Origin: Cytobacillus gottheilii
GTDB lineage: Bacteria; Bacillota; Bacilli; Bacillales; Cytobacillaceae
DNA length: 64,000 nucleotides
NCBI RefSeq assembly: GCF_900166665.1
Contig: NZ_LT800494.1
Location: 1,384,353 to 1,448,352 of the forward strand
Reading direction: 5' to 3'
Below, piece by piece: positions 1 to 64,000 of the stretch; positions within the stretch are counted from its first letter, which is position 1, and the number at the start of each line of letters is the position of its first letter. The notes beneath the pieces were generated by a model. It ran no database searches. It was given only the letters and a program-made list of their open reading frames with translations, and had not been told where the DNA came from. Both the position numbers and the translations under genes were made by a program.

Positions 1-262
1 AAAATTGATGGTGGAGGGAACTAAAGAAGGGGTTAAGTGCCCGCCAGCCGGGAAAATTGATGCTAAAGGGAACTAAAGAAGAGGTTAAGTGCCCGTCAGC
101 CGAAAAAATCGGCGGTGAAGGGAACAAAAGAAGAAGCAAAGTGTCCGCCAGCTGTGAAATTCGATGGTGAAAGAAACAAAAGAAGGAGCATGTGCGCGTC
201 AGCCGTGAAAATTGGTGTTGAAGGGAACCAAAGAAGGAGCAAATGGCCCGCCACCCCAAAAA
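1..262. repeat. 52-bp tandem repeat, about five copies
   Basis: Units begin near 1, 53, 105, 157 and 208, each starting with a variant of AAAATTGATGGTG, followed by GGGAACAAAAGAAG and ending near CCCGCCAGCC. The copies have diverged by substitutions and the last one decays before 262. There are no unique spacers between units, so this is a minisatellite-like array and not CRISPR. Both strands keep an open frame of about 67 codons here, but neither looks like a protein with a start signal. The array touches the left edge and may continue outside the window. Confidence 0.8.
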
Positions 263-368
263 ATCCACCCCGACAGAAACAAAAAGCGCAGAAAAACACC
301 CCCCATCCAAAATAAATGTATGATTCTCCCTCTTCTCTCTCACACTATCCAGTGAGGGGGCGACTTCA

Positions 369-1451
369 ATGAATATCCCTATAAAGTGGTTTTACCGATT
401 AGGGTTTTTGCTGCTTTTATTTATTGTTATTTTTGTTTTTTTAAAATTGAAGACATTATGGCATCCGGTGTTGGATATTTTTCTAGCTGTATTAATTCCG
501 TTTATCATCGGTGCGTTTATTACATATTTGCTTCATCCGATTGTGGAGCGTCTGCATGAAACAGGGATGCATCGGGGTGTGGCCATTTGCATAATCTATA
601 TAATTTTCTTCGGAGGAATAGGATTCGCTCTGTATAAAGGAATTCCAGCCTTTATTCATCAGCTTAGAGACTTGGCGGAAAGTGCTCCGCAATTTAGCGA
701 GCAATATCGAAGCTGGACTCAAATTATTCAGCAGAAAACTTCAATGTGGCCAGAAGGATTACAGACAAGAGTGGATAGCGGAATTACAGCGGCTGAGGAA
801 ACGTTAGACAAGTTGCTGACGAAGATCTTGGCTGTGCTGATGAATTTTGTCAATGATATTGTCATGATCTTACTGATTCCATTTATTTCTTTTTACTTGT
901 TAAAAGATTATCCGCTCGTAAAAAAGGCGGTTTGGTATTTAACACCGCGCAGGTGGCGAAAAGAAGGACTGTTGTTTTTAAAAGATGTTGATAAGTCATT
1001 GGGCAGCTATATCCGCGGTCAGCTGCTTGTTTGTATCATCATAGGTTCCTTGTCAGCCATTTTGTTTTGGCTGTTTGGAATTAACTATTCCCTTCTTTTA
1101 GGTCTGATTATTGGCATAACTAATGTCATTCCTTATTTTGGTCCCATTATTGGAGCAGTACCGGCTGTCATCATTGCAGCAACCATGTCTACGAAAATGG
1201 TATTGATCGCCATTGGGATTGTGCTCGTTTTGCAGTTTCTTGAGGGTAATGTACTTTCCCCTTTCATTATGGGCCATAGTCTTCATATGCATCCGCTCGT
1301 GATCATGCTTGCACTTTTAGCAGGGGGAGAGGCAGCCGGAATCATCGGCCTGATTATTGCTGTTCCGATTCTGGCGGTCATAAAAGTCAGCCTTCTGCAC
1401 GCCAAAAAGCATTTTTCAAAAAAGAGGGAGCGAGAGCCTGTGAAGCATTGA
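369..1451 (+). CDS. yrrI: AI-2E family transporter (YrrI/PerM-like permease)
   Basis: This 360-residue polytopic membrane protein has the layout of the AI-2E exporter/PerM family. It has paired hydrophobic segments at the N terminus (about residues 8-55), a soluble helical stretch rich in charged residues (about 85-150), and a group of hydrophobic segments from 150 to 340 with a glycine- and proline-rich signature near residue 250 (GITNVIPYFGP). A GAGGGGG ribosome binding site precedes the ATG. Family members have been linked to signal export and Na+/H+ antiport, so the substrate here is unknown. Its position directly before the alaS T-box matches B. subtilis yrrI. The alaS promoter -35 box overlaps its stop codon. 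Confidence 0.9.
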   Translation: MNIPIKWFYRLGFLLLLFIVIFVFLKLKTLWHPVLDIFLAVLIPFIIGAFITYLLHPIVERLHETGMHRGVAICIIYIIFFGGIGFALYKGIPAFIHQLRDLAESAPQFSEQYRSWTQIIQQKTSMWPEGLQTRVDSGITAAEETLDKLLTKILAVLMNFVNDIVMILLIPFISFYLLKDYPLVKKAVWYLTPRRWRKEGLLFLKDVDKSLGSYIRGQLLVCIIIGSLSAILFWLFGINYSLLLGLIIGITNVIPYFGPIIGAVPAVIIAATMSTKMVLIAIGIVLVLQFLEGNVLSPFIMGHSLHMHPLVIMLALLAGGEAAGIIGLIIAVPILAVIKVSLLHAKKHFSKKREREPVKH

Positions 1452-1477
1452 CAAACCGCCTTTCTTATCGCTATAAT
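1448..1477 (+). promoter_or_regulatory. sigma-A promoter for alaS
   Basis: TTGACA at 1448-1453 and TATAAT at 1472-1477 are both perfect consensus hexamers separated by 18 bp. The -35 box contains the TGA stop codon of the preceding permease gene (1449-1451), so the two genes share bases. Confidence 0.85.
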
Positions 1478-1529
1478 GCGCTTATAAATGAATTTATACT
1501 GAAAACATATTGATGGAACAAGTATGTTA

Positions 1530-1727
1530 TAGACCACTACATAGAGAGGGGATTCCATGGCTGGAAGAATCCCTGGGTGAAGGATAACAGAACGCTAATC
1601 CTGAATGCAGCTAATCCCTGCCGTTATCCGCGTTAAGGATCTGAGAGATAACAGAGGACATGCTCTGTTATTATCAGGGTGGTACCGCGAGTATAGTCCT
1701 CGTCCCTGTTTTGGGATGAGGGCTTTT
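1530..1727 (+). promoter_or_regulatory. T-box leader, alanine-specific
   Basis: The leader has a stem I with the AGAGAGGGGATTCC start. A specifier region near 1593 can be read as GCT (Ala) followed by the usual purine. The T-box bulge sequence GGGTGGTACCGCG lies at 1678-1690. A terminator hairpin, CCTCGTCCC with GGGATGAGG, is followed by a T run ending near 1727. Uncharged tRNA-Ala should stabilise the antiterminator and turn on alaS. The bulge base T fits a discriminator A, as in tRNA-Ala. Confidence 0.93.
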
Positions 1728-1764
1728 TGTATTTTCAAAAGATTATAACTATGGAGGAATAAAG

Positions 1765-4398
1765 ATGAAGAATTTATCAGGATCAGATATTCGCCGCCTC
1801 TTTTTAGAGTACTTTAAGGAAAAAGGGCATGCCATTGAACCAAGTGCTTCCCTTGTACCCCATGAGGATCCGTCCCTTTTGTGGATCAACAGTGGTGTAG
1901 CAACATTGAAAAAATACTTTGACGGCCGCGTAGTGCCTGAGAATCCGCGTATCACGAATGCTCAAAAATCAATACGTACAAATGATATTGAAAACGTAGG
2001 GAAAACAGCTCGTCACCATACATTCTTTGAGATGCTAGGGAACTTTTCAATTGGCGACTATTTTAAAGAAGAAGCCATTGAGTTCGCGTGGGAATTTCTT
2101 ACGTCAGAGAAATGGATTGGCTTTGAAGAAGAAAAGCTTTCGGTAACGATTCATCCTGAGGATGATGAGGCATACAGCATCTGGCGTGAAAAAATCGGGG
2201 TTCCAGAAGAGCGCATCATTCGTTTAGAGGGGAATTTCTGGGATATCGGAGAAGGCCCAAGCGGTCCGAACACAGAAATCTTTTATGATCGCGGTCCAGA
2301 GTATGGAAACGATGAGAATGATCCAGAATTATACCCAGGCGGAGAAAATGAAAGATATTTAGAAGTTTGGAATTTGGTGTTCTCTGAGTTCAACCATAAT
2401 CCAGATGGTACATACACACCGCTGCCAAAGAAAAATATTGATACAGGTATGGGTCTTGAGCGTATGGCCTCTGTTGTGCAAAATGTGCCAACAAACTTTG
2501 ATACAGACCTCTTTATGCCAATCATCAATGCTACTGAAGAAATTTCCGGCGTGAAATATGGTGAAAACAAAGAGGCAGATGTGGCCTTTAAGGTCATTGC
2601 AGACCACATTCGTACGGTTGCTTTTGCGATTGGCGATGGAGCATTGCCATCCAATGAAGGTCGAGGCTATGTTTTAAGAAGGCTTTTGAGAAGAGCGGTT
2701 CGTTATGCGAAGCAAATTCAAATTAACCGTCCGTTCATGTTTGAGTTAGTTGACGTGGTCGGCGATGTGATGAAGGACTTCTATCCGCAGGTTTCAGAAG
2801 GAAAAGATTTTATCCAAAAAGTAATTAAAAACGAAGAAGAGCGTTTCCATGAGACATTAAACGAAGGATTGGCGATTCTTTCTACGGTTATAAAAGGTGA
2901 AAAAGAGAAAGGAAGTACGGTGATCCAAGGTTCAGATGTATTCCGCCTTTATGACACATACGGCTTCCCGGTTGAATTAACAGAAGAGTACGCTGAAGAG
3001 GAAGGCATGACAATCGATCATGATGGCTTTGAGCGTGAGATGGAACTGCAGCGGGACCGTGCACGTTCTGCTCGGCAGGATGTTGATTCCATGCAGGTGC
3101 AGGAAGGTGTACTTGGGGATTATAAAGAAAAGAGTGAGTTTGTCGGCTACGAAAATCTTTATAGCGAAGCAAACGTTTTGGCGATTATTAAGGATGGCCA
3201 ATTCGCAGATGAAGCAGCAGAAGGTGACGAGGTTCAATTTATTTTAAATCAAACGCCTTTCTATGCTGAAAGCGGCGGACAAATCGCTGATAGAGGAACT
3301 CTGGAAGCTGAAGGAGTGACCGTACATGTAAAAGACGTACAAAAAGCTCCAAACGGACAAAATCTGCACCGTGCAGTCGTTTCAAAAGGAACGTTAAAGG
3401 TGAATAGTTCTGTGAAGGCAGTAGTGGATGCATTTAATCGCTCTAAGATTATTAAGAATCACACAGCTACTCACTTGCTTCATCAGGCATTAAAAGATGT
3501 TTTAGGAGCGCATGTAAATCAGGCAGGTTCCCTTGTTGAGCCAGATCGCCTTCGCTTTGACTTTTCACACTTCGGTCAAATTACGGCTGAAGAAATAGAA
3601 AAGATTGAACAAATTGTTAACGAAAAGATTTGGCATAGCCTTCAAGTGAATATTGAGAACAAAGGCATTGAAGAGGCAAAAGCAATGGGTGCAATGGCAT
3701 TGTTTGGTGAAAAATACGGCAAAGTGGTCCGTGTTGTTCAAATCGGCGAATACAGCCTGGAGCTTTGCGGCGGATGCCATGTTCCAAACACATCTGTGAT
3801 TGGCTTATTTAAAATCCAATCAGAAAGCGGTATTGGCGCAGGAACACGCAGAATTGAAGCGGTAACAGGTGAAGGTGCATATGCGTTGATGAACGAGCAA
3901 ATCATTACCCTTAAAGATGCTGCTTCAAAATTAAAAACAAATCCAAAAGATGTTCCATCAAGAATTGATGTTCTTCTAGGAGAAATGAAGCAGATTCAAC
4001 GGGAAAATGAATCATTAGCGGCTAAGCTGGGGAACATTGAAGCAGGAAGTCTTGTCGACATGGCGCAGGAAATCAATGGAGTCAAGCTGCTTTCCGCAAG
4101 AGTACAGGCTTCTGACATGAACAATCTTCGTAACATGGCGGATGACCTAAAGAAAAAGCTTGGTTCAGCGATTGTCGTTTTAGGCAGCGCAAATGAGGGG
4201 AAAGTAAATTTAATTGCTGGTGTAACAGAAGATCTGATTAAAAATGGATATCATGCTGGAAAGTTAGTCAAAGAAGTAGCTTCCCGCTGCGGTGGCGGTG
4301 GCGGCGGCCGTCCAGATATGGCTCAGGCAGGCGGCAAAGATCCTGAAAAGCTTGAAGAAGCACTGCAATTCGCGGCTGAATGGGTGAAATCCATTTGA
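1765..4398 (+). CDS. alaS: alanyl-tRNA synthetase
   Basis: AlaS charges tRNA-Ala in the cytoplasm. The 877-residue protein has the full family length and domain order. The class II catalytic domain is at the N terminus, with the motif 2 region containing [15 protein letters not shown]. The editing domain has its zinc-binding HTATH at residues 566-570 and CGGCH at 668-672. The C-Ala domain ends in a glycine-rich [15 protein letters not shown] stretch near residue 850. A GGAGG ribosome binding site precedes the ATG. Expression is governed by the T-box leader immediately upstream. The gene heads the conserved alaS-yrzL-ruvX-yrzB set, and a 114-bp gap before yrzL may hold a secondary promoter. 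Confidence 0.98.
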
Positions 4399-4512
4399 TC
4401 TTAGGCAAAAGTAGTGTAAAATGTAGGTAACCATCAGTGGTCAAGCTCTAGAATGTTGATTCTGTGCGTGACGACGAATATATCGCTCAAATGGTAAAGC
4501 GAGGTGTAAAAA

Positions 4513-4779
4513 ATGAGCTCATTTGATAAAACAATGAGATTCAACTTTCCTGAGGAACCGATCGAACAGGATGTGAATGATGTCCTTTTCCAAGTGTATG
4601 GAGCGCTTCAGGAAAAAGGGTACAACCCAATTAACCAGATCGTCGGTTATCTGCTTTCAGGAGATCCTGCTTATATTCCACGCCATAAGGACGCACGTAA
4701 TGTGATCCGCAAGCTGGAACGGGATGAAATTATTGAAGAACTTGTCAAATCATACTTGAAACAGCAGCGAGAGGGATAA
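4513..4779 (+). CDS. yrzL: IreB/YrzL family regulatory phosphoprotein
   Basis: This is a small acidic cytosolic protein of 88 residues, matching the IreB family (former DUF965) across its whole length, including the conserved [18 protein letters not shown] stretch. In Enterococcus the homologue IreB is a substrate of the IreK Ser/Thr kinase and affects cephalosporin tolerance. A kinase target role here is inferred from that family knowledge. The GAGGTG ribosome binding site is well placed. The gene is two bases from ruvX and forms a tight unit with ruvX and yrzB. Confidence 0.95.
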
Positions 4780-4781
4780 TC

Positions 4782-5198
4782 ATGCGGACGATGGGATTAG
4801 ATGTCGGCTCGAAAACAGTCGGCGTCGCAATAAGCGATGCGTTTGGATGGACAGCGCAAGGCTTAGAAACCATAAAGATCAATGAAGAAGAAAAGCAGTT
4901 TGGATTTGATCGTATTGGTGAAATTATTAAAGAACATGAAGTCAGTAAAATTGTTGTTGGCTTCCCGAAGAATATGAACGGTACTGTTGGCCCGCGCGGC
5001 GAAGCAAGCCAGTTCTACGGGAGCGAGCTTGAGAAGCTCTTCGGTCTGCCTGTTGTTCTATGGGACGAGCGTCTTACCACAATGGCAGCAGAGCGCGTAC
5101 TTTTAGAAGCAGATGTCAGCCGAAAGAAGCGCAAGCAAGTCATTGACAAAATGGCTGCCGTCATGATTTTACAAGGCTTTTTGAATAGCCAAAATTAA
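4782..5198 (+). CDS. ruvX: Holliday junction resolvase-like RuvX (YqgF/YrrK)
   Basis: This RNase H-fold protein of 138 residues acts on nucleic acids. The family is implicated in Holliday junction resolution and in 16S rRNA 5' end processing. The acidic active-site motifs are visible: [11 protein letters not shown] near residue 5, GFPKNMNG near 60, WDERLTT near 98, and the C-terminal [13 protein letters not shown] helix carrying the last acidic residue. It is translationally close to yrzL and is followed by yrzB after 14 bases. This order is conserved across Bacillaceae. Confidence 0.96.
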
Positions 5199-5212
5199 TG
5201 AGGTGAAAGAAA

Positions 5213-5497
5213 ATGGATCACGGTGAAAAAAATATTACAGTAGTAGACGAAGAAGGCAACGAGCAGCTTTGCGAAGTGCTATTTACATTTAACTCAGACG
5301 AGTTCGGCAAATCATATGTTTTGTACTATCCAATTGGCGAAGAAGATGATGAAGAAGAAATTGAAATTCATGCATCTGCGTTCATTCCTAGCGATGACTA
5401 TACAGATGGCGAGCTTCAGCCGATTGAAACTGATGAAGAGTGGGATCTTATCGAAGAGATGCTCAACACTTTCTTAGCAGAGCAAGAAGAAGAATAA
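5213..5497 (+). CDS. yrzB: DUF1292 family protein YrzB
   Basis: A 94-residue, strongly acidic protein. The C-terminal half contains runs of Glu/Asp, and the protein carries the DUF1292 core with [11 protein letters not shown] followed by ALFTF-like strands and SYVLYYP. Function is unknown. It consistently accompanies yrzL and ruvX. The AGGTGAAAG ribosome binding site supports the ATG. A strong terminator at 5503-5535 closes this operon. Confidence 0.95.
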
Positions 5498-5502
5498 AAA
5501 GA

Positions 5503-5535
5503 AAAAGCCTTCAGATTATATCTGGAGGCTTTTTT
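5503..5535 (+). terminator. rho-independent terminator after yrzB
   Basis: The inverted arms AAGCCTTCAGA and ATCTGGAGGCTT are followed by a run of six T. Confidence 0.9.
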
Positions 5536-5935
5536 GTGCCTTCAGGAAATAAGTAGCAGCCAAGAAAAGTTTCTTTGACTTAGCTCATAGATAGAAGATT
5601 TAGGCAGTTTTCGCCACATTGATTTACGCTCTAGGATGCCCAAATCAACTGGTCTTTTGTCAAATAGAAAACTTGTCTAGATACAATAATCTTTTACAAA
5701 GAACAAAGTTTTAAAAAGGAAAGGGTGGTCGAAATTTGTTCATATCGACAAAAGATGCCTTAATTATTGGAGATTATTGTAATTTGTTCATGGGAATTGT
5801 AATAATTTGCGACTTCATTCCGAAAATATAGTATAATAATGCGAGATATGAGAGCAGAAGGGCACATCCTTGATTCTAAGAGGAAAGGTTTATAAAAAGA
5901 ATAACAGCCGCCCGTTAAGTAGGAGGGAAAATCGT
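5536..5935. other. intergenic region upstream of mltG
   Basis: No coding capacity is evident in this 400-bp AT-rich gap. A possible sigma-A promoter lies near its end, with TTGCGA at 5807-5812 and TATAAT at 5832-5837, but the 19-bp spacing is long, so it is only tentative. Nothing else is recognised. Confidence 0.4.
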
Positions 5936-7069
5936 TTGTCATCAAATGAAACGAAAGATAAAAAATCATTTATTCGCCAAAAGTTGACTGAACGGCAAAG
6001 TGAAGCAAAAGTGGTAAGAAAGATTGTGTTTATCACAACAATTGTGTTAATTCTCATTATTGGAGGAATAGTTGGCGGAGGATATTTGTATATTAACTCA
6101 GCTATCAAGCCTGCGGATCCTGAAAACAATACAGAAAAGCAAGTTGAAATTCCAATTGGTTATTCTGTTACAGGAATTGCACAAGTATTAGAAGACAATG
6201 GAATTATTAAAGATGCTCGTGTTTTTAAGTATTATGTCAAGCTTAAAAATGAATCAGGCTTTATGGCAGGCACCTATGATATGAAGCCTTCAATGACTTT
6301 AGATGAAATTATCGGCAGTTTAAAAACAGGTTCAGTAATGGATGAGGTTGTATTCCAGATGACAATCCCAGAAGGAAAACAGCTTGAGCAAATTGCCGGC
6401 ATTATTGGAGAGAAAATTGGCCAGGAAACAGAAGCTGTATTCGAACAGCTTAACGACCAAGCATTTATTGAATCATTAATGGCCGACTATCCAAATCTAT
6501 TAACTGATGAAATACTAAATGAAAACGTCCTTTATCCGCTAGAAGGCTATTTATTCCCAGCAACTTATCCGTTCTATAAAGAAGATCCAACTGTAGAAGA
6601 AATGGTTACGGTGATGCTGGATAAAACCAATTCAGTTGTTAATGAATATGTAGGTGAGATGGATGCCCAGGGGATGACGGTGCATGAGCTGCTGACCATG
6701 GCATCATTAATTGAAGAAGAAGCAACAGAACAGGTAGACAGAGAATCTATCTCAAGTGTTTTTTATAACAGAATGGAAACGGGCATGCCGCTTCAGACAG
6801 ACCCAACCGTTTTATATGCACATGGCGAGCATTTAGATCGAGTATTGTATGAACATCTAGAAATTGACTCCCCATACAATACGTATCAAAATACTGGACT
6901 AACGCCAGGTCCAATCGCAAATGCGGGTGTATCCTCTATAGAAGCTGCACTATATCCATCAGAAACTGATTACCTGTACTTCCTGGCAACAGGAACTGGC
7001 GAAGTGTTATTCTCTACTACATTAGATGAACATAACCAGAAGAAAGCAGAGCATATAACGAATCAGTAG
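5936..7069 (+). CDS. mltG: endolytic murein transglycosylase MltG (YrrL)
   Basis: MltG cuts nascent glycan strands at the outer face of the membrane and so sets glycan length. The protein is 377 residues from a TTG start at 5936, chosen because AGGAGGGA lies 7 bases upstream. The upstream in-frame ATG at 5870 lacks such a site. A basic cytosolic tail is followed by one membrane segment (about residues 30-52), then a LysM-like domain and the YceG catalytic domain. The catalytic Glu lies in the LIEEEA stretch near residue 260, followed by SSVFYNRM and LQTDPTVLY. A terminator follows at 7111. Confidence 0.95.
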   Translation: MSSNETKDKKSFIRQKLTERQSEAKVVRKIVFITTIVLILIIGGIVGGGYLYINSAIKPADPENNTEKQVEIPIGYSVTGIAQVLEDNGIIKDARVFKYYVKLKNESGFMAGTYDMKPSMTLDEIIGSLKTGSVMDEVVFQMTIPEGKQLEQIAGIIGEKIGQETEAVFEQLNDQAFIESLMADYPNLLTDEILNENVLYPLEGYLFPATYPFYKEDPTVEEMVTVMLDKTNSVVNEYVGEMDAQGMTVHELLTMASLIEEEATEQVDRESISSVFYNRMETGMPLQTDPTVLYAHGEHLDRVLYEHLEIDSPYNTYQNTGLTPGPIANAGVSSIEAALYPSETDYLYFLATGTGEVLFSTTLDEHNQKKAEHITNQ

Positions 7070-7110
7070 AATACAATGAGTTTGGGAAATAAGGATTTAA
7101 CACATCCATA

Positions 7111-7153
7111 GAACCGAATGGTAGGAAGGTCATCTTTCTATCATTCGGTTTTT
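7111..7153 (+). terminator. terminator after mltG
   Basis: Arms ACCGAATGGTAGGAA and TTTCTATCATTCGGT form a long hairpin followed by TTTTTTA. Confidence 0.88.
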
Positions 7154-7194
7154 TATTTATGATTATTAAATATATATTATTAACATGAGTGAAA

Positions 7195-7325
7195 TGGAAC
7201 GGAGGACACTCGACTCCTGTGGGCAATAGAGGAAAAGGTGAGACCCCGCAGAAGCTTTAGCTTCGAGGAGGCTCAGCTTCCTCCCCACGGAAAGCGAGAG
7301 TCCGAAGCGCAGGTGGAACGGACTT
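7195..7325. repeat. Bacillaceae palindromic intergenic repeat, family A
   Basis: This imperfect palindrome of about 130 bp has the arms GGACACTCGACTCCTG and a matching CGGAAAGCGAGAGTCC. Internal GGTGAGACCCCGCAG is opposed to GAGGAGGCTCAGC, and a small central AGAAGCTTTAGCTTC hairpin is present. Relatives occur at 9478-9595 and, inverted, at 48612-48745. The same type of element is widespread in Bacillus-group genomes. It encodes nothing and probably folds as a long RNA or DNA hairpin. Confidence 0.8.
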
Positions 7326-7444
7326 GTTAAAATACCCAAACCAAGATGTTGAATATTAATTTCGTTTTGTCCCAGCTACTTGTTTACATACATAGCGAGT
7401 ATTTTTCATTTGCGTCCCTTGAATCACCAGCCCCTTGCACTTTT

Positions 7445-7698
7445 CTTGTTGTCTAGTTCCAGAGCCTAGCCCCTCGAGGTCTTAAGCCAATCCAGTCAAA
7501 AGGTCAAAGAACGACCTTCCGCCTGGCTCGTCTTAAGCTTGTCGGGGCTGACCGAGGCTCTTGCACTTTTCTTGTTGTCTAGCTCCAGGGGCTAGCCCCT
7601 CGAGGTCATAAGTCAATCCGGCCAGAAGGTTAAAGAACAACCTTCCGGCCGGCTCGCCTTATGCTTGTCGGGGCTGGTCAAGCCCCTTGCGCTTTTCG
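7445..7698. repeat. two tandem copies of palindromic repeat, family B
   Basis: Copies at about 7445-7572 and 7573-7698 both run from TTGTCTAG(T/C)TCCAG through TAGCCCCTCGAGGTC to CTTGTCGGGGCTG. They end with the motif TTGCACTTTTC or TTGCGCTTTTC. Each is an imperfect palindrome centred on a GGTTAAAGAACAACCTT-type hairpin. Small decayed relatives lie at 14998-15130. Confidence 0.8.
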
Positions 7699-7858
7699 GA
7701 ATTTATGGTAAAATAGTTGAGGTGTTTATAGAGTAGACGATAGCGTCAATCACGGTGTGGGCCGAATGGCTCGTTTTTTGCAAAAGTGCTGCTTTTGTAC
7801 ATGCTCCAGTGAACGCTATTTTTTCATGTCTAAATGGATAATAAGAGGTGAGGGCAGT

Positions 7859-8497
7859 TTGCAAAATGATAAGCTGCATACTTATATAGAAAAATTAACG
7901 AAGGAACGCTCTCCGCTGCTGATGGAAATGGAACAGTATGCAGAGGAAAATGGCGTTCCCATTATGGAATTGGTCGGAATTGAAGCATTGCTTCAGTTAT
8001 TAAGAATTCAGCAGGCAAGCTCCATTTTGGAGGTCGGAACGGCAATTGGTTATTCTGCACTTCGAATGGCATTAGCTTTACCTGAAAGCAAAATTGTCAC
8101 ATTAGAAAGAGACGAAGAACGAATTAAACTCGCCAGGCAATATATCCAGCGATCAGGACGGGAAGAGCAAATCATTCAGCTGGCAGGAGATGCGCTTGAA
8201 CTGGAGCAGGAGGTAGAGCATCATGGACCTTATGATGCCATCTTTATTGATGCGGCTAAAGGGCAGTATCAGCGATTCTTCGAAATGTATGCCCCATTTT
8301 TAAAAGATGATGGAGTCATTGTGACGGATAATGTTTTATTTAAAGGGCTTGTGTGTGAGGATGAGATTGAAAATAAGCGAATCCGCAGCTTAGTGAAAAA
8401 AATAAATGCGTTTAACGAATGGCTTATGTCACATGAAGATTACGACACTGTGATTCTTCCTGTTGGTGACGGAATTGCAATCAGTAAAAAGAGGTGA
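7859..8497 (+). CDS. trmR: tRNA 5-hydroxyuridine O-methyltransferase TrmR (YrrM)
   Basis: This SAM-dependent class I methyltransferase has 212 residues. The YrrM family makes 5-methoxyuridine at wobble position 34 in Gram-positive tRNAs from the hydroxyuridine produced by YrrN/YrrO-type proteins. Motif I is EVGTAIGYSALRM and the catalytic/metal region is FIDAAKGQYQRFFE. The TTG at 7859 is preferred because AAGAGGTGAGGG precedes it and the resulting length fits B. subtilis YrrM. An in-frame extension back to 7757 has no ribosome binding site. It overlaps nothing and is followed by yrrN after five bases, consistent with one modification operon. Confidence 0.92.
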   Translation: MQNDKLHTYIEKLTKERSPLLMEMEQYAEENGVPIMELVGIEALLQLLRIQQASSILEVGTAIGYSALRMALALPESKIVTLERDEERIKLARQYIQRSGREEQIIQLAGDALELEQEVEHHGPYDAIFIDAAKGQYQRFFEMYAPFLKDDGVIVTDNVLFKGLVCEDEIENKRIRSLVKKINAFNEWLMSHEDYDTVILPVGDGIAISKKR

Positions 8498-8502
8498 AGA
8501 AT

Positions 8503-9432
8503 ATGAAAAAGCCTGAATTATTAGTGACGCCTAAGTCAATTCAGCATATTGAAGAGTTAATTTCTGCCGGAGCAGATGCTTTTGTAATTGGTGAACAACG
8601 TTATGGTCTGCGGCTGGCAGCTGAATTTTCCAGAAAAGACGTGAAACAAGCAATCGAACTTGCACATGCTCATGGGAAAAAAGTGTATGTAGCCATGAAT
8701 GCGATTTTCCATAATGACCGTGTAGCAGAGCTTGATGAGTATATCTCCTTTTTAGATGATGTACAAGCTGATGCTGTTATTTATGGAGATCCAGCTGTTC
8801 TGATGGCAGCGAAAGCAGCTGCGCCAAATATGAAGCTTCATTGGAATACTGAAACCACTGCGACGAACTGGTATACATGTAACTATTGGGGCAGAAAAGG
8901 GTCAAAACGAGCGGTTCTTGCCCGGGAAATTAATATGGATGCCATTATTGAAATTAAAGAACATGCAGAAGTGGAAATTGAAGTTCAAGTGCATGGCATG
9001 ACAGCGATGTTCCAATCAAAGCGTTCCCTGCTAGGAAACTACTATGAGTATCAGGGGAAAGCATTAAAAGTTGAAAATAGAGCACAGGAAGAGAATATGT
9101 TCCTCCATGATAAAGAACGTGAAAACAAATATCCGATTTTTGAAGATGAAAATGGCACACATATCATGAGTCCAAATGATATCTGCATCATTGATGAGCT
9201 TCAGGAGCTAATGGAAGCTGGCATTGATTCTTTTAAAATTGATGGAATTTTAAAAAGTGAAGAGTATATTACTTTCGTAGCTGGATTGTACCGCAAAGCA
9301 ATCGACATTTGCATTGAAGATCCGGACGCTTATGAAGACATAAAAGACGAGCTGCTGCAGCAGATTGAAGAAATTCAGCCGGCAAACAGATCGCTTGATA
9401 CAGGATTTTTCTTTAAAGAAACTGTTTATTAA
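8503..9432 (+). CDS. yrrN: U32 family protein YrrN (TrhP1-type, tRNA hydroxylation)
   Basis: A 309-residue U32 'peptidase' family protein of the short YrrN type. In B. subtilis YrrN and YrrO are the TrhP proteins needed for prephenate-dependent 5-hydroxyuridine formation at tRNA position 34. The U32 barrel signatures are present, with ADAFVIGEQRYGLRL near residue 25 and SFKIDGILKSEEYI near residue 245. It lacks the cysteine cluster seen in yrrO, as expected for this paralogue. The ATG at 8503 follows GAGGTGAAG. It sits between the methyltransferase and yrrO. A family A repeat has inserted before yrrO. Confidence 0.93.
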   Translation: MKKPELLVTPKSIQHIEELISAGADAFVIGEQRYGLRLAAEFSRKDVKQAIELAHAHGKKVYVAMNAIFHNDRVAELDEYISFLDDVQADAVIYGDPAVLMAAKAAAPNMKLHWNTETTATNWYTCNYWGRKGSKRAVLAREINMDAIIEIKEHAEVEIEVQVHGMTAMFQSKRSLLGNYYEYQGKALKVENRAQEENMFLHDKERENKYPIFEDENGTHIMSPNDICIIDELQELMEAGIDSFKIDGILKSEEYITFVAGLYRKAIDICIEDPDAYEDIKDELLQQIEEIQPANRSLDTGFFFKETVY

Positions 9433-9477
9433 CATAATTTTATAAGAATGTTGCTGTAACTGACCATTTGTTACCTG

Positions 9478-9595
9478 GAACGGAATGGCACGAGATTCCT
9501 GCGGAAGGAGTGGGAAGGTGAGACCTCGCAGGAGCTAGTGCCACGAGGAGCGCGCACCCGCCCTGCGGAAACCGAGCACCATGAAATGGGAATTA
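9478..9595. repeat. palindromic intergenic repeat, family A, copy 2
   Basis: It has the same organisation as 7195-7325: a GGTGAGACCTCGCAGGAGC core, a CGAGGAGCGC opposite arm and CCTGCGGAAACCGAG near the end. It lies in the yrrN-yrrO gap and may separate their transcription or be read through. Confidence 0.7.
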
Positions 9596-9647
9596 ATTAG
9601 GAAGTATAATTACTGCAACAGCTTTTATTAGCAGAAGGAGGCAGCAT

Positions 9648-10916
9648 ATGACGACTTTGAGTGATAGAGTTTCAGAAATCGTCGATGGAAAGCGTGTCAT
9701 TGTGAAAAAGCCAGAGCTTCTTGCGCCAGCAGGAAATCTGGAAAAACTAAAAATCGCTGTGCATTATGGAGCAGATGCTGTTTTTATTGGCGGTCAGGAA
9801 TATGGCCTTCGTTCAAATGCAGGCAACTTTACGTTTGAGGAAATGAAAGAGGGCGTTGAATTTGCCCGCAAGTATGGTGCGAAAATATATGTAACAACCA
9901 ATATTTTTGCACATAATGAAAATATTGATGGTCTTGAAGACTATTTAAAAGGATTACAAGAAGCTGGAGTGGCAGGCATTATTGTTGCAGATCCGCTTAT
10001 TATCGAAACATGCCGCCGTGTAGCGCCGGATGTTGAGGTGCATTTAAGCACGCAGCAGTCACTGTCTAACTGGAGAGCCGTACAATTTTGGAAAGAAGAA
10101 GGCTTAGAGCGTGTCGTGCTTGCCCGTGAAACAAGTGCAGAGGACATTCAGGAAATGAAGGAAAAGGTTGATATTGAAATTGAAACCTTTATTCATGGTG
10201 CGATGTGTATTGCTTATTCTGGACGCTGTACGCTGAGCAATCATATGACAGCACGTGATTCCAACCGCGGCGGATGCTGTCAGTCTTGCCGCTGGGATTA
10301 TGATTTATATCAGCTCGAGGATGAAAAAGAGGTTCCGCTTTTCACTGAGGTAGATGCACCATTTGCAATGAGTCCTAAGGATTTGAAGCTGATTGAATCG
10401 ATTCCGCGCATGATTGAAATGGGCATTGACAGCTTAAAAATTGAAGGCAGAATGAAGTCTATTCACTATATTGCGACAGTTGTCAGCATATACCGCAAAG
10501 TGATTGACGCTTACTGTGCAGACCCAGAAAATTTTGTGATTCGGCCGGAATGGCTTAAAGAGCTTGATAAATGTGCGAACAGAGAGACAGCTCCAGCCTT
10601 TTTTGAGGGCGTGCCTGGGGTTCAGGAGCAAATGTTTGGCAACCATAGTAAGAAAACGAACTTTGATTTTGCCGGCCTTGTTCTTGACTATAATGAAGAA
10701 ACACAAGTGGTTACACTGCAGCAGCGTAACTTCTTTAAACCGGGTGAAGAGGTTGAATTCTTTGGTCCGGAAATTGAAAACTTCAAGGTTGTTGTGGATA
10801 AAATTTGGGACGAAAAAGGAAATGAATTGGATGCAGCTCGTCATCCATTACAAATTGTACATTTCAAAGTGGATCAGCCCGTTTACCCGAATAACATGAT
10901 GCGGAAGGAGATTTAA
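9648..10916 (+). CDS. yrrO: U32 family protein YrrO (TrhP2-type, tRNA hydroxylation)
   Basis: This 422-residue U32 family protein is the longer partner of yrrN. It carries the U32 signature ADAVFIGGQEYGLRS near residue 44 and the cysteine cluster GRCTLSNHM...GGCCQSCRW near residues 190-220. In this family that cluster is associated with a metal or iron-sulfur centre. A C-terminal beta-rich domain starts near residue 340. A role in tRNA wobble uridine hydroxylation is taken from the B. subtilis orthologue. An AGAAGGAGG ribosome binding site precedes the ATG. Three bases separate it from udk. Confidence 0.94.
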   Translation: MTTLSDRVSEIVDGKRVIVKKPELLAPAGNLEKLKIAVHYGADAVFIGGQEYGLRSNAGNFTFEEMKEGVEFARKYGAKIYVTTNIFAHNENIDGLEDYLKGLQEAGVAGIIVADPLIIETCRRVAPDVEVHLSTQQSLSNWRAVQFWKEEGLERVVLARETSAEDIQEMKEKVDIEIETFIHGAMCIAYSGRCTLSNHMTARDSNRGGCCQSCRWDYDLYQLEDEKEVPLFTEVDAPFAMSPKDLKLIESIPRMIEMGIDSLKIEGRMKSIHYIATVVSIYRKVIDAYCADPENFVIRPEWLKELDKCANRETAPAFFEGVPGVQEQMFGNHSKKTNFDFAGLVLDYNEETQVVTLQQRNFFKPGEEVEFFGPEIENFKVVVDKIWDEKGNELDAARHPLQIVHFKVDQPVYPNNMMRKEI

Positions 10917-10919
10917 CCA

Positions 10920-11555
10920 ATGAATCGCAAACCAGTTGTTATCGGTGTAGCGGGGGGCTCCGGCTCTGGAAAGACAAGCGTTACAAAATCTATCTATGAA
11001 AGCTTTAAAGGGCATTCAATTTTATTGCTTGAACAAGATTACTATTATAAAGATCAGGGGCACCTTCCCTTTGAGGAACGCTTAAAAACGAATTATGATC
11101 ATCCTCTTGCATTTGATAATGATCTGCTTATCGAACATATTCAAAAATTGCTTAATCATGAGGAGATCGCTAAACCGGTCTATGATTATGCGATGCATAC
11201 AAGATCAGATGAATTTATCATGGTTGAACCGAAGGATGTTATTATTCTAGAAGGTATTTTAGTTTTAGAGGACGAACGCCTACGTAATCTCATGGATATC
11301 AAGCTTTTTGTTGATACAGATGCAGATTTGCGCATAATTCGCCGTTTGTTTAGAGACATTAAAGAGCGTGGACGTTCAATGGACTCTGTTATTGAACAAT
11401 ATGTGAATGTTGTGCGCCCAATGCATAATCAATTTATTGAGCCTACGAAGAGATATGCCGATGTGATTATCCCTGAGGGTGGTCATAATCATGTGGCGAT
11501 TGACTTAATGGTCACAAAAATCAAAACAATTCTTGAACAAAAGTCTATTTTATGA
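10920..11555 (+). CDS. udk: uridine kinase
   Basis: The enzyme phosphorylates uridine and cytidine with ATP or GTP in pyrimidine salvage. At 211 residues it has the normal length. The P-loop [12 protein letters not shown] lies at residues 8-19, and the phosphoribulokinase/uridine kinase core includes EQDYYYKD near residue 38 and YDYAMHTR near residue 82. GGAGATTTAACC precedes the ATG, so it is probably translated from the yrrO transcript. The order yrrO-udk-greA is conserved in Bacillaceae. Confidence 0.97.
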
Positions 11556-11599
11556 AACAATAGCATAGAAAATGTAAGGAACATATTTTCTTAAAAGGA

Positions 11600-11666
11600 T
11601 TGACACATCGTGTTAATGCTTTATAATGGATGAAATAATGCGCGCCCTTTTTAAAAGGACGCGCTC
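11600..11666 (+). promoter_or_regulatory. greA promoter and leader hairpin
   Basis: TTGACA at 11600-11605 and TATAAT at 11622-11627 are perfect hexamers 16 bp apart. The transcript would start near 11634 and immediately form the hairpin GCGCGCCCTTTTT / AAAAGGACGCGC (about 11640-11665). A further 90 nt of leader precedes the greA ribosome binding site. The hairpin is not followed by a T run, so it looks like a leader structure and not a terminator. Confidence 0.75.
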
Positions 11667-11755
11667 CTGTGCATTTTAACTAAAATGTGAACAGTGTACA
11701 TACATTTTGACACAAATGCCCCTTTGGGTGTGTGAATACAGAAGGAGTGAAGATC

Positions 11756-12232
11756 TTGGCTACAGAAAAAGTATTTCCAATGACACAAGCTGGAAAAGAA
11801 AAGCTTGAACAAGAATTAGAACAATTAAAATCAGTAAAGCGTAAAGAAGTAGTTGAAAGAATTAAGATTGCCCGCAGTTTCGGTGATCTATCAGAAAACT
11901 CTGAGTATGATTCTGCAAAAGAGGAGCAAGCATTTGTTGAAGGCAGAATCACAACGCTTGAAAATATGATCCGTAATGCGAAAATAATTGAAGAAGAAGA
12001 TATGAGCACAGATGGCGTTTCTTTAGGCCGTTCCGTTACATTCATTGAACTTCCAGATGGTGATGAAGAAACATACACAATCGTGGGAAGCGCTGAAGCT
12101 GATCCTTTCGATGGGAAAATCTCAAACGATTCTCCAATCGCGAAAAGCTTACTTGGACGCAAAGTTGGAGACGAAGTAACCGTTCAAACACCAGGCGGTG
12201 ACATGAACGTCCGCATCGTTACCATTAAGTAA
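11756..12232 (+). CDS. greA: transcription elongation factor GreA
   Basis: GreA rescues backtracked RNA polymerase by stimulating transcript cleavage. From the TTG at 11756, preceded by AGAAGGAGTG, the protein has 158 residues as in B. subtilis. The N-terminal coiled coil (about residues 10-75) bears the acidic tip motif [10 protein letters not shown], and the C-terminal FKBP-like domain ends in VRIVTIK. An ATG 24 bases upstream is in frame but has no ribosome binding site. It has its own promoter and a strong terminator that overlaps the start signals of the following gene. Confidence 0.97.
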
Positions 12233-12270
12233 GCGGTTTTATTTTATTTTAATAAGTTTGAAAAAACAAA

Positions 12271-12300
12271 ACCTCGTCAAAACTTTTGACGAGGTGTTTT
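12271..12300 (+). terminator. greA terminator overlapping the pbpI ribosome binding site
   Basis: CCTCGTCAAAA (12272-12282) and TTTTGACGAGG (12284-12294) form a perfect inverted repeat followed by TGTTTTTT. The GAGGTG in the right arm is also the only plausible ribosome binding site for the ATG at 12303. Confidence 0.88.
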
Positions 12301-12302
12301 TT

Positions 12303-14069
12303 ATGTGGAGAAAAAGAGCTGTATTTATATTAGCTGCTTGTATAGTCCTGCTGTCTGTTTTGTTAGGAAGACTCGCACAGATCCAGTTGCTTCAAACTGA
12401 AAATTTTACAGAGAATGGAATCAATTTATTAGAGGCCAGTGTGCAGCAGAGATCACAAGAAATGATTCTGGATACCGGCAGAGGCAATTTTGTAGATCGT
12501 CATGGAGACCCGCTTACACATACATACAAACCAGTACTCATACTATTTCCTTTTTTAGCAAACATGGATTGGAATGTGAAGCAGGTTTCTGATATAACAG
12601 GAGCGTCTGAATATGCATTAAGATATGCGGTTGAACAGGCAAAGGAGCCAATTGCTTTTGGGAGTCCCAAGCCACTGGAGCTGACAAGTGTGCAAATGCA
12701 GCAAATCAACGAGCTGCAAATTCCAGGCGTTTTTGCGGTAGATAAGAAATATCATCTTCTGGATAATCCCGCTGAACAATTAATTGGCATTACCAGTATG
12801 AACAAAGAGGTTGTTCAGCAGCGATATCCTGACAAGCAGCTTTCTGAAGATACGATGGTTGGTGTAACCGGAATGGAGAAAAGCTTCGATGAGTTTCTGC
12901 TCCCAGAGGGAAATTCTAAGCTCGTTTATCATGTGGATGCCATAGGAGGACCATTGTTTGGGATCGATGTTAAATACGTTGAACCTGCAAACCCTTACTA
13001 TCCGGTTAATATTCGGACGACACTTGATCATGATATTCAGGCTATAGCCGAAGAAGTTACAGACAAGCATGAAATACAGAGAGGCGGTTTAGTTTTAATC
13101 GATATTGAAACCAATTCTGTTCTTGCTTCAGTGTCACGGCCTTCTATTAATAAAAGTAACCCTTTTGAAGAAGAAACTGGGGGAACCGAAAATCTGATGG
13201 TGAAACAGCAAATTATGGGTTCTGTTTTTAAAACAGTTGTGGCTGCAGCAGCGATTGATTACCAACTGGCAGACTCCAGCCGCCTGTTTGATTGCAGCAA
13301 AACGATTACAGGAGAGCCTGATATGAATTATGATCATGGCATGCTGAATTTTAATGATAGTTTTGCGAGAAGCTGTAATATTACATTTGCCACACTAGCA
13401 AAAGAATTAAAAGAAATTGATCCGCATATATTGGAAGAGTATGCCGAAAAACTTTCTCTGACAGGCGGCGTTGGCTGGCATGGAGATATCTATCATTTTG
13501 AAGATTTTCATCAGCTGCAGGATGAAGATGAAGGCAGAGTGTTTTTATCAGATGATGCGAGAAAAGACAGTAATTTCGTCGGCTTAACAGGGATTGGTCA
13601 GCATGAGGTCCGCGCAACACCGCTTGCGGTTGCAAATATGATGGCAGCGATAGCGAGGGGCGGAAAAAAAGAAATGGTGCGAGTTGCTTCCGGAGTGGAA
13701 TATAAAAATCATACGTCTCTGCTTGAATTTAAGGAGAAACCAATTGCTGGTGACAATCTCTCACCTTATACCGCAATCAATATGCAAAAGCTGCTTAGGG
13801 AGGTTGTGCTAGATGAAGAAGGAACAGGCAGATGGTTTCAAAACTTGCCATATGCTGTAGCTGGAAAATCGGGGACTGCTCAAACAGGTGCAATGTCAGG
13901 TGAAGTTGAGCTCCATAATAAATGGTTTGCGGGATATTTTCCATATGATCAGCCGAAATATGCTCTGGTAACAGTTAACTTGGATGTGCCTGCTGACTCA
14001 GGAGGGGTAAATCCGCTATTTGCTGAAATGGTGGAAAAGCTGTATGAATACGATCAGGAGAGCAGCTAA
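12303..14069 (+). CDS. pbpI: class B penicillin-binding protein, PbpI (YrrR) type
   Basis: This D,D-transpeptidase cross-links peptidoglycan. The 588-residue protein has an N-terminal membrane anchor (residues 5-22), a PBP dimerisation domain, then a transpeptidase domain. The catalytic SVFK is at residues 307-310, the SCN motif at 357-359 and the KSGT box at 522-525. The position between greA and yrrS matches B. subtilis pbpI. The ATG at 12303 is chosen because GAGGTG lies 8 bases upstream. A TTG at 12258 would start inside the greA terminator without a ribosome binding site. Its translation signal is locked in the greA terminator stem, suggesting it is either uncoupled from greA or expressed weakly. 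Confidence 0.93.
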   Translation: MWRKRAVFILAACIVLLSVLLGRLAQIQLLQTENFTENGINLLEASVQQRSQEMILDTGRGNFVDRHGDPLTHTYKPVLILFPFLANMDWNVKQVSDITGASEYALRYAVEQAKEPIAFGSPKPLELTSVQMQQINELQIPGVFAVDKKYHLLDNPAEQLIGITSMNKEVVQQRYPDKQLSEDTMVGVTGMEKSFDEFLLPEGNSKLVYHVDAIGGPLFGIDVKYVEPANPYYPVNIRTTLDHDIQAIAEEVTDKHEIQRGGLVLIDIETNSVLASVSRPSINKSNPFEEETGGTENLMVKQQIMGSVFKTVVAAAAIDYQLADSSRLFDCSKTITGEPDMNYDHGMLNFNDSFARSCNITFATLAKELKEIDPHILEEYAEKLSLTGGVGWHGDIYHFEDFHQLQDEDEGRVFLSDDARKDSNFVGLTGIGQHEVRATPLAVANMMAAIARGGKKEMVRVASGVEYKNHTSLLEFKEKPIAGDNLSPYTAINMQKLLREVVLDEEGTGRWFQNLPYAVAGKSGTAQTGAMSGEVELHNKWFAGYFPYDQPKYALVTVNLDVPADSGGVNPLFAEMVEKLYEYDQESS

Positions 14070-14269
14070 TTTGAAAAAATGAAACTTTTGGACTGCCTTT
14101 TCCGTCATATATAAGTGCAGGAGAAGATTATAACTGGTGCAAATAGCCTGTGAAGTAGGAACCTTTTTGTTTTTGCTATAAACATGATAGAATGGTTTTC
14201 AGCACTTTAGGGTGCGGTCTTAGCATCAGTAAGAACTGCTAATAGAATGTCTTTTGGGAGGAGAACACG

Positions 14270-14956
14270 ATGAAAGGCAATCACGAGGAATATTCCAGAT
14301 ACGGAAAACGATCAAAGCGTAAAAAAACCAATATTATTTTAAATAGTTTAATTGCAGTAGTGCTATTGCTTATCATCATTGTTTCCTATGCCGTTTTTTC
14401 AGGAAATGACAAGGATAATCAGGCAGCAAACGGGGCGGAAAATGAAGAACAGACAACAGAAACCAATGAAAATGAACCTGCGGACACCACAGAGAAGGTA
14501 ACGGAACCATCTGACACTGAAGATGAAGAGACTCCAGAAGATCAGGAAACGTCTGGAAGTGAAAACGAAGAAAATGAAGAAGAAACTACTGATGAAGTAG
14601 CGCCAGCTGATTCCAGTCAGGAAGTGGTTACAGAGGGCAGTGAAGATTCCAATATCATTCGCACCATCGAAAATCCAGCGTGGCAGCCAGTAGGCACTGT
14701 GCAGACGGAGCACCCGGGTGCGGTTTATGACTCAAGTTCAGTGGACTGGCAGGAAAGCGTGAAAGCGATCACCTATGCGACGGGTTTAGCTGAAGAAAAT
14801 ATGACCATTATGTTCCTAGGCAATAACGGCGTCAATAAATCGGTAGCAACCGTTCGCTCGAAAGACCAAACTGAAAACTATCGTGTATATATTGATTGGA
14901 TTGACGGAGAAGGCTGGAAGCCGGTGAAGGTGGAAGAGCTGCGGGAGATTCAATAA
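14270..14956 (+). CDS. yrrS: YrrS family membrane-anchored protein (DUF1510)
   Basis: The 228-residue protein has one membrane segment at about residues 23-43, a long Glu/Thr-rich linker (about 45-125) of low complexity, and a folded C-terminal domain of about 100 residues (DUF1510). That domain contains NPAWQPVGTVQTEHP and ends with GEGWKPVKVEELREI. It is expected to lie outside the cell with the acidic linker spanning the wall. Function is unknown, but it accompanies pbpI in Bacillaceae, suggesting a cell-wall role. A GGGAGGAG site precedes the ATG, and a terminator follows at 14968. Confidence 0.93.
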   Translation: MKGNHEEYSRYGKRSKRKKTNIILNSLIAVVLLLIIIVSYAVFSGNDKDNQAANGAENEEQTTETNENEPADTTEKVTEPSDTEDEETPEDQETSGSENEENEEETTDEVAPADSSQEVVTEGSEDSNIIRTIENPAWQPVGTVQTEHPGAVYDSSSVDWQESVKAITYATGLAEENMTIMFLGNNGVNKSVATVRSKDQTENYRVYIDWIDGEGWKPVKVEELREIQ

Positions 14957-14967
14957 TGATAGAGAAT

Positions 14968-14990
14968 AGCCACTCATGTGAGTGGCTTTT
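14968..14990 (+). terminator. terminator after yrrS
   Basis: Arms AGCCACTCA and TGAGTGGCT are followed by TTTGCT, giving a short but stable hairpin. Confidence 0.8.
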
Positions 14991-14997
14991 GCTATTT

Positions 14998-15130
14998 AGG
15001 TGTAGCTCCAGTGACTAGCACCTCGTGGTGTCGAGGCTGAGCGAGCCACTTCCGCTTTTCTATATATCTTACTCCTGACGCCAGAGACTCGAGATGTCAC
15101 CCCTGAGTGAACGCCTTCCACACTTTTCTT
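14998..15130. repeat. decayed family B repeat fragments
   Basis: Two short pieces (about 14998-15060 and 15066-15130) keep the GTGTAGCTCCAGTGACTAG, CGAGG and CTTCCGCTTTTC / CACTTTTCTTG landmarks of the family B elements at 7445-7698 but lack the middle. They abut the 3' end of yrzA. Confidence 0.55.
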
Positions 15131-15131
15131 G

Positions 15132-15335
15132 CTACTTTGCCTTAAAATGCACAACCGCCGTAAAAAAAGTTTTCCCTTTCTCATCCACATGCATCTGATG
15201 GCCAACATGGTGAACGCGCAGCATTAAAGGTTTATTTTCCTCGATTTGGGCGTTGATTTTTGCCTCCAGTGTTTTTAGGTCGACGGCTTCGAAAAATTCC
15301 ACTTTATCTTCAATATAGTCAAAATGAATATTCAT
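15132..15335 (-). CDS. yrzA: YrzA family protein (DUF2536)
   Basis: A 67-residue cytosolic protein with the DUF2536 pattern (FDYIEDKVEFFEA at the N terminus, HHVGHQMHVDE and FFTAVVHFKAK at the C terminus). It is encoded opposite to its neighbours, as in B. subtilis where yrzA lies beside yrrT. A GAGAGGAT site precedes the ATG on the minus strand. Function is unknown. Confidence 0.88.
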   Translation of the reverse strand: MNIHFDYIEDKVEFFEAVDLKTLEAKINAQIEENKPLMLRVHHVGHQMHVDEKGKTFFTAVVHFKAK

Positions 15336-15468
15336 GTGTTTAAGATCCTCTCTGTTATGATGTTATGCTTATTTTATAACAATAAAAATTTCTTGAAAAG
15401 AAGGGTTGATAATTGAAAGTTGCCACTTCTTGTGGTACATTGGGAACAAGTTTTGTTTTAATTCATAG

Positions 15469-15490
15469 TATACTCATAGGAATTATAAGT
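15469..15490 (+). promoter_or_regulatory. possible yrrT promoter with CymR-like site
   Basis: TATACT at 15469-15474 could serve as a -10 box, and the adjoining CATAGGAATTATAAG resembles the conserved half of CymR operators known from the B. subtilis yrrT operon. The -35 box is not convincing. CymR control is inferred from the orthologous operon. Confidence 0.4.
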
Positions 15491-15510
15491 TTATGGAGAG
15501 TGAGTACAAA

Positions 15511-16149
15511 ATGGGAAAAGAATTTCTGGAGCTTTTTGAAAATTGGGCAGATAGTTATGATGATACCGTTACAGGGCATGATATTGAATATAAAGAAGTC
15601 TTTAAGCATTATGATCATTTATTGGAGGAAGTGGCGAAACGCTCTTTTGGAAGGGTGTTGGAATTTGGTCCGGGCACAGGGAATCTGACTAGGAAGCTAT
15701 TAGACAATGGCTTAACTGTTACGGGGATCGAGCCTTCTCCCGCGATGAGAAAAGTAGCACAAACCAAGCTAGCCGGTGAAGCTGAAATTCTCGATGGCGA
15801 TTTCCTGCACTTTGCGATCAAAGGACAGGTGGACACGATTGTCAGCAGTTATGCTTTTCATCATCTGACAGATGAAGAGAAAGGTTATGCCATTAGCAAT
15901 TATGGAAAACTTCTTCCCTCTGGTGGTAAAATAGTGTTTGCGGACACAATGTATGAAACTAAGGACGCATATGAGGAAGCAATTGCTTCTGCACAGGAAA
16001 ACGGCTTCCATAATTTAGCTGAAGACTTGCAAAGGGAATATTACACAACCATCCCTGTTTTAAAAGCCTTCATGGAACAAAACAACTTTACATTAACATT
16101 TTCTCGTGTAAATGATTTTGTCTGGATTATGGAAGGAGTTAAAAAATAA
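15511..16149 (+). CDS. yrrT: class I SAM methyltransferase YrrT
   Basis: A 212-residue methyltransferase of the YrrT family with the SAM-binding motif [13 protein letters not shown] near residue 49 and the acidic [10 protein letters not shown] near residue 72. The substrate is not established, but the gene always leads the methionine-to-cysteine operon. It may generate S-adenosylhomocysteine, feeding MtnN. The ATG at 15511 is favoured because GGAGAGTGAG lies just upstream. The ATG at 15493 overlaps that site. It is 19 bases from mtnN. Confidence 0.94.
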
Positions 16150-16168
16150 GGAAGAGGTAATTAAAACA

Positions 16169-16873
16169 ATGAAAATCGCAATTATCGGAGCAATGGAAGA
16201 AGAAGTAACAATTCTAAGAGACAAAATAACGAATCAATCAGTCGAAACAATTGCAGGCTGTGAATATACAACAGGTGAGATGGATGGAGCAGACGTGATC
16301 CTGCTTCGTTCAGGTATTGGGAAAGTGAATGCAGCAATGTCTACAACCGTGTTATTGGATCGCTTCAAGCCGGATTATGTGATCAATACAGGTTCTGCTG
16401 GCGGATTAAACCCAGAACTGAATGTCGGCGATGTCGTGATCTCTTCAGAAGTAAGACACCATGATGTGGATGTAACAGCATTTGGATATGAATATGGTCA
16501 GGTGCCACAGCTGCCTGCCGCTTTTACAGCAAATGAAAAGCTTGTGAAAATTGCAGAGGAATGTGCAAAGGAATCAGGCGACATTCAGGTAGTGCGCGGC
16601 TTAATCGCAACAGGAGATTCGTTTATGAGCGACCCTGTCCGTGTAGAGGCAGTGAGAGAAAAGTTTGAAGATCTGCAGGCAGTTGAAATGGAAGCAGCTG
16701 CAATTGCACAGGTTTGTCATCAATTTAACATTCCATTTGTCGTGATTCGATCTCTATCCGATATCGCCGGCAAGGAATCTGATATTTCATTTGACAAGTT
16801 TCTTGAAACAGCAGCATTGCATTCAGCAAACTTAGTCATGAGCATCACTTCTTCCATTAAAAATAATGGCTAA
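16169..16873 (+). CDS. mtnN: 5'-methylthioadenosine/S-adenosylhomocysteine nucleosidase
   Basis: MtnN hydrolyses S-adenosylhomocysteine and methylthioadenosine, releasing adenine, and so recycles SAM products. From the ATG at 16169 (after GGAAGAGG) it is 234 residues, the usual length. The N-terminal [11 protein letters not shown], the phosphate/purine pocket NTGSAGGL, and the catalytic [11 protein letters not shown] and [10 protein letters not shown] motifs are visible. It lies between yrrT and mccA in the transsulfuration operon. Confidence 0.97.
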
Positions 16874-16891
16874 ATAAAGGAATTGATTGGC

Positions 16892-17815
16892 TTGAACGTA
16901 TATAAAAACATTCATGAATTAATCGGCCATACTCCTATCGTTGAAATTACTCAGTTCGAGCTTCCAAAGGCTGTCCGCCTTTTTGCGAAGCTCGAATTTA
17001 TGAATCCGGGCGGCAGTGTGAAAGACCGCCTTGGCCAGGAGCTTTTACATGCGGCTTTTGCCAGCGGAGAGCTGAAGGAAGGCGGCACTGTGATTGAACC
17101 GACAGCCGGCAACACGGGCATTGGTTTAGCGCTTGCTGCCATCAAACATGAAGTAAAGGTTATCGTCTGCATGCCCGAGAAATTCAGTATCGAAAAGCAG
17201 GAAATCATGAACGCGCTTGGAGCGGAAATTATCCATACGCCAACAAGCGAAGGAATGGCTGGTGCCATCAAAAAAGCGAAGGAATTATTAAAAGAAATTC
17301 CTGGCTCTTACTGCCCGCAGCAATTCGCGAATCCGGCCAATCCAGACACCTACTACAAAACACTTGGACCTGAACTCTATAAGCAGATGGACGGCCAGTT
17401 GGATATTTTCGTCGCAGGTGCAGGAACCGGCGGCACATTCATGGGAACAGCCCGCTATTTAAAAGAGCAAAATCAAGAGATCAAAACTGTGATTGTGGAA
17501 CCGGAAGGCTCTATTTTAAATGGAGGAGAATCTGGTCCCCACAAAACAGAAGGAATTGGCATGGAGTTTTTGCCGGACTATATGGATCCCGCTTATTTTA
17601 ACGAGATTCATACCATTCTGGATATGGATGCGTTCGCCCGAGTAAAAGAGCTGGCACAAAAGGAAGGTTTACTGGTTGGGAGTTCTTCAGGAGCCGCTTT
17701 TCATGCTGCCCTGGAGGAAGCGAAAAAGGCACCGGAAGGAACCAATATACTGGTTATTTTCCCGGATGCCAGTGAACGATACTTAAGTAAAAAGATTTTC
17801 GATGGAGGGATTTAA
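16892..17815 (+). CDS. mccA: O-acetylserine-dependent cystathionine beta-synthase MccA
   Basis: This PLP enzyme joins homocysteine to O-acetylserine to make cystathionine, the first step of methionine-to-cysteine conversion. From the TTG at 16892 (AAAGGA about 10 bases upstream) it is 307 residues, as in B. subtilis MccA. A TTG at 16883 is too close to the ribosome binding site. The PLP lysine lies in NPGGSVKDRLG, the substrate loop in EPTAGNTGIGLA and the PLP phosphate cup in AGTGGTF. It abuts mccB with no gap. Confidence 0.95.
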   Translation: MNVYKNIHELIGHTPIVEITQFELPKAVRLFAKLEFMNPGGSVKDRLGQELLHAAFASGELKEGGTVIEPTAGNTGIGLALAAIKHEVKVIVCMPEKFSIEKQEIMNALGAEIIHTPTSEGMAGAIKKAKELLKEIPGSYCPQQFANPANPDTYYKTLGPELYKQMDGQLDIFVAGAGTGGTFMGTARYLKEQNQEIKTVIVEPEGSILNGGESGPHKTEGIGMEFLPDYMDPAYFNEIHTILDMDAFARVKELAQKEGLLVGSSSGAAFHAALEEAKKAPEGTNILVIFPDASERYLSKKIFDGGI

Positions 17816-18952
<1,137 letters not shown>

Positions 18953-18965
18953 TTTTGATGCTTGA

Positions 18966-18992
18966 GACTCTCCTTAGCGGGGAGTCTTTTTT
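18966..18992 (+). terminator. terminator of the yrrT-mccB operon
   Basis: GACTCTCC and GGGGAGTC arms are followed by seven T. Confidence 0.9.
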
Positions 18993-19124
18993 TAGCAGAA
19001 AGAGCGGGTGCAGCAACGCACCAGTCTTATTTACATAATTTACATATACTCTCACCCTGTCAGGCATGTTACAGTAGATTTATAGTTTTTAAGAGAGAGA
19101 CATACACATCAACGGGGTGATGAG

Positions 19125-19382
19125 ATGAAACAAAATGCAAAAGGTTTATATGAAAAAATGCTAGATTTCAAACGATTTGCGATCTCCCTTCTGGCTGTAG
19201 GCTCGTTTTTTTATTTAGGAATGATTTTGCCAACGGAACAAGCGCTGGCTGATTCACATATTATGACAGCAGCATCTGTCTTCTTTTTAGCAGGAGCGAT
19301 CTTCTTTTTTGTGCGCTCACGTAAATGCCGTTCTTTACTTGCAGAAACTGAAGGCGGAGACGAATATTTGATGAAGAAATAG
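19125..19382 (+). CDS. yrhC: YrhC family small membrane protein
   Basis: The 85-residue protein has two predicted membrane segments (about residues 23-42 and 51-68) and a conserved FKRFAISLLAVGSFFYLG stretch of the YrhC family. It follows mccB as in B. subtilis, but a terminator separates them here and a GGGGTGATG ribosome binding site precedes the ATG. Function is unknown. Confidence 0.88.
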   Translation: MKQNAKGLYEKMLDFKRFAISLLAVGSFFYLGMILPTEQALADSHIMTAASVFFLAGAIFFFVRSRKCRSLLAETEGGDEYLMKK

Positions 19383-19383
19383 A

Positions 19384-19407
19384 AACGCCGGAGAGGCGTT
19401 TTTTTGT
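19384..19407 (+). terminator. terminator after yrhC
   Basis: AACGCC and GGCGTT arms around GGAGA are followed by seven T. Confidence 0.85.
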
Positions 19408-19449
19408 GCGCTTTTTTTGGGGAGAGTGTTGTGTGTGATGTTTTGAGTT

Positions 19450-19561
19450 TGGCGAATAAAAGGTCGTTTACGGCGAATATATGAAAATAACGGCGAATAA
19501 AAATTTTTGAAGGCGAATATATCTGTTTAACGGCGAATAAATTTTCTGGACGGCGAATATC
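19450..19561. repeat. 20-bp spaced tandem repeat of GGCGAATA
   Basis: GGCGAATA occurs at 19451, 19472, 19492, 19512, 19532 and 19552, at a spacing of 20-21 bp. The next bases alternate between A-rich (AATAAA) and AATAT, so the true period may be 40 bp. The intervening bases are AT-rich and variable. No ORF runs through. This resembles a protein-binding array or a simple minisatellite. Confidence 0.8.
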
Positions 19562-19656
19562 TGATTTTTGAAACAGCTAATACATACGAAATGGTTGCTG
19601 CTTCTCGACCATTCAGTAGGCAAGTCAACATTTTTGCACAATTTTTCAAATTGTTG

Positions 19657-19685
19657 TTTACAAAATTGTTTTTTGTGGATATACT
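19657..19685 (+). promoter_or_regulatory. sigma-A promoter for the small-ORF cluster
   Basis: TTTACA at 19657-19662 and TATACT at 19680-19685 have the ideal 17-bp spacing. The start site would be near 19692, about 35 nt before the first small ORF. Confidence 0.75.
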
Positions 19686-19726
19686 TACCAATGTAAGTGA
19701 AGAAATCTAAAAGGAGGTCGAAGAAA

Positions 19727-19810
19727 ATGATGATGAAAAACGTTGTAATTGAACAATTGAATCAAACTTCATATGTAACGAATTCGACCGACTTGGACTG
19801 GATCGCTTAA
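19727..19810 (+). CDS. 27-residue peptide, possible leader peptide
   Basis: The ORF starts with three ATG codons behind a very strong AAGGAGGTCG ribosome binding site and ends with the residues DLDWIA. It has no membrane segment or signal peptide. Promoter, ribosome binding site, short frame and the following tandem terminators together suggest that it is expressed. It could act as a leader peptide controlling read-through into the yrzI genes, or be a free peptide. No family is recognised. Confidence 0.6.
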   Translation: MMMKNVVIEQLNQTSYVTNSTDLDWIA

Positions 19811-19828
19811 TTTAAATTTGTCTATCCA

Positions 19829-19903
19829 TGCCGCAGGGAGATTCGTTTCCTGCGGCATTTTTGTGCCCTTTTGCCGCAGGAGCAGTATGCCCTGCGGCTT
19901 TTT
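19829..19903 (+). terminator. two tandem terminators with interchangeable arms
   Basis: The first hairpin uses TGCCGCAGG (19829) and CCTGCGGCA (19849-19857) followed by TTTTT. The second uses GCCGCAGG (19873-19880) and CCTGCGGC (19891-19898) followed by TTTTT. Because the arms are the same, arm 2 can pair with arm 3, which would undo both terminators. Confidence 0.8.
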
Positions 19904-19952
19904 GCTGCCCAAAAATAGGCTCAAGGATAGAAAAAAAGAGGAGGTGGTATGC

Positions 19953-20093
19953 ATGACCCTAAATATACTGTTTTTCACCGTTACCATTCATAAGCGCAAG
20001 ATGACAACAGAAGATGCTCTTCGCGAAGAAATGTGTCACAAGCTTATGGAAGAAAACCGTGATCGTCAATTCTCACTTTACGGCAGATTTTAA
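19953..20093 (+). CDS. yrzI: YrzI family small protein
   Basis: A 46-residue protein whose N terminus MTLNILFFTVTIHKRK fits the YrzI small-protein family of Bacilli (annotated in databases as a probable sporulation protein). The hydrophobic N-terminal third is followed by a charged helix ending in DRQFSLYGRF. The strong GAGGAGGTGG site lies just before. An overlapping ATG at 19949 in another frame gives only 14 codons and is ignored. It lies upstream of sigK and other tiny ORFs. Confidence 0.8.
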   Translation: MTLNILFFTVTIHKRKMTTEDALREEMCHKLMEENRDRQFSLYGRF

Positions 20094-20129
20094 TTTTAAA
20101 CAAAAATACAAGGAAAGGCGGGGAATAAG

Positions 20130-20189
20130 ATGTTATTTATGATGCAAGGCAGACTGGCAATATTCTATGTGGAGAAGGACTCCACCTAA
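20130..20189 (+). CDS. 19-residue peptide
   Basis: A short frame (MLFMMQGRLAIFYVEKDST) is preceded by GGAAAGGCGGGG. It lies between two yrzI-like genes with tight spacing. Its reality rests only on the ribosome binding site and context. Confidence 0.4.
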   Translation: MLFMMQGRLAIFYVEKDST

Positions 20190-20210
20190 CGGCAAAGGGG
20201 AGTGGTATAC

Positions 20211-20282
20211 ATGTCATTGCATATACTCATTTTCACATTAGGTTTCAGGCGAAGAAAAACCAAGAAAAGTCACATGGATTAA
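20211..20282 (+). CDS. YrzI-like peptide, 23 residues, C-terminally short
   Basis: The start MSLHILIFTLGFRRRK aligns position by position with the N terminus of the yrzI product at 19953, then the frame stops after seven more residues. AAAGGGGAGTGG precedes the ATG. It is either a minimal paralogue or a truncated duplicate. Confidence 0.6.
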   Translation: MSLHILIFTLGFRRRKTKKSHMD

Positions 20283-20364
20283 CAAAATGTTCACAACCCC
20301 TTTGATCCACCGGGAATCAGCTATGCTACATTAAAGGTAAGAAATGGTGATAAGGGGTGGAGGC

Positions 20365-20442
20365 ATGTTTATAATCGTGATGGGATTGGTTATATGCGGA
20401 TCAATTGGCTGCATTATCGCCGCCGAAGTCAGTGTGGAATAG
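20365..20442 (+). CDS. 25-residue hydrophobic peptide
   Basis: The frame MFIIVMGLVICGSIGCIIAA plus EVSVE has an AAGGGGTGGAGG ribosome binding site. It is essentially one membrane segment and has two cysteines. A strong terminator follows directly, closing the small-ORF cluster. Confidence 0.55.
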   Translation: MFIIVMGLVICGSIGCIIAAEVSVE

Positions 20443-20447
20443 AAGAA

Positions 20448-20480
20448 AAGGATCAGCACCCAAATGCTGATCCTTTTTTA
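20448..20480. terminator. terminator closing the small-ORF cluster
   Basis: AAGGATCAGCA and TGCTGATCCTT form an 11-bp stem followed by TTTTTA. It also overlaps the 3' end of the minus-strand membrane gene. Confidence 0.9.
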
Positions 20481-20645
20481 TTGCCGTCTATCCCTCGGAA
20501 AAAACCACAAAAATGCCACGATCGCAATCGCCGCAGCCATAATAAAAATCGGCCTTAGGGCAAATCCATTAAAAATAAGCTCTCCAGTTGAAGCCAATAC
20601 AATGATGATGAGCGTAATGGCCAAGATAATTTTCTGTGCAGGCAA
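20478..20645 (-). CDS. small membrane protein, unknown
   Basis: About 55 residues with two hydrophobic helices, QKIILAITLIIIVLA and IFIMAAAIAIVAFLWFF, ending in PRDRRQ. The TTG at 20645 is chosen because AAAGAGG lies 8 bases upstream. A TTG at 20663 is possible but lacks a site. It is encoded against its neighbours. No family is recognised. Confidence 0.6.
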   Translation of the reverse strand: MPAQKIILAITLIIIVLASTGELIFNGFALRPIFIMAAAIAIVAFLWFFPRDRRQ

Positions 20646-20706
20646 GTCTCTAACCTCTTTCAACTATGATAATTTAATCATACATAAAAAGGGGAGAGTT
20701 TGTCTA

Positions 20707-20784
20707 ATGAGGCATAAAATTCAGCCTAGTGATTATACAATGCAGGTTGTCTGCATAAGGCATATTATTTTAAAAAATTATTGA
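20707..20784 (+). CDS. possible 25-residue peptide
   Basis: A short frame beginning MRHKIQPSDYTMQ follows AAGGGGAGAG at a slightly long distance. No other support exists, and it may be chance. Confidence 0.22.
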   Translation: MRHKIQPSDYTMQVVCIRHIILKNY

Positions 20785-20940
20785 ACGGAAAATTTTTGCT
20801 GATAAGTCCGCTATGACTGTACAAAACAGCATAAACCCAAATAATGCTAATTAAAATATGAAGTAGGACAGACAAAAACAACTCTGCCCTCACATAGGAA
20901 TTAGGTATAGGAAAAAGTCTTGAAAGCGGGGGTGGCAGAA

Positions 20941-21660
20941 ATGTCCGGAATTTTAACAGCACTCGGATTTATGGTAAAGGAAATCATCTTCCTTGTTTCA
21001 TACGTAAAAAACAATGCCTTTCCACAGCCGCTGTCAGCAGCAGATGAGAAAAAATATTTGCGGCTAATGGCAGATGGCGATGCCCATGCGCGCAATATGC
21101 TGATTGAGCATAACTTACGGCTTGTTGCCCATATTGTGAAAAAATTTGAAAATACAGGTGAAGATTCTGAAGACCTGATTTCGATTGGAACAATCGGCTT
21201 AATCAAAGCCATTGAAAGCTATTCAGAAGGCAAAGGAACAAAGCTCGCGACATACGCAGCCAGATGTATTGAAAATGAAATTCTTATGCACCTGAGAGCG
21301 CTGAAGAAAACGAAGAAAGACGTTTCGCTGCATGATCCGATTGGGCAGGATAAGGAAGGGAATGAAATCTCCCTCATCGACGTCCTCAAATCCGAATCCG
21401 AAGATGTCATCAACACCATCCAGCTCAACATGGAGCTTGAGAAGGTTCGGGAATACATTGATGTCCTCGATGGCCGTGAAAGAGAGGTTATTGTGGGGCG
21501 GTTTGGCCTTGATTTAAAAAAGGAAAAAACCCAGCGAGAAATTGCCAAAGAGCTCAACATATCCCGCAGCTATGTCTCCCGCATTGAAAAACGCGCGTTG
21601 ATGAAGATGTTTCATGAGTTTTATCGGGCGGAGAAGGAGAAACGGAATAAGAATACTTAG
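20941..21660 (+). CDS. sigK: RNA polymerase sigma-K (pro-sigma-K), uninterrupted
   Basis: The late mother-cell sporulation sigma factor is encoded here as a 239-residue precursor. The N-terminal pro-sequence of about 20 residues ([20 protein letters not shown]) precedes [11 protein letters not shown], where the family is cut by SpoIVFB. Region 2 with [12 protein letters not shown] and the -10 recognition segment, and region 4 with [16 protein letters not shown], are intact. The ATG at 20941 follows GCGGGGGTGG. The upstream ATG at 20920 has no site. No skin element interrupts the frame. A terminator follows, and a decayed copy of the last ~140 bases and terminator lies at 22790. Confidence 0.97.
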
Positions 21661-21666
21661 GATATA

Positions 21667-21716
21667 CAAAAACAGCTTTATCAAGGAAAAATCCTTGAAA
21701 AGCTGTTTTTTATTTC
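21667..21716 (+). terminator. sigK terminator
   Basis: AAAAACAGCTTT...AAGGA and TCCTT...AAAGCTGTTTTTT arms form a long hairpin with terminal T run. A diverged copy sits at 22938-22985. Confidence 0.85.
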
Positions 21717-22206
21717 TCCCTATTTAGCATTGTTAAATTAAAATCCGGGGAGCTTTTCAAGAAGGGTTCATGCCCTTCTACCATGGCTTCAAGAATAGAC
21801 GTTAGAAAAACAATATAGCACCACAATCATTCAGAGATTTATACAAATATTTATGGATCAAACCCAACGTGATATCTTAAGAAAATTCAGCTTGAAATAG
21901 TTCTAAAACTATTGTATTAGAACATGGAACAAGTCTTTAGGATATGGAACACAATACTATTGAAGCATCACATCAGATCATTGGACTGGTCTTGGGCACT
22001 GGTCTTTTTTGAAACATTCTTCGAGCCTGAGACTAGCTTTACTAACATGGAAAACATTATAATTACAATTACAAATTATAGTAATAATGGAAAAGAGATT
22101 TTAAACAATACTACCAAAAATATAGATTAGTTGTTTCAAATGGTTCATTTACCACACTTAATCCTTTGGTATGGAATGCAGGTTTTCTTTGTTAGGAGGT
22201 TTTTTT
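21717..22206. other. intergenic region, no gene recognised
   Basis: About 490 AT-rich bases between the sigK terminator and the next gene. A 68-codon frame at 21924-22130 has no ribosome binding site and no family likeness. The region belongs to the segment between the two sigK 3' ends. Confidence 0.4.
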
Positions 22207-22761
22207 ATGTTAGAAGTAAATACATATTTCGCTAAAAGTAAAGTTATGATTGAAGAAACCTTCGGAAATTATTCGGAAACCTATTATTCTGAGTATCCAA
22301 AGGCTTGTTATACAAATATAGAAGATACTGCGAGTGTACAAAAAATACTCGAAGAAGAATATATTGATTATATAAATATCTCGGTCAAAATTACACATAA
22401 TGATCATATTTTACTTGGGTTTTTAGTTAGAGATATTGATTTATGGAGCGATTTATTGAAGGCTTGTGAGATTGTACTTGAAAACAAAAATCACATTAAC
22501 GAAGTTCCTTTGGGTATAGAACCGGTTGTATTAAAGTTAAAAACAATAGGAAATCACATTGAACTGAATGTTTACCACGAGTACGATCCAGCTCGCCTAA
22601 TTTATAATGGGACTGTTCTTAAAATTGATTTTTTGTATGCACTGTTAAATGAGAGTTTAAAGTATTATGAAAAACTTATTTCACTGCATGGAAAATTCAG
22701 AAGCGAAGGTAAATTTGATTCCCTAAAGGAAAAAATAGAACTTTTAAAAGCAAAAATATAA
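22207..22761 (+). CDS. hypothetical protein in the sigK-adjacent insertion
   Basis: A 184-residue, acidic cytosolic protein. The TAGGAGG site 6-7 bases before the ATG at 22207 decides the start over an in-frame ATG at 22171. No transmembrane segment or known motif is visible. The layout (aromatic-rich N terminus, FLVRDIDLWSDLLKACEIV core, Lys/Glu helical end) recalls small immunity-type proteins, but this is only an impression. Base composition is AT-richer than neighbouring core genes. It lies between the true sigK 3' end and a decayed copy of it, suggesting acquisition together with that duplication. Confidence 0.7.
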   Translation: MLEVNTYFAKSKVMIEETFGNYSETYYSEYPKACYTNIEDTASVQKILEEEYIDYINISVKITHNDHILLGFLVRDIDLWSDLLKACEIVLENKNHINEVPLGIEPVVLKLKTIGNHIELNVYHEYDPARLIYNGTVLKIDFLYALLNESLKYYEKLISLHGKFRSEGKFDSLKEKIELLKAKI

Positions 22762-22789
22762 AGTTGTCTAGATAAGATAACTGCTATCC

Positions 22790-22932
22790 GTAAAAAGGAA
22801 AAGACGTAACGCCAAATTGCAAAGGTACTTAACATCTCGCGCAGCTATGTCTCAGCATTGAAAAACAGGTTTTATGAAAAAATCCCATGAGTTTTATCGG
22901 GGGGAGAAGGAGAAGTGGAATAAGGGTACTTA
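22790..22932 (+). pseudogene. decayed copy of the sigK 3' end
   Basis: The stretch matches the last ~45 codons of sigK with many substitutions and small indels. CGCAGCTATGTCTC at 22839-22852 equals 21565-21578, and CATGAGTTTTATCGG at 22886-22900 equals 21612-21626, both offset by exactly 1274 bases. Frameshifts prevent translation. A terminator-like relic follows. Confidence 0.88.
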
Positions 22933-22937
22933 GGATA

Positions 22938-22985
22938 AAAAACAGCATTATCAAGGGGGCATCCATGATAATGCTGTTTTTTTAG
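22938..22985 (+). terminator. diverged copy of the sigK terminator
   Basis: AAAAACAGCATTATCA...CATGATAATGCTGTTTTTTT forms a hairpin with compensatory differences from the one at 21667-21716. The stem has been maintained, so it probably still terminates. Confidence 0.75.
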
Positions 22986-23056
22986 TATATCTAGTTAAGC
23001 TTTTAAAAACAAAGTCTGCCTCTTATTTTGAGCAGATTATATCCCATCCACAAAAT

Positions 23057-24034
23057 CTACTTCTTCTTAATAATCCCCACAATCTCTCTCCGCGCTTCCT
23101 TTGCCTCCGCAATCGGAAATACCGGATACACGTGATTCATTTTTTCTCCAACAATGGTGGTATGGTCAATTTTCAGATCTGTAAGTTTCTTGTCAAACGC
23201 CATAACATCCGGATAGAAAATCTCATGTGTGCCGACAAACATGGTGATCCTTCCCAGGCCTTTAGGATTTCCGTAGATAGGGCTAACATATGGATCTTTT
23301 GTATATGGCAATCCATCTGCCCAGTTTTCGCCCATTTTTTTTAGGTGATAGACTGCCAGCATTGGGTCGAGGTGTTCATATTTTTGAATCTCTGGATTGT
23401 TTAATGTGACATCCAGCCATGGAGAGAGCAGGATGATATCTTTTGGCTGGTCAATCTGCCTGTCCCGTAATGAGTAGGCTAAGCCTAACGCCAAGCCGCC
23501 CCCAGCAGAATCTCCCATAATAGTGATTTTGGATGAATCTGCTGACACGCTTAAAATGTCTTTATATAATTGCTCCATTTTTGAAATGGAGTCTTTATAC
23601 TTATAGCGCGGGATTTTGGGATAGATCGGAAAGACGATTTTTGCATCTAATTCTTTGCTGATGTGATTGACTGCTTTTAATTGGAATGATAGTGGCTGAG
23701 CCGCGTATCCACCGCCATGGATATACAGGATTACTTTTTGGTTTGGATCTCTTTTATCATTCCATACAAAGGTTTGCATGTCGTCAACAGTGATTTCTTT
23801 GACTTCATAGTCTATATATTTTTGAGGATTTTCGTAAGGCTGATCACTGATATCACGATATTTATTTATAAAATTTAAGTACTCCTGCTCCGTTTTTGGT
23901 GTGTTTTTTGATAACGCAAGTAAGCGTTCAACGGTCCAGCTTGATAAGGATCTTTTTTCAACCAGACGTGTATAGCCATATAATCCGCCGATGGCTGCGG
24001 CAGCTAAAAGTGCTGCTGTTTTAAATTTATTCAT
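23057..24034 (-). CDS. alpha/beta hydrolase, HSL-type esterase
   Basis: A 325-residue carboxylesterase/lipase of the hormone-sensitive-lipase group. It has the oxyanion motif YIHGGGYAAQ and the nucleophile elbow GDSAGGGLAL, with the acid and His residues expected near DPYVS and KMNHVYP at the C terminus. The N terminus carries a hydrophobic segment (about residues 5-20) that may anchor it or act as a signal. The ATG at 24034 is supported by GAGGGAG. It is transcribed away from a TetR regulator that probably controls it through palindromes in the shared promoter region. Confidence 0.88.
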   Translation of the reverse strand: MNKFKTAALLAAAAIGGLYGYTRLVEKRSLSSWTVERLLALSKNTPKTEQEYLNFINKYRDISDQPYENPQKYIDYEVKEITVDDMQTFVWNDKRDPNQKVILYIHGGGYAAQPLSFQLKAVNHISKELDAKIVFPIYPKIPRYKYKDSISKMEQLYKDILSVSADSSKITIMGDSAGGGLALGLAYSLRDRQIDQPKDIILLSPWLDVTLNNPEIQKYEHLDPMLAVYHLKKMGENWADGLPYTKDPYVSPIYGNPKGLGRITMFVGTHEIFYPDVMAFDKKLTDLKIDHTTIVGEKMNHVYPVFPIAEAKEARREIVGIIKKK

Positions 24035-24061
24035 AGGAATCTCCCTCATTTTAGGATGTGA

Positions 24062-24152
24062 TTGACAATGAAATAGACGATTGAATACACTTGTTTTAGT
24101 GTTACACTTGTAACATCGATTTCATTATAGTTCACCTGGTTTATTTGATCAA
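24062..24152. promoter_or_regulatory. divergent esterase/tetR promoters with operator palindromes
   Basis: For tetR: TTGACA at 24062-24067 and TACACT at 24086-24091, 18 bp apart. For the esterase (minus strand): TTGATC at 24152-24147 and TATAAT at 24129-24124, 17 bp apart. Between them lie ACACT-N6-AGTGT (24087-24102) and the perfect TGTTACACTTGTAACA (24100-24115). These are well placed for a TetR dimer to block both promoters. Confidence 0.75.
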
Positions 24153-24192
24153 TGACTAGGAGATCGGACTGAACAGATAAGGGGGAATTGTA

Positions 24193-24771
24193 ATGTCCGA
24201 TGAGAAAACCGAATTACAGCGAATGGAAATCTTGAGGTTATCCAATCTTGAATCCAATCGGATTACGAAAGAATGTATTGAATCCGCGTTAGTGCTGTTA
24301 ATGAAAGAACAGGAGTTTCATAAAATTTCGATCACGGATATAGTCAGGCGGGCAGGAGTTTCTCGAACAGCTTATTATCGAAACTATTCATCGAAGGAAG
24401 ATATTCTCAACAGTATGCTGCAGGAGGTTGTTGATCAGACGGTTAAGGCGATGAGTTTGCATGATCCCGTGAAAGAGCCATTTGAGTTTTGGTATGCGAT
24501 GTTCCAGTGTATCCGTCCTTATTCTGAGACATTTCAGCTGCTTCTAAAAGCAAATTTTGGTGAGTCCATCCTTCATCAGATTAATAGAAGAGTGGAAGAA
24601 GACATTGCTGAGGAAGATATCCTTGGACGATACAGTGCAGCGCTTTGGAACGGCGCTGCCTATTCGATTCTAACGAAATGGATTGAGTCTGATATGTTGC
24701 AATCAGATGAGGAAATGGCGGAACTATGCTGTGAAATAATAGACAATTTTAAAGCGGGACATCAGCATTAA
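24193..24771 (+). CDS. TetR/AcrR family transcriptional regulator
   Basis: The 192-residue regulator has an N-terminal helix-turn-helix (SITDIVRRAGVSRTAYYRNY near residues 48-68) and a helical C-terminal ligand domain. It begins with an unusually long charged N-terminal arm of about 20 residues. GGGGGAATTG precedes the ATG. It likely represses the divergent esterase and itself. Its stop overlaps that of the convergent gene by 4 bases, so the two 3' ends are antisense. Confidence 0.88.
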   Translation: MSDEKTELQRMEILRLSNLESNRITKECIESALVLLMKEQEFHKISITDIVRRAGVSRTAYYRNYSSKEDILNSMLQEVVDQTVKAMSLHDPVKEPFEFWYAMFQCIRPYSETFQLLLKANFGESILHQINRRVEEDIAEEDILGRYSAALWNGAAYSILTKWIESDMLQSDEEMAELCCEIIDNFKAGHQH

Positions 24772-25157
24772 AGGCAGCTGTCTTCATGATTTCCATCAGA
24801 TAGCTGCTGGTTAATTGCTTGATCCGCCAATTGCAACGCTTTAAGTCTTCTTTCTAAAAGTGTTCTTTGCGGAGTGCCAGCCTTTGACTTGGCATAACTG
24901 CTTTCAACAGAAGGCGTTAAAGCAAGAAGAGTTTTACGGGCATCTTCTAAATCTGTCTGGCTGTATGTATGGGAGACTTCATTCCAAACATTTTCAAGCA
25001 TAGCAAGCCCAATTTTACAGGCATCCAGCCGTTTTTTTACCAGAGTTGTATTTGCACCCTTTTGATTCATCTGGGCATAGGCCTTTTCCAGTTTTTTGAT
25101 TGTTGATTGCATGGCTTTGAGGCAGTCGAATTGATCTTCCTTAGATATGATTTCCAT
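24768..25157 (-). CDS. hypothetical helical protein
   Basis: A 129-residue hydrophilic protein predicted as mostly helical, with Lys/Leu-rich helices such as QSTIKKLEKAYAQM and a second similar one TLLERRLKALQLADQA. This suggests an internal repeat of two helical hairpins. No catalytic motif, membrane segment or family was recognised. AAAGGATAAAC serves as a ribosome binding site. It lies downstream of phzF on the same strand with an 80-bp gap. Confidence 0.65.
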   Translation of the reverse strand: MEIISKEDQFDCLKAMQSTIKKLEKAYAQMNQKGANTTLVKKRLDACKIGLAMLENVWNEVSHTYSQTDLEDARKTLLALTPSVESSYAKSKAGTPQRTLLERRLKALQLADQAINQQLSDGNHEDSCL

Positions 25158-25239
25158 GTTTGTTTATCCTTTCTATATTATTTTTAGTAAGGCAGATTAT
25201 TTATAGGAATGGTGCGCCATATGTATGAAAGTATGGCGC

Positions 25240-26097
25240 TTAATATAGTTTCCCTTTTGTTACGATAACCCCTTTGCCTCCAACCATGACCCTTGGATCT
25301 TCTTCATTCATTAATTTTGTAATAATTTTTGACGGTCTTCCCATGCTATTTCCCTGAAGGAAAGTGTACTCCTGATTAAATTGCTGTAATACATGGTTTT
25401 TGAAAAGATAATAGGTTAATGCAGCGTTTGAAGTGCCTGTTGCGGATTCTTCATTAATGCCATAGAGCGGGCAGAAGTTTCTGCTCTCTGAAATCCCTTC
25501 TAATGCATCAAGAGTAAAGGCATGGACTCCACCGACGTTATGGATCTTTGAATACTCAGCAAGTGCTTTAAAATTAGGACTTAGAGCATATAAAGCATCC
25601 TTCGTTTTAATCGGAAGCATGATATCCCACAGACCAGTACTTGCAGACTGAGGTACTAGGTGGAAGTCTTTACTGCCTATTTGGCTTTCATCCAAGTTGA
25701 AGAGGTTCGCCAAATGAACATAATCATCAAATGTTTCCCCAAGCATAGGTTCAGCTTGCTCCATCATAATAAAAGATTGATTGATTTCAACAGCAAGTGT
25801 CCCCGCGAGTGTTTTTATAAAATATCTATTATTATCTTCAACATCGTTGTTCTCCAATAAGGCTGTGAAGGATGCGATTGTAGCATGCCCACAAAGTTCC
25901 ACCTGGGAGGTCGGTGTGAAGTACTTAATTTCAAAATGGTTATGGTCTATTTTCTTAATAAATGCTGTCTCTGAAAAGCGAACTTCTGCAGCAAATTTCT
26001 GCATAAACTCTTCGTCTAAATGTTCGTGGATCACTACACCTGCCGGATTTCCGCCAAATCTTGTTTCTGTAAAAGCGTCAATTACATAATATAACAA
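25240..26097 (-). CDS. PhzF family isomerase/epimerase
   Basis: The 285-residue protein has the PhzF fold pattern: VIDAFTETRFGGNPAGVV at the N terminus, SETAFI with the conserved Glu near residue 45, and LCGHATIAS near residue 70. GINEESATGTSNAALTYYLF follows in the second half. Family members isomerise small metabolites, as in phenazine synthesis, but the substrate here is unknown because no pathway genes are nearby. A TTG at 26097 is chosen since AAAGGAGA lies upstream. An in-frame ATG 60 bases earlier lacks one. Confidence 0.88.
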   Translation of the reverse strand: MLYYVIDAFTETRFGGNPAGVVIHEHLDEEFMQKFAAEVRFSETAFIKKIDHNHFEIKYFTPTSQVELCGHATIASFTALLENNDVEDNNRYFIKTLAGTLAVEINQSFIMMEQAEPMLGETFDDYVHLANLFNLDESQIGSKDFHLVPQSASTGLWDIMLPIKTKDALYALSPNFKALAEYSKIHNVGGVHAFTLDALEGISESRNFCPLYGINEESATGTSNAALTYYLFKNHVLQQFNQEYTFLQGNSMGRPSKIITKLMNEEDPRVMVGGKGVIVTKGKLY

Positions 26098-26255
26098 TTT
26101 TTCAATCTCCTTTTTTAGATATTTGAACAGCATTTCATTTTTACAGGATTTTAGCAAATACTTTAATAGAATAATTGTACCACTAGCAAGAAAAGGAAGG
26201 AATTCCCTCGAATATAATTGAAATAGTAACCTATGAAAAGAGAGGGAGTTTTACC

Positions 26256-26687
26256 ATGCAACTGCATATAAGCAAAGAATCAAAAAGAGAAGATAAACAA
26301 TATGTTGACGAAGCACTTTACAAGTTCAACCTAGAGCATTTTCCCAAGGATTTGGGAGGCAGATATGAAGAAATTAATCTATTTCTCAAAGATGATAATG
26401 GCAAGGTTTATGGTGGAATCTTAGCTGCAGTCTGCTGGAACTGGCTGGAGATTTATACGTTTATTTTAGATGAAGACATTCGGTACTCCGGGTATGGAAC
26501 AACATTATTAACAGAAGTGGAGGCCATAGCATTGGATAAAAAATGTGATTTCATAAAAGTCGATACATTGAGTTTTCAGGCGCTAGATTTTTATCAAAAG
26601 AATGGCTATGAAGTGTTTGGCAGCATCGATCAGGTTGGAAGAGAATTTGTGCATTATTATTTAAAGAAGGACTTGCATATTAAATAG
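26256..26687 (+). CDS. GNAT family N-acetyltransferase
   Basis: A 143-residue single-domain acetyltransferase. The acetyl-CoA binding turn is RYSGYGTTLLTEVE near residue 88, and the C-terminal strand-helix ALDFYQKNGYEVFG is typical of the fold. GAGAGGGAG precedes the ATG. It is followed by a second GNAT gene after 15 bases, suggesting co-transcription. The substrate is unknown. Confidence 0.85.
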   Translation: MQLHISKESKREDKQYVDEALYKFNLEHFPKDLGGRYEEINLFLKDDNGKVYGGILAAVCWNWLEIYTFILDEDIRYSGYGTTLLTEVEAIALDKKCDFIKVDTLSFQALDFYQKNGYEVFGSIDQVGREFVHYYLKKDLHIK

Positions 26688-26702
26688 TTTAAGGAGAATG
26701 CA

Positions 26703-27527
26703 ATGATAAAAGAATTGAAAGAGTCTGAGTTTTATAAGTGCAAAGAGCTGTTAAATGAAAATGGTCAGTTGGAAGCCAAAGCAATAGTTGAAGGCATAAA
26801 TCCCGGCCGTATTTTTGTGGATGATATGGAATCACCTGCTTCCGGGCTGATCTGGCTGGGCAATAATGATGGTTTTATTTTTATTGGGAATGAAAGAAAT
26901 GATGAGTTTAACACAGGATTAAATCACCTTATAGATACTGTCATCGCACCAGACGCCAATAAGGTTGGATTAATTTGGTTTGAAGGGGTAGGCAATCATC
27001 CGCAGTGGAACGCAACGATTGAAAAAGTGTTAGCCAATCGTCGTTTAGGAAGCTGGAACCAAAGGGTTTACACACTGCAGAAAGATGATTATAAAGCTGG
27101 CTGTAAACCCGCTATAGAAGAAGGATATAAGATCGTTCAAATAAGCGAAATATTTAATGATAAGCAGATAACAAATATCGATTTCTTGCATGCAAAAATT
27201 GCAGCGTACTGGGCTTCTAGTGAAAGTTTCTTTCAAAGAGGCGCAGGTTATTGTGTGGTTCATCAAAATAAAATTGTAAGTGTCTGTTTTTCTGGTTTTG
27301 TTGTTGAGCCGTTTCATTGTGTAGATATTGAGACTTTAGAAGAACATCGAGGAAAAAAGTTAGCACAGCTGGCGGCTAATGCTTTCGTTGAAGATTGCTT
27401 GAATCATAACTTTGTTCCGTATTGGGATTGTATGGAGTCTAATAAGCCATCAATCGCAGTTGCAGAAAATATAGGGTTTAAGAATGTGTTTAACTATATT
27501 GGATATGAATTTAAGTTTGAGGTTTAA
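26703..27527 (+). CDS. GNAT family acetyltransferase (GNAT_acetyltran type)
   Basis: A 274-residue protein of the longer Bacillus GNAT type. The N-terminal half has no clear CoA motif. The C-terminal GNAT half shows VSVCFSGFVVEPFHCVDIET, EHRGKKLAQLAANAFVE and NKPSIAVAENIGF. AAGGAGAATGCA precedes the ATG. Its role is unknown and it appears to share a transcript with the preceding GNAT gene. Confidence 0.85.
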   Translation: MIKELKESEFYKCKELLNENGQLEAKAIVEGINPGRIFVDDMESPASGLIWLGNNDGFIFIGNERNDEFNTGLNHLIDTVIAPDANKVGLIWFEGVGNHPQWNATIEKVLANRRLGSWNQRVYTLQKDDYKAGCKPAIEEGYKIVQISEIFNDKQITNIDFLHAKIAAYWASSESFFQRGAGYCVVHQNKIVSVCFSGFVVEPFHCVDIETLEEHRGKKLAQLAANAFVEDCLNHNFVPYWDCMESNKPSIAVAENIGFKNVFNYIGYEFKFEV

Positions 27528-27577
27528 TTGTCTAAGTACTAAGGAATCCCTATATTATTCTGTTTAGATAATAAGCC

Positions 27578-27616
27578 GTCAAAAAAGCCCCCTCAATTAA
27601 CCAACCTTAAGGGGCT
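27578..27616 (-). terminator. terminator for the EamA gene
   Basis: Read on the minus strand, GAGCCCCTTAAGG pairs with GAGGGGGC and is followed by TTTTTT. The left part of the stem overlaps the last codons of the transporter gene. Confidence 0.7.
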
Positions 27617-28535
27617 CTTTCTCATCAGGATGCTGGCTGGATGATGAATCCTTCTTATTCAAAGCCATAAATAAGATCATGCCAATGATACAAAGTGTGC
27701 CTAGCCACTGGAAATAACCAAAGGGTTCTTTTAGCCAAAAGACAGTTGTTAAAACGGCAGCGAGCGGCTCAATGCTGCCTAGCAGACTTGATTCTTTAGG
27801 TGACAGGCTTTGCAGGCTTTCAATATAAAACCAGAAGGCGATCATGGTTCCAAAAATGATCACAAAAGCTAAATAGAAATAAGCTTCTAATGCTAAGCTA
27901 TTAAAATTCATTTGCCAAGGCGGGTGGAGCAGGCTTAGGGCGCTTCCGCCAATGATCATCGCCCATCCGACTATAACGAGTGAATCAAATTGCTTCAGTA
28001 ACGGGACGGCATTTAATGTATAAAAGGCAAGGGCGATTCCAGATAAAACACCCCAAATGATAGCAGGTGCTGGTACAGATAATTGTGAGATCGAGCCGTT
28101 TGTTAATAAGAAAAAACACCCAATTAAAGCGAGAGAAACAGTCAGCACATCTCTTTGGGTCAGAATGGTTTGTTTACTCAGCAGTAAATAGACGATAATC
28201 ATAATGGGTGCTAAATATTGTAATAGTGTTGCAACGGCTGCATTGCCATGTTCAATGGCAGCCATGTAAGTGTATTGAACGGCAAGCATACCGAGTAATC
28301 CGAAGATCACCAAGTGAACAGCGGTTTTTCTTGTTTTCCATACTCCGATTATTTGGGAACGATCTTTTTTGAAATATTGAACTATTAAGAGTAAAAGACC
28401 TGCAATGAGCAAGCGGGTTGTGACTAGCCAATTGACGTCGATTCCATATTCAAATAGCTTCTTAGCTGCTGTACCTCCGATTCCCCAGAATATTGCTCCT
28501 GTTATAACTAGAAACATTCCCTTTCGTTTATTCAT
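27597..28535 (-). CDS. EamA/DMT-family transporter
   Basis: The 312-residue drug/metabolite transporter has ten predicted membrane helices in two EamA repeats. The first repeat starts [19 protein letters not shown] and the second near [30 protein letters not shown] precedes the ATG. The polar C-terminal tail is rich in Ser/His/Asp. Members export amino acids or small metabolites. The divergent AraC regulator with a cupin sensor suggests inducible expression. Confidence 0.9.
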
Positions 28536-28653
28536 ATTTGATTTTCCACCTCGAATATAAAAATAGTGATATAATACTTTAAATAATAAATGGAAAGCCT
28601 TAGGGATAATACTAAAATCGGTTCGTAAAATATCATGATATTGAGGCGGTTGT

Positions 28654-29538
28654 ATGCAAATTATAGATTTTAGGATTGACCAAAATTTAAGAGAATTAAC
28701 TGAACATCGTACAATGGTACTGCCGATTGCCTGTTACGAAACGGTCATTAACCAAAATGTTAATGGATATATACCGCTTCATTGGCATGATGAGTTTCAG
28801 TTTGTACTCGTTATAAATGGAGAAGCAGATTTTCACATCAATGAAGAGAAGATTACGGTGCAAGAAGGGGAGGGGCTCTTTATAAATAGCAGCTGCCTCC
28901 ATAGTGCAGAAGAAAAAAACGATTCAGGCTGTGCTTATATTTGTTTAAATATTTCTCCGAGTTATGTACTGCCGCAAGAACTTTATGTCATGTATGTAAA
29001 ACCTTACACTGAAGCAACAAATATACCTTATATTAGGTTGATTCATGCGGAAGGCTGGGCATTTAATATATTGGCCTCCATTAGAAAGATTCATCAGCTG
29101 ATAAAAGAAACTCCTTCCTGCTACCAAATTGATATCAGTATTCATGTGAATTTAATCTGGAAAAACCTCATGATGCATGGCATTCAATTAGAATTTGAGC
29201 AAGCGGAAATGATGAAGAGTCAAAGAATGAAACAAATGTTAGATTGGATTCACTTCAATTACGCTGAAAAAATCCTGTTAGATGATATTGCAAAAGCAGG
29301 TCAATTAAGCAGATCTGAATGCTGCCGATATTTTAAAAAGATATTGAAAACCACACCATTGAACTATGTCACACACTATCGTATTCAAAAAAGCTTAACT
29401 TTACTGAAGCAGCCTGAATCGAATATTACCGATGTGGCCTATACTGTAGGATTTAATAGCACAAGCTATTATATTGAAAGGTTTCGCAAGGCAATGGATA
29501 CAACACCATTAGCGTACAAAAAAATACATATATCCTGA
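28654..29538 (+). CDS. AraC family regulator with cupin sensor domain
   Basis: The 294-residue regulator has an N-terminal cupin ([20 protein letters not shown] near residue 47) and two C-terminal helix-turn-helix motifs of the AraC type. These are [20 protein letters not shown] near residue 210 and the signature [20 protein letters not shown] near residue 255. GAGGCGG precedes the ATG. It is divergent from the EamA transporter, its likely target. Confidence 0.9.
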
Positions 29539-29925
29539 CTGACGACTGTCTTACTATAGTTAAAAATATATGAGAAATTAATAACCATAATTGGCTATTG
29601 TACGAACACATTAAGAAAATATGGTAAAATATTATCATGTACAATGAGCAATGCTGTAACTAAAAGCATAGTGTAATTTGAGTGTAGGATATTTATAAAA
29701 AAAACGCATATCCATGTATTGGTTGAATACGTTGTCTTTTAATTTCATCGATTTAGAGAAATTATATCTAGATAACAAATTTTCATAATAGAATCCATTT
29801 TGCAATAAAATGTTTACCAATAATCTGATGAAGTGAATTTTATATAAAAAGGATCTCATTAAAATAATATATTTTATGGACTCCTTAGATAATAAGAGAC
29901 AACAGTATTGTGAGGACTTTTTAAA
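29539..29925. other. intergenic region upstream of the histidine kinase
   Basis: 387 AT-rich bases. A 74-codon frame on the minus strand (29635-29859) has no ribosome binding site and aromatic-rich random-looking content, so it is not called. No terminator or promoter is clear. Confidence 0.35.
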
Positions 29926-31140
29926 ATGATCGACAATGTTTTACTACCTAGTATAAAAATTTATCGAATGTTTATTAGCGTTATAATTATCTTAATGAGT
30001 TCAGGGCTGATGTTAATCTATGAAGTCAATGACCGCACCATTACTACTTCACTGATTTTTCAGTTCATACTTGTGATCACGATTTCTATTCTATTTATTC
30101 TCTTCCCGAAAAAAGACTCAGGAAGATTTAGAGCTGGTATCATTCTTTCTATGTCTGCATATTTTTTCTTTATGTATTTACAGTTTCCTGACAGATTTGC
30201 TTCGTTATTAATGATTAGTTATCTTCCGGTTATACCTGTATTGTTTCTTCATACAAGATTATTTTATATCACCTTGGTAAGCAACATTACGATTACCATT
30301 AGTATTTTTCTCTATTTAATGATGTATGGTACACGCAGTATAGAAGAGTACACCTATTTGGACTATTCTGGGGTAGCCATTAACTTTATTGCATCTCAAA
30401 TTTTTCTATTCTTTCTTTTCCAGCTTTTCAAAAAGAAAATGAAAGAACAGGAATTATATTATGTTCAAATGAAGGAAGATGAAAAGCTAAGGACCACTGG
30501 ACAGCTGGCGGCAGCTGTTGCTCATGAAATTCGAAATCCTATTACGGTCGTAAAAGGATTTATCCAATTGCATGAAAGAGATGAGGATGTTCCTGAACAT
30601 ATAAAAAAGCATTACAATTTGATGTTGGATCAGCTTCAAGACGCAGAGACTGTAATTTCAAACTTTTTATCATTGGCCAAACCAGTAGAAACAAATACAG
30701 AAATTGTCTCGGTCAATCCTGCCCTTCATACCGTTATGGACCTGCTTAACACATATGCATTGATCGATACAATTCATATTGAGTTGGAGATTGAAGATGA
30801 ATACGAAATTCAATGCAATATCCTGGAATTTAAACAATTGTTTGTCAACCTGTTAAAAAATGCGATTGAAGCTTCAAATCATGGTGATACAATCCAAATA
30901 AAAGTAACAGGGGAACAGGATACGGTAAAGATTGTTATCATTGATTGTGGCTCAGGAATGAGTCAGGAGCAACTGGAGCGGATTGGAACACCATTTTATT
31001 CATTAAAAGCAAAAGGAACAGGAATCGGTTTAATGATCTGCTTCAACATTATCCAAAAATATGACGGAACCATTCACTTTTGTAGCGAGGAAGGAAAAGG
31101 TACAGAAGTTACGGTTACATTTCCTATTGTAAAAGCATAG
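29926..31140 (+). CDS. orphan sensor histidine kinase, sporulation-kinase-like
   Basis: The 404-residue membrane kinase has about six hydrophobic segments in the first 170 residues, a short cytosolic linker, then the kinase core. The phosphoacceptor His is residue 200 in AHEIRNPITVVKGF. The N box is NLLKNAIEAS, with G boxes DCGSGM and GTGIGLM. The core resembles B. subtilis KinB/KinD-type sporulation kinases. No response regulator is adjacent, as is usual for kinases that feed the Spo0F phosphorelay. That assignment is inference. A terminator follows at 31211. Confidence 0.9.
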   Translation: MIDNVLLPSIKIYRMFISVIIILMSSGLMLIYEVNDRTITTSLIFQFILVITISILFILFPKKDSGRFRAGIILSMSAYFFFMYLQFPDRFASLLMISYLPVIPVLFLHTRLFYITLVSNITITISIFLYLMMYGTRSIEEYTYLDYSGVAINFIASQIFLFFLFQLFKKKMKEQELYYVQMKEDEKLRTTGQLAAAVAHEIRNPITVVKGFIQLHERDEDVPEHIKKHYNLMLDQLQDAETVISNFLSLAKPVETNTEIVSVNPALHTVMDLLNTYALIDTIHIELEIEDEYEIQCNILEFKQLFVNLLKNAIEASNHGDTIQIKVTGEQDTVKIVIIDCGSGMSQEQLERIGTPFYSLKAKGTGIGLMICFNIIQKYDGTIHFCSEEGKGTEVTVTFPIVKA

Positions 31141-31210
31141 AAAAGTGTTAAGGTTCATTCAGTTGCATAATAAAAAGCTTGCATTTATATATATGATGGT
31201 AAACAGTAGA

Positions 31211-31240
31211 AAGAAGCTAATTAGTTAGCTTCTTTTTTAA
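31211..31240. terminator. bidirectional hairpin after the kinase gene
   Basis: AGAAGCTAA and TTAGCTTCT arms are followed by TTTTTAA. The stem overlaps the stop codon of the minus-strand gene. Confidence 0.75.
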
Positions 31241-31412
31241 TATTCTTTTCACTGAGATAATTCCACGTGTAATATACAATCCAAAAAGGAAGTCCAATTA
31301 GTGTTCCGATCGGTTTTAAATGTTGAGGCAAAAAAATGACCAGTAGAATACCAACGATCAAAAATGGCGGCATTAATAGCCAATAGCGCTTACTTTTCTT
31401 TGTTTTAAACAT
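31221..31412 (-). CDS. small membrane protein, unknown
   Basis: 63 residues with a basic N terminus (FKTKKSKRYW) and two hydrophobic segments, LLMPPFLIVGILLVIFL and IGTLIGLPFWIVYYTW. The ATG at 31412 follows CAGGTG. A GTG 12 bases upstream is possible. No family recognised. Confidence 0.6.
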   Translation of the reverse strand: MFKTKKSKRYWLLMPPFLIVGILLVIFLPQHLKPIGTLIGLPFWIVYYTWNYLSEKNIKKEAN

Positions 31413-31543
31413 AGAATTTTTCACCTGTTCTTTTATTTTTGATTTCTCTGTTCATCTATTGAGCTTGCTGAAAGAAGTCTTCCACATTAATTCTCCTTTT
31501 GAATTCGAGCATATATCCGTTAATGTACGATAAGTTTTTAATG

Positions 31544-31759
31544 TTATAAACTGGAAATGAATAGATATATAAATCCAATACAAAGTAAAAGATGAAATAT
31601 AGAAAGCCCTAGCTTTTTTTCTGTCAAATACTTATAAGCAAGAGTAGTGTTAGAGATGGAGATGGCAGCATAACAAACAAGAAGTCCCAATTCCAATCTA
31701 TCTGTTAGTGCAAATAAAATAATAAGTATGATTAATGAAAAACCAATAATTTTTTTCAG
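31544..31759 (-). CDS. small membrane protein, unknown
   Basis: About 71 residues with three hydrophobic segments covering most of the chain. A CTG at 31759 (giving an N terminus KKIIGFSLIILI) is well spaced from AAGAGGTGAG. A GTG at 31768 lies inside that site. Start choice is uncertain. No family recognised. Confidence 0.5.
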   Translation of the reverse strand: MKKIIGFSLIILIILFALTDRLELGLLVCYAAISISNTTLAYKYLTEKKLGLSIFHLLLCIGFIYLFISSL

Positions 31760-31812
31760 GGGGCTCACCTCTTAAATAATTGTCATTGTTCATTATCATA
31801 GAAGGAGAATAT

Positions 31813-32436
31813 ATGAATCGTAAAAAACGGCTTTATATCGTTATAATAGTTGCTCTGTTCTTTTTTATTTGGATGTTTTACTCAGTCAACCAGCCACCCA
31901 AGTGGGAAGGCGCTTCTCAAAATGGACAGTGGAGAGGGGATTATAATGGGATAGCATTTGCTCCCAAAGGAGATTGGGTTGGTTATCTTTATTGGAGTGG
32001 AGAGAAAGAGATTGTTTTAAGAGGTGCTAAGATTACTACAAACGGTGATGCCATCCATGTATTAGAGAACCGAAACGATAAGCTAACAAAAGAAAACAAT
32101 GTCATAAACTATATTCATAGCTGGGAGTATTTTTCAAATCCAAGAAATGCTTCAATGACTGAAAAAGAAATGATTGAAAGCATGATGGTTAGTAATGTGA
32201 TAACGACATATTTGCCCATGAGTGCCTCCTTTGCTTTCGAGAGATGGGTTTATTGTGCTTTTTCATTAGTCTTTTTAAAGAGGCTTCCTATGATCGCTTC
32301 AATTAATAGACCAGATGAAAGAAAGATCAAAAGGACACCATCTTATTTAGGTTACCTTTATTTTAGCACACTATATGGAAGAATTTTCAGAAAAAATAAA
32401 AAGAAGGGTCGTAATTTGAACCCTTCTGGTCATTAG
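31813..32436 (+). CDS. membrane-anchored hypothetical protein, C terminus doubtful
   Basis: A 207-residue frame starting at ATG 31813 after GAAGGAGA. The N terminus is a basic signal/anchor (RKKRLYIVIIVALFFFIWMF), and the next ~110 residues look like a folded external domain (WEGASQNGQWRGDYNG, YLYWSGEKEIVLRG). From about residue 135 the composition changes, and the frame runs straight through the terminator of the convergent methyltransferase gene. This suggests that a frameshift has added a foreign tail. Function unknown. Confidence 0.6.
   Translation: MNRKKRLYIVIIVALFFFIWMFYSVNQPPKWEGASQNGQWRGDYNGIAFAPKGDWVGYLYWSGEKEIVLRGAKITTNGDAIHVLENRNDKLTKENNVINYIHSWEYFSNPRNASMTEKEMIESMMVSNVITTYLPMSASFAFERWVYCAFSLVFLKRLPMIASINRPDERKIKRTPSYLGYLYFSTLYGRIFRKNKKKGRNLNPSGH
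32396..32431 (-). terminator. terminator for the methyltransferase gene
   Basis: On the minus strand, AGAAGGGTT and AACCCTTCT-like arms (GAAGGG with CCCTTC) are followed by TTTTTATTTTTT. Confidence 0.8.
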
Positions 32437-32489
32437 AAAAAGATTGAAGTTTTGTTAACATATGCTCTTCTTTGTACAATTGTATGCTA

Positions 32490-33089
32490 TCACTTCAAGC
32501 TGCTCGCTATAAACATGGAGGCATCCTGATTCATAAAAATAGCTTCTCCATGATGAAATGTGTGAATGTCAGTTGATTTAAATCCTGCTTCAGCTAACAG
32601 GTTTTCAAGATCCTCTTGTACAAAACCGTTATGAACTTTTGGATGCTGGATTTTGTCATTTTTATCAAAATCAACAATGATCAATTTGCCTTCATCATTC
32701 AGAATGTTAAAAAGTGATTGAAGGATTTCCCGGGTATTTGGGATATGAAGAAGCACCAGTGACATCACAACAATATCAGCTTTTATATCATCAGGCATTT
32801 CCTGAGTAAAATCTGAATAGAAAGTGCTGGCATTAGAAATGCCTTTCTGAGTGATTTTTGCCTGGGCAACATCCAGCATTTTCTGTGATGAATCAACGAG
32901 AAGGATAGATTTTACTAGAGGTGCTAACTCCAGCCCGACCAGCCCCGTTCCGCTTCCATAGTCGATTAATGATTTTGTATGGCTATTTTGCAATGCATCT
33001 TTCACTTCATTCGTGATGATTTTAGCCATCTCCATTCGCTCGGCTGTATCATACTTGTTCGCTATCTGCTCAAATACGTTTTCTTCCAT
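32490..33089 (-). CDS. class I SAM-dependent methyltransferase
   Basis: A 199-residue methyltransferase. Motif I is LIDYGSGTGLVGLEL near residue 41, the acidic loop is LLVDSSQKMLD near residue 63, and post-motif II is VVMSLVLLHIPN near residue 107. The substrate is unknown. The start site has only a weak AATAAGG. It is a single-gene unit with its own terminator. Confidence 0.88.
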   Translation of the reverse strand: MEENVFEQIANKYDTAERMEMAKIITNEVKDALQNSHTKSLIDYGSGTGLVGLELAPLVKSILLVDSSQKMLDVAQAKITQKGISNASTFYSDFTQEMPDDIKADIVVMSLVLLHIPNTREILQSLFNILNDEGKLIIVDFDKNDKIQHPKVHNGFVQEDLENLLAEAGFKSTDIHTFHHGEAIFMNQDASMFIASSLK

Positions 33090-33299
33090 CCTTATTCAAC
33101 TTCTTTCTGCTAAAATAGTTATCGTCAGAATCAGTATAGCAAATAAGGAACATTTTTAGCCGTACTGGAGATTGAGCCTTAGAGCATTGATTTAAAAACA
33201 GCTTTGGTATTGAACTTTATCGCTTTTATGAAACAAATCATTCAAATCTCCGTGTAATAGTAAGAATAAATTAATTTTGATAAGAGAGAGTTGATTTAA

Positions 33300-33812
33300 T
33301 TGGATAAGTCTATTCCAGAAAGAATACATATTATTGGCTCGATCGGGAGTGGAAAAACCACCTTAGCCAAAGTTTTGTCTGCTCAGTTAAACATTCCATA
33401 TTATGAATTGGATAATATAGTTTGGAATAGGTTAAATACTGGAGATGTTAAACGAACTGAACAAGAAAGAGATGAATATTTAAGTTCAATACTAACCTCA
33501 AAAAACTGGATTATTGAAGGGGTTCATCATAAATGGGTATCCCCATGCTTCCAAAAAGCTGATTTAATTTTATTCTTGGATATTAATTTATCTACAAGAA
33601 GATTTAGGATAATTAATAGATTCCTTAAGCAAAAAATGGGTATTGAGCGAGCGAACTATAAACCAACTTTAAAAATTTTAAAAGATTTATATAGCTACAA
33701 CACTGTATTTGAATATCGTAGTAAGCCAGAAATAATTGATATGCTTAGCCCATATAAAGACAAATTAACAATTTTAAATAGGAATAGTGAATTTGCAAAC
33801 TTATTTAATTGA
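33300..33812 (+). CDS. P-loop kinase, adenylate-kinase-like (FlaR-type)
   Basis: A 170-residue P-loop NTPase. Walker A is IGSIGSGKTTLA at about residues 11-22, a substrate-binding ELDNIVW follows, and a lid-like basic segment STRRFRIINRFLKQK lies near residue 100. The family is annotated as 'DNA topology modulation protein FlaR' but is built like a small nucleotide kinase. A TTG start is used after GAGAGAG. Composition is AT-rich compared with core genes. Confidence 0.8.
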   Translation: MDKSIPERIHIIGSIGSGKTTLAKVLSAQLNIPYYELDNIVWNRLNTGDVKRTEQERDEYLSSILTSKNWIIEGVHHKWVSPCFQKADLILFLDINLSTRRFRIINRFLKQKMGIERANYKPTLKILKDLYSYNTVFEYRSKPEIIDMLSPYKDKLTILNRNSEFANLFN

Positions 33813-34059
33813 ATGTGGTGTCTATATTCAAGAACGGCTGCCAAAGAAGGCGGCTTTTATTATGTAACAAACAGGAGAGGTTGTTGAACAAGTCAAGGCT
33901 ATCAAATTAAAGTTAAAGTCACTTGGAGAATTTGCCTGTACGTAATCTGTTAAGCCTCTTTGATAAAAAAGGGACACTTAGCTGGTGTTTTTTTGAAAAA
34001 ATTACGAAATGCTGTATATATTTTCTACCTTAAAACGTCTTGTATTCAGGAGGGGAGTA

Positions 34060-34560
34060 ATGAATGAATTAAATAAGAACAATGCATTGAATACAGAACT
34101 GAACATCGTATATAAGTATTTACTTAAATTAGGGATTTCTCATGCGGATGCCGAGGATGCTGTGCAGGAAACTGCGTACAAATACTTACTGTATTACGAT
34201 TCCATTAAAACTTCAAAAATACGCAGCTGGCTAATACGAGTAGCATTAAATTTTTATTATGATCAATGCCGAAAACAAAAGAAATATAAGCTTGATTTAG
34301 ATGGGGACGCTGCTAAAGTAGTTGCAATGGATCAGCCAGAAGATCTCCTTCTTGAAAAAGAGCGAAATAATCAACTAGCATTTGCGATGTCCAAATTAAA
34401 GCCGCATTTTAGAGAATTATTATTGTTAAAGTACCAATCAGGCTTATCCTATAAAGAAATGGCAGAGCTGCTGGACTCAAATATTCATTCCGTCAGGACA
34501 AATTTGTTTAGGGCTAGAAAACAACTAGCCAAGGTTTTCAAGGAGGAATTCGATGAGTGA
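34060..34560 (+). CDS. ECF-type RNA polymerase sigma factor
   Basis: The 166-residue sigma-70 family factor has only regions 2 and 4. Region 2 includes HADAEDAVQETAYKYLL and the promoter-melting stretch IRSWLIRVALNFYYDQCRK. Region 4 has the helix-turn-helix LSYKEMAELLDSNIHSVRT. The ATG at 34060 follows AGGAGGGG. It overlaps the next gene, a membrane anti-sigma factor, by 8 bases, a typical ECF arrangement. No convincing ECF consensus promoter was found upstream. Confidence 0.92.
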   Translation: MNELNKNNALNTELNIVYKYLLKLGISHADAEDAVQETAYKYLLYYDSIKTSKIRSWLIRVALNFYYDQCRKQKKYKLDLDGDAAKVVAMDQPEDLLLEKERNNQLAFAMSKLKPHFRELLLLKYQSGLSYKEMAELLDSNIHSVRTNLFRARKQLAKVFKEEFDE

Positions 34561-35557
34561 TAAACATGTATCAAATGAAGAGAGTGAGAAAGAGATTAAC
34601 TTTCTGAACAACCCTTCTTTACAGTTGGCTGTAAAAAGATCTAAGCGTAAACAAACATTTAAATATATTGGCATTACTGTTATTACAACAATTGTATTAT
34701 TGTATGCATTAGTCAGTGGCAGCCAATATATTCTAAATCAGCGTATTGAAGATGACAACCACGATTTTCTTTTGGATCCTATTTATGGAGCAAATCTAAC
34801 ATCAGGCAGTCATTCTTATAACTATGATCTATTGAGTGTGACCGTAGACGAGAGAACTTTTAAAACGGTAGGAGGCCGCTCTATCTTATGGGATACGGAA
34901 ATAAAAAAAATACCTTTATTCGGAAGGACAGAGACTCTTAGTAAAGGGAGTGGTAATGGTTATACTACTTCACTTGATCAAGAAGCTCAACGGCATATAC
35001 GATATAATGATTTTAATAATGAACGAAGAATTGATTTTTATTATCCGGGTTTAAATTACGATTATTTACCTCACGAACTCGATATTGCTACTGGTCTGGA
35101 TGAAAATAAGTTAATTGAAGTAGCAATCTCCTTTGATAAACCGATGACCTTAGCTGAATTATCCAAGCAGCTTGGCTATAAAAATGTAATTTGGTTATGG
35201 GTAGACACTTCGACCAAAGCCCAAATGAGTAGAATGGAAAATGAACTAGATAGTGATAGTTTAAAGACAAAAGGTGGCGGTGGAGCTTTTGGATTTGAAA
35301 TTAATCCTCAAGAACCTTACTCCAGCCAATATGAAGAGTTCTTTATGAGAACACTGGAAGAATTAAAGAAAACAGGAGTCCGCAAAAGCCTAGTCAACGA
35401 AACTTTAAAAGGAATAGAGGAAAATACAGGTTTCACTGATGGGGAAATTCGTTATAATGGCGCAGTTGTTACTGGAACAGCAAAAGAGCTTGAACGTTTT
35501 CAAGATCTTCCTTTCATTCGTGCTTCGGTTCTCGGTGCTACAATTGATAAATATTGA
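34553..35557 (+). CDS. membrane-bound anti-sigma factor (Sigma_reg_N/C type)
   Basis: A 334-residue protein with a cytosolic N-terminal stretch of ~45 residues, one membrane helix (about residues 40-62, YIGITVITTIVLLYALVSG) and a large external domain typical of the sigma factor regulator family. It is translationally coupled to the ECF gene, with AAGGAGG inside the sigma gene. It should hold the sigma factor at the membrane until an envelope signal is received. The signal is not evident. Confidence 0.88.
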   Translation: MSDKHVSNEESEKEINFLNNPSLQLAVKRSKRKQTFKYIGITVITTIVLLYALVSGSQYILNQRIEDDNHDFLLDPIYGANLTSGSHSYNYDLLSVTVDERTFKTVGGRSILWDTEIKKIPLFGRTETLSKGSGNGYTTSLDQEAQRHIRYNDFNNERRIDFYYPGLNYDYLPHELDIATGLDENKLIEVAISFDKPMTLAELSKQLGYKNVIWLWVDTSTKAQMSRMENELDSDSLKTKGGGGAFGFEINPQEPYSSQYEEFFMRTLEELKKTGVRKSLVNETLKGIEENTGFTDGEIRYNGAVVTGTAKELERFQDLPFIRASVLGATIDKY

Positions 35558-35928
35558 AGGTTCATTAGAGATGTGGCTTTGAAAAATAGTTCGATCATCT
35601 GTAAAAAAAGTTTGATTAAAAATCTTATTTTGAACGAAAGAATTTTCTCTTGTTTTGCAATGAGAGAGATTAGATCGTGTTGGGTAAAGAAAAGATTGTG
35701 ATAATTTTATTTAAACTATATGGTGTACTATTCATAAACAGCTGCTGATTCAAGCGGCTTTTTTATGTAACAACGGGGGCAGGTTAGTGTTGGAGGAATA
35801 GCCGATGTAGAAACAATGAAACTTTTGTTATATATAAGCGTATTAGTGTGCATGAGTAAAGAGGGGAACGCAATTAGGGTTTGTCATTGGCATTATTGAA
35901 AGAAATTGAGAATTAAGGAGGAAATTAT
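35558..35928. other. intergenic region with hairpin and GGGGCAGG module
   Basis: The terminator GCTGCT-N6-AGCGGC followed by six T is at 35741-35764, and the motif GGGGGCAGGTTAGTG follows at about 35775. No other feature is recognised. Confidence 0.5.
35741..35800 (+). repeat. hairpin plus GGGGCAGGTTAGTG module, copy 1
   Basis: A terminator-type hairpin (GCTGCTGATTCAAGCGGC and six T) is followed within 20 bases by ACGGGGGCAGGTTAGTG. The same association recurs at 36250, 39675, 40570 and 41595, with a further motif-only copy at 41685. Confidence 0.65.
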
Positions 35929-36108
35929 ATGTCACCATTTTTGTTAGGATTAATACTAGGTGCCTTTTTAGTTATAGGGGTACAACAAATTATTTACACT
36001 TTACTATGGGTATATACAGGGGAAAAGATTGGGATGTTGCGAAACATTAGAACCGCTATAAAGCATTTAAAGAATAAGGAAAAAGAGAAAAGTGGAGAAA
36101 ATTATTAA
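35929..36108 (+). CDS. 59-residue membrane protein, unknown
   Basis: The frame starts MSPFLLGLILGAFLVIG, forming a single N-terminal membrane helix of about 25 residues, and then becomes a basic cytosolic tail (KHLKNKEKEKSGENY). A near-perfect AAGGAGG lies 8 bases before the ATG. It stands alone between two accessory operons. No family recognised. Confidence 0.65.
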   Translation: MSPFLLGLILGAFLVIGVQQIIYTLLWVYTGEKIGMLRNIRTAIKHLKNKEKEKSGENY

Positions 36109-36487
36109 GAAATGGTTGAATGCATTCATTATAAGTTTGATTATATGTCAGATTCCTTGAGTAAAGAGATTTCAACAAAATATAAGTGAAGTGATTTAGG
36201 TGATAAAGTGTTTCATTAATTACTTTCTATTTGTTGAAGTTATTAAGCTACCGGGTGCTTTCCTTAAGGAAAAGGGAAGCCTTTTTTTATGTCGTTAAAG
36301 GGGCAGTTTAGTTGAATAAAGGATGTTTTGATAATCCTAATCAGTGCTTCGTAATCTGTAATACATAGTAGACTCTTACTGAGCAACGAAACATTTTCAA
36401 AAATGGGGAAATCAAGATGAGTGATATGGTTATTGTAAAATTGTTCACTTAAACGAAACCATCAGGATTCAAAAGAGTATCTTTCTC
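36109..36487. other. intergenic region upstream of merR
   Basis: About 380 bases containing a GGGAAGCC-T7 hairpin near 36255-36290 and a GGGGCAGTTTAGTTG motif at about 36300 (second module copy). The remainder shows no gene. Confidence 0.4.
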
Positions 36488-36518
36488 TTGACCTTGGAGA
36501 TTACTCCAATGTTAAGGT
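36488..36518 (+). promoter_or_regulatory. MerR-type promoter with 19-bp spacer
   Basis: TTGACC at 36488-36493 and TAAGGT at 36513-36518 are 19 bp apart, the over-long spacing that MerR activators correct. The palindrome TTGGAG-ATTA-CTCCAA (36494-36509) fills the spacer. The merR gene begins 22 bases later, so the operon is probably autoregulated. Confidence 0.8.
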
Positions 36519-36539
36519 TGTATTCGAGGAGTGGTAAGC

Positions 36540-36968
36540 ATGCAAATTAAAGATTTTGCAGAAAAATATCAATTGCAAACTGATACAATTCGTTATTATG
36601 AAAAAGAGAATATTTTAAAGCCAAAAAGGCGTGATAATGGTTATCGAGAATATGATAAAGAATGCGAAAAACAAATTCAGCTGATCATCGTGTTAAAAAA
36701 GTTAGGATTTACATTAAAAGAAATACAAGAAGTATTTATTCTTAGAAACGAAGCCATTTCAACCAGTTGTAACAATTCAACCGTTTTGTTATTAGATGAA
36801 AAAATAATAAAACTTGAAGAAAAAATCCAGTTTTATCAGCAAGCGTTAAAAATAGTGCAAACACTTAAAGAACTAGTAAGTGATGAGAAGTATTTAGAAA
36901 ATAAAGAAGTTATTGAAGAATTGATAGACCTGTTTTTTAAGAGTGTACATGAAAGGGGGATGTTATGA
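36540..36968 (+). CDS. MerR family transcriptional regulator
   Basis: A 142-residue regulator with the MerR winged helix at the N terminus (FAEKYQLQTDTIRYYEKENI), a coiled-coil dimerisation helix (about residues 80-110) and a short C terminus. The effector domain contains one Cys in STSCNNS and no metal-binding pair, so it does not look like a metal sensor. The ATG at 36540 follows CGAGGAG. It overlaps the DUF4260 gene by the 4-base ATGA. Confidence 0.9.
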   Translation: MQIKDFAEKYQLQTDTIRYYEKENILKPKRRDNGYREYDKECEKQIQLIIVLKKLGFTLKEIQEVFILRNEAISTSCNNSTVLLLDEKIIKLEEKIQFYQQALKIVQTLKELVSDEKYLENKEVIEELIDLFFKSVHERGML

Positions 36969-37315
36969 AAATCAGTCAAGTTGTGCGCATTGAAAATGGA
37001 ATCGCCCTAGCCATTTCGTTTTATATTTATACACTGTTAGACTTTCCAATCTGGCTGTTTTTTGTTCTTTTATTCATTCCCGATATTTCAATGATTGGCT
37101 ATGCAATTAACAATAAAATAGGTGCAAATGTTTATAATTTGGGACATAGCTTTGTGTTACCTCTACTTTTAGCAATAGGTTACTTCTTCTTATTAAATGA
37201 TTATTTACTTCTCATAATCATCATCTGGATTGCTCATATATTTATGGATAGATTATTAGGTTTTGGATTAAAATATCAAGCTTCTTTTAACGATACACAT
37301 ATACACAGGCTATAA
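36965..37315 (+). CDS. DUF4260 family membrane protein
   Basis: A 116-residue integral membrane protein with four hydrophobic segments. Conserved DUF4260 landmarks are RIENGIALAISFYIY, DISMIGYAINNKIGA, YNLGHSFVLPLLL and the terminal WIAHIFMDRLLGFGLKY. Function is unknown. The ATGA overlap with merR means translational coupling, so the MerR protein probably responds to a compound related to this protein's activity. Confidence 0.88.
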   Translation: MKISQVVRIENGIALAISFYIYTLLDFPIWLFFVLLFIPDISMIGYAINNKIGANVYNLGHSFVLPLLLAIGYFFLLNDYLLLIIIIWIAHIFMDRLLGFGLKYQASFNDTHIHRL

Positions 37316-37330
37316 TGTATACAAGTTCTG

Positions 37331-37363
37331 AGAGATGATTAAGTTTATTAAGTAATCGTCTCT
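37331..37363. terminator. hairpin between DUF4260 and lysR
   Basis: AGAGATGATTA and TAATCGTCTCT arms form a stem between convergent genes. The T run is weak. A near-identical hairpin (GAGACGGTTA / TAATCGTCTC) follows the hydrolase gene at about 39534-39570. Confidence 0.55.
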
Positions 37364-37434
37364 TCCTCGTATATGACACATACTGCGCAATGATTGTTTC
37401 ATGAATTTAAGAAAATATGTCAAAATCGTTTGAA

Positions 37435-38346
37435 CTATTTTGACATATTCTCCTCCTTTAGAGATAGAACTTCCCTTGCTGCTTCAATGAAAGATAATAT
37501 AATCGGTGAAAGCCACTTATCTTTATGCCAAGCCATATGTGTATACACATCCAAGTTTTGAAATCGCCAAGGAAGAGCAACAAGTTCGCCACGTTCAACT
37601 TCAACTGCAGTTACTATTTTAGGAAGAAAGGCAATACCGATTCCCGAAATTGCACATTGTTTAATGGCTTCTGCACTTTGAAACTCTAATGATGAAGTAC
37701 TATCAATGTCTCCCTTCTTAAACGTTCGGTCAAACATTGTTCGATAGGGACAACCCTTTTCGTTTATCAGGAACACCTCTCCGTGAAAATCGTCAAGCTG
37801 TAATGCAGTTTGTTTGGCAAGTGGATGATCTGGAGCAACGAAAAAGCGAAAAGTTTCTTCTGTCAATCGTTCTATTGCAAGTCCCGTTGATTGAATGGGT
37901 TCGTCCAGTATAAAGGTGACATCCGAGGTTCCCTCAAAGAGTGTTTGTTTGAGTTGATGATTTGGAACCGAGCGAAAGATGAGACGAACACCAGGATGCA
38001 GCGAACGAAAAAGCTTAAAGATATCTGGAAGTCGATAGGCGCAAACAACTTCGTTAGCACTAATCGTTAAGGTGCCACTTAGAATTTCATTGTCATGAAC
38101 GACACTCCGAGCTTCGTCCAATTTGTTTAGAACCTCCTGGACGTGAGTTAAAAAACGTTTACCCGCAGTTGTGAGAACAAGCTGCTTTCCCAATCGATCA
38201 AAGAGACGAACACCTAGTTCTTCCTCCAATGCTTTTATTTGCATCGTTACATTGGAGGGTACGTAGTTTAGTGCTTCAGCAGCTCTACTGAAATTTAATG
38301 TTGTTGCCACCGTGTTGAACGTATTCAGCTGGCGCAATTCCACCAT
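37435..38346 (-). CDS. LysR family transcriptional regulator
   Basis: A 303-residue LysR regulator. The N-terminal winged helix includes VATTLNFSRAAEALNYVPSN, followed by a linker helix and the periplasmic-binding-protein-like effector domain with GIGIAFLPKIV near residue 220. The ATG at 38346 follows GAAGGAGG. An upstream in-frame ATG at 38367 overlaps it. It is divergent from the MetX-like hydrolase gene, its likely target. Confidence 0.92.
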   Translation of the reverse strand: MVELRQLNTFNTVATTLNFSRAAEALNYVPSNVTMQIKALEEELGVRLFDRLGKQLVLTTAGKRFLTHVQEVLNKLDEARSVVHDNEILSGTLTISANEVVCAYRLPDIFKLFRSLHPGVRLIFRSVPNHQLKQTLFEGTSDVTFILDEPIQSTGLAIERLTEETFRFFVAPDHPLAKQTALQLDDFHGEVFLINEKGCPYRTMFDRTFKKGDIDSTSSLEFQSAEAIKQCAISGIGIAFLPKIVTAVEVERGELVALPWRFQNLDVYTHMAWHKDKWLSPIILSFIEAAREVLSLKEENMSK

Positions 38347-38363
38347 AATTCCTCCTTCGATTT

Positions 38364-38376
38364 TCAATATTATTGA
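38364..38376. promoter_or_regulatory. candidate LysR box
   Basis: TCAATA-T-TATTGA is a perfect 13-bp palindrome of the T-N11-A type in the lysR/hydrolase divergent region. A related TTTATTGAAAG half lies at about 38400. Confidence 0.5.
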
Positions 38377-38487
38377 ATACTGCTTTTAATTATCTTCACT
38401 TTTATTGAAAGTAACACGACCTTATACTAAATACAAGAAATACATTCTAAAATGTTTGTGTTTCATTTAAAAAGGAGTGACAATTCA

Positions 38488-39510
38488 ATGGATAATTATG
38501 AGATTTTCAATTTGGGTGATGTAACCTTACAATCGGGAGTAACGTTACCAAGCACTTTTCTTGCTTATAAGACTTATGGAAAGTTGAATGAAACTAAAGA
38601 TAATGTTGTTATTTATCCAACTGCTTTTGGCGACCAACATGTTAATAATGAATGGTTGATCGGAGACGGCATGGCACTAGATCCACAGAAATATTTCATT
38701 ATCGTTCCGAATCTAATAGGGAATGGCTTATCTTCTTCTCCAAGCAATACTCCTGCACCGTTCGACAAAGCTAATTTTCCGCAGGTAACCATCTATGACA
38801 ATGTTCAATTGCAGTATCGACTTGTGACCGAAAAATTCGGCATTCAGAAAATCGCACTTGTAGTTGGATGGTCAATGGGTGGTCTTCAATCTTTCCAATG
38901 GGCAGCCAGTTACCCCGACATGGTGGATCGAATTGCCTCTTTCTGTGGAAATGCAAAGACTTGGCCGCAAACCTATGTGGTTCTCGATGGACTAAAGGCT
39001 GCACTCATGGCCTCAGTCGGCTCGGAATCTACTGAAATAAACCAGTTGACTTCTAAAGATATGCGTGCGGTGGGTCGTGTCTATGCTGGATGGGGGTTAT
39101 CGCAAACCTTCTATAAAGAGGAACTTTATCGTGAAATGGGATTTGAGGAATTGGAAGAGTTTGCGGTTGGAGTTTGGGAAAATAGCTTTATGAGTATGGA
39201 TCCCCACAATGTTCTAGCCATGTTATGGACAGGACAACATGCAGATATTAGTGCAAACGCAGCATATAACGGAGCGTTCGATGAGGCACTCAAAACCATT
39301 AAAGCCGATACTTATATCATGCCAGGAAGTACGGATCTCTTCTGTACGGCAGAAAATAACGAATATGAAGCTAATCTTGTACCGAATGCTGAATATCATC
39401 CTATCAAATCAGTCTGGGGTCATTTTGCTGGTCGTGGAATCAACAGAACCGATAATAAATTTATTGATGAAAATTTAAAACGCTTATTAGGACTTCGAAA
39501 AAACAGGTAA
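38488..39510 (+). CDS. alpha/beta hydrolase, homoserine O-acetyltransferase-like
   Basis: A 340-residue alpha/beta hydrolase of the MetX-like group. The nucleophile elbow is VGWSMGGLQSFQWA, the oxyanion region contains IVPNLIGNGLSSSPS, and the catalytic His lies in SVWGHFAGRG near the C terminus. Typical MetX features for homoserine binding are not all clear, so it may be an acyltransferase or esterase with another substrate. The ATG at 38488 follows AAAGGAGTG. The divergent LysR suggests control by a small metabolite. Confidence 0.85.
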   Translation: MDNYEIFNLGDVTLQSGVTLPSTFLAYKTYGKLNETKDNVVIYPTAFGDQHVNNEWLIGDGMALDPQKYFIIVPNLIGNGLSSSPSNTPAPFDKANFPQVTIYDNVQLQYRLVTEKFGIQKIALVVGWSMGGLQSFQWAASYPDMVDRIASFCGNAKTWPQTYVVLDGLKAALMASVGSESTEINQLTSKDMRAVGRVYAGWGLSQTFYKEELYREMGFEELEEFAVGVWENSFMSMDPHNVLAMLWTGQHADISANAAYNGAFDEALKTIKADTYIMPGSTDLFCTAENNEYEANLVPNAEYHPIKSVWGHFAGRGINRTDNKFIDENLKRLLGLRKNR

Positions 39511-39854
39511 ACTGTTTTAATATACTATAATTGAGAGACGGTTACCCTCGAATTAATCGTCTCTTTCTTTTACTCAAGGACTATTGCGTAGTACAACGAT
39601 ATTGGGCAGTAAAAGACATCCACTTAGCGCTAACTTGGTGAATATATATACATAAACAAACAGATGCGATTCTTCAAGTGAGAAAGATCGCTATTTTGTT
39701 TATTCAAGTAACGGGGCGGTTAGTGAAAGAAGCCCGAACGCTAACAGTTATAAATTAACCGTTGAAATTATGGTGATTCCAGGTTAAAATTTGTATAAAT
39801 AGAAATATTTTGAAATGTATAAGATGAAAAGTTAGGATAGGAATTAGTAGTTAC
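39511..39854. other. intergenic region upstream of the T-box
   Basis: It contains a GAGACGGTTA/TAATCGTCTC hairpin (about 39534-39570) and the GATCGCTATTTTG...ACGGGGCGGTTAGTG module near 39685-39735. No gene is seen. Confidence 0.45.
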
Positions 39855-40050
39855 TTATCTCCCTGTAACAGAGAGCTGATGGGTGGTGGGAATCAGTACA
39901 AAGGTAAGAGCGAATTACCTCCTTGAGCTTTCTTTACGAACATAGAAGTAGTAAAGAACGGACGGACCGTTATTCGTAATGAGTGGAAGAGTTTTCTTCA
40001 ATAAGGGTGGTACCACGTTAACCACGTCCCTTTTAATAGGGGCGTGGTCT
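39855..40050 (+). promoter_or_regulatory. T-box leader ahead of a GNAT gene
   Basis: Stem I contains AACAGAGAGCTGATGGGTGG and AGCGAATTACCTCCTTGAGC. The T-box sequence GGGTGGTACCACG is at 40005-40017. The terminator ACCACGTCCC / GGGGCGTGGT with T run spans 40021-40053. The specifier is best read as ATT (Ile) followed by A, or else TTA (Leu). The bulge base T fits discriminator A in both tRNAs. Confidence 0.88.
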
Positions 40051-40083
40051 TTTTATTTTATATTATTGGGGGTAGAAATAACT

Positions 40084-40560
40084 ATGGATATAACTATTCG
40101 ACATGCTGAGCAAAACGATTACGATTTATTGCTGCCTTTATTTAGTCAGGTTCATGAATTCCACGTTTTTGTAAGACCAGATTTGTACAAAGAGAATCCC
40201 ACTCCAGTCGAACAAGAGTTTTTTGAAAGCCAATTGATTGATAGTAAACAGCATATTTTTGTGGCTACCATATGCGCTGATATAGTTGGCGTTATAGTGA
40301 CAAAGGAAGAAGAAGTAACAGAAAATACTTTTGTTAAAGCGAGGAAAGTATTATATATAAAGAGTTTATGCGTTCTTGAAGCACATAGAAAGAAAGGTAT
40401 CGGAAAAAAACTAACTAAATACGTTTTGGATTTTGGTAGATGCCTCAAAATTGATAGTATTGAATTAGGAGTATCCGAGGAAAATAAATCTGCCATTGAA
40501 TTTTATAGGTCAATTGGGATGACAACGAAGAGTAGAAAAATGGAGATTATATTGAACTAA
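40084..40560 (+). CDS. GNAT acetyltransferase under T-box control
   Basis: A 158-residue GNAT protein. The acetyl-CoA loop is EAHRKKGIGKKLTKYVL near residue 101, and the C-terminal NKSAIEFYRSIGMT is typical. The ATG at 40084 begins MDITIRHAEQNDYD, 31 bases after the T-box terminator. T-box control implies that it is made when the matching tRNA is uncharged, so the substrate may be an amino acid, a precursor, or an inhibitor of the cognate synthetase. No other gene follows in the unit. Confidence 0.87.
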   Translation: MDITIRHAEQNDYDLLLPLFSQVHEFHVFVRPDLYKENPTPVEQEFFESQLIDSKQHIFVATICADIVGVIVTKEEEVTENTFVKARKVLYIKSLCVLEAHRKKGIGKKLTKYVLDFGRCLKIDSIELGVSEENKSAIEFYRSIGMTTKSRKMEIILN

Positions 40561-40624
40561 CGGACGGGTGATTCGACGATCCTTTTCTTATTGTACAAAA
40601 GGGGCAGGTTAGCGTAAGAGGGGA

Positions 40625-40654
40625 TTTACATTAATGACCTTGATGTCATATAAT
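40625..40654 (+). promoter_or_regulatory. sigma-A promoter of the leader-peptide/GNAT unit
   Basis: TTTACA at 40625-40630 and a perfect TATAAT at 40649-40654 are 18 bp apart, giving a start site near 40661. Confidence 0.78.
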
Positions 40655-40697
40655 TTAAAATGTTAAGTTAATTAACTGTGTAAGGGAGGGGATTATT

Positions 40698-40772
40698 ATG
40701 GCCAAATTTAAATTATATAGAATTAGACGAGTTACGATGGTTCCAAACCTCCCTTTAGTTTCAAGTATATAA
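40698..40772 (+). CDS. 24-residue leader peptide with +X+ motifs
   Basis: The peptide MAKFKLYRIRRVTMVPNLPL plus VSSI follows a strong AAGGGAGGGG site and lies between a good promoter and an attenuator hairpin. It contains two Lys/Arg-X-Lys/Arg triplets (KFK at residues 3-5, RIR at 8-10). This is the type of motif at which macrolide-bound ribosomes stall in leaders such as ErmDL. Codons 12-15 form one arm of a long RNA pairing with the terminator. Its role is therefore probably regulatory. Confidence 0.72.
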   Translation: MAKFKLYRIRRVTMVPNLPLVSSI

Positions 40773-40831
40773 TTAAGAGTATTTAATTATCTAAGAAGAC
40801 CATCGTAAATACGGAGGTCTTTATTTTATTT
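40732..40831 (+). promoter_or_regulatory. transcription attenuator with competing pairings
   Basis: The terminator hairpin is AAGACC (40796-40801) with GGTCTT (40816-40821), followed by TATTTTATTT. TTACGATGGT inside the leader ORF (40732-40741) is perfectly complementary over 10 bases to ACCATCGTAA (40799-40808), which includes part of the left terminator arm and its loop. ACCTCC (40747-40752) can pair with GGAGGT (40813-40818) in the right arm. Both long-range pairings would break the terminator, and a ribosome on the leader would decide which forms. Confidence 0.7.
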
Positions 40832-40882
40832 GTAAATTTAATTTTATCGGATTCCTATATTAAAAATAAGGAGCTAAAATGT

Positions 40883-41473
40883 ATGCAAATAAGAAATTAT
40901 GAAGCTGGAGATGAAATTGGTTGGGTTAGATGTAGAGCATTATCTTTTTTAGATACTGCTTACTTCGACAATGTATTGAAGAATAAAGAAATATACAATA
41001 ATCCAGCTATTGAATTAGTAGCTGTTGAAGACGAACAAATTGTAGGATTATTAGATATTGAATATGAAGTCCAAGAGAGGACCGTTTGTTCAAGAGGAAA
41101 TGGTCTCGGTGGAATGATATGGCATATTGCAGTTCATCCAGACTTTCAGAGGAGAGGTATAGGTACTCAATTATTAAATGCGGCAGAAAAAACAGCTAAA
41201 ATAAAAGGGTTAAATCGTTTTGAAGCTTGGACTAGAAATGATGAATGGGTAAGAAACTGGTATATAAAAAGTGGATTTGACGATGTAGAATCGTACTTGC
41301 AAGTGTATATTGATGGTAACAAGGAATTAAACGGAGTCATTAAAAGTGAAATTTCTAACCTATTTCCTGTTCAAGTATATGCTCATTACGTTGGAAATGA
41401 AAAAGAGTCGATAAAGGAGAGTTTTCAAAGAGTACATGAATGTATTTGTTATGAAAAAATGCTAAGAAAGTGA
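40883..41473 (+). CDS. GNAT acetyltransferase behind a leader-peptide attenuator
   Basis: A 196-residue GNAT protein with acetyl-CoA motif VHPDFQRRGIGTQLLNAAEK near residue 92 and the preceding strand GMIWHIAV. AAGGAGC precedes the ATG at 40883. An overlapping ATG at 40879 in another frame stops quickly. The C-terminal ~50 residues extend beyond the minimal fold. With an inducible-type leader upstream, an antibiotic- or toxin-acetylating role is a reasonable but unproven inference. Confidence 0.85.
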   Translation: MQIRNYEAGDEIGWVRCRALSFLDTAYFDNVLKNKEIYNNPAIELVAVEDEQIVGLLDIEYEVQERTVCSRGNGLGGMIWHIAVHPDFQRRGIGTQLLNAAEKTAKIKGLNRFEAWTRNDEWVRNWYIKSGFDDVESYLQVYIDGNKELNGVIKSEISNLFPVQVYAHYVGNEKESIKESFQRVHECICYEKMLRK

Positions 41474-41744
41474 CTTCTTATCTTTCAAAGGGAGGAAGGG
41501 TTCATTTTCTCTATTTTAACTAGAGTTTAGACTGGTAAGCATTTATAAGCTTAAAGTTTGTGAAGTTATATACTTAAACTAAAGGGTGCTATTATCCAAG
41601 AGTCAGCTGCCCATTCAGGCGGCTTTTCTTAATTGGCAATAGGGGGCAGCATTCCTGTAATAAGTGAAAATTCACTGATGCTAGAAATGGGGCAGGTTAT
41701 ATTAACTATGAAAATGAATCTAAAGCTGCTGACTAAGCAGCTTT
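41474..41744. other. intergenic region with two GGGGCAG modules
   Basis: Contains GTCAGCTGCCCATTCAGGCGGC-type hairpin with TTTTC (about 41600-41627), then AGGGGGCAGCATTCCTG (41641) and AATGGGGCAGGTTATATT (41686). A small hairpin, AAAGCTGCTGACTAAGCAGCTTTTT, lies at about 41722-41746. No gene is seen. Confidence 0.45.
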
Positions 41745-42255
41745 TTTTAGTTATTGTTCACTTTAATCGTGACTTCTTTTCTTTTATCCAATTGTTCTTC
41801 TCCCAAATTATTTACTGCTGAAGAATTGAAGCATTTTAATAGAGGAGAAACACCTTATGAATTAGTTAAGGAATATCAAAAGAAGTTAAGCCAGGCAACT
41901 GAGTTGATTTTTATATTTCCTGTCTGGTGGTGGGACTTACCTGCTATTTTAAAGAGTTTTATTGATAAAGTAATGTTGAGTGGATTCGCTTTCCTAGAGG
42001 AAAAAACAACAGGTGATCTGAAAGGGTTATTGACATATATAGAGAAAACAACTGTGATTTCAACTTCTACAACGGATAAAGATTATATTGAATCTGAAGG
42101 AGGAAATGCTATTCAGGGCGTATTCATTAACTGAACTTTAGCTGACCTGGGAATTAAAAATGAAAAAACAAAATGGATTCATTTTTCTGGTGTTAACTTA
42201 ACAACAGATGAGAAGAGGAAACAATTTTTAAGAGAAATAACTCTAGATATTTGAA
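41745..42255 (+). pseudogene. broken NAD(P)H oxidoreductase (flavodoxin-fold)
   Basis: The reading frame carries ELVKEYQKKLSQATELIF, FPVWWWDLPAILKSFIDK and LSGFAFLEEKTTGDLKG, typical of NAD(P)H:quinone reductase/KefF-like proteins. An in-frame TGA at 42132-42134 interrupts it, after which the same frame continues (LADLGIKNEKTKWIHFSGV) to a stop at 42252-42254. The N-terminal FMN-binding part is reduced to a short VIVHFNRDFFS-like piece in another frame, so it also lost or frameshifted its first ~50 residues. No ribosome binding site supports a start. Confidence 0.85.
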
Positions 42256-42270
42256 ATAGAATGAACTGAA

Positions 42271-42300
42271 AAAATGCACGTAAATAAAAGCGTGCATTTA
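42271..42300. terminator. hairpin AAATGCACG/CGTGCATTT
   Basis: A 9-bp perfect stem with a 10-base loop follows the oxidoreductase pseudogene. The T run is short. Confidence 0.6.
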
Positions 42301-42319
42301 CACAACAAGGAACAAAATT

Positions 42320-42364
42320 AAGAGCCAAGGTATGCACTGCTTGCATACCTTGGCTCTTTTTACA
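42320..42364. terminator. strong bidirectional terminator
   Basis: AAGAGCCAAGGTATGCA pairs perfectly with TGCATACCTTGGCTCTT, giving a 17-bp stem with T run on the + strand. It insulates the chemoreceptor gene from upstream transcription. Confidence 0.9.
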
Positions 42365-42436
42365 TTCATAAAATATACTGCCGTTTAGCATTCTTTAATT
42401 GCCAAATATATATAATCTTTTTTAGTAAATCCATAT

Positions 42437-42463
42437 TAATCATTTTATATAATCAACCGATAG
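42437..42463 (+). promoter_or_regulatory. SigD-like promoter for the chemoreceptor gene
   Basis: TAAT at 42437-42440, a 15-bp spacer and ACCGATAG at 42456-42463 approximate the motility sigma factor consensus TAAA-N15-GCCGATAT. Position 50 bases before the TTG start fits. Confidence 0.55.
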
Positions 42464-42513
42464 TATAGTGGGAGATTCAAAAGTGAATTTGTGATTGAAT
42501 AGGAGAAAATACA

Positions 42514-44217
42514 TTGGGGAAAATCAGGAAAATTAATTTAAAGCTGGCTGCAAAGGTAAATATCATTGTCATATCAATCATTGTGGTATTATCAGCCGTT
42601 ATTGGTTTTGTTGCGAATCATGAGGTAACAGAGGGAATTAAAGAATTTGCAACAGAGAAAGCAAAGGGAGATCTGGGATTAGCTTATCGGTATATCGATA
42701 ATAAGTACCCAGGTGATTGGGAAGTTAGAGGAAATGAGTTATATAAAGGATCCGTCAAAATAAATGATAACTTTGAAATCGTCGATAAGATTGGAGAAGA
42801 TACGGGAGATACTGTAACCATCTTTTTAAAAGATACCCGTATAACGACAAATGTTTTAATCGATGGAGACCGCGCGATTGGCACCAAAGCTTCTCCTGAG
42901 GTAGTGGACACTGTCATCATAGATCGTGAAAATTACTATGGTGAAGCAAATGTGGCAGGGAATATGTATCAAACGGCATATATGCCCCTTCAGTCTTCAA
43001 CAGGAGAAGTGATTGGGATTTTTTATGTTGGTGCATCAGAAGAAATCATCAATCAAATCCTGTCTTCTTTTCTAATAAAATTTATTATTATTTTATTGAT
43101 TATGGTAGCCATAGCTTTTGCTGTCGTTTATCTGTTCACTTCTAAAATGAAAAAGAGACTTGCCGCTATGACCAATGCCCTTAAAATGGCTGGGAATGGT
43201 GACTTTACAGCGAAAATTCAGGATCATTCAAAAGATGAGCTGGGCTCATTAGCTGTAAGCTACAATCAAATGTCCCAGAATCTTAAAACAATGTTAGATG
43301 AGGTGATTCAAACCTCTGAACAGCTAGCTTCTTCATCAGAACAGCTAACTGCAAGCTCAGAGCAGACGAGCATTGCTACAGAGACGATTACAGAATCAAT
43401 TCAACAAGTAGCCAATGGTGCTGAGCAATCGGCAGTGAATGTGCAAGAAAGTTCATTGGCACTGGAAGAAGTGGCAAAAGGCATACATTCTATTGCCGAA
43501 AATGCACTAATGGTTTCTGAAGTCAGTAATGCTGCTGTCGAAAAAGCCAAAGAGGGCGGGGTACTCGTTCAAAATACGGTTAAGCAAATAAATGCCATTA
43601 ACACATCTGCAGCAGCAAGCGGAGAAGTTATGAAAACGCTGGATTACAGATCACAGGAAATTGAAAAAATAACAAAAGTGATAACCGATATTGCGGACCA
43701 AACGAATTTACTGGCATTAAATGCGGCAATTGAGGCTGCCAGAGCGGGAGAACATGGGAGAGGATTTGCTGTTGTAGCAGATGAAGTAAGAAAGCTCGCA
43801 GAACAGTCACAGGCATCTTCTTCTCAAATCTCAGTATTGATTCGAACCATCCAAGAAGATATGGAGCAGTCAAGCAGGTCCATTGAACAAGTTTCTGAAG
43901 AGGTAAAAGAGGGGTTAGACATTGTTCAGCAGACAAGCATGAACTTTAAAGAAATTCTTGATCATATGGCAAGCTTAACAGAACAAACGAATGATATGGC
44001 AGCGACTTCTGAACAAATATCGGCTAGTACACAAGAAGTGTCAGCAACAGTTTCTGGGATTATTACCATATCAGAACAGACATCATCTCATTCACAAAAC
44101 GTGGCCGCTTCCGCAGAGGAACAGCTTGCATCAATGGAAGAAATAGCCGCTTCATCAGCAGCGTTATCTCATTTAGCAGAAGATTTAAAAGTGGTTGTCA
44201 GCAGGTTCAAAGTATAG
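42514..44217 (+). CDS. methyl-accepting chemotaxis protein
   Basis: The 567-residue receptor has an N-terminal membrane helix (about residues 10-32) and a single-Cache-type external domain of ~150 residues ([23 protein letters not shown]-like end). A second helix spans about 188-210, followed by a HAMP segment and the long helical signalling domain. The signalling hairpin tip has the usual [20 protein letters not shown] near residue 395. The TTG at 42514 follows AGGAGA. A SigD-like promoter agrees with motility-linked expression. The ligand is unknown. Confidence 0.95.
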
Positions 44218-44307
44218 TTTTTGAAAGTAAATACTGCGTAATTTAGTGTAAGTTATTTATTAGACTAGAAGGTAAATAATCAATATTTAGAGTCTAGAAT
44301 TAATTTA

Positions 44308-44336
44308 TTGACAATTGTTTCAATTTCATTTATTAT
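44308..44336 (+). promoter_or_regulatory. sigma-A promoter of the S-box operon
   Basis: TTGACA at 44308-44313 and TATTAT at 44331-44336 are exactly 17 bp apart, about 35 bases before the riboswitch. Confidence 0.8.
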
Positions 44337-44372
44337 CCTATTAAATAAATGAAAAATTGAATATTTTCTTCT

Positions 44373-44512
44373 TATCCAGAGAGGTGGAGGGACTGGCCCT
44401 TTGAAGCCTCGGCAGCAGGTTCGTATGAACACTGTGCCAATTCCAGCAAGCGTACTGCTTGAAAGATGAGAAGAGGGTTTTTAAAACTCTCTTCTTAGGA
44501 GGAGAGTTTTTT
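44373..44512 (+). promoter_or_regulatory. SAM-I riboswitch (S-box)
   Basis: The conserved S-box core is complete: CTTATCCAGAGAGGTGGAGG, then GACTGGCCCTTTGAAGCC, CGGCAGCAG, a GTGCCAATTCCAGCAAGCG stretch and GAAAGATGAGAAG. It is followed by a terminator, AACTCTC / GAGAGTT with six T, at 44485-44512. Low SAM should allow read-through into the two downstream genes. Confidence 0.95.
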
Positions 44513-44580
44513 CATTGTTTATTAATCCTACTTAAGTTATAGGAAAAGTAGATAATTAATGATCAGAGGGGCGAAGAGAG

Positions 44581-45630
44581 ATGAAATATGGTTTTTGGCT
44601 GCCGATATTTGGAGGCTGGCTGCGCAATGTAGAGGACGAACACATGCCGGCAACTTTTGATTATGCTAAAAATGTGATTCAGAGTGCTGAACAATGGGGA
44701 TATTCCACAACATTAATCGCGGAATTATATTTAAATGATATAAAAGGACCGGAGCATGATTCGCTTGAAGCCTGGTCTACCGCAGCTGCACTTGCTGCTG
44801 TTACTGAAAAAATCGAAATAATGACGGCGATCCGTCCTGGTTTTCATAATCCTGCTGTGGCAGCAAAAATGGCAGCTAATATTGATCAGATCAGCAACGG
44901 GCGTTTTACGCTAAATGTGGTATCTGCCTGGTGGGCTGAAGAAGCTCGTCAATATGCTGGGATTTTTACCGAGCATGATGAACGCTATGCACGTACCGAA
45001 GAGTTTATTGATGTGTTAAAAGGGTTATGGACGGAAGAAACCTTCCAATATTCTGGCCAATTTTACGATTTGAAAAATACAAAGCTTGCGCCAAAGCCTG
45101 TACAAAGACCTAACCCGATCCTTTATGCAGGCGGCGAAAGTGAAAAAGGCAAGCAAACCATTGCAGAAAAATGTGATGCATATGTGATGCATGGAGGAAC
45201 GGTTGAAGAAATACAGCAAAAAATTGCTGATATGAAGGCAAGGCGTGCCCAAACTGGCAATGAGCCATTTAGTTCATTCGGAATGGCTGCCTATGTGATT
45301 TGCCGTGATACAGAAGAAGAGGCTTTTGCTGAACTTGAAAAGATCACAACCGTGAAGGATTCCAGTGCATATGCCGGCTTTAAAGATTTCACGACGAAAT
45401 CACAATTAGAACAGCAGATTCAGCTTCAGGATTACTCTGTTTCCAACCGTGGCTTGCGCCCAAACTTAGTAGGAACACCTGAGCAAATTTCGGACCGAAT
45501 TCTGCAATATGAAGAAAATGGTTTAGACTTGCTGCTGCTGCAATTTTCACCTCAATTAGAAGAGATGGAACGATTTGCAAAACAAGTTATGCCATTAGTT
45601 GAGCAAAAACGCAGTTTAATAAAAAACTAG
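44581..45630 (+). CDS. LLM-class flavin-dependent monooxygenase (SfnG/SsuD-like)
   Basis: A 349-residue bacterial-luciferase-like monooxygenase. FMN-barrel features such as EIMTAIRPGFHNPAVAAKM, GRFTLNVVSAWW and YAGGESEKGKQ match the dimethylsulfone/alkanesulfonate monooxygenase group, which releases sulfite from organosulfur compounds using reduced flavin. GAGGGGCGAAGAG precedes the ATG. The S-box upstream supports a role in sulfur acquisition when methionine or SAM is short. No flavin reductase or ABC transporter is next to it, unlike classic ssu operons. A 15-base gap leads to an ATP-grasp gene. Confidence 0.9.
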   Translation: MKYGFWLPIFGGWLRNVEDEHMPATFDYAKNVIQSAEQWGYSTTLIAELYLNDIKGPEHDSLEAWSTAAALAAVTEKIEIMTAIRPGFHNPAVAAKMAANIDQISNGRFTLNVVSAWWAEEARQYAGIFTEHDERYARTEEFIDVLKGLWTEETFQYSGQFYDLKNTKLAPKPVQRPNPILYAGGESEKGKQTIAEKCDAYVMHGGTVEEIQQKIADMKARRAQTGNEPFSSFGMAAYVICRDTEEEAFAELEKITTVKDSSAYAGFKDFTTKSQLEQQIQLQDYSVSNRGLRPNLVGTPEQISDRILQYEENGLDLLLLQFSPQLEEMERFAKQVMPLVEQKRSLIKN

Positions 45631-45645
45631 AAAGGGGTCCCGAAC

Positions 45646-46602
45646 ATGACCAAAGTATATGTAATCCATGAAAATAGTGAGTGGACCGTCCACTTAACCA
45701 ATAGACTAGAGGAGCTTGGTGTTCCTTATGAAGAATGGCATTTAGACGAAGGAACACTGGATTTATCTTCAGAACCCCCGGAAGGAATTTTCTACAGCAG
45801 AATGAGTGCTTCATCACATACTCGTGACCACCGTTTTGCCGCTGAGTTTTCCGGACAGGTATTAGCTTGGCTGGAAGCACATGGTCGTACAGTGCTAAAT
45901 GGAACAAGCGCGCTGAAGCTTGAAGTGAGCAAGGTACTGCAATACTTGGAGCTGGAAAAGTCTGGTGTGAAAACACCAAAAACAATTGCAGCAGTTGGAA
46001 AACAGCAGATTTTAAAAGCAGCTGAAGCTTTCGCAGGACAGCCGTTTATCACGAAGCATAACCGTGCCGGCAAAGGGTTGGGTGTGCAATTATTCCAAAG
46101 TATTGACGCACTGAAGGCATATGTCGAGGGACCGGCATTCGAAGAGCCTGTTGATGGCATCACCCTTATTCAGCAATACATTCAATCACCGGAAAGCTAC
46201 ATCACCCGCTGTGAATTTGTCGGAGGCGAATTTGTGTATGCCGTTCGGGTGGATACATCTGAAGGCTTTGAACTCTGCCCGGCTGATGCCTGCCAGATTG
46301 GGGACTTATTCTGCCCGGTAGGAGAAGAGGTGGAAGAAAAGCCTAAATTCCAGATTATTGAAGGCTTTGACGATCGTATTATAGAAAAGTATAAAGACGT
46401 TTTGGCGCGAAATGATATTGGAGTGGCTGGAATTGAATTTATCAAAAACGCTGACGGCGACATTTACACGTATGATATCAATACAAACACCAACTATAAT
46501 TCAGATGCTGAAGCAAAAGCAGGGAAATATGGAATGCTGGAATTGGCATCGTTATTGAAGAAGACACTGGAAGAACACTATTCAGTATCAGTAAATGTAT
46601 AA
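45646..46602 (+). CDS. ATP-grasp ligase in the S-box operon
   Basis: A 318-residue ATP-grasp protein of the RimK/glutathione-synthetase-like fold. An N-terminal pre-ATP-grasp domain (residues 1-95) is followed by the nucleotide-binding segment QPFITKHNRAGKGLGVQLF near residue 130. The Mg2+-binding end is GVAGIEFIKNADGDIYTYD with the N-x-N pair in INTNTNY near residue 285. Such enzymes join a carboxylate to an amine or thiol. AAAGGGG precedes the ATG. Its pairing with a monooxygenase under S-box control suggests an unassigned step in organosulfur metabolism. Confidence 0.87.
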   Translation: MTKVYVIHENSEWTVHLTNRLEELGVPYEEWHLDEGTLDLSSEPPEGIFYSRMSASSHTRDHRFAAEFSGQVLAWLEAHGRTVLNGTSALKLEVSKVLQYLELEKSGVKTPKTIAAVGKQQILKAAEAFAGQPFITKHNRAGKGLGVQLFQSIDALKAYVEGPAFEEPVDGITLIQQYIQSPESYITRCEFVGGEFVYAVRVDTSEGFELCPADACQIGDLFCPVGEEVEEKPKFQIIEGFDDRIIEKYKDVLARNDIGVAGIEFIKNADGDIYTYDINTNTNYNSDAEAKAGKYGMLELASLLKKTLEEHYSVSVNV

Positions 46603-46644
46603 GTTGTAAGAGACTGGTGCATAAGGATTTATTATGACTAAGAT

Positions 46645-46688
46645 CCGAATGGTTAGGAGGTAAATCTATCTAATCATTTGGTTTTTTT
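46645..46688 (+). terminator. terminator of the S-box operon
   Basis: CCGAATGGTTAG and CTAATCATTTGG arms are followed by seven T. Confidence 0.85.
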
Positions 46689-46699
46689 GCAAAGAAAGA

Positions 46700-46731
46700 A
46701 AAAAGCACAACTAGCTTCATGTGCTAGTTGT
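46700..46731 (-). terminator. terminator of the minus-strand M3 peptidase gene
   Basis: Read on the minus strand, ACAACTAGC and GCTAGTTGT form a 9-bp stem followed by GCTTTTTTC. Confidence 0.82.
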
Positions 46732-46766
46732 ACCAGTTTCCTGCGTGTATCTGCGAAGAGCTTCTG

Positions 46767-48464
46767 TTAGTTAATATCCTGAATCACTTTCTCCAGGAAC
46801 TCACCCATTCTTTTAACAGCTGGTTCAGTAAAATCAAATTGAACTCCTGTTTCTTCATAAATAGCTGCAATCGATTGGTTATAGTCAGCACCAGCACCTT
46901 TTTTATAATCCTCAATTGCCTTTGCCGGGTCTTTCTGATAATTCTCCAGTAATTGCAGTGCGCCAAGCATTGAAATGGAGTATTCAATATTATAGAAAGG
47001 AACCTGGAAATAATGCAGGGTGCCAGCCCAGCTCATTCCAACTTCTTCTTCAAAGCCAGTTGTATCGACAGGGCTTAAACCGTACCGTTTAGAGATTTCG
47101 AAGTATTTCTCATCACGCTCTTTTGCAGTATGGTTTGGATTTGTATACATCCAATGCTGGAAGAGGTCCCCTGATAATGGGCCGAATAACATCGTAAATG
47201 CCCGTCTCAGCTCTTCACGCTGCGCGCTCTTAAAATCTTCTTCTTCCGGATAAAAGCGATCAAGCTTATCCAATAAGAGTAATTCCATTCCATGCGAATA
47301 TAATTCAGCGACTTCCATGCGAAGCTGATAGTCTTCAGTAGGACCATGCTCAGAAAACTCAAGGTATCCATTGACCGCATGTCCCATTTCATGGATTAGG
47401 GCAATTAGTGAGAAAAAGGAAGGACTGAAGTTTGCAAAAACAAAGGTTTCTCCTGAAACAGGCAGGGAAGTACAGAAACCGCCCGGGCTCTTACCTTTTC
47501 GGTCTCCAAGATCTAGTAAACCATTTTCTCTCATATAATCGAAACGCTCAGCAAAATAGGCATCTGTCTTGCCTAACATCTCAGAAACGCCATCCATCAG
47601 ATCAGCCACATCCATGTATGGTGCGTTTTTCATCAACTTAGCATTGTTATCCCAAGGTCGATATGTATCGACACCAAGCTTGGACTTGAACACCTCTGCC
47701 AGACGGTTCCAGGCGGGAATGATGTGCTTTTCAACATTTTCATGAAAGTCATAGCAATCCTGCACACTATACTCACGATTTTTAGCGACAAACATATAAT
47801 CGCGATAATTCTCAAAGCCTGCATTTAAAGCGATCTGATGACGCAGCTGAACAAGTTCATCCATAATGGAATCCATATCTGGCTTGATTTGACGATAAGC
47901 TCCCATCATTTTGTGATAGGCTTTTTCTCGTACTGCTCTATCAAGATGATCAAGCTGTGATTGAATAAATGGAAATGGTTTTTCTTCACCCTCCCATTCA
48001 ACGGTTAATCCTCCCATAATTTCACTATACTTTGTGTTGAGCTCTTGCTCTTTTACCATTAACGGAATATTTTCTTCCCTGAATAATTTCACTTTGGACT
48101 CCCGAGCTCTTCTCATTAAACCATATTGTTCTTCATTTAATTGACTAAAATAAGGAGAATCACACAGTTTCTCATTTAGTTTTGCTTCATATTTCATGAT
48201 CAGCGGCAGAATCACTTGCTGGTCATGAAGATAAGTCGCCTTAATTTCCTCATCTTCTGTATTTCGGTTAAAATCAACTAAATGTCCTGTCATCGCTTCG
48301 TCAATTTTATGTATAAAAGTCTTTTCTTCCATCAGCCATTTTTCCAGATCAGAAACAGATTCAATCGGAACTTCAAGTAAGCTCTGAAACTGAGATTCTA
48401 CCCCAGCGGCATCCTGTAAATTGATTAATTCTTTGTAATATTTATGACTTAATTCTTGTGCCAT
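46767..48464 (-). CDS. M3 family oligoendopeptidase (not classical PepF)
   Basis: A 565-residue cytosolic zinc metallopeptidase. The HExxH zinc motif is LIHEMGHAVNGYLEF with the downstream Glu in RMEVAELYSHGMELL. The substrate cleft region includes GKSPGGFCTSLP. Length and N terminus fit the M3 subgroup distinct from PepF. It degrades oligopeptides of roughly 5-20 residues. AGAGAGGGAG precedes the ATG. A second, different M3 peptidase lies at 52018. Confidence 0.93.
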   Translation of the reverse strand: MAQELSHKYYKELINLQDAAGVESQFQSLLEVPIESVSDLEKWLMEEKTFIHKIDEAMTGHLVDFNRNTEDEEIKATYLHDQQVILPLIMKYEAKLNEKLCDSPYFSQLNEEQYGLMRRARESKVKLFREENIPLMVKEQELNTKYSEIMGGLTVEWEGEEKPFPFIQSQLDHLDRAVREKAYHKMMGAYRQIKPDMDSIMDELVQLRHQIALNAGFENYRDYMFVAKNREYSVQDCYDFHENVEKHIIPAWNRLAEVFKSKLGVDTYRPWDNNAKLMKNAPYMDVADLMDGVSEMLGKTDAYFAERFDYMRENGLLDLGDRKGKSPGGFCTSLPVSGETFVFANFSPSFFSLIALIHEMGHAVNGYLEFSEHGPTEDYQLRMEVAELYSHGMELLLLDKLDRFYPEEEDFKSAQREELRRAFTMLFGPLSGDLFQHWMYTNPNHTAKERDEKYFEISKRYGLSPVDTTGFEEEVGMSWAGTLHYFQVPFYNIEYSISMLGALQLLENYQKDPAKAIEDYKKGAGADYNQSIAAIYEETGVQFDFTEPAVKRMGEFLEKVIQDIN

Positions 48465-48611
48465 GATTGACTCCCTCTCTTTTTTAATAATTTTCTTAAT
48501 ATTATATTAACGGACTCTTGACTGTAAATCTAGTTTTTTTCTAAAGGATGGAGATGGGTAGTGTTTTGCTGCTTTTTGTTTTTGGCAAACATTGTTGCTA
48601 TGAACTTAATG

Positions 48612-48745
48612 AGTAGAAGTCGATTTCCGCTCCAGGACGTTCGCTTTCCGCAGGGTGGGCCCCTGAGCCTCCTCGCGTCGCTTACGATTCTGCGGGGGCT
48701 CACCTGTCTCACTCCTCCCATAGGAGTTTCGCACCTTCTGCTCCA
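48612..48745. repeat. palindromic intergenic repeat, family A, inverted copy
   Basis: The element contains TTTCCGCTCCAGGACGTTCGC, CCTGAGCCTCCTCGCG and GGGGCTCACCTGTCTC, the reverse complement layout of the copies at 7195 and 9478. It lies upstream of the M3 peptidase start. Confidence 0.78.
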
Positions 48746-48914
48746 ATCAACTAGTTTTTTTAGAACAGAAAACTTTTCAAAAACAACAATCTTTTAGAAA
48801 AAAACTTTGGTAAAAGTCTACTTGTAAGTGTGCAAAACTGTATACTGTCAACATGGAATATATTTGAAATTTTTACATATTCCTTTTAAAATAATAGAAA
48901 AGGAGTTGTTCTTC

Positions 48915-49004
48915 ATGGAAATCGTTGTAGGTCTGCTTAGATTTATAGGAGAGATTTGTGCTGCGATCGCGACGGCAGCATGGAGTCGTTATCAAGAGAA
49001 ATAA
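48915..49004 (+). CDS. 29-residue amphipathic peptide
   Basis: The frame MEIVVGLLRFIGEICAAIAT plus AAWSRYQEK has AAGGAG about 9 bases upstream. It forms one hydrophobic/amphipathic helix with a single Cys and a charged end. A terminator follows at 49166. It might be a membrane-active peptide or a small regulatory membrane protein. No family recognised. Confidence 0.55.
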   Translation: MEIVVGLLRFIGEICAAIATAAWSRYQEK

Positions 49005-49165
49005 TCCTTCTTAAACCTATAATTCAGTGGTTTAAATGATTATCTTACTCCTGGTGAATTTCGAGCGATCAAAGGCTGTCTGTATGCTCCATTTGAAGTG
49101 GAGTAATTAGAAGGATATCAAAAGGTAATGGTTTATTTTCACCGATATGCTTTTTCAATAGGTTG

Positions 49166-49197
49166 AGGCTGAGACTGTTAAAAGTCCAGCCTTTTTA
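49166..49197 (+). terminator. terminator downstream of the 29-residue peptide gene
   Basis: AGGCTG and CAGCCT arms with internal GACT/AGTC pairing are followed by TTTTTAT. Confidence 0.75.
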
Positions 49198-49200
49198 TGG

Positions 49201-49659
49201 TTAGTCTGAGAGACTTAAAATTACCAAAATGAGACCAGTAAATAAAAGAGGGGAGGAGATAGTTATTGATTTCCAAAGCCATGAAACCTTGTCACGAATA
49301 ATGTTAACCAGGAAAAGGCCACTCAGTGCAACTAGATAACGAATATAATAGAATATTTCGCCCTGATTGCCTAAAGGGTTTCGATCGAGAAAAAAGTTAA
49401 ATGCAATAAAAAGGAACACGATGTTCCAACTCATCTGCCATTTTGGAAAGTAATGTTTAATGGTTAAGAACAATACACCATTCGTGAAAATGAAATAAAA
49501 ATACAACTGGAGATTATAGAGCATACCAAAAAATGTTCCTTCAACAACCATTTCTCCTAGAGAAAAGAGAGGAATGAACAAAAATAAATGACCGAGTAAA
49601 TGATTTATGACAAATACAATGCCTGCTCCAAGCAAACTCTTTTCAATTAGCTCTCTCAA
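49201..49659 (-). CDS. integral membrane protein, unknown
   Basis: A 152-residue protein with four or five hydrophobic helices (for example GAGIVFVINHLLGHLFLF and SSPLLFTGLILVILSLS). Basic residues lie between helices 3 and 4. TAGGAGGACC lies before the ATG on the minus strand. No family or motif is recognised. Confidence 0.7.
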   Translation of the reverse strand: MRELIEKSLLGAGIVFVINHLLGHLFLFIPLFSLGEMVVEGTFFGMLYNLQLYFYFIFTNGVLFLTIKHYFPKWQMSWNIVFLFIAFNFFLDRNPLGNQGEIFYYIRYLVALSGLFLVNIIRDKVSWLWKSITISSPLLFTGLILVILSLSD

Positions 49660-49933
49660 CTGGTCCTCCTAGAATTTGCGTTTTTACTATATTATTACAT
49701 TTGTTTTACTTAAAATGGAATCTTTTTTTCCTTATTTGCAGCAATCTGAACCTAAGTAATTATGAGAATAATTTTAAGTGCTTTTTCACTTAAATACCTC
49801 GTCCTTTACTGTAACCCATTATCTGATGATGAAAATCACCATTTAATGTTTTTTTTATAAAAAGGCTTGTTCTATGCTCAAGGGTACAAGCAGTTAAGAG
49901 AATAGAAGAATAGGATACATGGAGGTGATGTAT

Positions 49934-50689
49934 ATGGTAAAGATTTTCATAGATCCTGGTCATGGGGGCAGTGACCCAGGAGCAGTTGGAAACGGATTGC
50001 AGGAAAAAAATATAACCTTGCAGATTGCAACTCGTATTCGTGATATTCTTGGCAGCGAATATGAAAATGTGGAGCTGAGGATGAGCAGAACGGGTGATAG
50101 TGCTGTTTCATTAAGTAATCGAACCAATGCCGCTAATGCTTGGGGAGCCGATTTTTTGCTGTCCATTCATATTAATGCAGGCGGCGGGACAGGCTATGAG
50201 GATTATGTGTATCCGAATGTTGGTGCGCCAACAACCACTTATCAGAATATAATTCATGAAGAAGTGACAAAGTCTGTGGATTTTGCCAATCGCGGCAAGA
50301 AGCAGGCGAACTTTCATATGCTTCGCGAGTCAGCGATGCCGGCATTACTGACTGAAAATGGGTTTATTGACAATAGCAGTGATGCGGCAAAACTGACACA
50401 GCCATCTTTTATAGAAAGCATTGCTAGAGGGCATGTCAATGGTCTGGCAAGAGCATTTGGGTTAAAAAAAAAGCAAATAACACTATATAGGATTCAAATT
50501 GGTGCATTCAGTGACAAAGAGAATGCTGACAGCCTAGCAGCACAGGCGAAAATTGCAGGCTTTGAAGCATTTGTACTTGCTGAAAACGGATTATATAAAG
50601 TACGGGCAGGTGCCTTCTCTAATAGAAGCAATGCAGAGCAGCAGGTGCAGAGATTAACAGCAGCAGGGTTTGAGGCGTTTATTTTATAA
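49934..50689 (+). CDS. N-acetylmuramoyl-L-alanine amidase, CwlC/CwlH type
   Basis: The enzyme cleaves the amide between MurNAc and L-Ala of peptidoglycan. The 251-residue protein has an Amidase_3 catalytic domain (residues 1-175) with IDPGHGG, SIHINAGGG and LTENGFIDN supplying the zinc ligands and catalytic Glu. Two SPOR repeats follow (YRIQIGAFSDKENADSL and YKVRAGAFSNRSNAEQQ). There is no signal peptide, typical of mother-cell lysis amidases. Its position between sigK and sda/yqeG parallels B. subtilis cwlH. The ATG at 49934 follows GGAGGTGATG. Confidence 0.93.
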   Translation: MVKIFIDPGHGGSDPGAVGNGLQEKNITLQIATRIRDILGSEYENVELRMSRTGDSAVSLSNRTNAANAWGADFLLSIHINAGGGTGYEDYVYPNVGAPTTTYQNIIHEEVTKSVDFANRGKKQANFHMLRESAMPALLTENGFIDNSSDAAKLTQPSFIESIARGHVNGLARAFGLKKKQITLYRIQIGAFSDKENADSLAAQAKIAGFEAFVLAENGLYKVRAGAFSNRSNAEQQVQRLTAAGFEAFIL

Positions 50690-50703
50690 ATACTCTAATC
50701 ATA

Positions 50704-50744
50704 TAAAAAAGAGTAAAAGCATCATGTGCTTTTACTCTTTTTTA
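50704..50744. terminator. bidirectional terminator after the amidase gene
   Basis: AAAAAAGAGTAAAAGCA and TGCTTTTACTCTTTTTT arms are almost perfectly complementary. Confidence 0.92.
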
Positions 50745-50806
50745 ATGACCGTACGTTTGAAATCCTTGCCGCCGACAACTGGCAATCTAATGGTGTGTCT
50801 AAGTGG

Positions 50807-51796
50807 TTAAATACTTCCTTTATCCAAAATATGCACCCAAGATTCGCCGCCGTCAGTTGTTTGATAAAGATCGCGCATATAGGTTGTAAATGCGAGAGTA
50901 CTCTTGTCTGTTTGACTTCCAGCTATATAGGTAATTGGATTATCATAAGCAAGGGATGGAATCTCCATTTTTATGCTTTCCATTGTCGCTAGATTGATGG
51001 AGTTGAATTGTACTTTTTCATTTTCCACAGAAGAGTAATATAAATGACTTTCTGTAAATGTAATGGCAGTTACCATAACCTCTTCTGTAATAAGCTTCAT
51101 ATTATTACCCTTATCCTCGGACAGATAAATTCCGCTTCTAGTGGCCATGGCCATCACATTTGGATCAGTTGGATGGGCAGCAATCATGCCTAATGTATCG
51201 GCGCCGAATCCATTTAATGGTACGGGTTCAAAGGCGTCAGGCTGTTCTGTTGAACGGAAAAGTCCTGGGTCCATCTCTGTTAAAGCATCACCGTTAATTC
51301 CGTAAATCATCTGAGTTTGATAGCCAGCGGTCAGAAATGGAAATTGGCCTTTTCCTTCAAAGGCAATATGCTCAATTGTCTCACCTTTGTCAATACTTTT
51401 AGCGATACCCATCTTAGACTCACCTTGCTGACCACTTGTAATAAATCCGTCTTCAACCGCGCTAAAGCCATAATAATCATGCTTTTTAGTGCTAGTTTCA
51501 AACCATTGTTCATCCTTATGTATGAGCAAACCTTTGTCAGTAGCCAGATATAGACCGTCATCATTTCCTGGATAACCAATTCCCTGAAGCTGGGCGATCT
51601 CCATGCTGGATGCATCTGAGATTTCAAAAGGAATATCTTCCTCTGCAGGCACCTCTGTCTCTTCAGCAGGCTGTTCGGTGTCATCATTTGATGAAGATTC
51701 CTGTTCTGTTTCATTCTCCGTATTTGTGCATGCTGCTAAAAAAAATGAAAGCAGCAATAATGGTATTAAAAAACGTTTCCAATTCATTTGTTTCAC
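50807..51796 (-). CDS. lipoprotein with sialidase/BNR-like propeller
   Basis: A 329-residue secreted lipoprotein. The signal peptide ends in the lipobox LSFFLAAC (Cys about residue 23), followed by a Glu/Thr-rich linker. The rest shows repeats of the BNR/YVTN kind, such as LYLATDKGLLIHKDEQW, GIAKSIDKGETIEHI and LYQTTDGGESWVHIL, indicating a beta-propeller. No catalytic residues can be assigned, so it may bind rather than cleave glycans. It is a single gene. Confidence 0.82.
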   Translation of the reverse strand: MKQMNWKRFLIPLLLLSFFLAACTNTENETEQESSSNDDTEQPAEETEVPAEEDIPFEISDASSMEIAQLQGIGYPGNDDGLYLATDKGLLIHKDEQWFETSTKKHDYYGFSAVEDGFITSGQQGESKMGIAKSIDKGETIEHIAFEGKGQFPFLTAGYQTQMIYGINGDALTEMDPGLFRSTEQPDAFEPVPLNGFGADTLGMIAAHPTDPNVMAMATRSGIYLSEDKGNNMKLITEEVMVTAITFTESHLYYSSVENEKVQFNSINLATMESIKMEIPSLAYDNPITYIAGSQTDKSTLAFTTYMRDLYQTTDGGESWVHILDKGSI

Positions 51797-52017
51797 TCCA
51801 ACTTTATTTTGCTTTATTCAATTGTTAGCATACCGATAACCATGTTAAGAAGCAAACATGGCGCATTTCATTCTGTATATTTAAAAAAATAAGCCCTGAT
51901 AATAGAAATTTCGGAAAAATTAATTTATAATAAAGAAAGTATTTCAGCTGCCGAAGTAATACCTAGTTCTCTTTTAAGATCGCAGGCAAGTATACATAAA
52001 TGCAGGAGGGTTTAATC

Positions 52018-53817
52018 ATGACAACCAAAACATATTCAGAGGTATGGGACTTAGATGTCTTTTTTAAAGGCGGAAGTGAGTCTGAGGAATTCACATCACA
52101 TCTTAGCGAAACCGAAAAACATATTGAGCAATTTAAACAATCTGTGCAAAGCTGGGAACCTTCAAACCATGCAAGTGAAAGCAGTCAGCTGATCCAGCTT
52201 TTGGAGAAATTTGAAGCAACATCGAAGAAAATTAGACAGGCTGGAGCGTTTGTCAGCTGTTTAGAAGCTCAAAATACAGAAGACAAGGCAGCAAACAAAC
52301 ATCGTGCAACAGTGACACGTCTAAGTGCAGCATTTCAATCCGTACTTACCGGTTTCGATGAAAAATTGACTTCTTTTGACCAAAATGTTTGGGAAGAAAT
52401 TTTAAAAACGGAAGGGTTATCTGAACTTTCCTTCGTTTTGACAGAACGCCGTGAAAAGGCAGAAGAGAAGTTATCTGAGAAGGAAGAATCATTAATCAAT
52501 GCCCTTGGTGTTGATGGTTATCACGGCTGGAGCCAAATGTATGATGTGATTGTTCGTACGGTCAAGGTTCCTTTCACAGAAAACGGCGAGGAGAAATTCC
52601 TGTCTGTTGGGCAGGCATCTAATAAATTTTCAAGCCCGGATCGTGAAGTGAGAAAAGCTGTGTTCAAGAGCTGGGAAGAGGCATGGGGAGAAAAGGCGGA
52701 TTACTTGTCTAAAACATTAAACCACCTGGCTGGCTTCCGCTTAACAGTCTATGAAAAACGCGGCTGGGAGGATCCATTGAAAGAACCATTAGCGATTAAC
52801 CGGATGGAAAAGGCTACACTTGATTCCATGTGGAATGTCATTTCAAGCTATAAAGCTCCATTCGTTAAGTTTCTTGAAAGAAAGGCAAAATTGCTCGGAC
52901 TGGAAAAGTTGAGCTGGTATGATCTTGATGCTCCGCTTGGCGAGACAGAAACGAAGGTTTCTTATCAGGAGGGTGCACAATTTATTCTCGATCACTTTAG
53001 TAAATTTGGGGAGGAAATGACATCCTACTCAAGAACAGCATTCGAAGATAGCTATATCGAAGCAGAAGATCGGGCTGGCAAAAGACCTGGCGGATTCTGC
53101 ACCTTCTTCCCTGAAACTGGTCAGTCTCGTATTTTCATGACGTATTCTGGAACACCTTCAAATATCTCAACACTCGCACATGAGCTGGGACATGGTTTTC
53201 ATTCATACGCGATGAGAGATGTTCATACATTAAATCGCAGTTATGCAATGAATGTGGCTGAAACAGCGTCTACTTTTGCTGAGATGATTGTTAGTGACGC
53301 AGCGGTGAAGAATGCACAGTCAGAGGAAGAAAAGCTCTCACTTTTAGAAGATAAAATCCAGCGTTCTGTTGCACTGCTGATGAATATTCATGCTCGTTTC
53401 TTGTTTGAAACACGTTTCTATGAAGAAAGAAAGAGCGGCATGGTGAGCACAGAAAGAATCAGTGAACTGATGCTTGAAGCACAGAAGGAAGCATATGCAG
53501 GTGCATTGGATGAGTATCATCCAACATTTTGGGCATCTAAGCTTCACTTTTATATCACAGGTGTTCCTTTCTACAACTTCCCATATACATTCGGCTATCT
53601 CTTCTCTCTTGGCATCTATGCGCAAGCGATTGAAGAAGGCGCTGGTTATGAGGAAAAGTATATTGACTTATTGAAGGATTCTGCATCTATGAAAGTAGAA
53701 GACCTGGCACTTAAGCACTTAAACACAGACTTAACGAAGCCTGACTTCTGGGAAAAAGCTGTTCAGCTATGTGTAGATGATGTAGAAGAATTTTTGGCTT
53801 TAACTGAAAAGAAATAA
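52018..53817 (+). CDS. M3 family oligoendopeptidase
   Basis: A 599-residue zinc metallopeptidase with HExxH in LAHELGHGFHSYAM near residue 390 and the third ligand Glu in NVAETASTFAEMIV. The N-terminal ~200 residues are helical (PepF-type). It differs from the 46767-48464 gene in length and sequence and belongs to a different M3 subgroup. The ATG at 52018 follows GCAGGAGGG. An ATG 18 bases upstream overlaps that site. It probably recycles cytosolic peptides. Confidence 0.94.
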   Translation: MTTKTYSEVWDLDVFFKGGSESEEFTSHLSETEKHIEQFKQSVQSWEPSNHASESSQLIQLLEKFEATSKKIRQAGAFVSCLEAQNTEDKAANKHRATVTRLSAAFQSVLTGFDEKLTSFDQNVWEEILKTEGLSELSFVLTERREKAEEKLSEKEESLINALGVDGYHGWSQMYDVIVRTVKVPFTENGEEKFLSVGQASNKFSSPDREVRKAVFKSWEEAWGEKADYLSKTLNHLAGFRLTVYEKRGWEDPLKEPLAINRMEKATLDSMWNVISSYKAPFVKFLERKAKLLGLEKLSWYDLDAPLGETETKVSYQEGAQFILDHFSKFGEEMTSYSRTAFEDSYIEAEDRAGKRPGGFCTFFPETGQSRIFMTYSGTPSNISTLAHELGHGFHSYAMRDVHTLNRSYAMNVAETASTFAEMIVSDAAVKNAQSEEEKLSLLEDKIQRSVALLMNIHARFLFETRFYEERKSGMVSTERISELMLEAQKEAYAGALDEYHPTFWASKLHFYITGVPFYNFPYTFGYLFSLGIYAQAIEEGAGYEEKYIDLLKDSASMKVEDLALKHLNTDLTKPDFWEKAVQLCVDDVEEFLALTEKK

Positions 53818-53825
53818 CATCAGCT

Positions 53826-53853
53826 AAAAAACCGCTCTATTAGGGCGGTTTTT
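53826..53853. terminator. bidirectional terminator between the M3 peptidase gene and pssA
   Basis: AAAAACCGC and GCGGTTTTT arms around TCTATTAGG. Confidence 0.88.
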
Positions 53854-53885
53854 GTTATTTCCCTCAGCTTTTGGGTAAAAGAAAG

Positions 53886-54428
53886 TCAGCGGATTTTCTT
53901 CACTTTCATCGTACTGATCATCATGAAAGATAAGATTAAGGTGAAAGATAAATAGAAGACTGGCGGTATATGTAAGATCATCAGCATGCTTATCGCTGCA
54001 AACAGACCAGCAGCGGTAATTGGCAATCCAATAAAATACTCGTCTTGATGAATCAGATGGTAACGGGCAAGGCGAATTGCCCCGCAGCATGCATACAGAA
54101 TGGTGGAAACCATACCAATGATACCAAATTCATAAAGGGTTCCCTGATATAATAATAGTGCTGGTGCTATGCCAAATGATATAATATCACTCATGGAATC
54201 CAATTGTTTTCCGAACTCAGATTGAATTTGGAGTTTCCTTGCCAGCATCCCATCAAGAAAATCTAAGAGAGCAGCCAAAACAATGAACAAAATTCCAAGT
54301 GAAAGCTGCTCATCCATAATAAATATACAAGCAATACTTCCACTGCTAAGATTCAATAAAGTGAATATATTTGCGATTTGAGACCTGATTCTTTTTAATA
54401 AATGGTGGCTGTTTTGAAATGAAAGCAT
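53886..54428 (-). CDS. pssA: CDP-diacylglycerol-serine O-phosphatidyltransferase
   Basis: PssA makes phosphatidylserine from CDP-diacylglycerol and serine in the membrane. The 180-residue protein has the CDP-alcohol phosphatidyltransferase signature D-G-x2-A-R-x8-G-x3-D-x3-D, seen as DGMLARK followed by FGKQLDSMSD near residues 60-80, and about six membrane helices. AAGGGAGTG precedes the ATG. It is divergent from psd, the next enzyme of the pathway, not in an operon with it as in B. subtilis. Confidence 0.95.
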   Translation of the reverse strand: MLSFQNSHHLLKRIRSQIANIFTLLNLSSGSIACIFIMDEQLSLGILFIVLAALLDFLDGMLARKLQIQSEFGKQLDSMSDIISFGIAPALLLYQGTLYEFGIIGMVSTILYACCGAIRLARYHLIHQDEYFIGLPITAAGLFAAISMLMILHIPPVFYLSFTLILSFMMISTMKVKKIR

Positions 54429-54622
54429 CTTTTCACTCCCTTGAACACATTACATAAGACCTTTTAACAACGAATACAATTGTCCTTATATAATAAATAT
54501 TTTAAAGACTGTTATTTTATACGGTTTAAAAGCAGCAAAGTTTCAGGATGCTAGTATGCATACTTTATATAGCTGCGGATTTCATGCAGGATGACTTAAT
54601 GACAAAAGATTGGAGCTAAAAG

Positions 54623-55420
54623 ATGAAACAACCTATTTACAGATTTTTGATTGAGCTGACGAATGGCAGGATTACGTCTTACCTTCTTCAAAAGTTTGCA
54701 CGTTCAAAGATAAGCAGGTTTGTGATCCCTTCGTTTTCAAGTACCTATAAAATTAATGAAGGTGAAATGGAAAAAGAGATAAAAGAATATCAATCGCTTC
54801 ATGATTTTTTTATCCGAAAGCTTAAAAAGAATGCGCGGATCACGGATGCAGCAGAAGAAGCAGTTGTCAGTCCGGTCGATGCGGTAATAGAGGATATCGG
54901 CTTGATTGAAAGCACGCGAGAAATTGTTGTTAAAGGAAAGACCTATTCAATTAGTGAAATGCTTGGAAGTAAAGAAAAAGCGGATGTTTACGCTGGTGGT
55001 CAGTATATGATTTTGTATTTAAGTCCTAGTCATTATCATCGTATTCATAGTCCTGTTACAGGGACGGTCATGGAACAGTGGACCTTGGGCAGAAAATCAT
55101 ACCCAGTCAATCGGTTGGGGCTCAAATATGGCAGAGATACGTTATCGAAAAATTATCGGACGATCACGGAAATTCAGCATGAAGAAGGAAAGCTTGCGGT
55201 CGTTAAGGTCGGAGCGATGTTTGTCAATTCAATCGAAACAACGCATAATGGGGACATGCTTGAAAAAGGGAGTGAAATGGCTTACTTTACATTCGGTTCT
55301 ACCGTTATTCTCTTGTTTGAAAAGGATACTTTTTTGCTTGATCAGAGCATTAAAGCACCTTTTAATATTCAAACGGGAAAAAGACTTGGCAATCTAGGCC
55401 ATTATTCTGAGCAGGTTTAA
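54623..55420 (+). CDS. psd: phosphatidylserine decarboxylase
   Basis: Psd converts phosphatidylserine to phosphatidylethanolamine. The 265-residue proenzyme contains the self-cleavage site as YFTFGSTVILL near residue 232, where the Ser becomes the pyruvoyl cofactor. SPSHYHRIHSP near residue 135 supplies the conserved His residues and SPVDAV near residue 88 the Asp. A TTGGAGC site precedes the ATG. Together with divergent pssA it completes the pathway. Confidence 0.95.
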   Translation: MKQPIYRFLIELTNGRITSYLLQKFARSKISRFVIPSFSSTYKINEGEMEKEIKEYQSLHDFFIRKLKKNARITDAAEEAVVSPVDAVIEDIGLIESTREIVVKGKTYSISEMLGSKEKADVYAGGQYMILYLSPSHYHRIHSPVTGTVMEQWTLGRKSYPVNRLGLKYGRDTLSKNYRTITEIQHEEGKLAVVKVGAMFVNSIETTHNGDMLEKGSEMAYFTFGSTVILLFEKDTFLLDQSIKAPFNIQTGKRLGNLGHYSEQV

Positions 55421-55434
55421 ATATAGAAAAAATA

Positions 55435-55456
55435 AAAGCCCTTTAAAAAGGGCTTG
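55435..55456. terminator. hairpin between psd and sda
   Basis: AAGCCCTTT and AAAGGGCTT arms lie between the convergent psd and sda genes. The T run is weak on the + strand, while AAAATAAAAG on the other side gives a better T run for sda. Confidence 0.7.
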
Positions 55457-55479
55457 TCCAATTTACAAGTAGCAGACTT

Positions 55480-55620
55480 TTAGGATGAAGCTTTAATCTG
55501 GTTTGTTAGAGATCTCCGATGAATTTCAGTTTCAATTAATCTGATAAAGTCTGGGGAAAGTCTAAGCTCTTTTGCTTTATGGTACGACTCTATGAGCAGG
55601 TCATCTGACAGTTTGCGCAA
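55480..55620 (-). CDS. sda: sporulation checkpoint inhibitor Sda
   Basis: Sda is a 46-residue helical hairpin that inhibits KinA autophosphorylation when replication is blocked. The sequence [20 protein letters not shown] and [15 protein letters not shown] matches the family over its full length. The TTG at 55620 follows GGAGGTGAG at good distance. The upstream region holds three DnaA boxes, consistent with the known DnaA control of sda in B. subtilis. The gene is divergent from yqeG, as in B. subtilis. Confidence 0.93.
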
Positions 55621-55746
55621 AGTTGACTCACCTCCAATAATGTGTGCTTTGTATCGGTCTATTTAACTGGTTTTAAACATATATTAGTAGGTAATTTTGT
55701 TGTACCCTTACTTTACCAAATATAAACACATAGAACAACCGTTCTG

Positions 55747-55845
55747 TTATCCACAGTTTATAGTGGATAACCTGTGATTATTTTGTTTATATATGGGAAA
55801 ATGATAAACGTATCATAGTGTATAATGTGAATAAAGTTATCCACA
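55747..55845. promoter_or_regulatory. DnaA box cluster in the sda-yqeG region
   Basis: Perfect TTATCCACA boxes are at 55747-55755 and 55837-55845, and an inverted one-mismatch box (AGTGGATAA) is at 55762-55770. All are upstream of sda. DnaA-ATP binding here is known to control sda in B. subtilis. Confidence 0.9.
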
Positions 55846-55958
55846 GATTGACTGCTGAAAATTTTGTCGAAAAGTATTTATGATTTATTCATAAATTTGC
55901 GGCAATTCAACATACTTATGGGAAAGTTATTTTATGCAAAAGATAAAGGTGAGATACT

Positions 55959-56142
55959 TATAATGAGAATGAAATTATAAGAAATGACCATTGGTAGCGG
56001 ATGGAAGCTTTACCACTGCTAAAAAGCAGGTCCTGCCGTTAAGAAGATTCTTCTTAAAGCTCTATAACGGTTCAGAAAATATATTGACCATCATTAGATG
56101 ATGTGACATAGTAATGCAGAATAAGAAAATTGAGGTGTGACA
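55959..56142 (+). promoter_or_regulatory. yqeG promoter -10 and structured leader
   Basis: TATAAT at 55959-55964 is a likely -10 box, with a poor -35. The ~170-nt leader contains TTAAGAAG-ATT-CTTCTTAA (about 56039-56057) within an outer CCGTTA/TAACGG pair, and an upstream GGTAGCGG...CCACTGCTA stem. No T run follows, so the structure is not a simple terminator. Confidence 0.45.
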
Positions 56143-56661
56143 ATGGTGTTGAAGCATTTTTTACCAAATCAGCATGTGAAGAGTATCTTTGAAATAACTC
56201 CGGATACGTTAGCTGAAAGAGGTGTTAAGGGAATTATTACCGATTTGGATAACACGCTTGTTGAGTGGGATCGTCCAAACGCAACCCCTAAACTGATTAA
56301 ATGGTTTGAGGATATGAAAAATAGCAATATTAAAGTAACGATTGTGTCCAATAATAATGAAAATAGAGTAAAGGCCTTTTCTGAGCCGCTTAATATACCC
56401 TTCATATATCAAGCTCGCAAACCAATGGGACGAGCTTTTAGACGTGCATTAACAGAAATGGGATTACAGCAGGATGAAACGGTTGTGATCGGAGACCAGC
56501 TGCTTACAGATGTTCTGGGAGGAAACCGCAGCGGGTTTCACACCGTTTTAGTTGTTCCTGTTGCCCAAACAGATGGATTTATAACAAGGTTTAACAGAAA
56601 AGTGGAAAGACGCATCCTAAATTTCTTCAGGAAAAAAGGGATGATTCAGTGGGAGGATTAA
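56143..56661 (+). CDS. yqeG: YqeG family HAD IIIA-type phosphatase
   Basis: A 172-residue HAD-superfamily phosphatase. Motif I is TDLDNTLVEWD near residue 30, motif II TIVSNNN near 65, and motif III/IV IGDQLLTDVLGG near residue 118. The physiological substrate is not certain, and the family is related to phosphatidylglycerophosphatase-type HAD enzymes. The ATG at 56143 follows TTGAGGTGTG. It leads the ribosome-biogenesis operon yqeG-yqeM, with yqeH three bases downstream. Confidence 0.94.
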   Translation: MVLKHFLPNQHVKSIFEITPDTLAERGVKGIITDLDNTLVEWDRPNATPKLIKWFEDMKNSNIKVTIVSNNNENRVKAFSEPLNIPFIYQARKPMGRAFRRALTEMGLQQDETVVIGDQLLTDVLGGNRSGFHTVLVVPVAQTDGFITRFNRKVERRILNFFRKKGMIQWED

Positions 56662-56664
56662 ATT

Positions 56665-57771
56665 TTGAGTGAACAATATGTTTGCATAGGCTGTGGAGTG
56701 AAGATACAAACAGATGAAAGAGAAGGCCTAGGTTATGCTCCGCCTTCAGCATTAGAAAAAGAGGAGATCATTTGTCAGCGCTGTTTCCGTTTAAAGCATT
56801 ACAACGAAATTCAAGATGTAAGCTTAACAGATGATGATTTTCTAAAAATATTAAACGGCATTGGCCAAACAGATGCCCTGATCGTTAAAATTGTCGATAT
56901 CTTTGACTTTAATGGCAGCTGGCTGCCTGGACTGCACCGTTTTGTGGGAAAAAATAAAATTCTTTTGGTTGGAAACAAGGTCGACCTATTACCGAAATCA
57001 GTTAAGCATAACAAGCTGATCAACTGGATGAAGCAGGAAGCGAAAGAGCTTGGATTAAAGCCTGAAGATGTTTTTCTGGTGAGTGCAGGAAAAGGCCAGA
57101 ATATAAAGGAAGTAGCTGAAGCAATTGATGAGCTGCGGGGCGGAAAAGATGTATACGTTGTCGGCTGTACTAATGTCGGGAAATCTACGTTTATAAATCG
57201 TATTCTAAAGGAAGTAACAGGTGAAGGTGACATCATCACAACGTCTCATTTCCCTGGCACGACTCTTGATATTATAGAAATTCCGCTTGCTGATGGACAG
57301 GCACTGATGGACACACCTGGCATAATCAATCATCATCAAATGGCTCACTTTGTCGATAAGCGTGATTTGAAAATCATTACGCCGAAAAAAGAAATTAAGC
57401 CAAAAATCTATCAGCTCAATGAAGGGCAGACATTATATTTTGGCGGATTAGCAAGATTTGATTATGTCTCAGGCGGCGGCAAAAAGTCGTTTGTCTGTCA
57501 TTTTTCAAACGAATTGCTTATTCATCGTACCAAAACAGAGAATGCTGAGGAGCTATATAAAAATCATGCCGGCGAAATGCTGACACCTCCGAGACAAGAG
57601 CAAATGGACGAGTTTCCGGAGCTTGTAAAACAAGAATTCTCGATTAAAGAAGGGAAGACAGACATCGTTTTCTCGGGTTTAGGCTGGATTACGGTTAACG
57701 ACCCGGGGATTAAAATTACGGCATTTGTTCCTAAAGGTGTTCATGTTTTAACTCGAAAGTCACTTATTTAA
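56665..57771 (+). CDS. yqeH: ribosome biogenesis GTPase YqeH
   Basis: A 368-residue circularly permuted GTPase needed for 30S subunit assembly. An N-terminal zinc finger (CIGCGVKIQTD...CQRCFRL) is followed by the G4 motif NKVDLLPK, G5 SAGKG, then the P-loop GCTNVGKST and G3 DTPG. This is the G4-G5-G1-G2-G3 order typical of the family. The C-terminal domain binds nucleic acid. A TTG start is used. Confidence 0.96.
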   Translation: MSEQYVCIGCGVKIQTDEREGLGYAPPSALEKEEIICQRCFRLKHYNEIQDVSLTDDDFLKILNGIGQTDALIVKIVDIFDFNGSWLPGLHRFVGKNKILLVGNKVDLLPKSVKHNKLINWMKQEAKELGLKPEDVFLVSAGKGQNIKEVAEAIDELRGGKDVYVVGCTNVGKSTFINRILKEVTGEGDIITTSHFPGTTLDIIEIPLADGQALMDTPGIINHHQMAHFVDKRDLKIITPKKEIKPKIYQLNEGQTLYFGGLARFDYVSGGGKKSFVCHFSNELLIHRTKTENAEELYKNHAGEMLTPPRQEQMDEFPELVKQEFSIKEGKTDIVFSGLGWITVNDPGIKITAFVPKGVHVLTRKSLI

Positions 57772-57798
57772 TTTTTTTACAGAAGGGGAGTCAGATTC

Positions 57799-58629
57799 AT
57801 GCAAAAGCTATATGCTGTATTAGGTGATCCGATCGCTCATTCCATGTCGCCTGTTATGCATAATGATCTTTTTGGAGCGTATGGGATTCATGCCCATTAC
57901 CACCCTCTTCTCGTAAAAAAAGAAACACTGCAAGAGGCTGTAACAGGATTAAAGGCGATTGGAATTTCGGGCTTCAATGTAACAGTTCCGCATAAAGAAA
58001 GAATTATTCCTTTTCTTGATTATGTAGACCCGCTTGCAGCAGCTATTGGCGCTGTAAACACAGTCGTCAATATAGAAGGCAAACTGCAGGGCTATAATAC
58101 GGACGGCACAGGTTACGTGGCAGGATTGCAGACGGTACTGTCGGATTTCAAGGACAGGCGGACATTGGTAATTGGAGCTGGAGGAGCAGCAAGAGGCATT
58201 TATTTTGCCCTAGCTGCTGCAGGCGTTCAGCAAATGGATCTGTGCAATCGGACCGCAGAGAAGGCCGAGCTGATTAAAAATGAGTGTCCATATGAAGTGG
58301 AAACAAATGTTTATTCAAAGGACATGGCGGAAAAAGTGCTGTCACAGTATGGTTTAATCATTCAAACGACGCCAATTGGGATGTCTTCCGCCGCCACAGA
58401 CATGCCTCTGTCTTTACAGCATCTTGATTCTAAAACATTTGTCAGCGATATTATCTATAATCCGCTCTACTCTCCCTTTTTACTTGCAGCCAAAAATATG
58501 GGAGCAGAGGTTCAAAACGGACTGCCCATGTTTGTGTATCAGGGAGCATTAGCTTTCGAACTTTGGACAGGCATCAAACCCGATACAAATAGAATGAAAA
58601 AACTTGTATTATCACATCTAGGAGGTTAA
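57799..58629 (+). CDS. aroE: shikimate dehydrogenase (NADP+)
   Basis: AroE reduces 3-dehydroshikimate in the aromatic amino acid pathway. The 276-residue protein has the substrate-binding region GDPIAHSMSPVMHN at the N terminus and the catalytic Lys in NVTVPHKE. A second substrate motif is NTDGTGY and the nucleotide-binding loop is VIGAGGAARG near residue 128. GAAGGGGAG precedes the ATG. It is embedded in the yqe operon as in other Bacilli. Confidence 0.97.
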   Translation: MQKLYAVLGDPIAHSMSPVMHNDLFGAYGIHAHYHPLLVKKETLQEAVTGLKAIGISGFNVTVPHKERIIPFLDYVDPLAAAIGAVNTVVNIEGKLQGYNTDGTGYVAGLQTVLSDFKDRRTLVIGAGGAARGIYFALAAAGVQQMDLCNRTAEKAELIKNECPYEVETNVYSKDMAEKVLSQYGLIIQTTPIGMSSAATDMPLSLQHLDSKTFVSDIIYNPLYSPFLLAAKNMGAEVQNGLPMFVYQGALAFELWTGIKPDTNRMKKLVLSHLGG

Positions 58630-58631
58630 CA

Positions 58632-58922
58632 ATGTTAACAGGTAAACAAAAAAGATTTTTAAGATCAAAGGCACATCATTTGAACCCGATTTTTCAGGTT
58701 GGAAAAGGCGGCGTCAATGAAAATATGATCGGGCAAATCCGTGAAGCGCTTGAAGCAAGAGAACTGATGAAAATCAGCGTGCTTCAAAACTGTGAAGAAG
58801 ACCGCGATGATGTGGCATCAGCACTATCAAAAGGCGCACATGCAGAATTAGTGCAAGTGATCGGAAACACAATAGTACTGTATAAAGAATCAAGAGAGAA
58901 TAAGCAAATTCAATTACCATAA
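58632..58922 (+). CDS. yqeI: YhbY-type RNA-binding protein YqeI
   Basis: The 96-residue CRM-domain protein binds RNA and is associated with the large ribosomal subunit. The family pattern LTGKQKRFLRSKAHHLNPIF and VGKGGVNENMI is complete. TAGGAGG overlaps the aroE end. It has two bases of spacing to aroE and is followed by nadD. Confidence 0.95.
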   Translation: MLTGKQKRFLRSKAHHLNPIFQVGKGGVNENMIGQIREALEARELMKISVLQNCEEDRDDVASALSKGAHAELVQVIGNTIVLYKESRENKQIQLP

Positions 58923-58938
58923 CAGGGAGTGAAGACTT

Positions 58939-59508
58939 CTGAAAAAGGTAGGAATTCTGGGCGGAACCTTTGACCCTCCGCATCTTGGCCATTTTATTAT
59001 TGCGAATGAGGTAAAAGAGGAACTTGAGCTTGATGAAATCTGGTTTATGCCAAACCAGGAGCCTCCGCATAAAGTGCGGACTAACTCAGTGCCGGCATCA
59101 GATCGGGTCAGGATGCTAGAGCTTGGCATTACGGGGCGGCCTGGTTTTAAAGTAGAGACGATTGAACTGGACAGGCAAGGCCCTTCCTATACCTATGACA
59201 CCATCAAGCAGCTGAATGAGTTATATAAACAATACAGCTTTTATTTTATCATCGGTGCGGACATGGTAGAATATTTGCCAAAATGGCATAACATCGATGA
59301 GCTGATTACGATGGTGCAATTCATTGGTGTCAATCGACCTGCATATGAGCTTGAAAGCGACTATCCTATTACATATGCCAATGTACCGGATGTGGCGATT
59401 TCATCCAGTATGATTCGGGATCGTCTTCAAAAAGGGAGATCCATTACGTATTTAGTTCCGAATGAAATACGTGATTATATAAAGGAGAAAAAGCTGTATG
59501 GACCGTGA
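58939..59508 (+). CDS. nadD: nicotinate-nucleotide adenylyltransferase, CTG start
   Basis: NadD converts nicotinate mononucleotide to deamido-NAD. The complete 189-residue protein requires a CTG start at 58939, preceded by AGGGAGTGAAG. The first ATG (59047) would delete the nucleotide-binding GILGGTFDPPHLGHF motif and 36 residues. The remaining motifs are intact, including WFMPNQEPPHK, PSYTYDT and the C-terminal ISSSMIRDR (the ISSTxIR box). Length matches B. subtilis NadD. It overlaps yqeK by 11 bases. Confidence 0.94.
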   Translation: MKKVGILGGTFDPPHLGHFIIANEVKEELELDEIWFMPNQEPPHKVRTNSVPASDRVRMLELGITGRPGFKVETIELDRQGPSYTYDTIKQLNELYKQYSFYFIIGADMVEYLPKWHNIDELITMVQFIGVNRPAYELESDYPITYANVPDVAISSSMIRDRLQKGRSITYLVPNEIRDYIKEKKLYGP

Positions 59509-60076
59509 AAAAGCATTGAGCATTGTAAAAGAGCAATTAACTGAGAAAAGGTATATTCATACCATTGGTGTGATGGAAACAGCGATTGAACTGGCAAAAA
59601 AGTATAAAGCTGATGAGAAAAAAGCGGAGATCGCAGCGATTTTCCATGATTATGCGAAGTTCAGACCGAAAGATGAAATGAAAAGCATCATCTTCGAACA
59701 GAATATGCCGGCAGACTTGCTTCTGCATCACTCAGAGCTATGGCATGCTCCTGTAGGGGCTTACCTTGTTAAAGAGGAAGCGGGCATTGCAGATGAAGAG
59801 ATATTGGATGCAATCCGCTATCATACATCAGGGCGCGAGCATATGACGCTTTTGGACAAAATTATCTATGTCGCCGATTATATTGAGCCGGGCCGCAAAT
59901 TCCCTGGTGTCGAGGAAGTCCGGCTGTCAGCACAAGAAAATTTAGATGCAGCACTTAAACAGGCGATGAGCAATACGATTATATTTTTAATAAAACAGGG
60001 ACAGGCAGTATATCCGCAGACATTAGAGGCTTATAATGGATTATTGTTAAATAGAAAGGACAGATTAAATGACTGA
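59498..60076 (+). CDS. yqeK: HD-domain hydrolase YqeK (Ap4A hydrolase-type)
   Basis: A 192-residue HD-domain protein. The metal ligands are visible in YIHTIGVMETA, IFHDYAK near residue 50, and LLHHSELWHAPVGA, with YHTSG and IIYVADYIEPGRKF in the C-terminal half. The family hydrolyses diadenosine tetraphosphate symmetrically. It overlaps nadD and rsfS at its ends, so the operon is translated as a coupled unit. Confidence 0.94.
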   Translation: MDREKALSIVKEQLTEKRYIHTIGVMETAIELAKKYKADEKKAEIAAIFHDYAKFRPKDEMKSIIFEQNMPADLLLHHSELWHAPVGAYLVKEEAGIADEEILDAIRYHTSGREHMTLLDKIIYVADYIEPGRKFPGVEEVRLSAQENLDAALKQAMSNTIIFLIKQGQAVYPQTLEAYNGLLLNRKDRLND

Positions 60077-60422
60077 AAAAACATTATTAAATACAGCTGT
60101 AAAAGCAGCAGACGATAAAAGAGCAGAGGATATTATCGCATTAAATATGAAGGGAATTTCCTTAATTGCCGATTATTTTGTGATTTGCCATGGTAACTCT
60201 GATAAGCAAGTACAGGCAATTGCCCGCGAAATCAAAGAAAAAGCAGAAGAGTTAGGACATACAGTTAAGCGTATGGAAGGCTTCGATGAGGCAAGATGGA
60301 TCCTCGTTGATTTAGGAGATGTTGTGGCACATGTCTTCCATAAGGATGAAAGAAATTATTACAATCTAGAACGCCTTTGGGGAGACGCACCATCTGAAAA
60401 TGTTCAAAGCGAGTTAAACTAA
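60069..60422 (+). CDS. rsfS: ribosomal silencing factor RsfS
   Basis: RsfS binds ribosomal protein uL14 and blocks subunit joining during starvation. The 117-residue protein has the conserved DYFVICHGNSDKQVQAIA near residue 38, GFDEARWILVDLGD near residue 76, and ends with the FHKDERNYYNLERLWGDA element. It overlaps yqeK by 8 bases and shares TAATG with yqeM. Confidence 0.96.
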   Translation: MTEKTLLNTAVKAADDKRAEDIIALNMKGISLIADYFVICHGNSDKQVQAIAREIKEKAEELGHTVKRMEGFDEARWILVDLGDVVAHVFHKDERNYYNLERLWGDAPSENVQSELN

Positions 60423-61168
60423 TGAGCTATGAGCAGTTCGCTTATCTTTACGATGAGCTGATGAAAGATGTTCCCTATGATAAATGGGTTGAAATCATTG
60501 AGCAAAAGGCCGCTGAATACAATGTTACAGGGAAAAGATTGCTGGACCTTGCCTGCGGAACAGGTGAGCTTTCTGTCCGCCTTGCAGGCAGCGGATATGA
60601 TGTAACAGGAGTAGATCTTTCAGAAGATATGCTTTCTGTTGCAAGGGGTAAGTCTGATGAACAAGGCATTCCTATCCAGTATTTTCAGCAAAACATGGCT
60701 GAGCTTGAAGGTCTTGGTTTCTTTGACATCATCGGCATTTTTTGCGATTCTCTGAACTATTTGCAAAATGAAGAAGACGTGAAGAGAACCTTTGAGGGTG
60801 TATTCACACACCTAAAAGATGATGGTCTGTTTATTATAGATGTCCATTCTGTTTATAAAATGACGGACATCTTTATGAACCAGACATTCGCTTTAAATGA
60901 AGAAGAAATCAGCTACATATGGGAAAGCTTTGAAGGCGAACATCCTCACAGTGTTGAGCATGAATTAACTTTTTTTGCTCTTGATGAAACAACAGGCAAA
61001 TATGACCGCTATGATGAACTCCATTTTCAGCGCACCTATCCTGTTGAACAATACCAAGCATGGCTGAAGCAGGCTGGCTTTGAAGTGCTGGAAATTTTAG
61101 CAGACTTCTCTGATACCCCGCCGCAATCTGATTCTGAGCGGATCTTTTTTGTGTGTAGGAAGTTCTAA
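60422..61168 (+). CDS. yqeM: class I SAM methyltransferase YqeM
   Basis: A 248-residue methyltransferase with motif I LLDLACGTGELSVRLA near residue 40, GVDLSEDML near 63 and post-motif IIGIFCDSLNYL near 100. The substrate is not known. It ends the yqeG operon. Its start overlaps the rsfS stop by one base and a strong terminator follows. Confidence 0.93.
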   Translation: MSYEQFAYLYDELMKDVPYDKWVEIIEQKAAEYNVTGKRLLDLACGTGELSVRLAGSGYDVTGVDLSEDMLSVARGKSDEQGIPIQYFQQNMAELEGLGFFDIIGIFCDSLNYLQNEEDVKRTFEGVFTHLKDDGLFIIDVHSVYKMTDIFMNQTFALNEEEISYIWESFEGEHPHSVEHELTFFALDETTGKYDRYDELHFQRTYPVEQYQAWLKQAGFEVLEILADFSDTPPQSDSERIFFVCRKF

Positions 61169-61178
61169 GAAATAACAA

Positions 61179-61215
61179 AAAAGCAAGATCATGAGAAAAA
61201 TGATCTTGCTTTTAA
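61179..61215. terminator. bidirectional terminator between yqeM and comER
   Basis: AAAAGCAAGATCAT and ATGATCTTGCTTTT arms form a 14-bp perfect stem. Confidence 0.93.
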
Positions 61216-61250
61216 ATTTTTTAAAGGATTTTTTTCCATTATGCCGAATA

Positions 61251-62072
61251 CTAGAATGTATACTGTTTTTTCATGAGGTCTAAATCATCAGCAAACTTCG
61301 CATGTGTGGCCTTGAATACCAGTTCAAACACATCTCCCAGCTCATTCTCCAGCACTTTAATGCCTTCTCCTGTAATGCCGCCTTTTACACACACCTTTTC
61401 CTGCAGTGTCGGCAGTGTATAATATCCTTTTCTCAAAAGCTCGCCCAATCCAATCAGCATTTCTCCAGCAAGCTTTGTTGCTGTCTCCTGATCGATCTCT
61501 GTCTCATTTACCGCAGCAGTGATGAACCGCTGTGTTAAATAACTATAAAAGGCAGGCCCGCAGCTGACAATATCAGAGGCTACGCGAGTAATATTCTCTT
61601 CAATTTCAACCGGTGTCGAGATCGAAGTAAAAAGAGTCTGTAAGCTGAGTCTCCACTTTTCCTCACAGCGCTCGCCGAAACTAAGCAGGGAAACTCCAGC
61701 TAAGGAACGGTTCGTAATGCTTGGAATGGCCCTTGCCGCAGAGCATGGAACAATCGATTCCAGCTGCTTTATACTTATTGGGCTTGTAATGGATACGACA
61801 CATTTATCAGCACTCAGCTGCTCCTGTATACTGCTGACTACATGATATACATCGTGAGGCTTCACACAGATAAAAATTAAATCAGAGTGCTCTGCGACCG
61901 CTTTAGCATCAACCCCTACATTTAATCCCGCGTACACCTCCTGCAGCGATAGTGCTTTTGCAAGCGTACGGTTTGTCACCATTAAATCCTCCGGTAAAAC
62001 AGTACCAGCTTCTATAAATGATTCAGTTAAAATTCTGCCCATATTTCCTGTGCCAATCACACCAATTTTCAT
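61251..62072 (-). CDS. comER: late competence protein ComER (ProC-like)
   Basis: A 273-residue protein of the pyrroline-5-carboxylate reductase family with the Rossmann motif IGVIGTGNMG at the N terminus and the family stretch SCGPAFYSYLTQRF near residue 170. It is divergent from comEA as in B. subtilis. Its enzymatic role is not established, and homologues have been connected with sporulation and biofilm timing. AGGAGGG precedes the ATG. Confidence 0.94.
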   Translation of the reverse strand: MKIGVIGTGNMGRILTESFIEAGTVLPEDLMVTNRTLAKALSLQEVYAGLNVGVDAKAVAEHSDLIFICVKPHDVYHVVSSIQEQLSADKCVVSITSPISIKQLESIVPCSAARAIPSITNRSLAGVSLLSFGERCEEKWRLSLQTLFTSISTPVEIEENITRVASDIVSCGPAFYSYLTQRFITAAVNETEIDQETATKLAGEMLIGLGELLRKGYYTLPTLQEKVCVKGGITGEGIKVLENELGDVFELVFKATHAKFADDLDLMKKQYTF

Positions 62073-62161
62073 GCTGCAACCCTCCTATGCATGCAAAACT
62101 TTCTCCTAAAAACATATGAAAAAAATAAACAAATATGCTAAAAGAAAGGGAGCTGAAAGCT

Positions 62162-62767
62162 GTGTTCAGTTTTATAAAGGAAAAAAAGCTATATATTATT
62201 TTGATTTCTTTGGGAGTCGCTGCGCTGTTTTGCCTTCTCTTTTTTTCTCATCAAGAGGATGATGATTTAAATGTAGTTAATGACCAAACGGCCTCACAGC
62301 AACCAATGACTCAGCAAGAATTAGTCGATGAACCTCCCCTTGAAGAAAAAAACATCTTAATAGATGTGAAGGGAGCTGTTGGAAATCCAGGAGTATATGA
62401 AGCGCAGGAAGGAGACAGGGTACTTGACCTGATTGATGCAGCTGGAGGCCTGGAAAACGATGCAGACGAAAAGATGGTTAATTTTGCGCAGCGTGTAACA
62501 GATGAGATGGTTTTGTATATTCCTAAAATAGGAGAAGAGTCCGTAAATTCCTCTTTTGCTGAGACTGATGAGGGAACGGTGAACATTAACAGTGCTGATT
62601 CTGCTGAGCTGCAGACATTGCCTGGAATTGGTCCCGCAAAGGCAGAGGCAATCATTGACTATCGTGAAAAAAATGGTCCATTCTCAGAGAAAGAGGGGCT
62701 GAAAGAAATTTCAGGAATTGGCGATAAAACGTATGAAAAACTAGCCGAACAGATTAAAGTAAATTGA
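62162..62767 (+). CDS. comEA: competence protein ComEA, DNA receptor
   Basis: ComEA is the membrane-anchored double-stranded DNA receptor for transformation. From the GTG at 62162 (AAAGGGAG upstream) it has 201 residues, with a membrane anchor at about residues 10-27. A SLBB-like domain (LIDVKGAVGNPGVYEA) and a C-terminal pair of helix-hairpin-helix motifs follow (ELQTLPGIGPAKAEAIIDYR and LKEISGIGDKTYEKL). An ATG 27 bases upstream is in frame but would place the ribosome binding site inside the gene. Confidence 0.94.
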   Translation: MFSFIKEKKLYIILISLGVAALFCLLFFSHQEDDDLNVVNDQTASQQPMTQQELVDEPPLEEKNILIDVKGAVGNPGVYEAQEGDRVLDLIDAAGGLENDADEKMVNFAQRVTDEMVLYIPKIGEESVNSSFAETDEGTVNINSADSAELQTLPGIGPAKAEAIIDYREKNGPFSEKEGLKEISGIGDKTYEKLAEQIKVN

Positions 62768-62828
62768 CCTGTCTCTTCAGCCGCTTTACACTAAAGAGAG
62801 AATAGGGGAGATAAAAGGAGAGTTAAAG

Positions 62829-63389
62829 ATGAATAGAATTTCATGGGATCAGTATTTTATGGCTCAGAGTCAGTTGTTAGCATTACGGAGCACTTGTACC
62901 CGCTTAGCGGTAGGAGCGACAATTGTTCGGGACAAGCGCATCATTGCTGGTGGCTATAATGGCTCGATTGCTGGTGGAGAGCATTGTATTGACGAAGGCT
63001 GTTATGTAATCGATAATCACTGCGTCCGTACCATTCATGCAGAAATGAATGCCATCTTACAATGTGCGAAATTTGGAGTGCCAACAAGTGATGCGGAGAT
63101 TTATGTAACGCATTTTCCTTGCTTGCAATGCTGTAAAGCAATTATCCAAGCGGGTATTAAAAAGGTTTATTATGCAGAGGATTATAAAAACCATCCTTAT
63201 GGAATTGAGCTCTTTCTGAAAGCTGGAGTTGAATTTATGAAGGTGGATCGTGAAGAAATGACCTTAGATTTCAACCAAACTGAAAAGCGAGCTTTCATTG
63301 ATGATATGCTGTCTTTATTAGAGAAGAAAGAAGATAAAAACGATGAGATTCAAAAGCTTCGGGAAGAGGCGGACAAACTCTTTTCTTAG
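62829..63389 (+). CDS. comEB: ComEB, dCMP deaminase-family protein
   Basis: A 186-residue cytidine/deoxycytidylate deaminase fold protein. The zinc site is HAEMNAI (His70, Glu72) with PCLQCC (Cys98, Cys101). It may deaminate dCMP, and it lies in the comE operon, where in B. subtilis it is not essential for DNA uptake but is linked to ComGA localisation. AAAGGAGAG precedes the ATG. It lies 62 bases from comEA and 22 from comEC. Confidence 0.95.
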   Translation: MNRISWDQYFMAQSQLLALRSTCTRLAVGATIVRDKRIIAGGYNGSIAGGEHCIDEGCYVIDNHCVRTIHAEMNAILQCAKFGVPTSDAEIYVTHFPCLQCCKAIIQAGIKKVYYAEDYKNHPYGIELFLKAGVEFMKVDREEMTLDFNQTEKRAFIDDMLSLLEKKEDKNDEIQKLREEADKLFS

Positions 63390-63410
63390 GTGAAAATTGA
63401 GAGGTGAGAA

Positions 63411-64000
63411 ATGAAAGGAAATGCGATTTATTTTGCTTTTGCTTCTTTACTCGCAATCACAGGTGCATTAGCTGATAAAACGGTTAGTTTTGTTGGCTTT
63501 TGCATATTGATTCTTTTTTTATGTTTTTACAAAAAGTGGAATCTTAAGTGGGTTGCTCTTCTGATTGCATCGAGTACAATTTTATTTTACAGAGGTGAAT
63601 GGGCTGTCTCCATGCAAGTGACAAATCTGCTCCCTGAGCAGAAGGAATTCTCGATCACTTTCCTGGATTCTATTAAAGTGGATGGTGATCTCTTATCTGC
63701 ACAGGTTGAAGATCAAAGTGGAGAAAAGCTGATGCTTCGGTATGAAATTTCCTCAGAACAAGAGAAATATAGCCTTTCTCAAACACTTCATCCTGGACTT
63801 GTATGTTCTATACAAGGTCAGCTCGAACAGCCTTCAAGAGCTGTGAACCCCAATGGCTTCGACTATCAATTGTATTTGCAGAGAAATAGTATCTATTGGA
63901 TCTTAGAACCACAAAGGGTCTCTTTAACAGATTGCTCCTCCTCAAAGACCTCCTCTCCGGCCATCTTTTTTCAAAACCTTCGCTACAGTGGAATCACCTA
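63411..64000 (+). CDS. comEC: ComEC DNA uptake channel, 5' part only
   Basis: The first ~196 codons of the transmembrane DNA translocation channel are present and the gene continues past the right edge. GAGAGGTGAG precedes the ATG. Three hydrophobic segments in the first ~65 residues are followed by the OB-like external domain with VCSIQGQLEQP, NPNGFDYQLYLQRNSIYW and LRYSGI, typical for the ComEC N terminus (DUF4131). The competence and metallo-beta-lactamase domains lie outside the window. Confidence 0.93.
   Translation, partial: MKGNAIYFAFASLLAITGALADKTVSFVGFCILILFLCFYKKWNLKWVALLIASSTILFYRGEWAVSMQVTNLLPEQKEFSITFLDSIKVDGDLLSAQVEDQSGEKLMLRYEISSEQEKYSLSQTLHPGLVCSIQGQLEQPSRAVNPNGFDYQLYLQRNSIYWILEPQRVSLTDCSSSKTSSPAIFFQNLRYSGIT

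Follow-up and report, generated by a model that had tools for sequence, protein, structure and literature searches.

How is the GNAT acetyltransferase gene at this locus of Cytobacillus gottheilii controlled, given that a short open reading frame (ORF) and a terminator stand in front of it? We addressed this question by computational analysis of a 64,000-nucleotide stretch (the window) of the 4.78 Mb genome and by comparison with related loci in other genomes. The leader in the window is probably a ribosome-mediated transcription attenuator, which would induce a putative drug-modifying acetyltransferase when an inhibitor stalls early translation. A preliminary description of this DNA had listed a promoter, a 24-codon leader ORF with a ribosome binding site, a terminator and a GNAT gene, and all of these are present (Table 1). 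With its own promoter, a leader ORF with ribosome binding site and an intrinsic terminator before the gene, the locus has the sequence features of the attenuator class. Promoter-like sites of this quality occur 14 times in the surrounding 3-kb stretch (12.7 expected), so that the promoter match on its own is weak proof. In 9 of 20 leaders, the window's included, the -10 box of the best upstream promoter-like pair begins 24-30 nt before the modelled leader.

Table 1. Features of the leader and the GNAT gene in the window.
Feature	Position	Strand	Details and basis
Promoter TTTACA-18-TATAAT	40625..40654	+	11/12 consensus matches
Shine-Dalgarno of leader ORF, segment 1 of switch	40682..40691	+	AAGGGAGGGG; 40682-40689 pairs with 40748-40755 in predicted fold
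Leader ORF, 24 codons	40698..40772	+	Peptide MAKFKLYRIRRVTMVPNLPLVSSI, then stop; ORF list and sequence
Codons 5-7 AAA TTA TAT, conserved start-proximal segment, candidate stall site	40710..40718	+	Codon conservation
Antiterminator 5' strand, segment 2	40732..40742	+	11 pairs with 40798-40808
CCTCCCTT, predicted to sequester the leader's own Shine-Dalgarno	40748..40755	+	Predicted fold; compensatory change in L050
Intrinsic terminator stem; left arm (from 40798) is segment 3	40795..40822	+	Shuffle test and pairing over 22 leaders
T-rich tail of terminator	40821..40831	+	Sequence
Shine-Dalgarno AAGGAG of GNAT gene	40868..40873	+	Sequence
GNAT N-acetyltransferase, 196 aa	40883..41473	+	Pfam Acetyltransf_7 E 5e-14; AlphaFold pLDDT 90.7, GNAT fold; 71 relatives

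The leader has no Rfam match at gathering score, the only such matches in the window being a T-box and a SAM riboswitch; a T-box or other known Rfam family was therefore rejected as its identity. The T-box leader (39825-40034, 153 bits) lies just upstream, directly 5' of a second, different GNAT gene (40084-40560), an arrangement that to our knowledge is unusual. The SAM riboswitch aptamer is located at 44369-44472 (93.6 bits).

Within the leader RNA, the terminator stem with its T-rich tail has a calculated stability of -12.9 kcal/mol (z -3.9), which none of 200 shuffles reached. It was absent from the output of a simple consensus terminator scan of the locus, perhaps because of the internal mismatch in the stem. 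The complementarity of ten bases inside the ORF (TTACGATGGT, 40732-40741) to ACCATCGTAA (40799-40808), pointed out in the preliminary description, has no mismatch and reaches 11 pairs when a G-U is counted. The resulting antiterminator duplex (-15.0 kcal/mol) was equalled by none of 300 dinucleotide shuffles. A second long-range pairing proposed there, ACCTCC with GGAGGT, is indeed complementary, but the conserved partner of the pyrimidine run is the Shine-Dalgarno sequence of the leader itself: in the predicted fold, AAGGGAGG of the window pairs with CCTCCCTT.

A pattern scan of the species-genome collection yielded 71 relatives of the GNAT, and the 300 bases upstream of each were read. The leader that recurs there consists of the Shine-Dalgarno AGGAGGGGATT, a short ORF, a (T)ACGATGGT-like strand, a CCCC-rich run and a terminator of the form AAGACCTTCGT...ACGA(A)GGTCTT. 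It precedes the GNAT gene in 10 of the 71 relatives, all ten being part of the training set of covariance model R1, which was built from 11 aligned leaders including that of the window. Applied to 193 genomes of the family, R1 gave 11 strong matches (82.7 bits or more), all before a GNAT gene. On reading, the 16 weaker matches (42.2 bits or less) were judged to be simple terminators or unrelated sequence and were discarded, among them L121, which overlaps the start of another acetyltransferase gene. Among 397 genomes of the order, R1 matched the window's own genome and 10 others, one of which (L134, 44.5 bits) was discarded as no more than a terminator.

Twelve of the leaders found by R1 lie outside the training set: six precede an intact GNAT gene, two stand beside a lost or decayed one, one precedes a kinase resembling AmiN/YerI and three precede an S9-type hydrolase gene. 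The leader is thus conserved beyond one genome, with 23 distinct examples in total: 17 before an intact GNAT gene, two (L128, L132) beside a lost or decayed one, one (L129) before an APH-fold kinase and three (L130, L131, L133, all from one genus) before an S9-type alpha/beta hydrolase. These leaders are related by descent, and their counts are therefore not independent. Searches with model R2 of 18, 34, 398 and 397 genomes, the two larger sets under stricter filters, brought no further gene type. A short ORF of 17-27 codons lies at the same place in all 20 intact leaders; counts of 20 leave out L133 (a near-copy of L131), L128 (GNAT lost) and L132 (GNAT decayed to a remnant, Shine-Dalgarno missing), and read L127 from its ATG rather than from the GTG one codon earlier. 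In the open-licence literature searched we found no description of this leader, and the excerpts of PMC13410324, PMC8632094 and PMC11109978 make no mention of it.

Other GNAT relatives carry other leaders. By eye, 8 of the 71 (L056, L063, L064, L066, L071, L077, L078 and L092) possess what we call a class B leader about 100 bases 5' of the GNAT gene. Its ORF contains GGGGT, CCC(C) follows downstream, and the ribosome binding site of the GNAT gene is nearby. The hosts are Sporosarcina, Lysinibacillus, Rummeliibacillus and Cytobacillus massiliigabonensis, and in L092 the ORF ends early at GGG TGA. From its sequence the class B leader looks like a translational attenuator; alignment and folding of the eight revealed no single common structure. 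Neither main leader type was found at 53 of the 71 relatives. In a 72-row tree of the GNAT, the class B leaders form a single clade, and the leader type of the window is scattered in the other large clade with 7 changes, so that gains and losses of the leader are not separable. The tree left out L051, L054, L058, L076, L087 and L107, which have a stop in the matched stretch, although the ORF of L107 itself is open. A third leader type was seen at the Cytobacillus GNAT genes L073 and L087, which are without the window's leader type: here a short ORF ends at the GNAT ribosome binding site. Read by eye, the ORFs of L087 and L073 begin MFTMNL and MFTMNQ, near the MFTFNF of the kinase leader, a likeness that is suggestive only; L073 shows no clear ribosome binding site.

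We then asked which pairings of the window's leader type are conserved, running the covariation check over homologous loci that had been proposed in the preliminary description. Two off-state pairings are kept: the terminator stem, and the leader Shine-Dalgarno bound to the run close to the end of the ORF. In an alignment of 22 leaders fitted to the structure, 96.3% of the terminator cells are paired and 3 pairs have changed on both sides. Terminator and Shine-Dalgarno pairing together reach 93.3% paired cells with 4 double-change pairs in this structure-fitted alignment, as do 6 of 500 shuffles. On an independent MAFFT alignment of 11 leaders the values are 92.9%, two double-change pairs and 36 of 500 shuffles. 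Duplexes of the Shine-Dalgarno with its anti-Shine-Dalgarno run are stronger within than between leaders (22 leaders, permutation P=0.0023), but only 8 of 22 are individually better than 95% of shuffles (window: 16 of 300). A compensatory change is found in L050, which has GGAGGAGG with CCTTCTTC in place of the GGAGGGG with CCCCTTC of L027 and L038. The check thus supported both off-state pairings, but not the antiterminator helix, whose columns show no significant covariation (pairing equalled by 320 of 500 shuffles; within versus between leaders P=0.09), we think owing to a terminator left arm that hardly varies. Judged individually, 15 of 22 leaders have an antiterminator duplex better than 95% of their shuffles, with L104 at chance level (168 of 300). 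The window (ACCATC with GATGGT) and L047 (ACCTTC with GAAGGT) pair where the other 9 of 11 aligned leaders mismatch. Moreover, relative to the ORF the antiterminator strand is found in either of two reading frames, encoding Tyr-Asp-Gly and Thr-Met-Val types, which shows that selection keeps it as RNA.

To see how the ribosome could act on these structures, each transcript was folded to just past the left terminator arm, with the ribosome footprint barred from pairing. In model A (footprint edge +14), RNA on the 5' side of the ribosome is barred from pairing with RNA beyond it; in the stricter model B the Shine-Dalgarno may re-pair around the stalled ribosome. With bare RNA, model A predicted the antiterminator (P>0.3) in 4 of 20 leaders, leaving 16 off. 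With the P-site at codons 1-4 it was predicted in all 20, followed by 19, 18 and 18 at codons 5, 6 and 7, 12 at codon 8, 5 at codon 9, one at codon 10 and none at codons 12 and 14. A footprint edge of +11 lengthened the permissive range by about one codon. For the window leader, model A gave P 0.00 for bare RNA, 0.94 at codons 1-7, 0.78 at codon 8, 0.32 at codon 9 and 0 from codon 10. Switch-like behaviour was predicted for 16 of the 20 real leaders versus 9% of 400 shuffled versions. Under model B, P exceeded 0.3 at codons 1, 3, 4, 5 and 6 in 20, 15, 8, 8 and 8 of 20 leaders; in the window leader it was 0.94 at codons 1 and 3, 0.41 at codon 4 and 0.08 at codon 5, so that a stall at codon 4 or earlier would be required. 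Both models agree that bare RNA is mostly off, a very early stall on and a ribosome beyond the antiterminator strand off, but disagree on whether codons 5-7 fall inside the permissive range for most leaders. According to constrained folding, antiterminator and terminator would be mutually exclusive, and the position of the ribosome would decide whether the antiterminator is free or covered; the covariation of the antiterminator helix itself is not significant. As far as a model can tell, the direction of the switch, left unsettled by the preliminary description, would be on for early stalls and off for late positions.

The following course of events would fit these predictions. RNA polymerase would start about 35 bases 5' of the leader ORF. 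Without a ribosome, the leader Shine-Dalgarno would pair with the pyrimidine run near the ORF end, shutting in the antiterminator strand, and the terminator would halt transcription. During normal translation the ribosome would cover the antiterminator strand and the terminator would again form. If an inhibitor held the ribosome within about the first eight codons, the Shine-Dalgarno would be out of play and the antiterminator strand, from about ORF nucleotide 35, would be free to capture the left terminator arm, so that the GNAT gene would be transcribed. The enzyme would then acetylate and thereby disarm the inhibitor. While the parts of the locus, their conservation and the predicted switch are given by sequence and computation, we infer from them the translation of the leader, the stalling, an antibiotic as the signal and the substrate of the GNAT.

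Where would the ribosome stall? After the start, codons 5 and 7 are the most conserved among the 20 intact leaders (entropy 1.41 and 1.46), with codon 6 variable and codons 4, 6 and 8 at 2.78, 2.86 and 2.95. Codon 5 is Asn in 11, Lys in 6 and Gln in 3 leaders, its middle base being A in 20/20 and the codon AAN in 17/20. Codon 7 is ATA in 14 leaders, TAT in two (the window among them), CAG in two, ATG in one and AAG in one. The rows left out of these counts read CAA/CAG (L133), GAT/ATC (L128, from a TTG start) and AAA/ATA (L132) at codons 5/7; inclusion of L128 would therefore break the uniformity of codon 5. With the P-site at codon 5-7, the front edge of the ribosome would lie close to where the best antiterminator duplex begins, which is ORF nucleotide 27-37 for 19 of the 20 leaders and 21 for L047. 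From the sequences we suggest that codons 5-7 may be the stall site.

A leader of this kind could also act as a non-specific sensor of translation stress, induced like BmrB by many inhibitors of early elongation or first translocation and needing no particular peptide or codon as its signal. Under model A any ribosome position from codon 1 to codon 4 is enough in 20/20 leaders, under model B codon 1 is enough in 20/20, and the peptide sequences vary widely among leaders. Furthermore, the excerpt of PMC4191407 reports for BmrB of Bacillus subtilis an induction by ribosome-targeting antibiotics, strongest with lincomycin. However, a purely general sensor would have no need of codons 5 and 7 being far more conserved than codons 4, 6 and 8, and we regard this explanation as possible but doubtful.

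The preliminary description had favoured a macrolide-type leader, in which macrolide-bound ribosomes stall at KFK or RIR and thereby induce the GNAT. Both motifs are present in the window peptide, at codons 3-5 and 8-10. It had also been argued that a stall at KFK would free the antiterminator strand and that one at RIR would partly cover it. Both arguments fit the folding: with the P-site at codon 4 the antiterminator would be permitted (P 0.94 in model A, 0.41 in model B), and at codon 9 P is 0.32 or 0.78 depending on the footprint assumed. Across the family, however, Lys/Arg-X-Lys/Arg is found in just 3 of 20 intact leaders (twice in the window, KFK in L047 and KIK in L127) and is absent from the other 17, so that it is not the common signal and was rejected as such. 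In addition, one enzyme behind the leader is an AmiN/YerI-like kinase, which is not a known macrolide enzyme type. Macrolide-type stalling is thus very unlikely, and this part of the earlier interpretation is not supported. The other part, a leader-peptide attenuator controlling the GNAT, has good support from conservation, from the predicted switch and from the leaders that stand next to a GNAT gene now decayed or lost.

We consider it equally improbable that the leader is an amino-acid starvation attenuator reading codon 5 or 7 (Asn/Lys or AUA Ile). Such a reading would make use of AAN at codon 5 (17/20) and ATA at codon 7 (14/20), but the signal would be a single codon and not a run, the amino acid differs among leaders, and the downstream genes (GNAT, APH-fold kinase, S9-type hydrolase) are unlike genes of amino-acid biosynthesis. 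That there is no switch at all, with terminator and small ORF side by side and complementary by chance, is extremely improbable in view of the recurrence of the arrangement in 23 leaders and the excess of switch-like leaders over shuffles, even though the whole-leader fold in the window surpasses shuffles only slightly (z -2.0, 7 of 200) and antiterminator covariation is not significant.

For the preferred reading, an attenuator that responds to an inhibitor of early translation, we turned to the enzymes behind the leader. The window's GNAT scored below every curated NCBIfam cut-off among the best 25 of 28 families (AAC(6'), AAC(3), ArsN, PaiA and others), the best being rimI with 31.7 versus 86.4 needed. 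Fold comparison returned generic GNAT folds only, with tabtoxin-resistance and phosphinothricin enzymes among many at similar Z, and consequently no substrate was assigned from the fold. At E 1e-20, no GNAT relatives were found in 50,697 phage records, and 8 were found in 72,556 plasmid records. One plasmid copy (L165, 56%) is located on pBMV_2 of Priestia megaterium, typed as mobilizable, where it follows an ArsR-type regulator and an MFS transporter and adjoins an IS3 transposase; model R2 found no leader at this copy.

The L129 kinase is closest to the solved amicoumacin kinases AmiN/YerI over residues 3-298 of 357 (E 3.6e-29 and 5.1e-24; next APH enzyme 6.2e-8). It thus shows near full-length homology and is closer to them than to other solved APH enzymes, although the match is distant despite 296 residues at E 3.6e-29. 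According to excerpts of the respective reports, N-acetylation by AmiS abolishes amicoumacin A activity (PMC5055758), the kinase AmiN inactivates amicoumacin (PMC8835302), and paenilamicin is a codon-context-dependent ribosome inhibitor inactivated by N-acetylation (PMC11581978). Since an AmiN-like kinase and a GNAT share one leader type, an amicoumacin-like amine drug is our best lead for the inducer, with paenilamicin as an alternative of equal rank within the same idea. Against the amicoumacin link stand the distant homology and a hydrolase without known role. Furthermore, among 30 kinase loci examined (8 at at least 59% identity to L129, itself included) only that of L129 has the leader, so that the kinase link rests on one genome. 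At two kinase loci, L135 and L141, a short ORF lies within about 85 bases 5' of the kinase gene, and by reading, a purine run there can pair with a pyrimidine run that can alternatively pair with the kinase ribosome binding site. The short ORF of L135 follows the transcription attenuator, and the kinase gene there may therefore be controlled twice.

Tentatively, the whole leader family might be dedicated to sensing amine antibiotics of the amicoumacin or paenilamicin kind, with the small subunit as their target (at mRNA or tRNA), and would read codons around 5-7 rather than the nascent chain in the tunnel. Bacillaceae would then have put this one sensor in front of detoxifying enzymes of several unrelated kinds (acetyltransferase, kinase, hydrolase), with separate translational leaders for the same GNAT elsewhere. 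If the preferred attenuator reading is right, it would add a conserved self-sequestering attenuator family, of which our searches found no description, with a trigger unlike that of macrolide leaders, and would suggest that environmental Bacillaceae possess a family of resistance acetyltransferases without a name as yet. The leader would also be a ready reporter for finding the inducing antibiotic, and through the conserved codons 5-7 one could directly test for a codon-context rule of a ribosome inhibitor.

ErmDL and other Erm-type macrolide leaders are short ORFs in which translation arrest is thought to switch a resistance gene. The present leader resembles them in this respect, but 17 of its 20 examples are without Lys/Arg-X-Lys/Arg. 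The same likeness and the same difference apply to the hflX uORFC-6-1 motif, as far as the excerpt of PMC8632094 describes it. Amicoumacin resistance matches in that two of the enzyme types behind the leader correspond to two published disarming routes (kinase AmiN, acetyltransferase AmiS). However, the kinase match is distant and from one genome, AmiS is likened by description only, and the excerpts of PMC5055758 and PMC8835302 mention no leader. Likewise by description only, paenilamicin and PamZ offer a parallel, paenilamicin being a codon-context-dependent inhibitor that is inactivated by N-acetylation (excerpt of PMC11581978). In the BmrB-bmrCD attenuator of the related Bacillus subtilis, described in the excerpt of PMC4191407, a leader ORF is likewise combined with alternative RNA stems, and an antibiotic-stalled ribosome is said to favour the anti-terminator. 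Compared by description only, that system has a 53-codon leader and an ABC exporter, whereas the window leader involves its own Shine-Dalgarno and targets an acetyltransferase. By analogy, the leader may work like the BmrB and Erm-type attenuators, and it is set apart from known attenuators by its self-sequestering Shine-Dalgarno, its start-proximal conserved codons and the use of one leader in common by three enzyme types.
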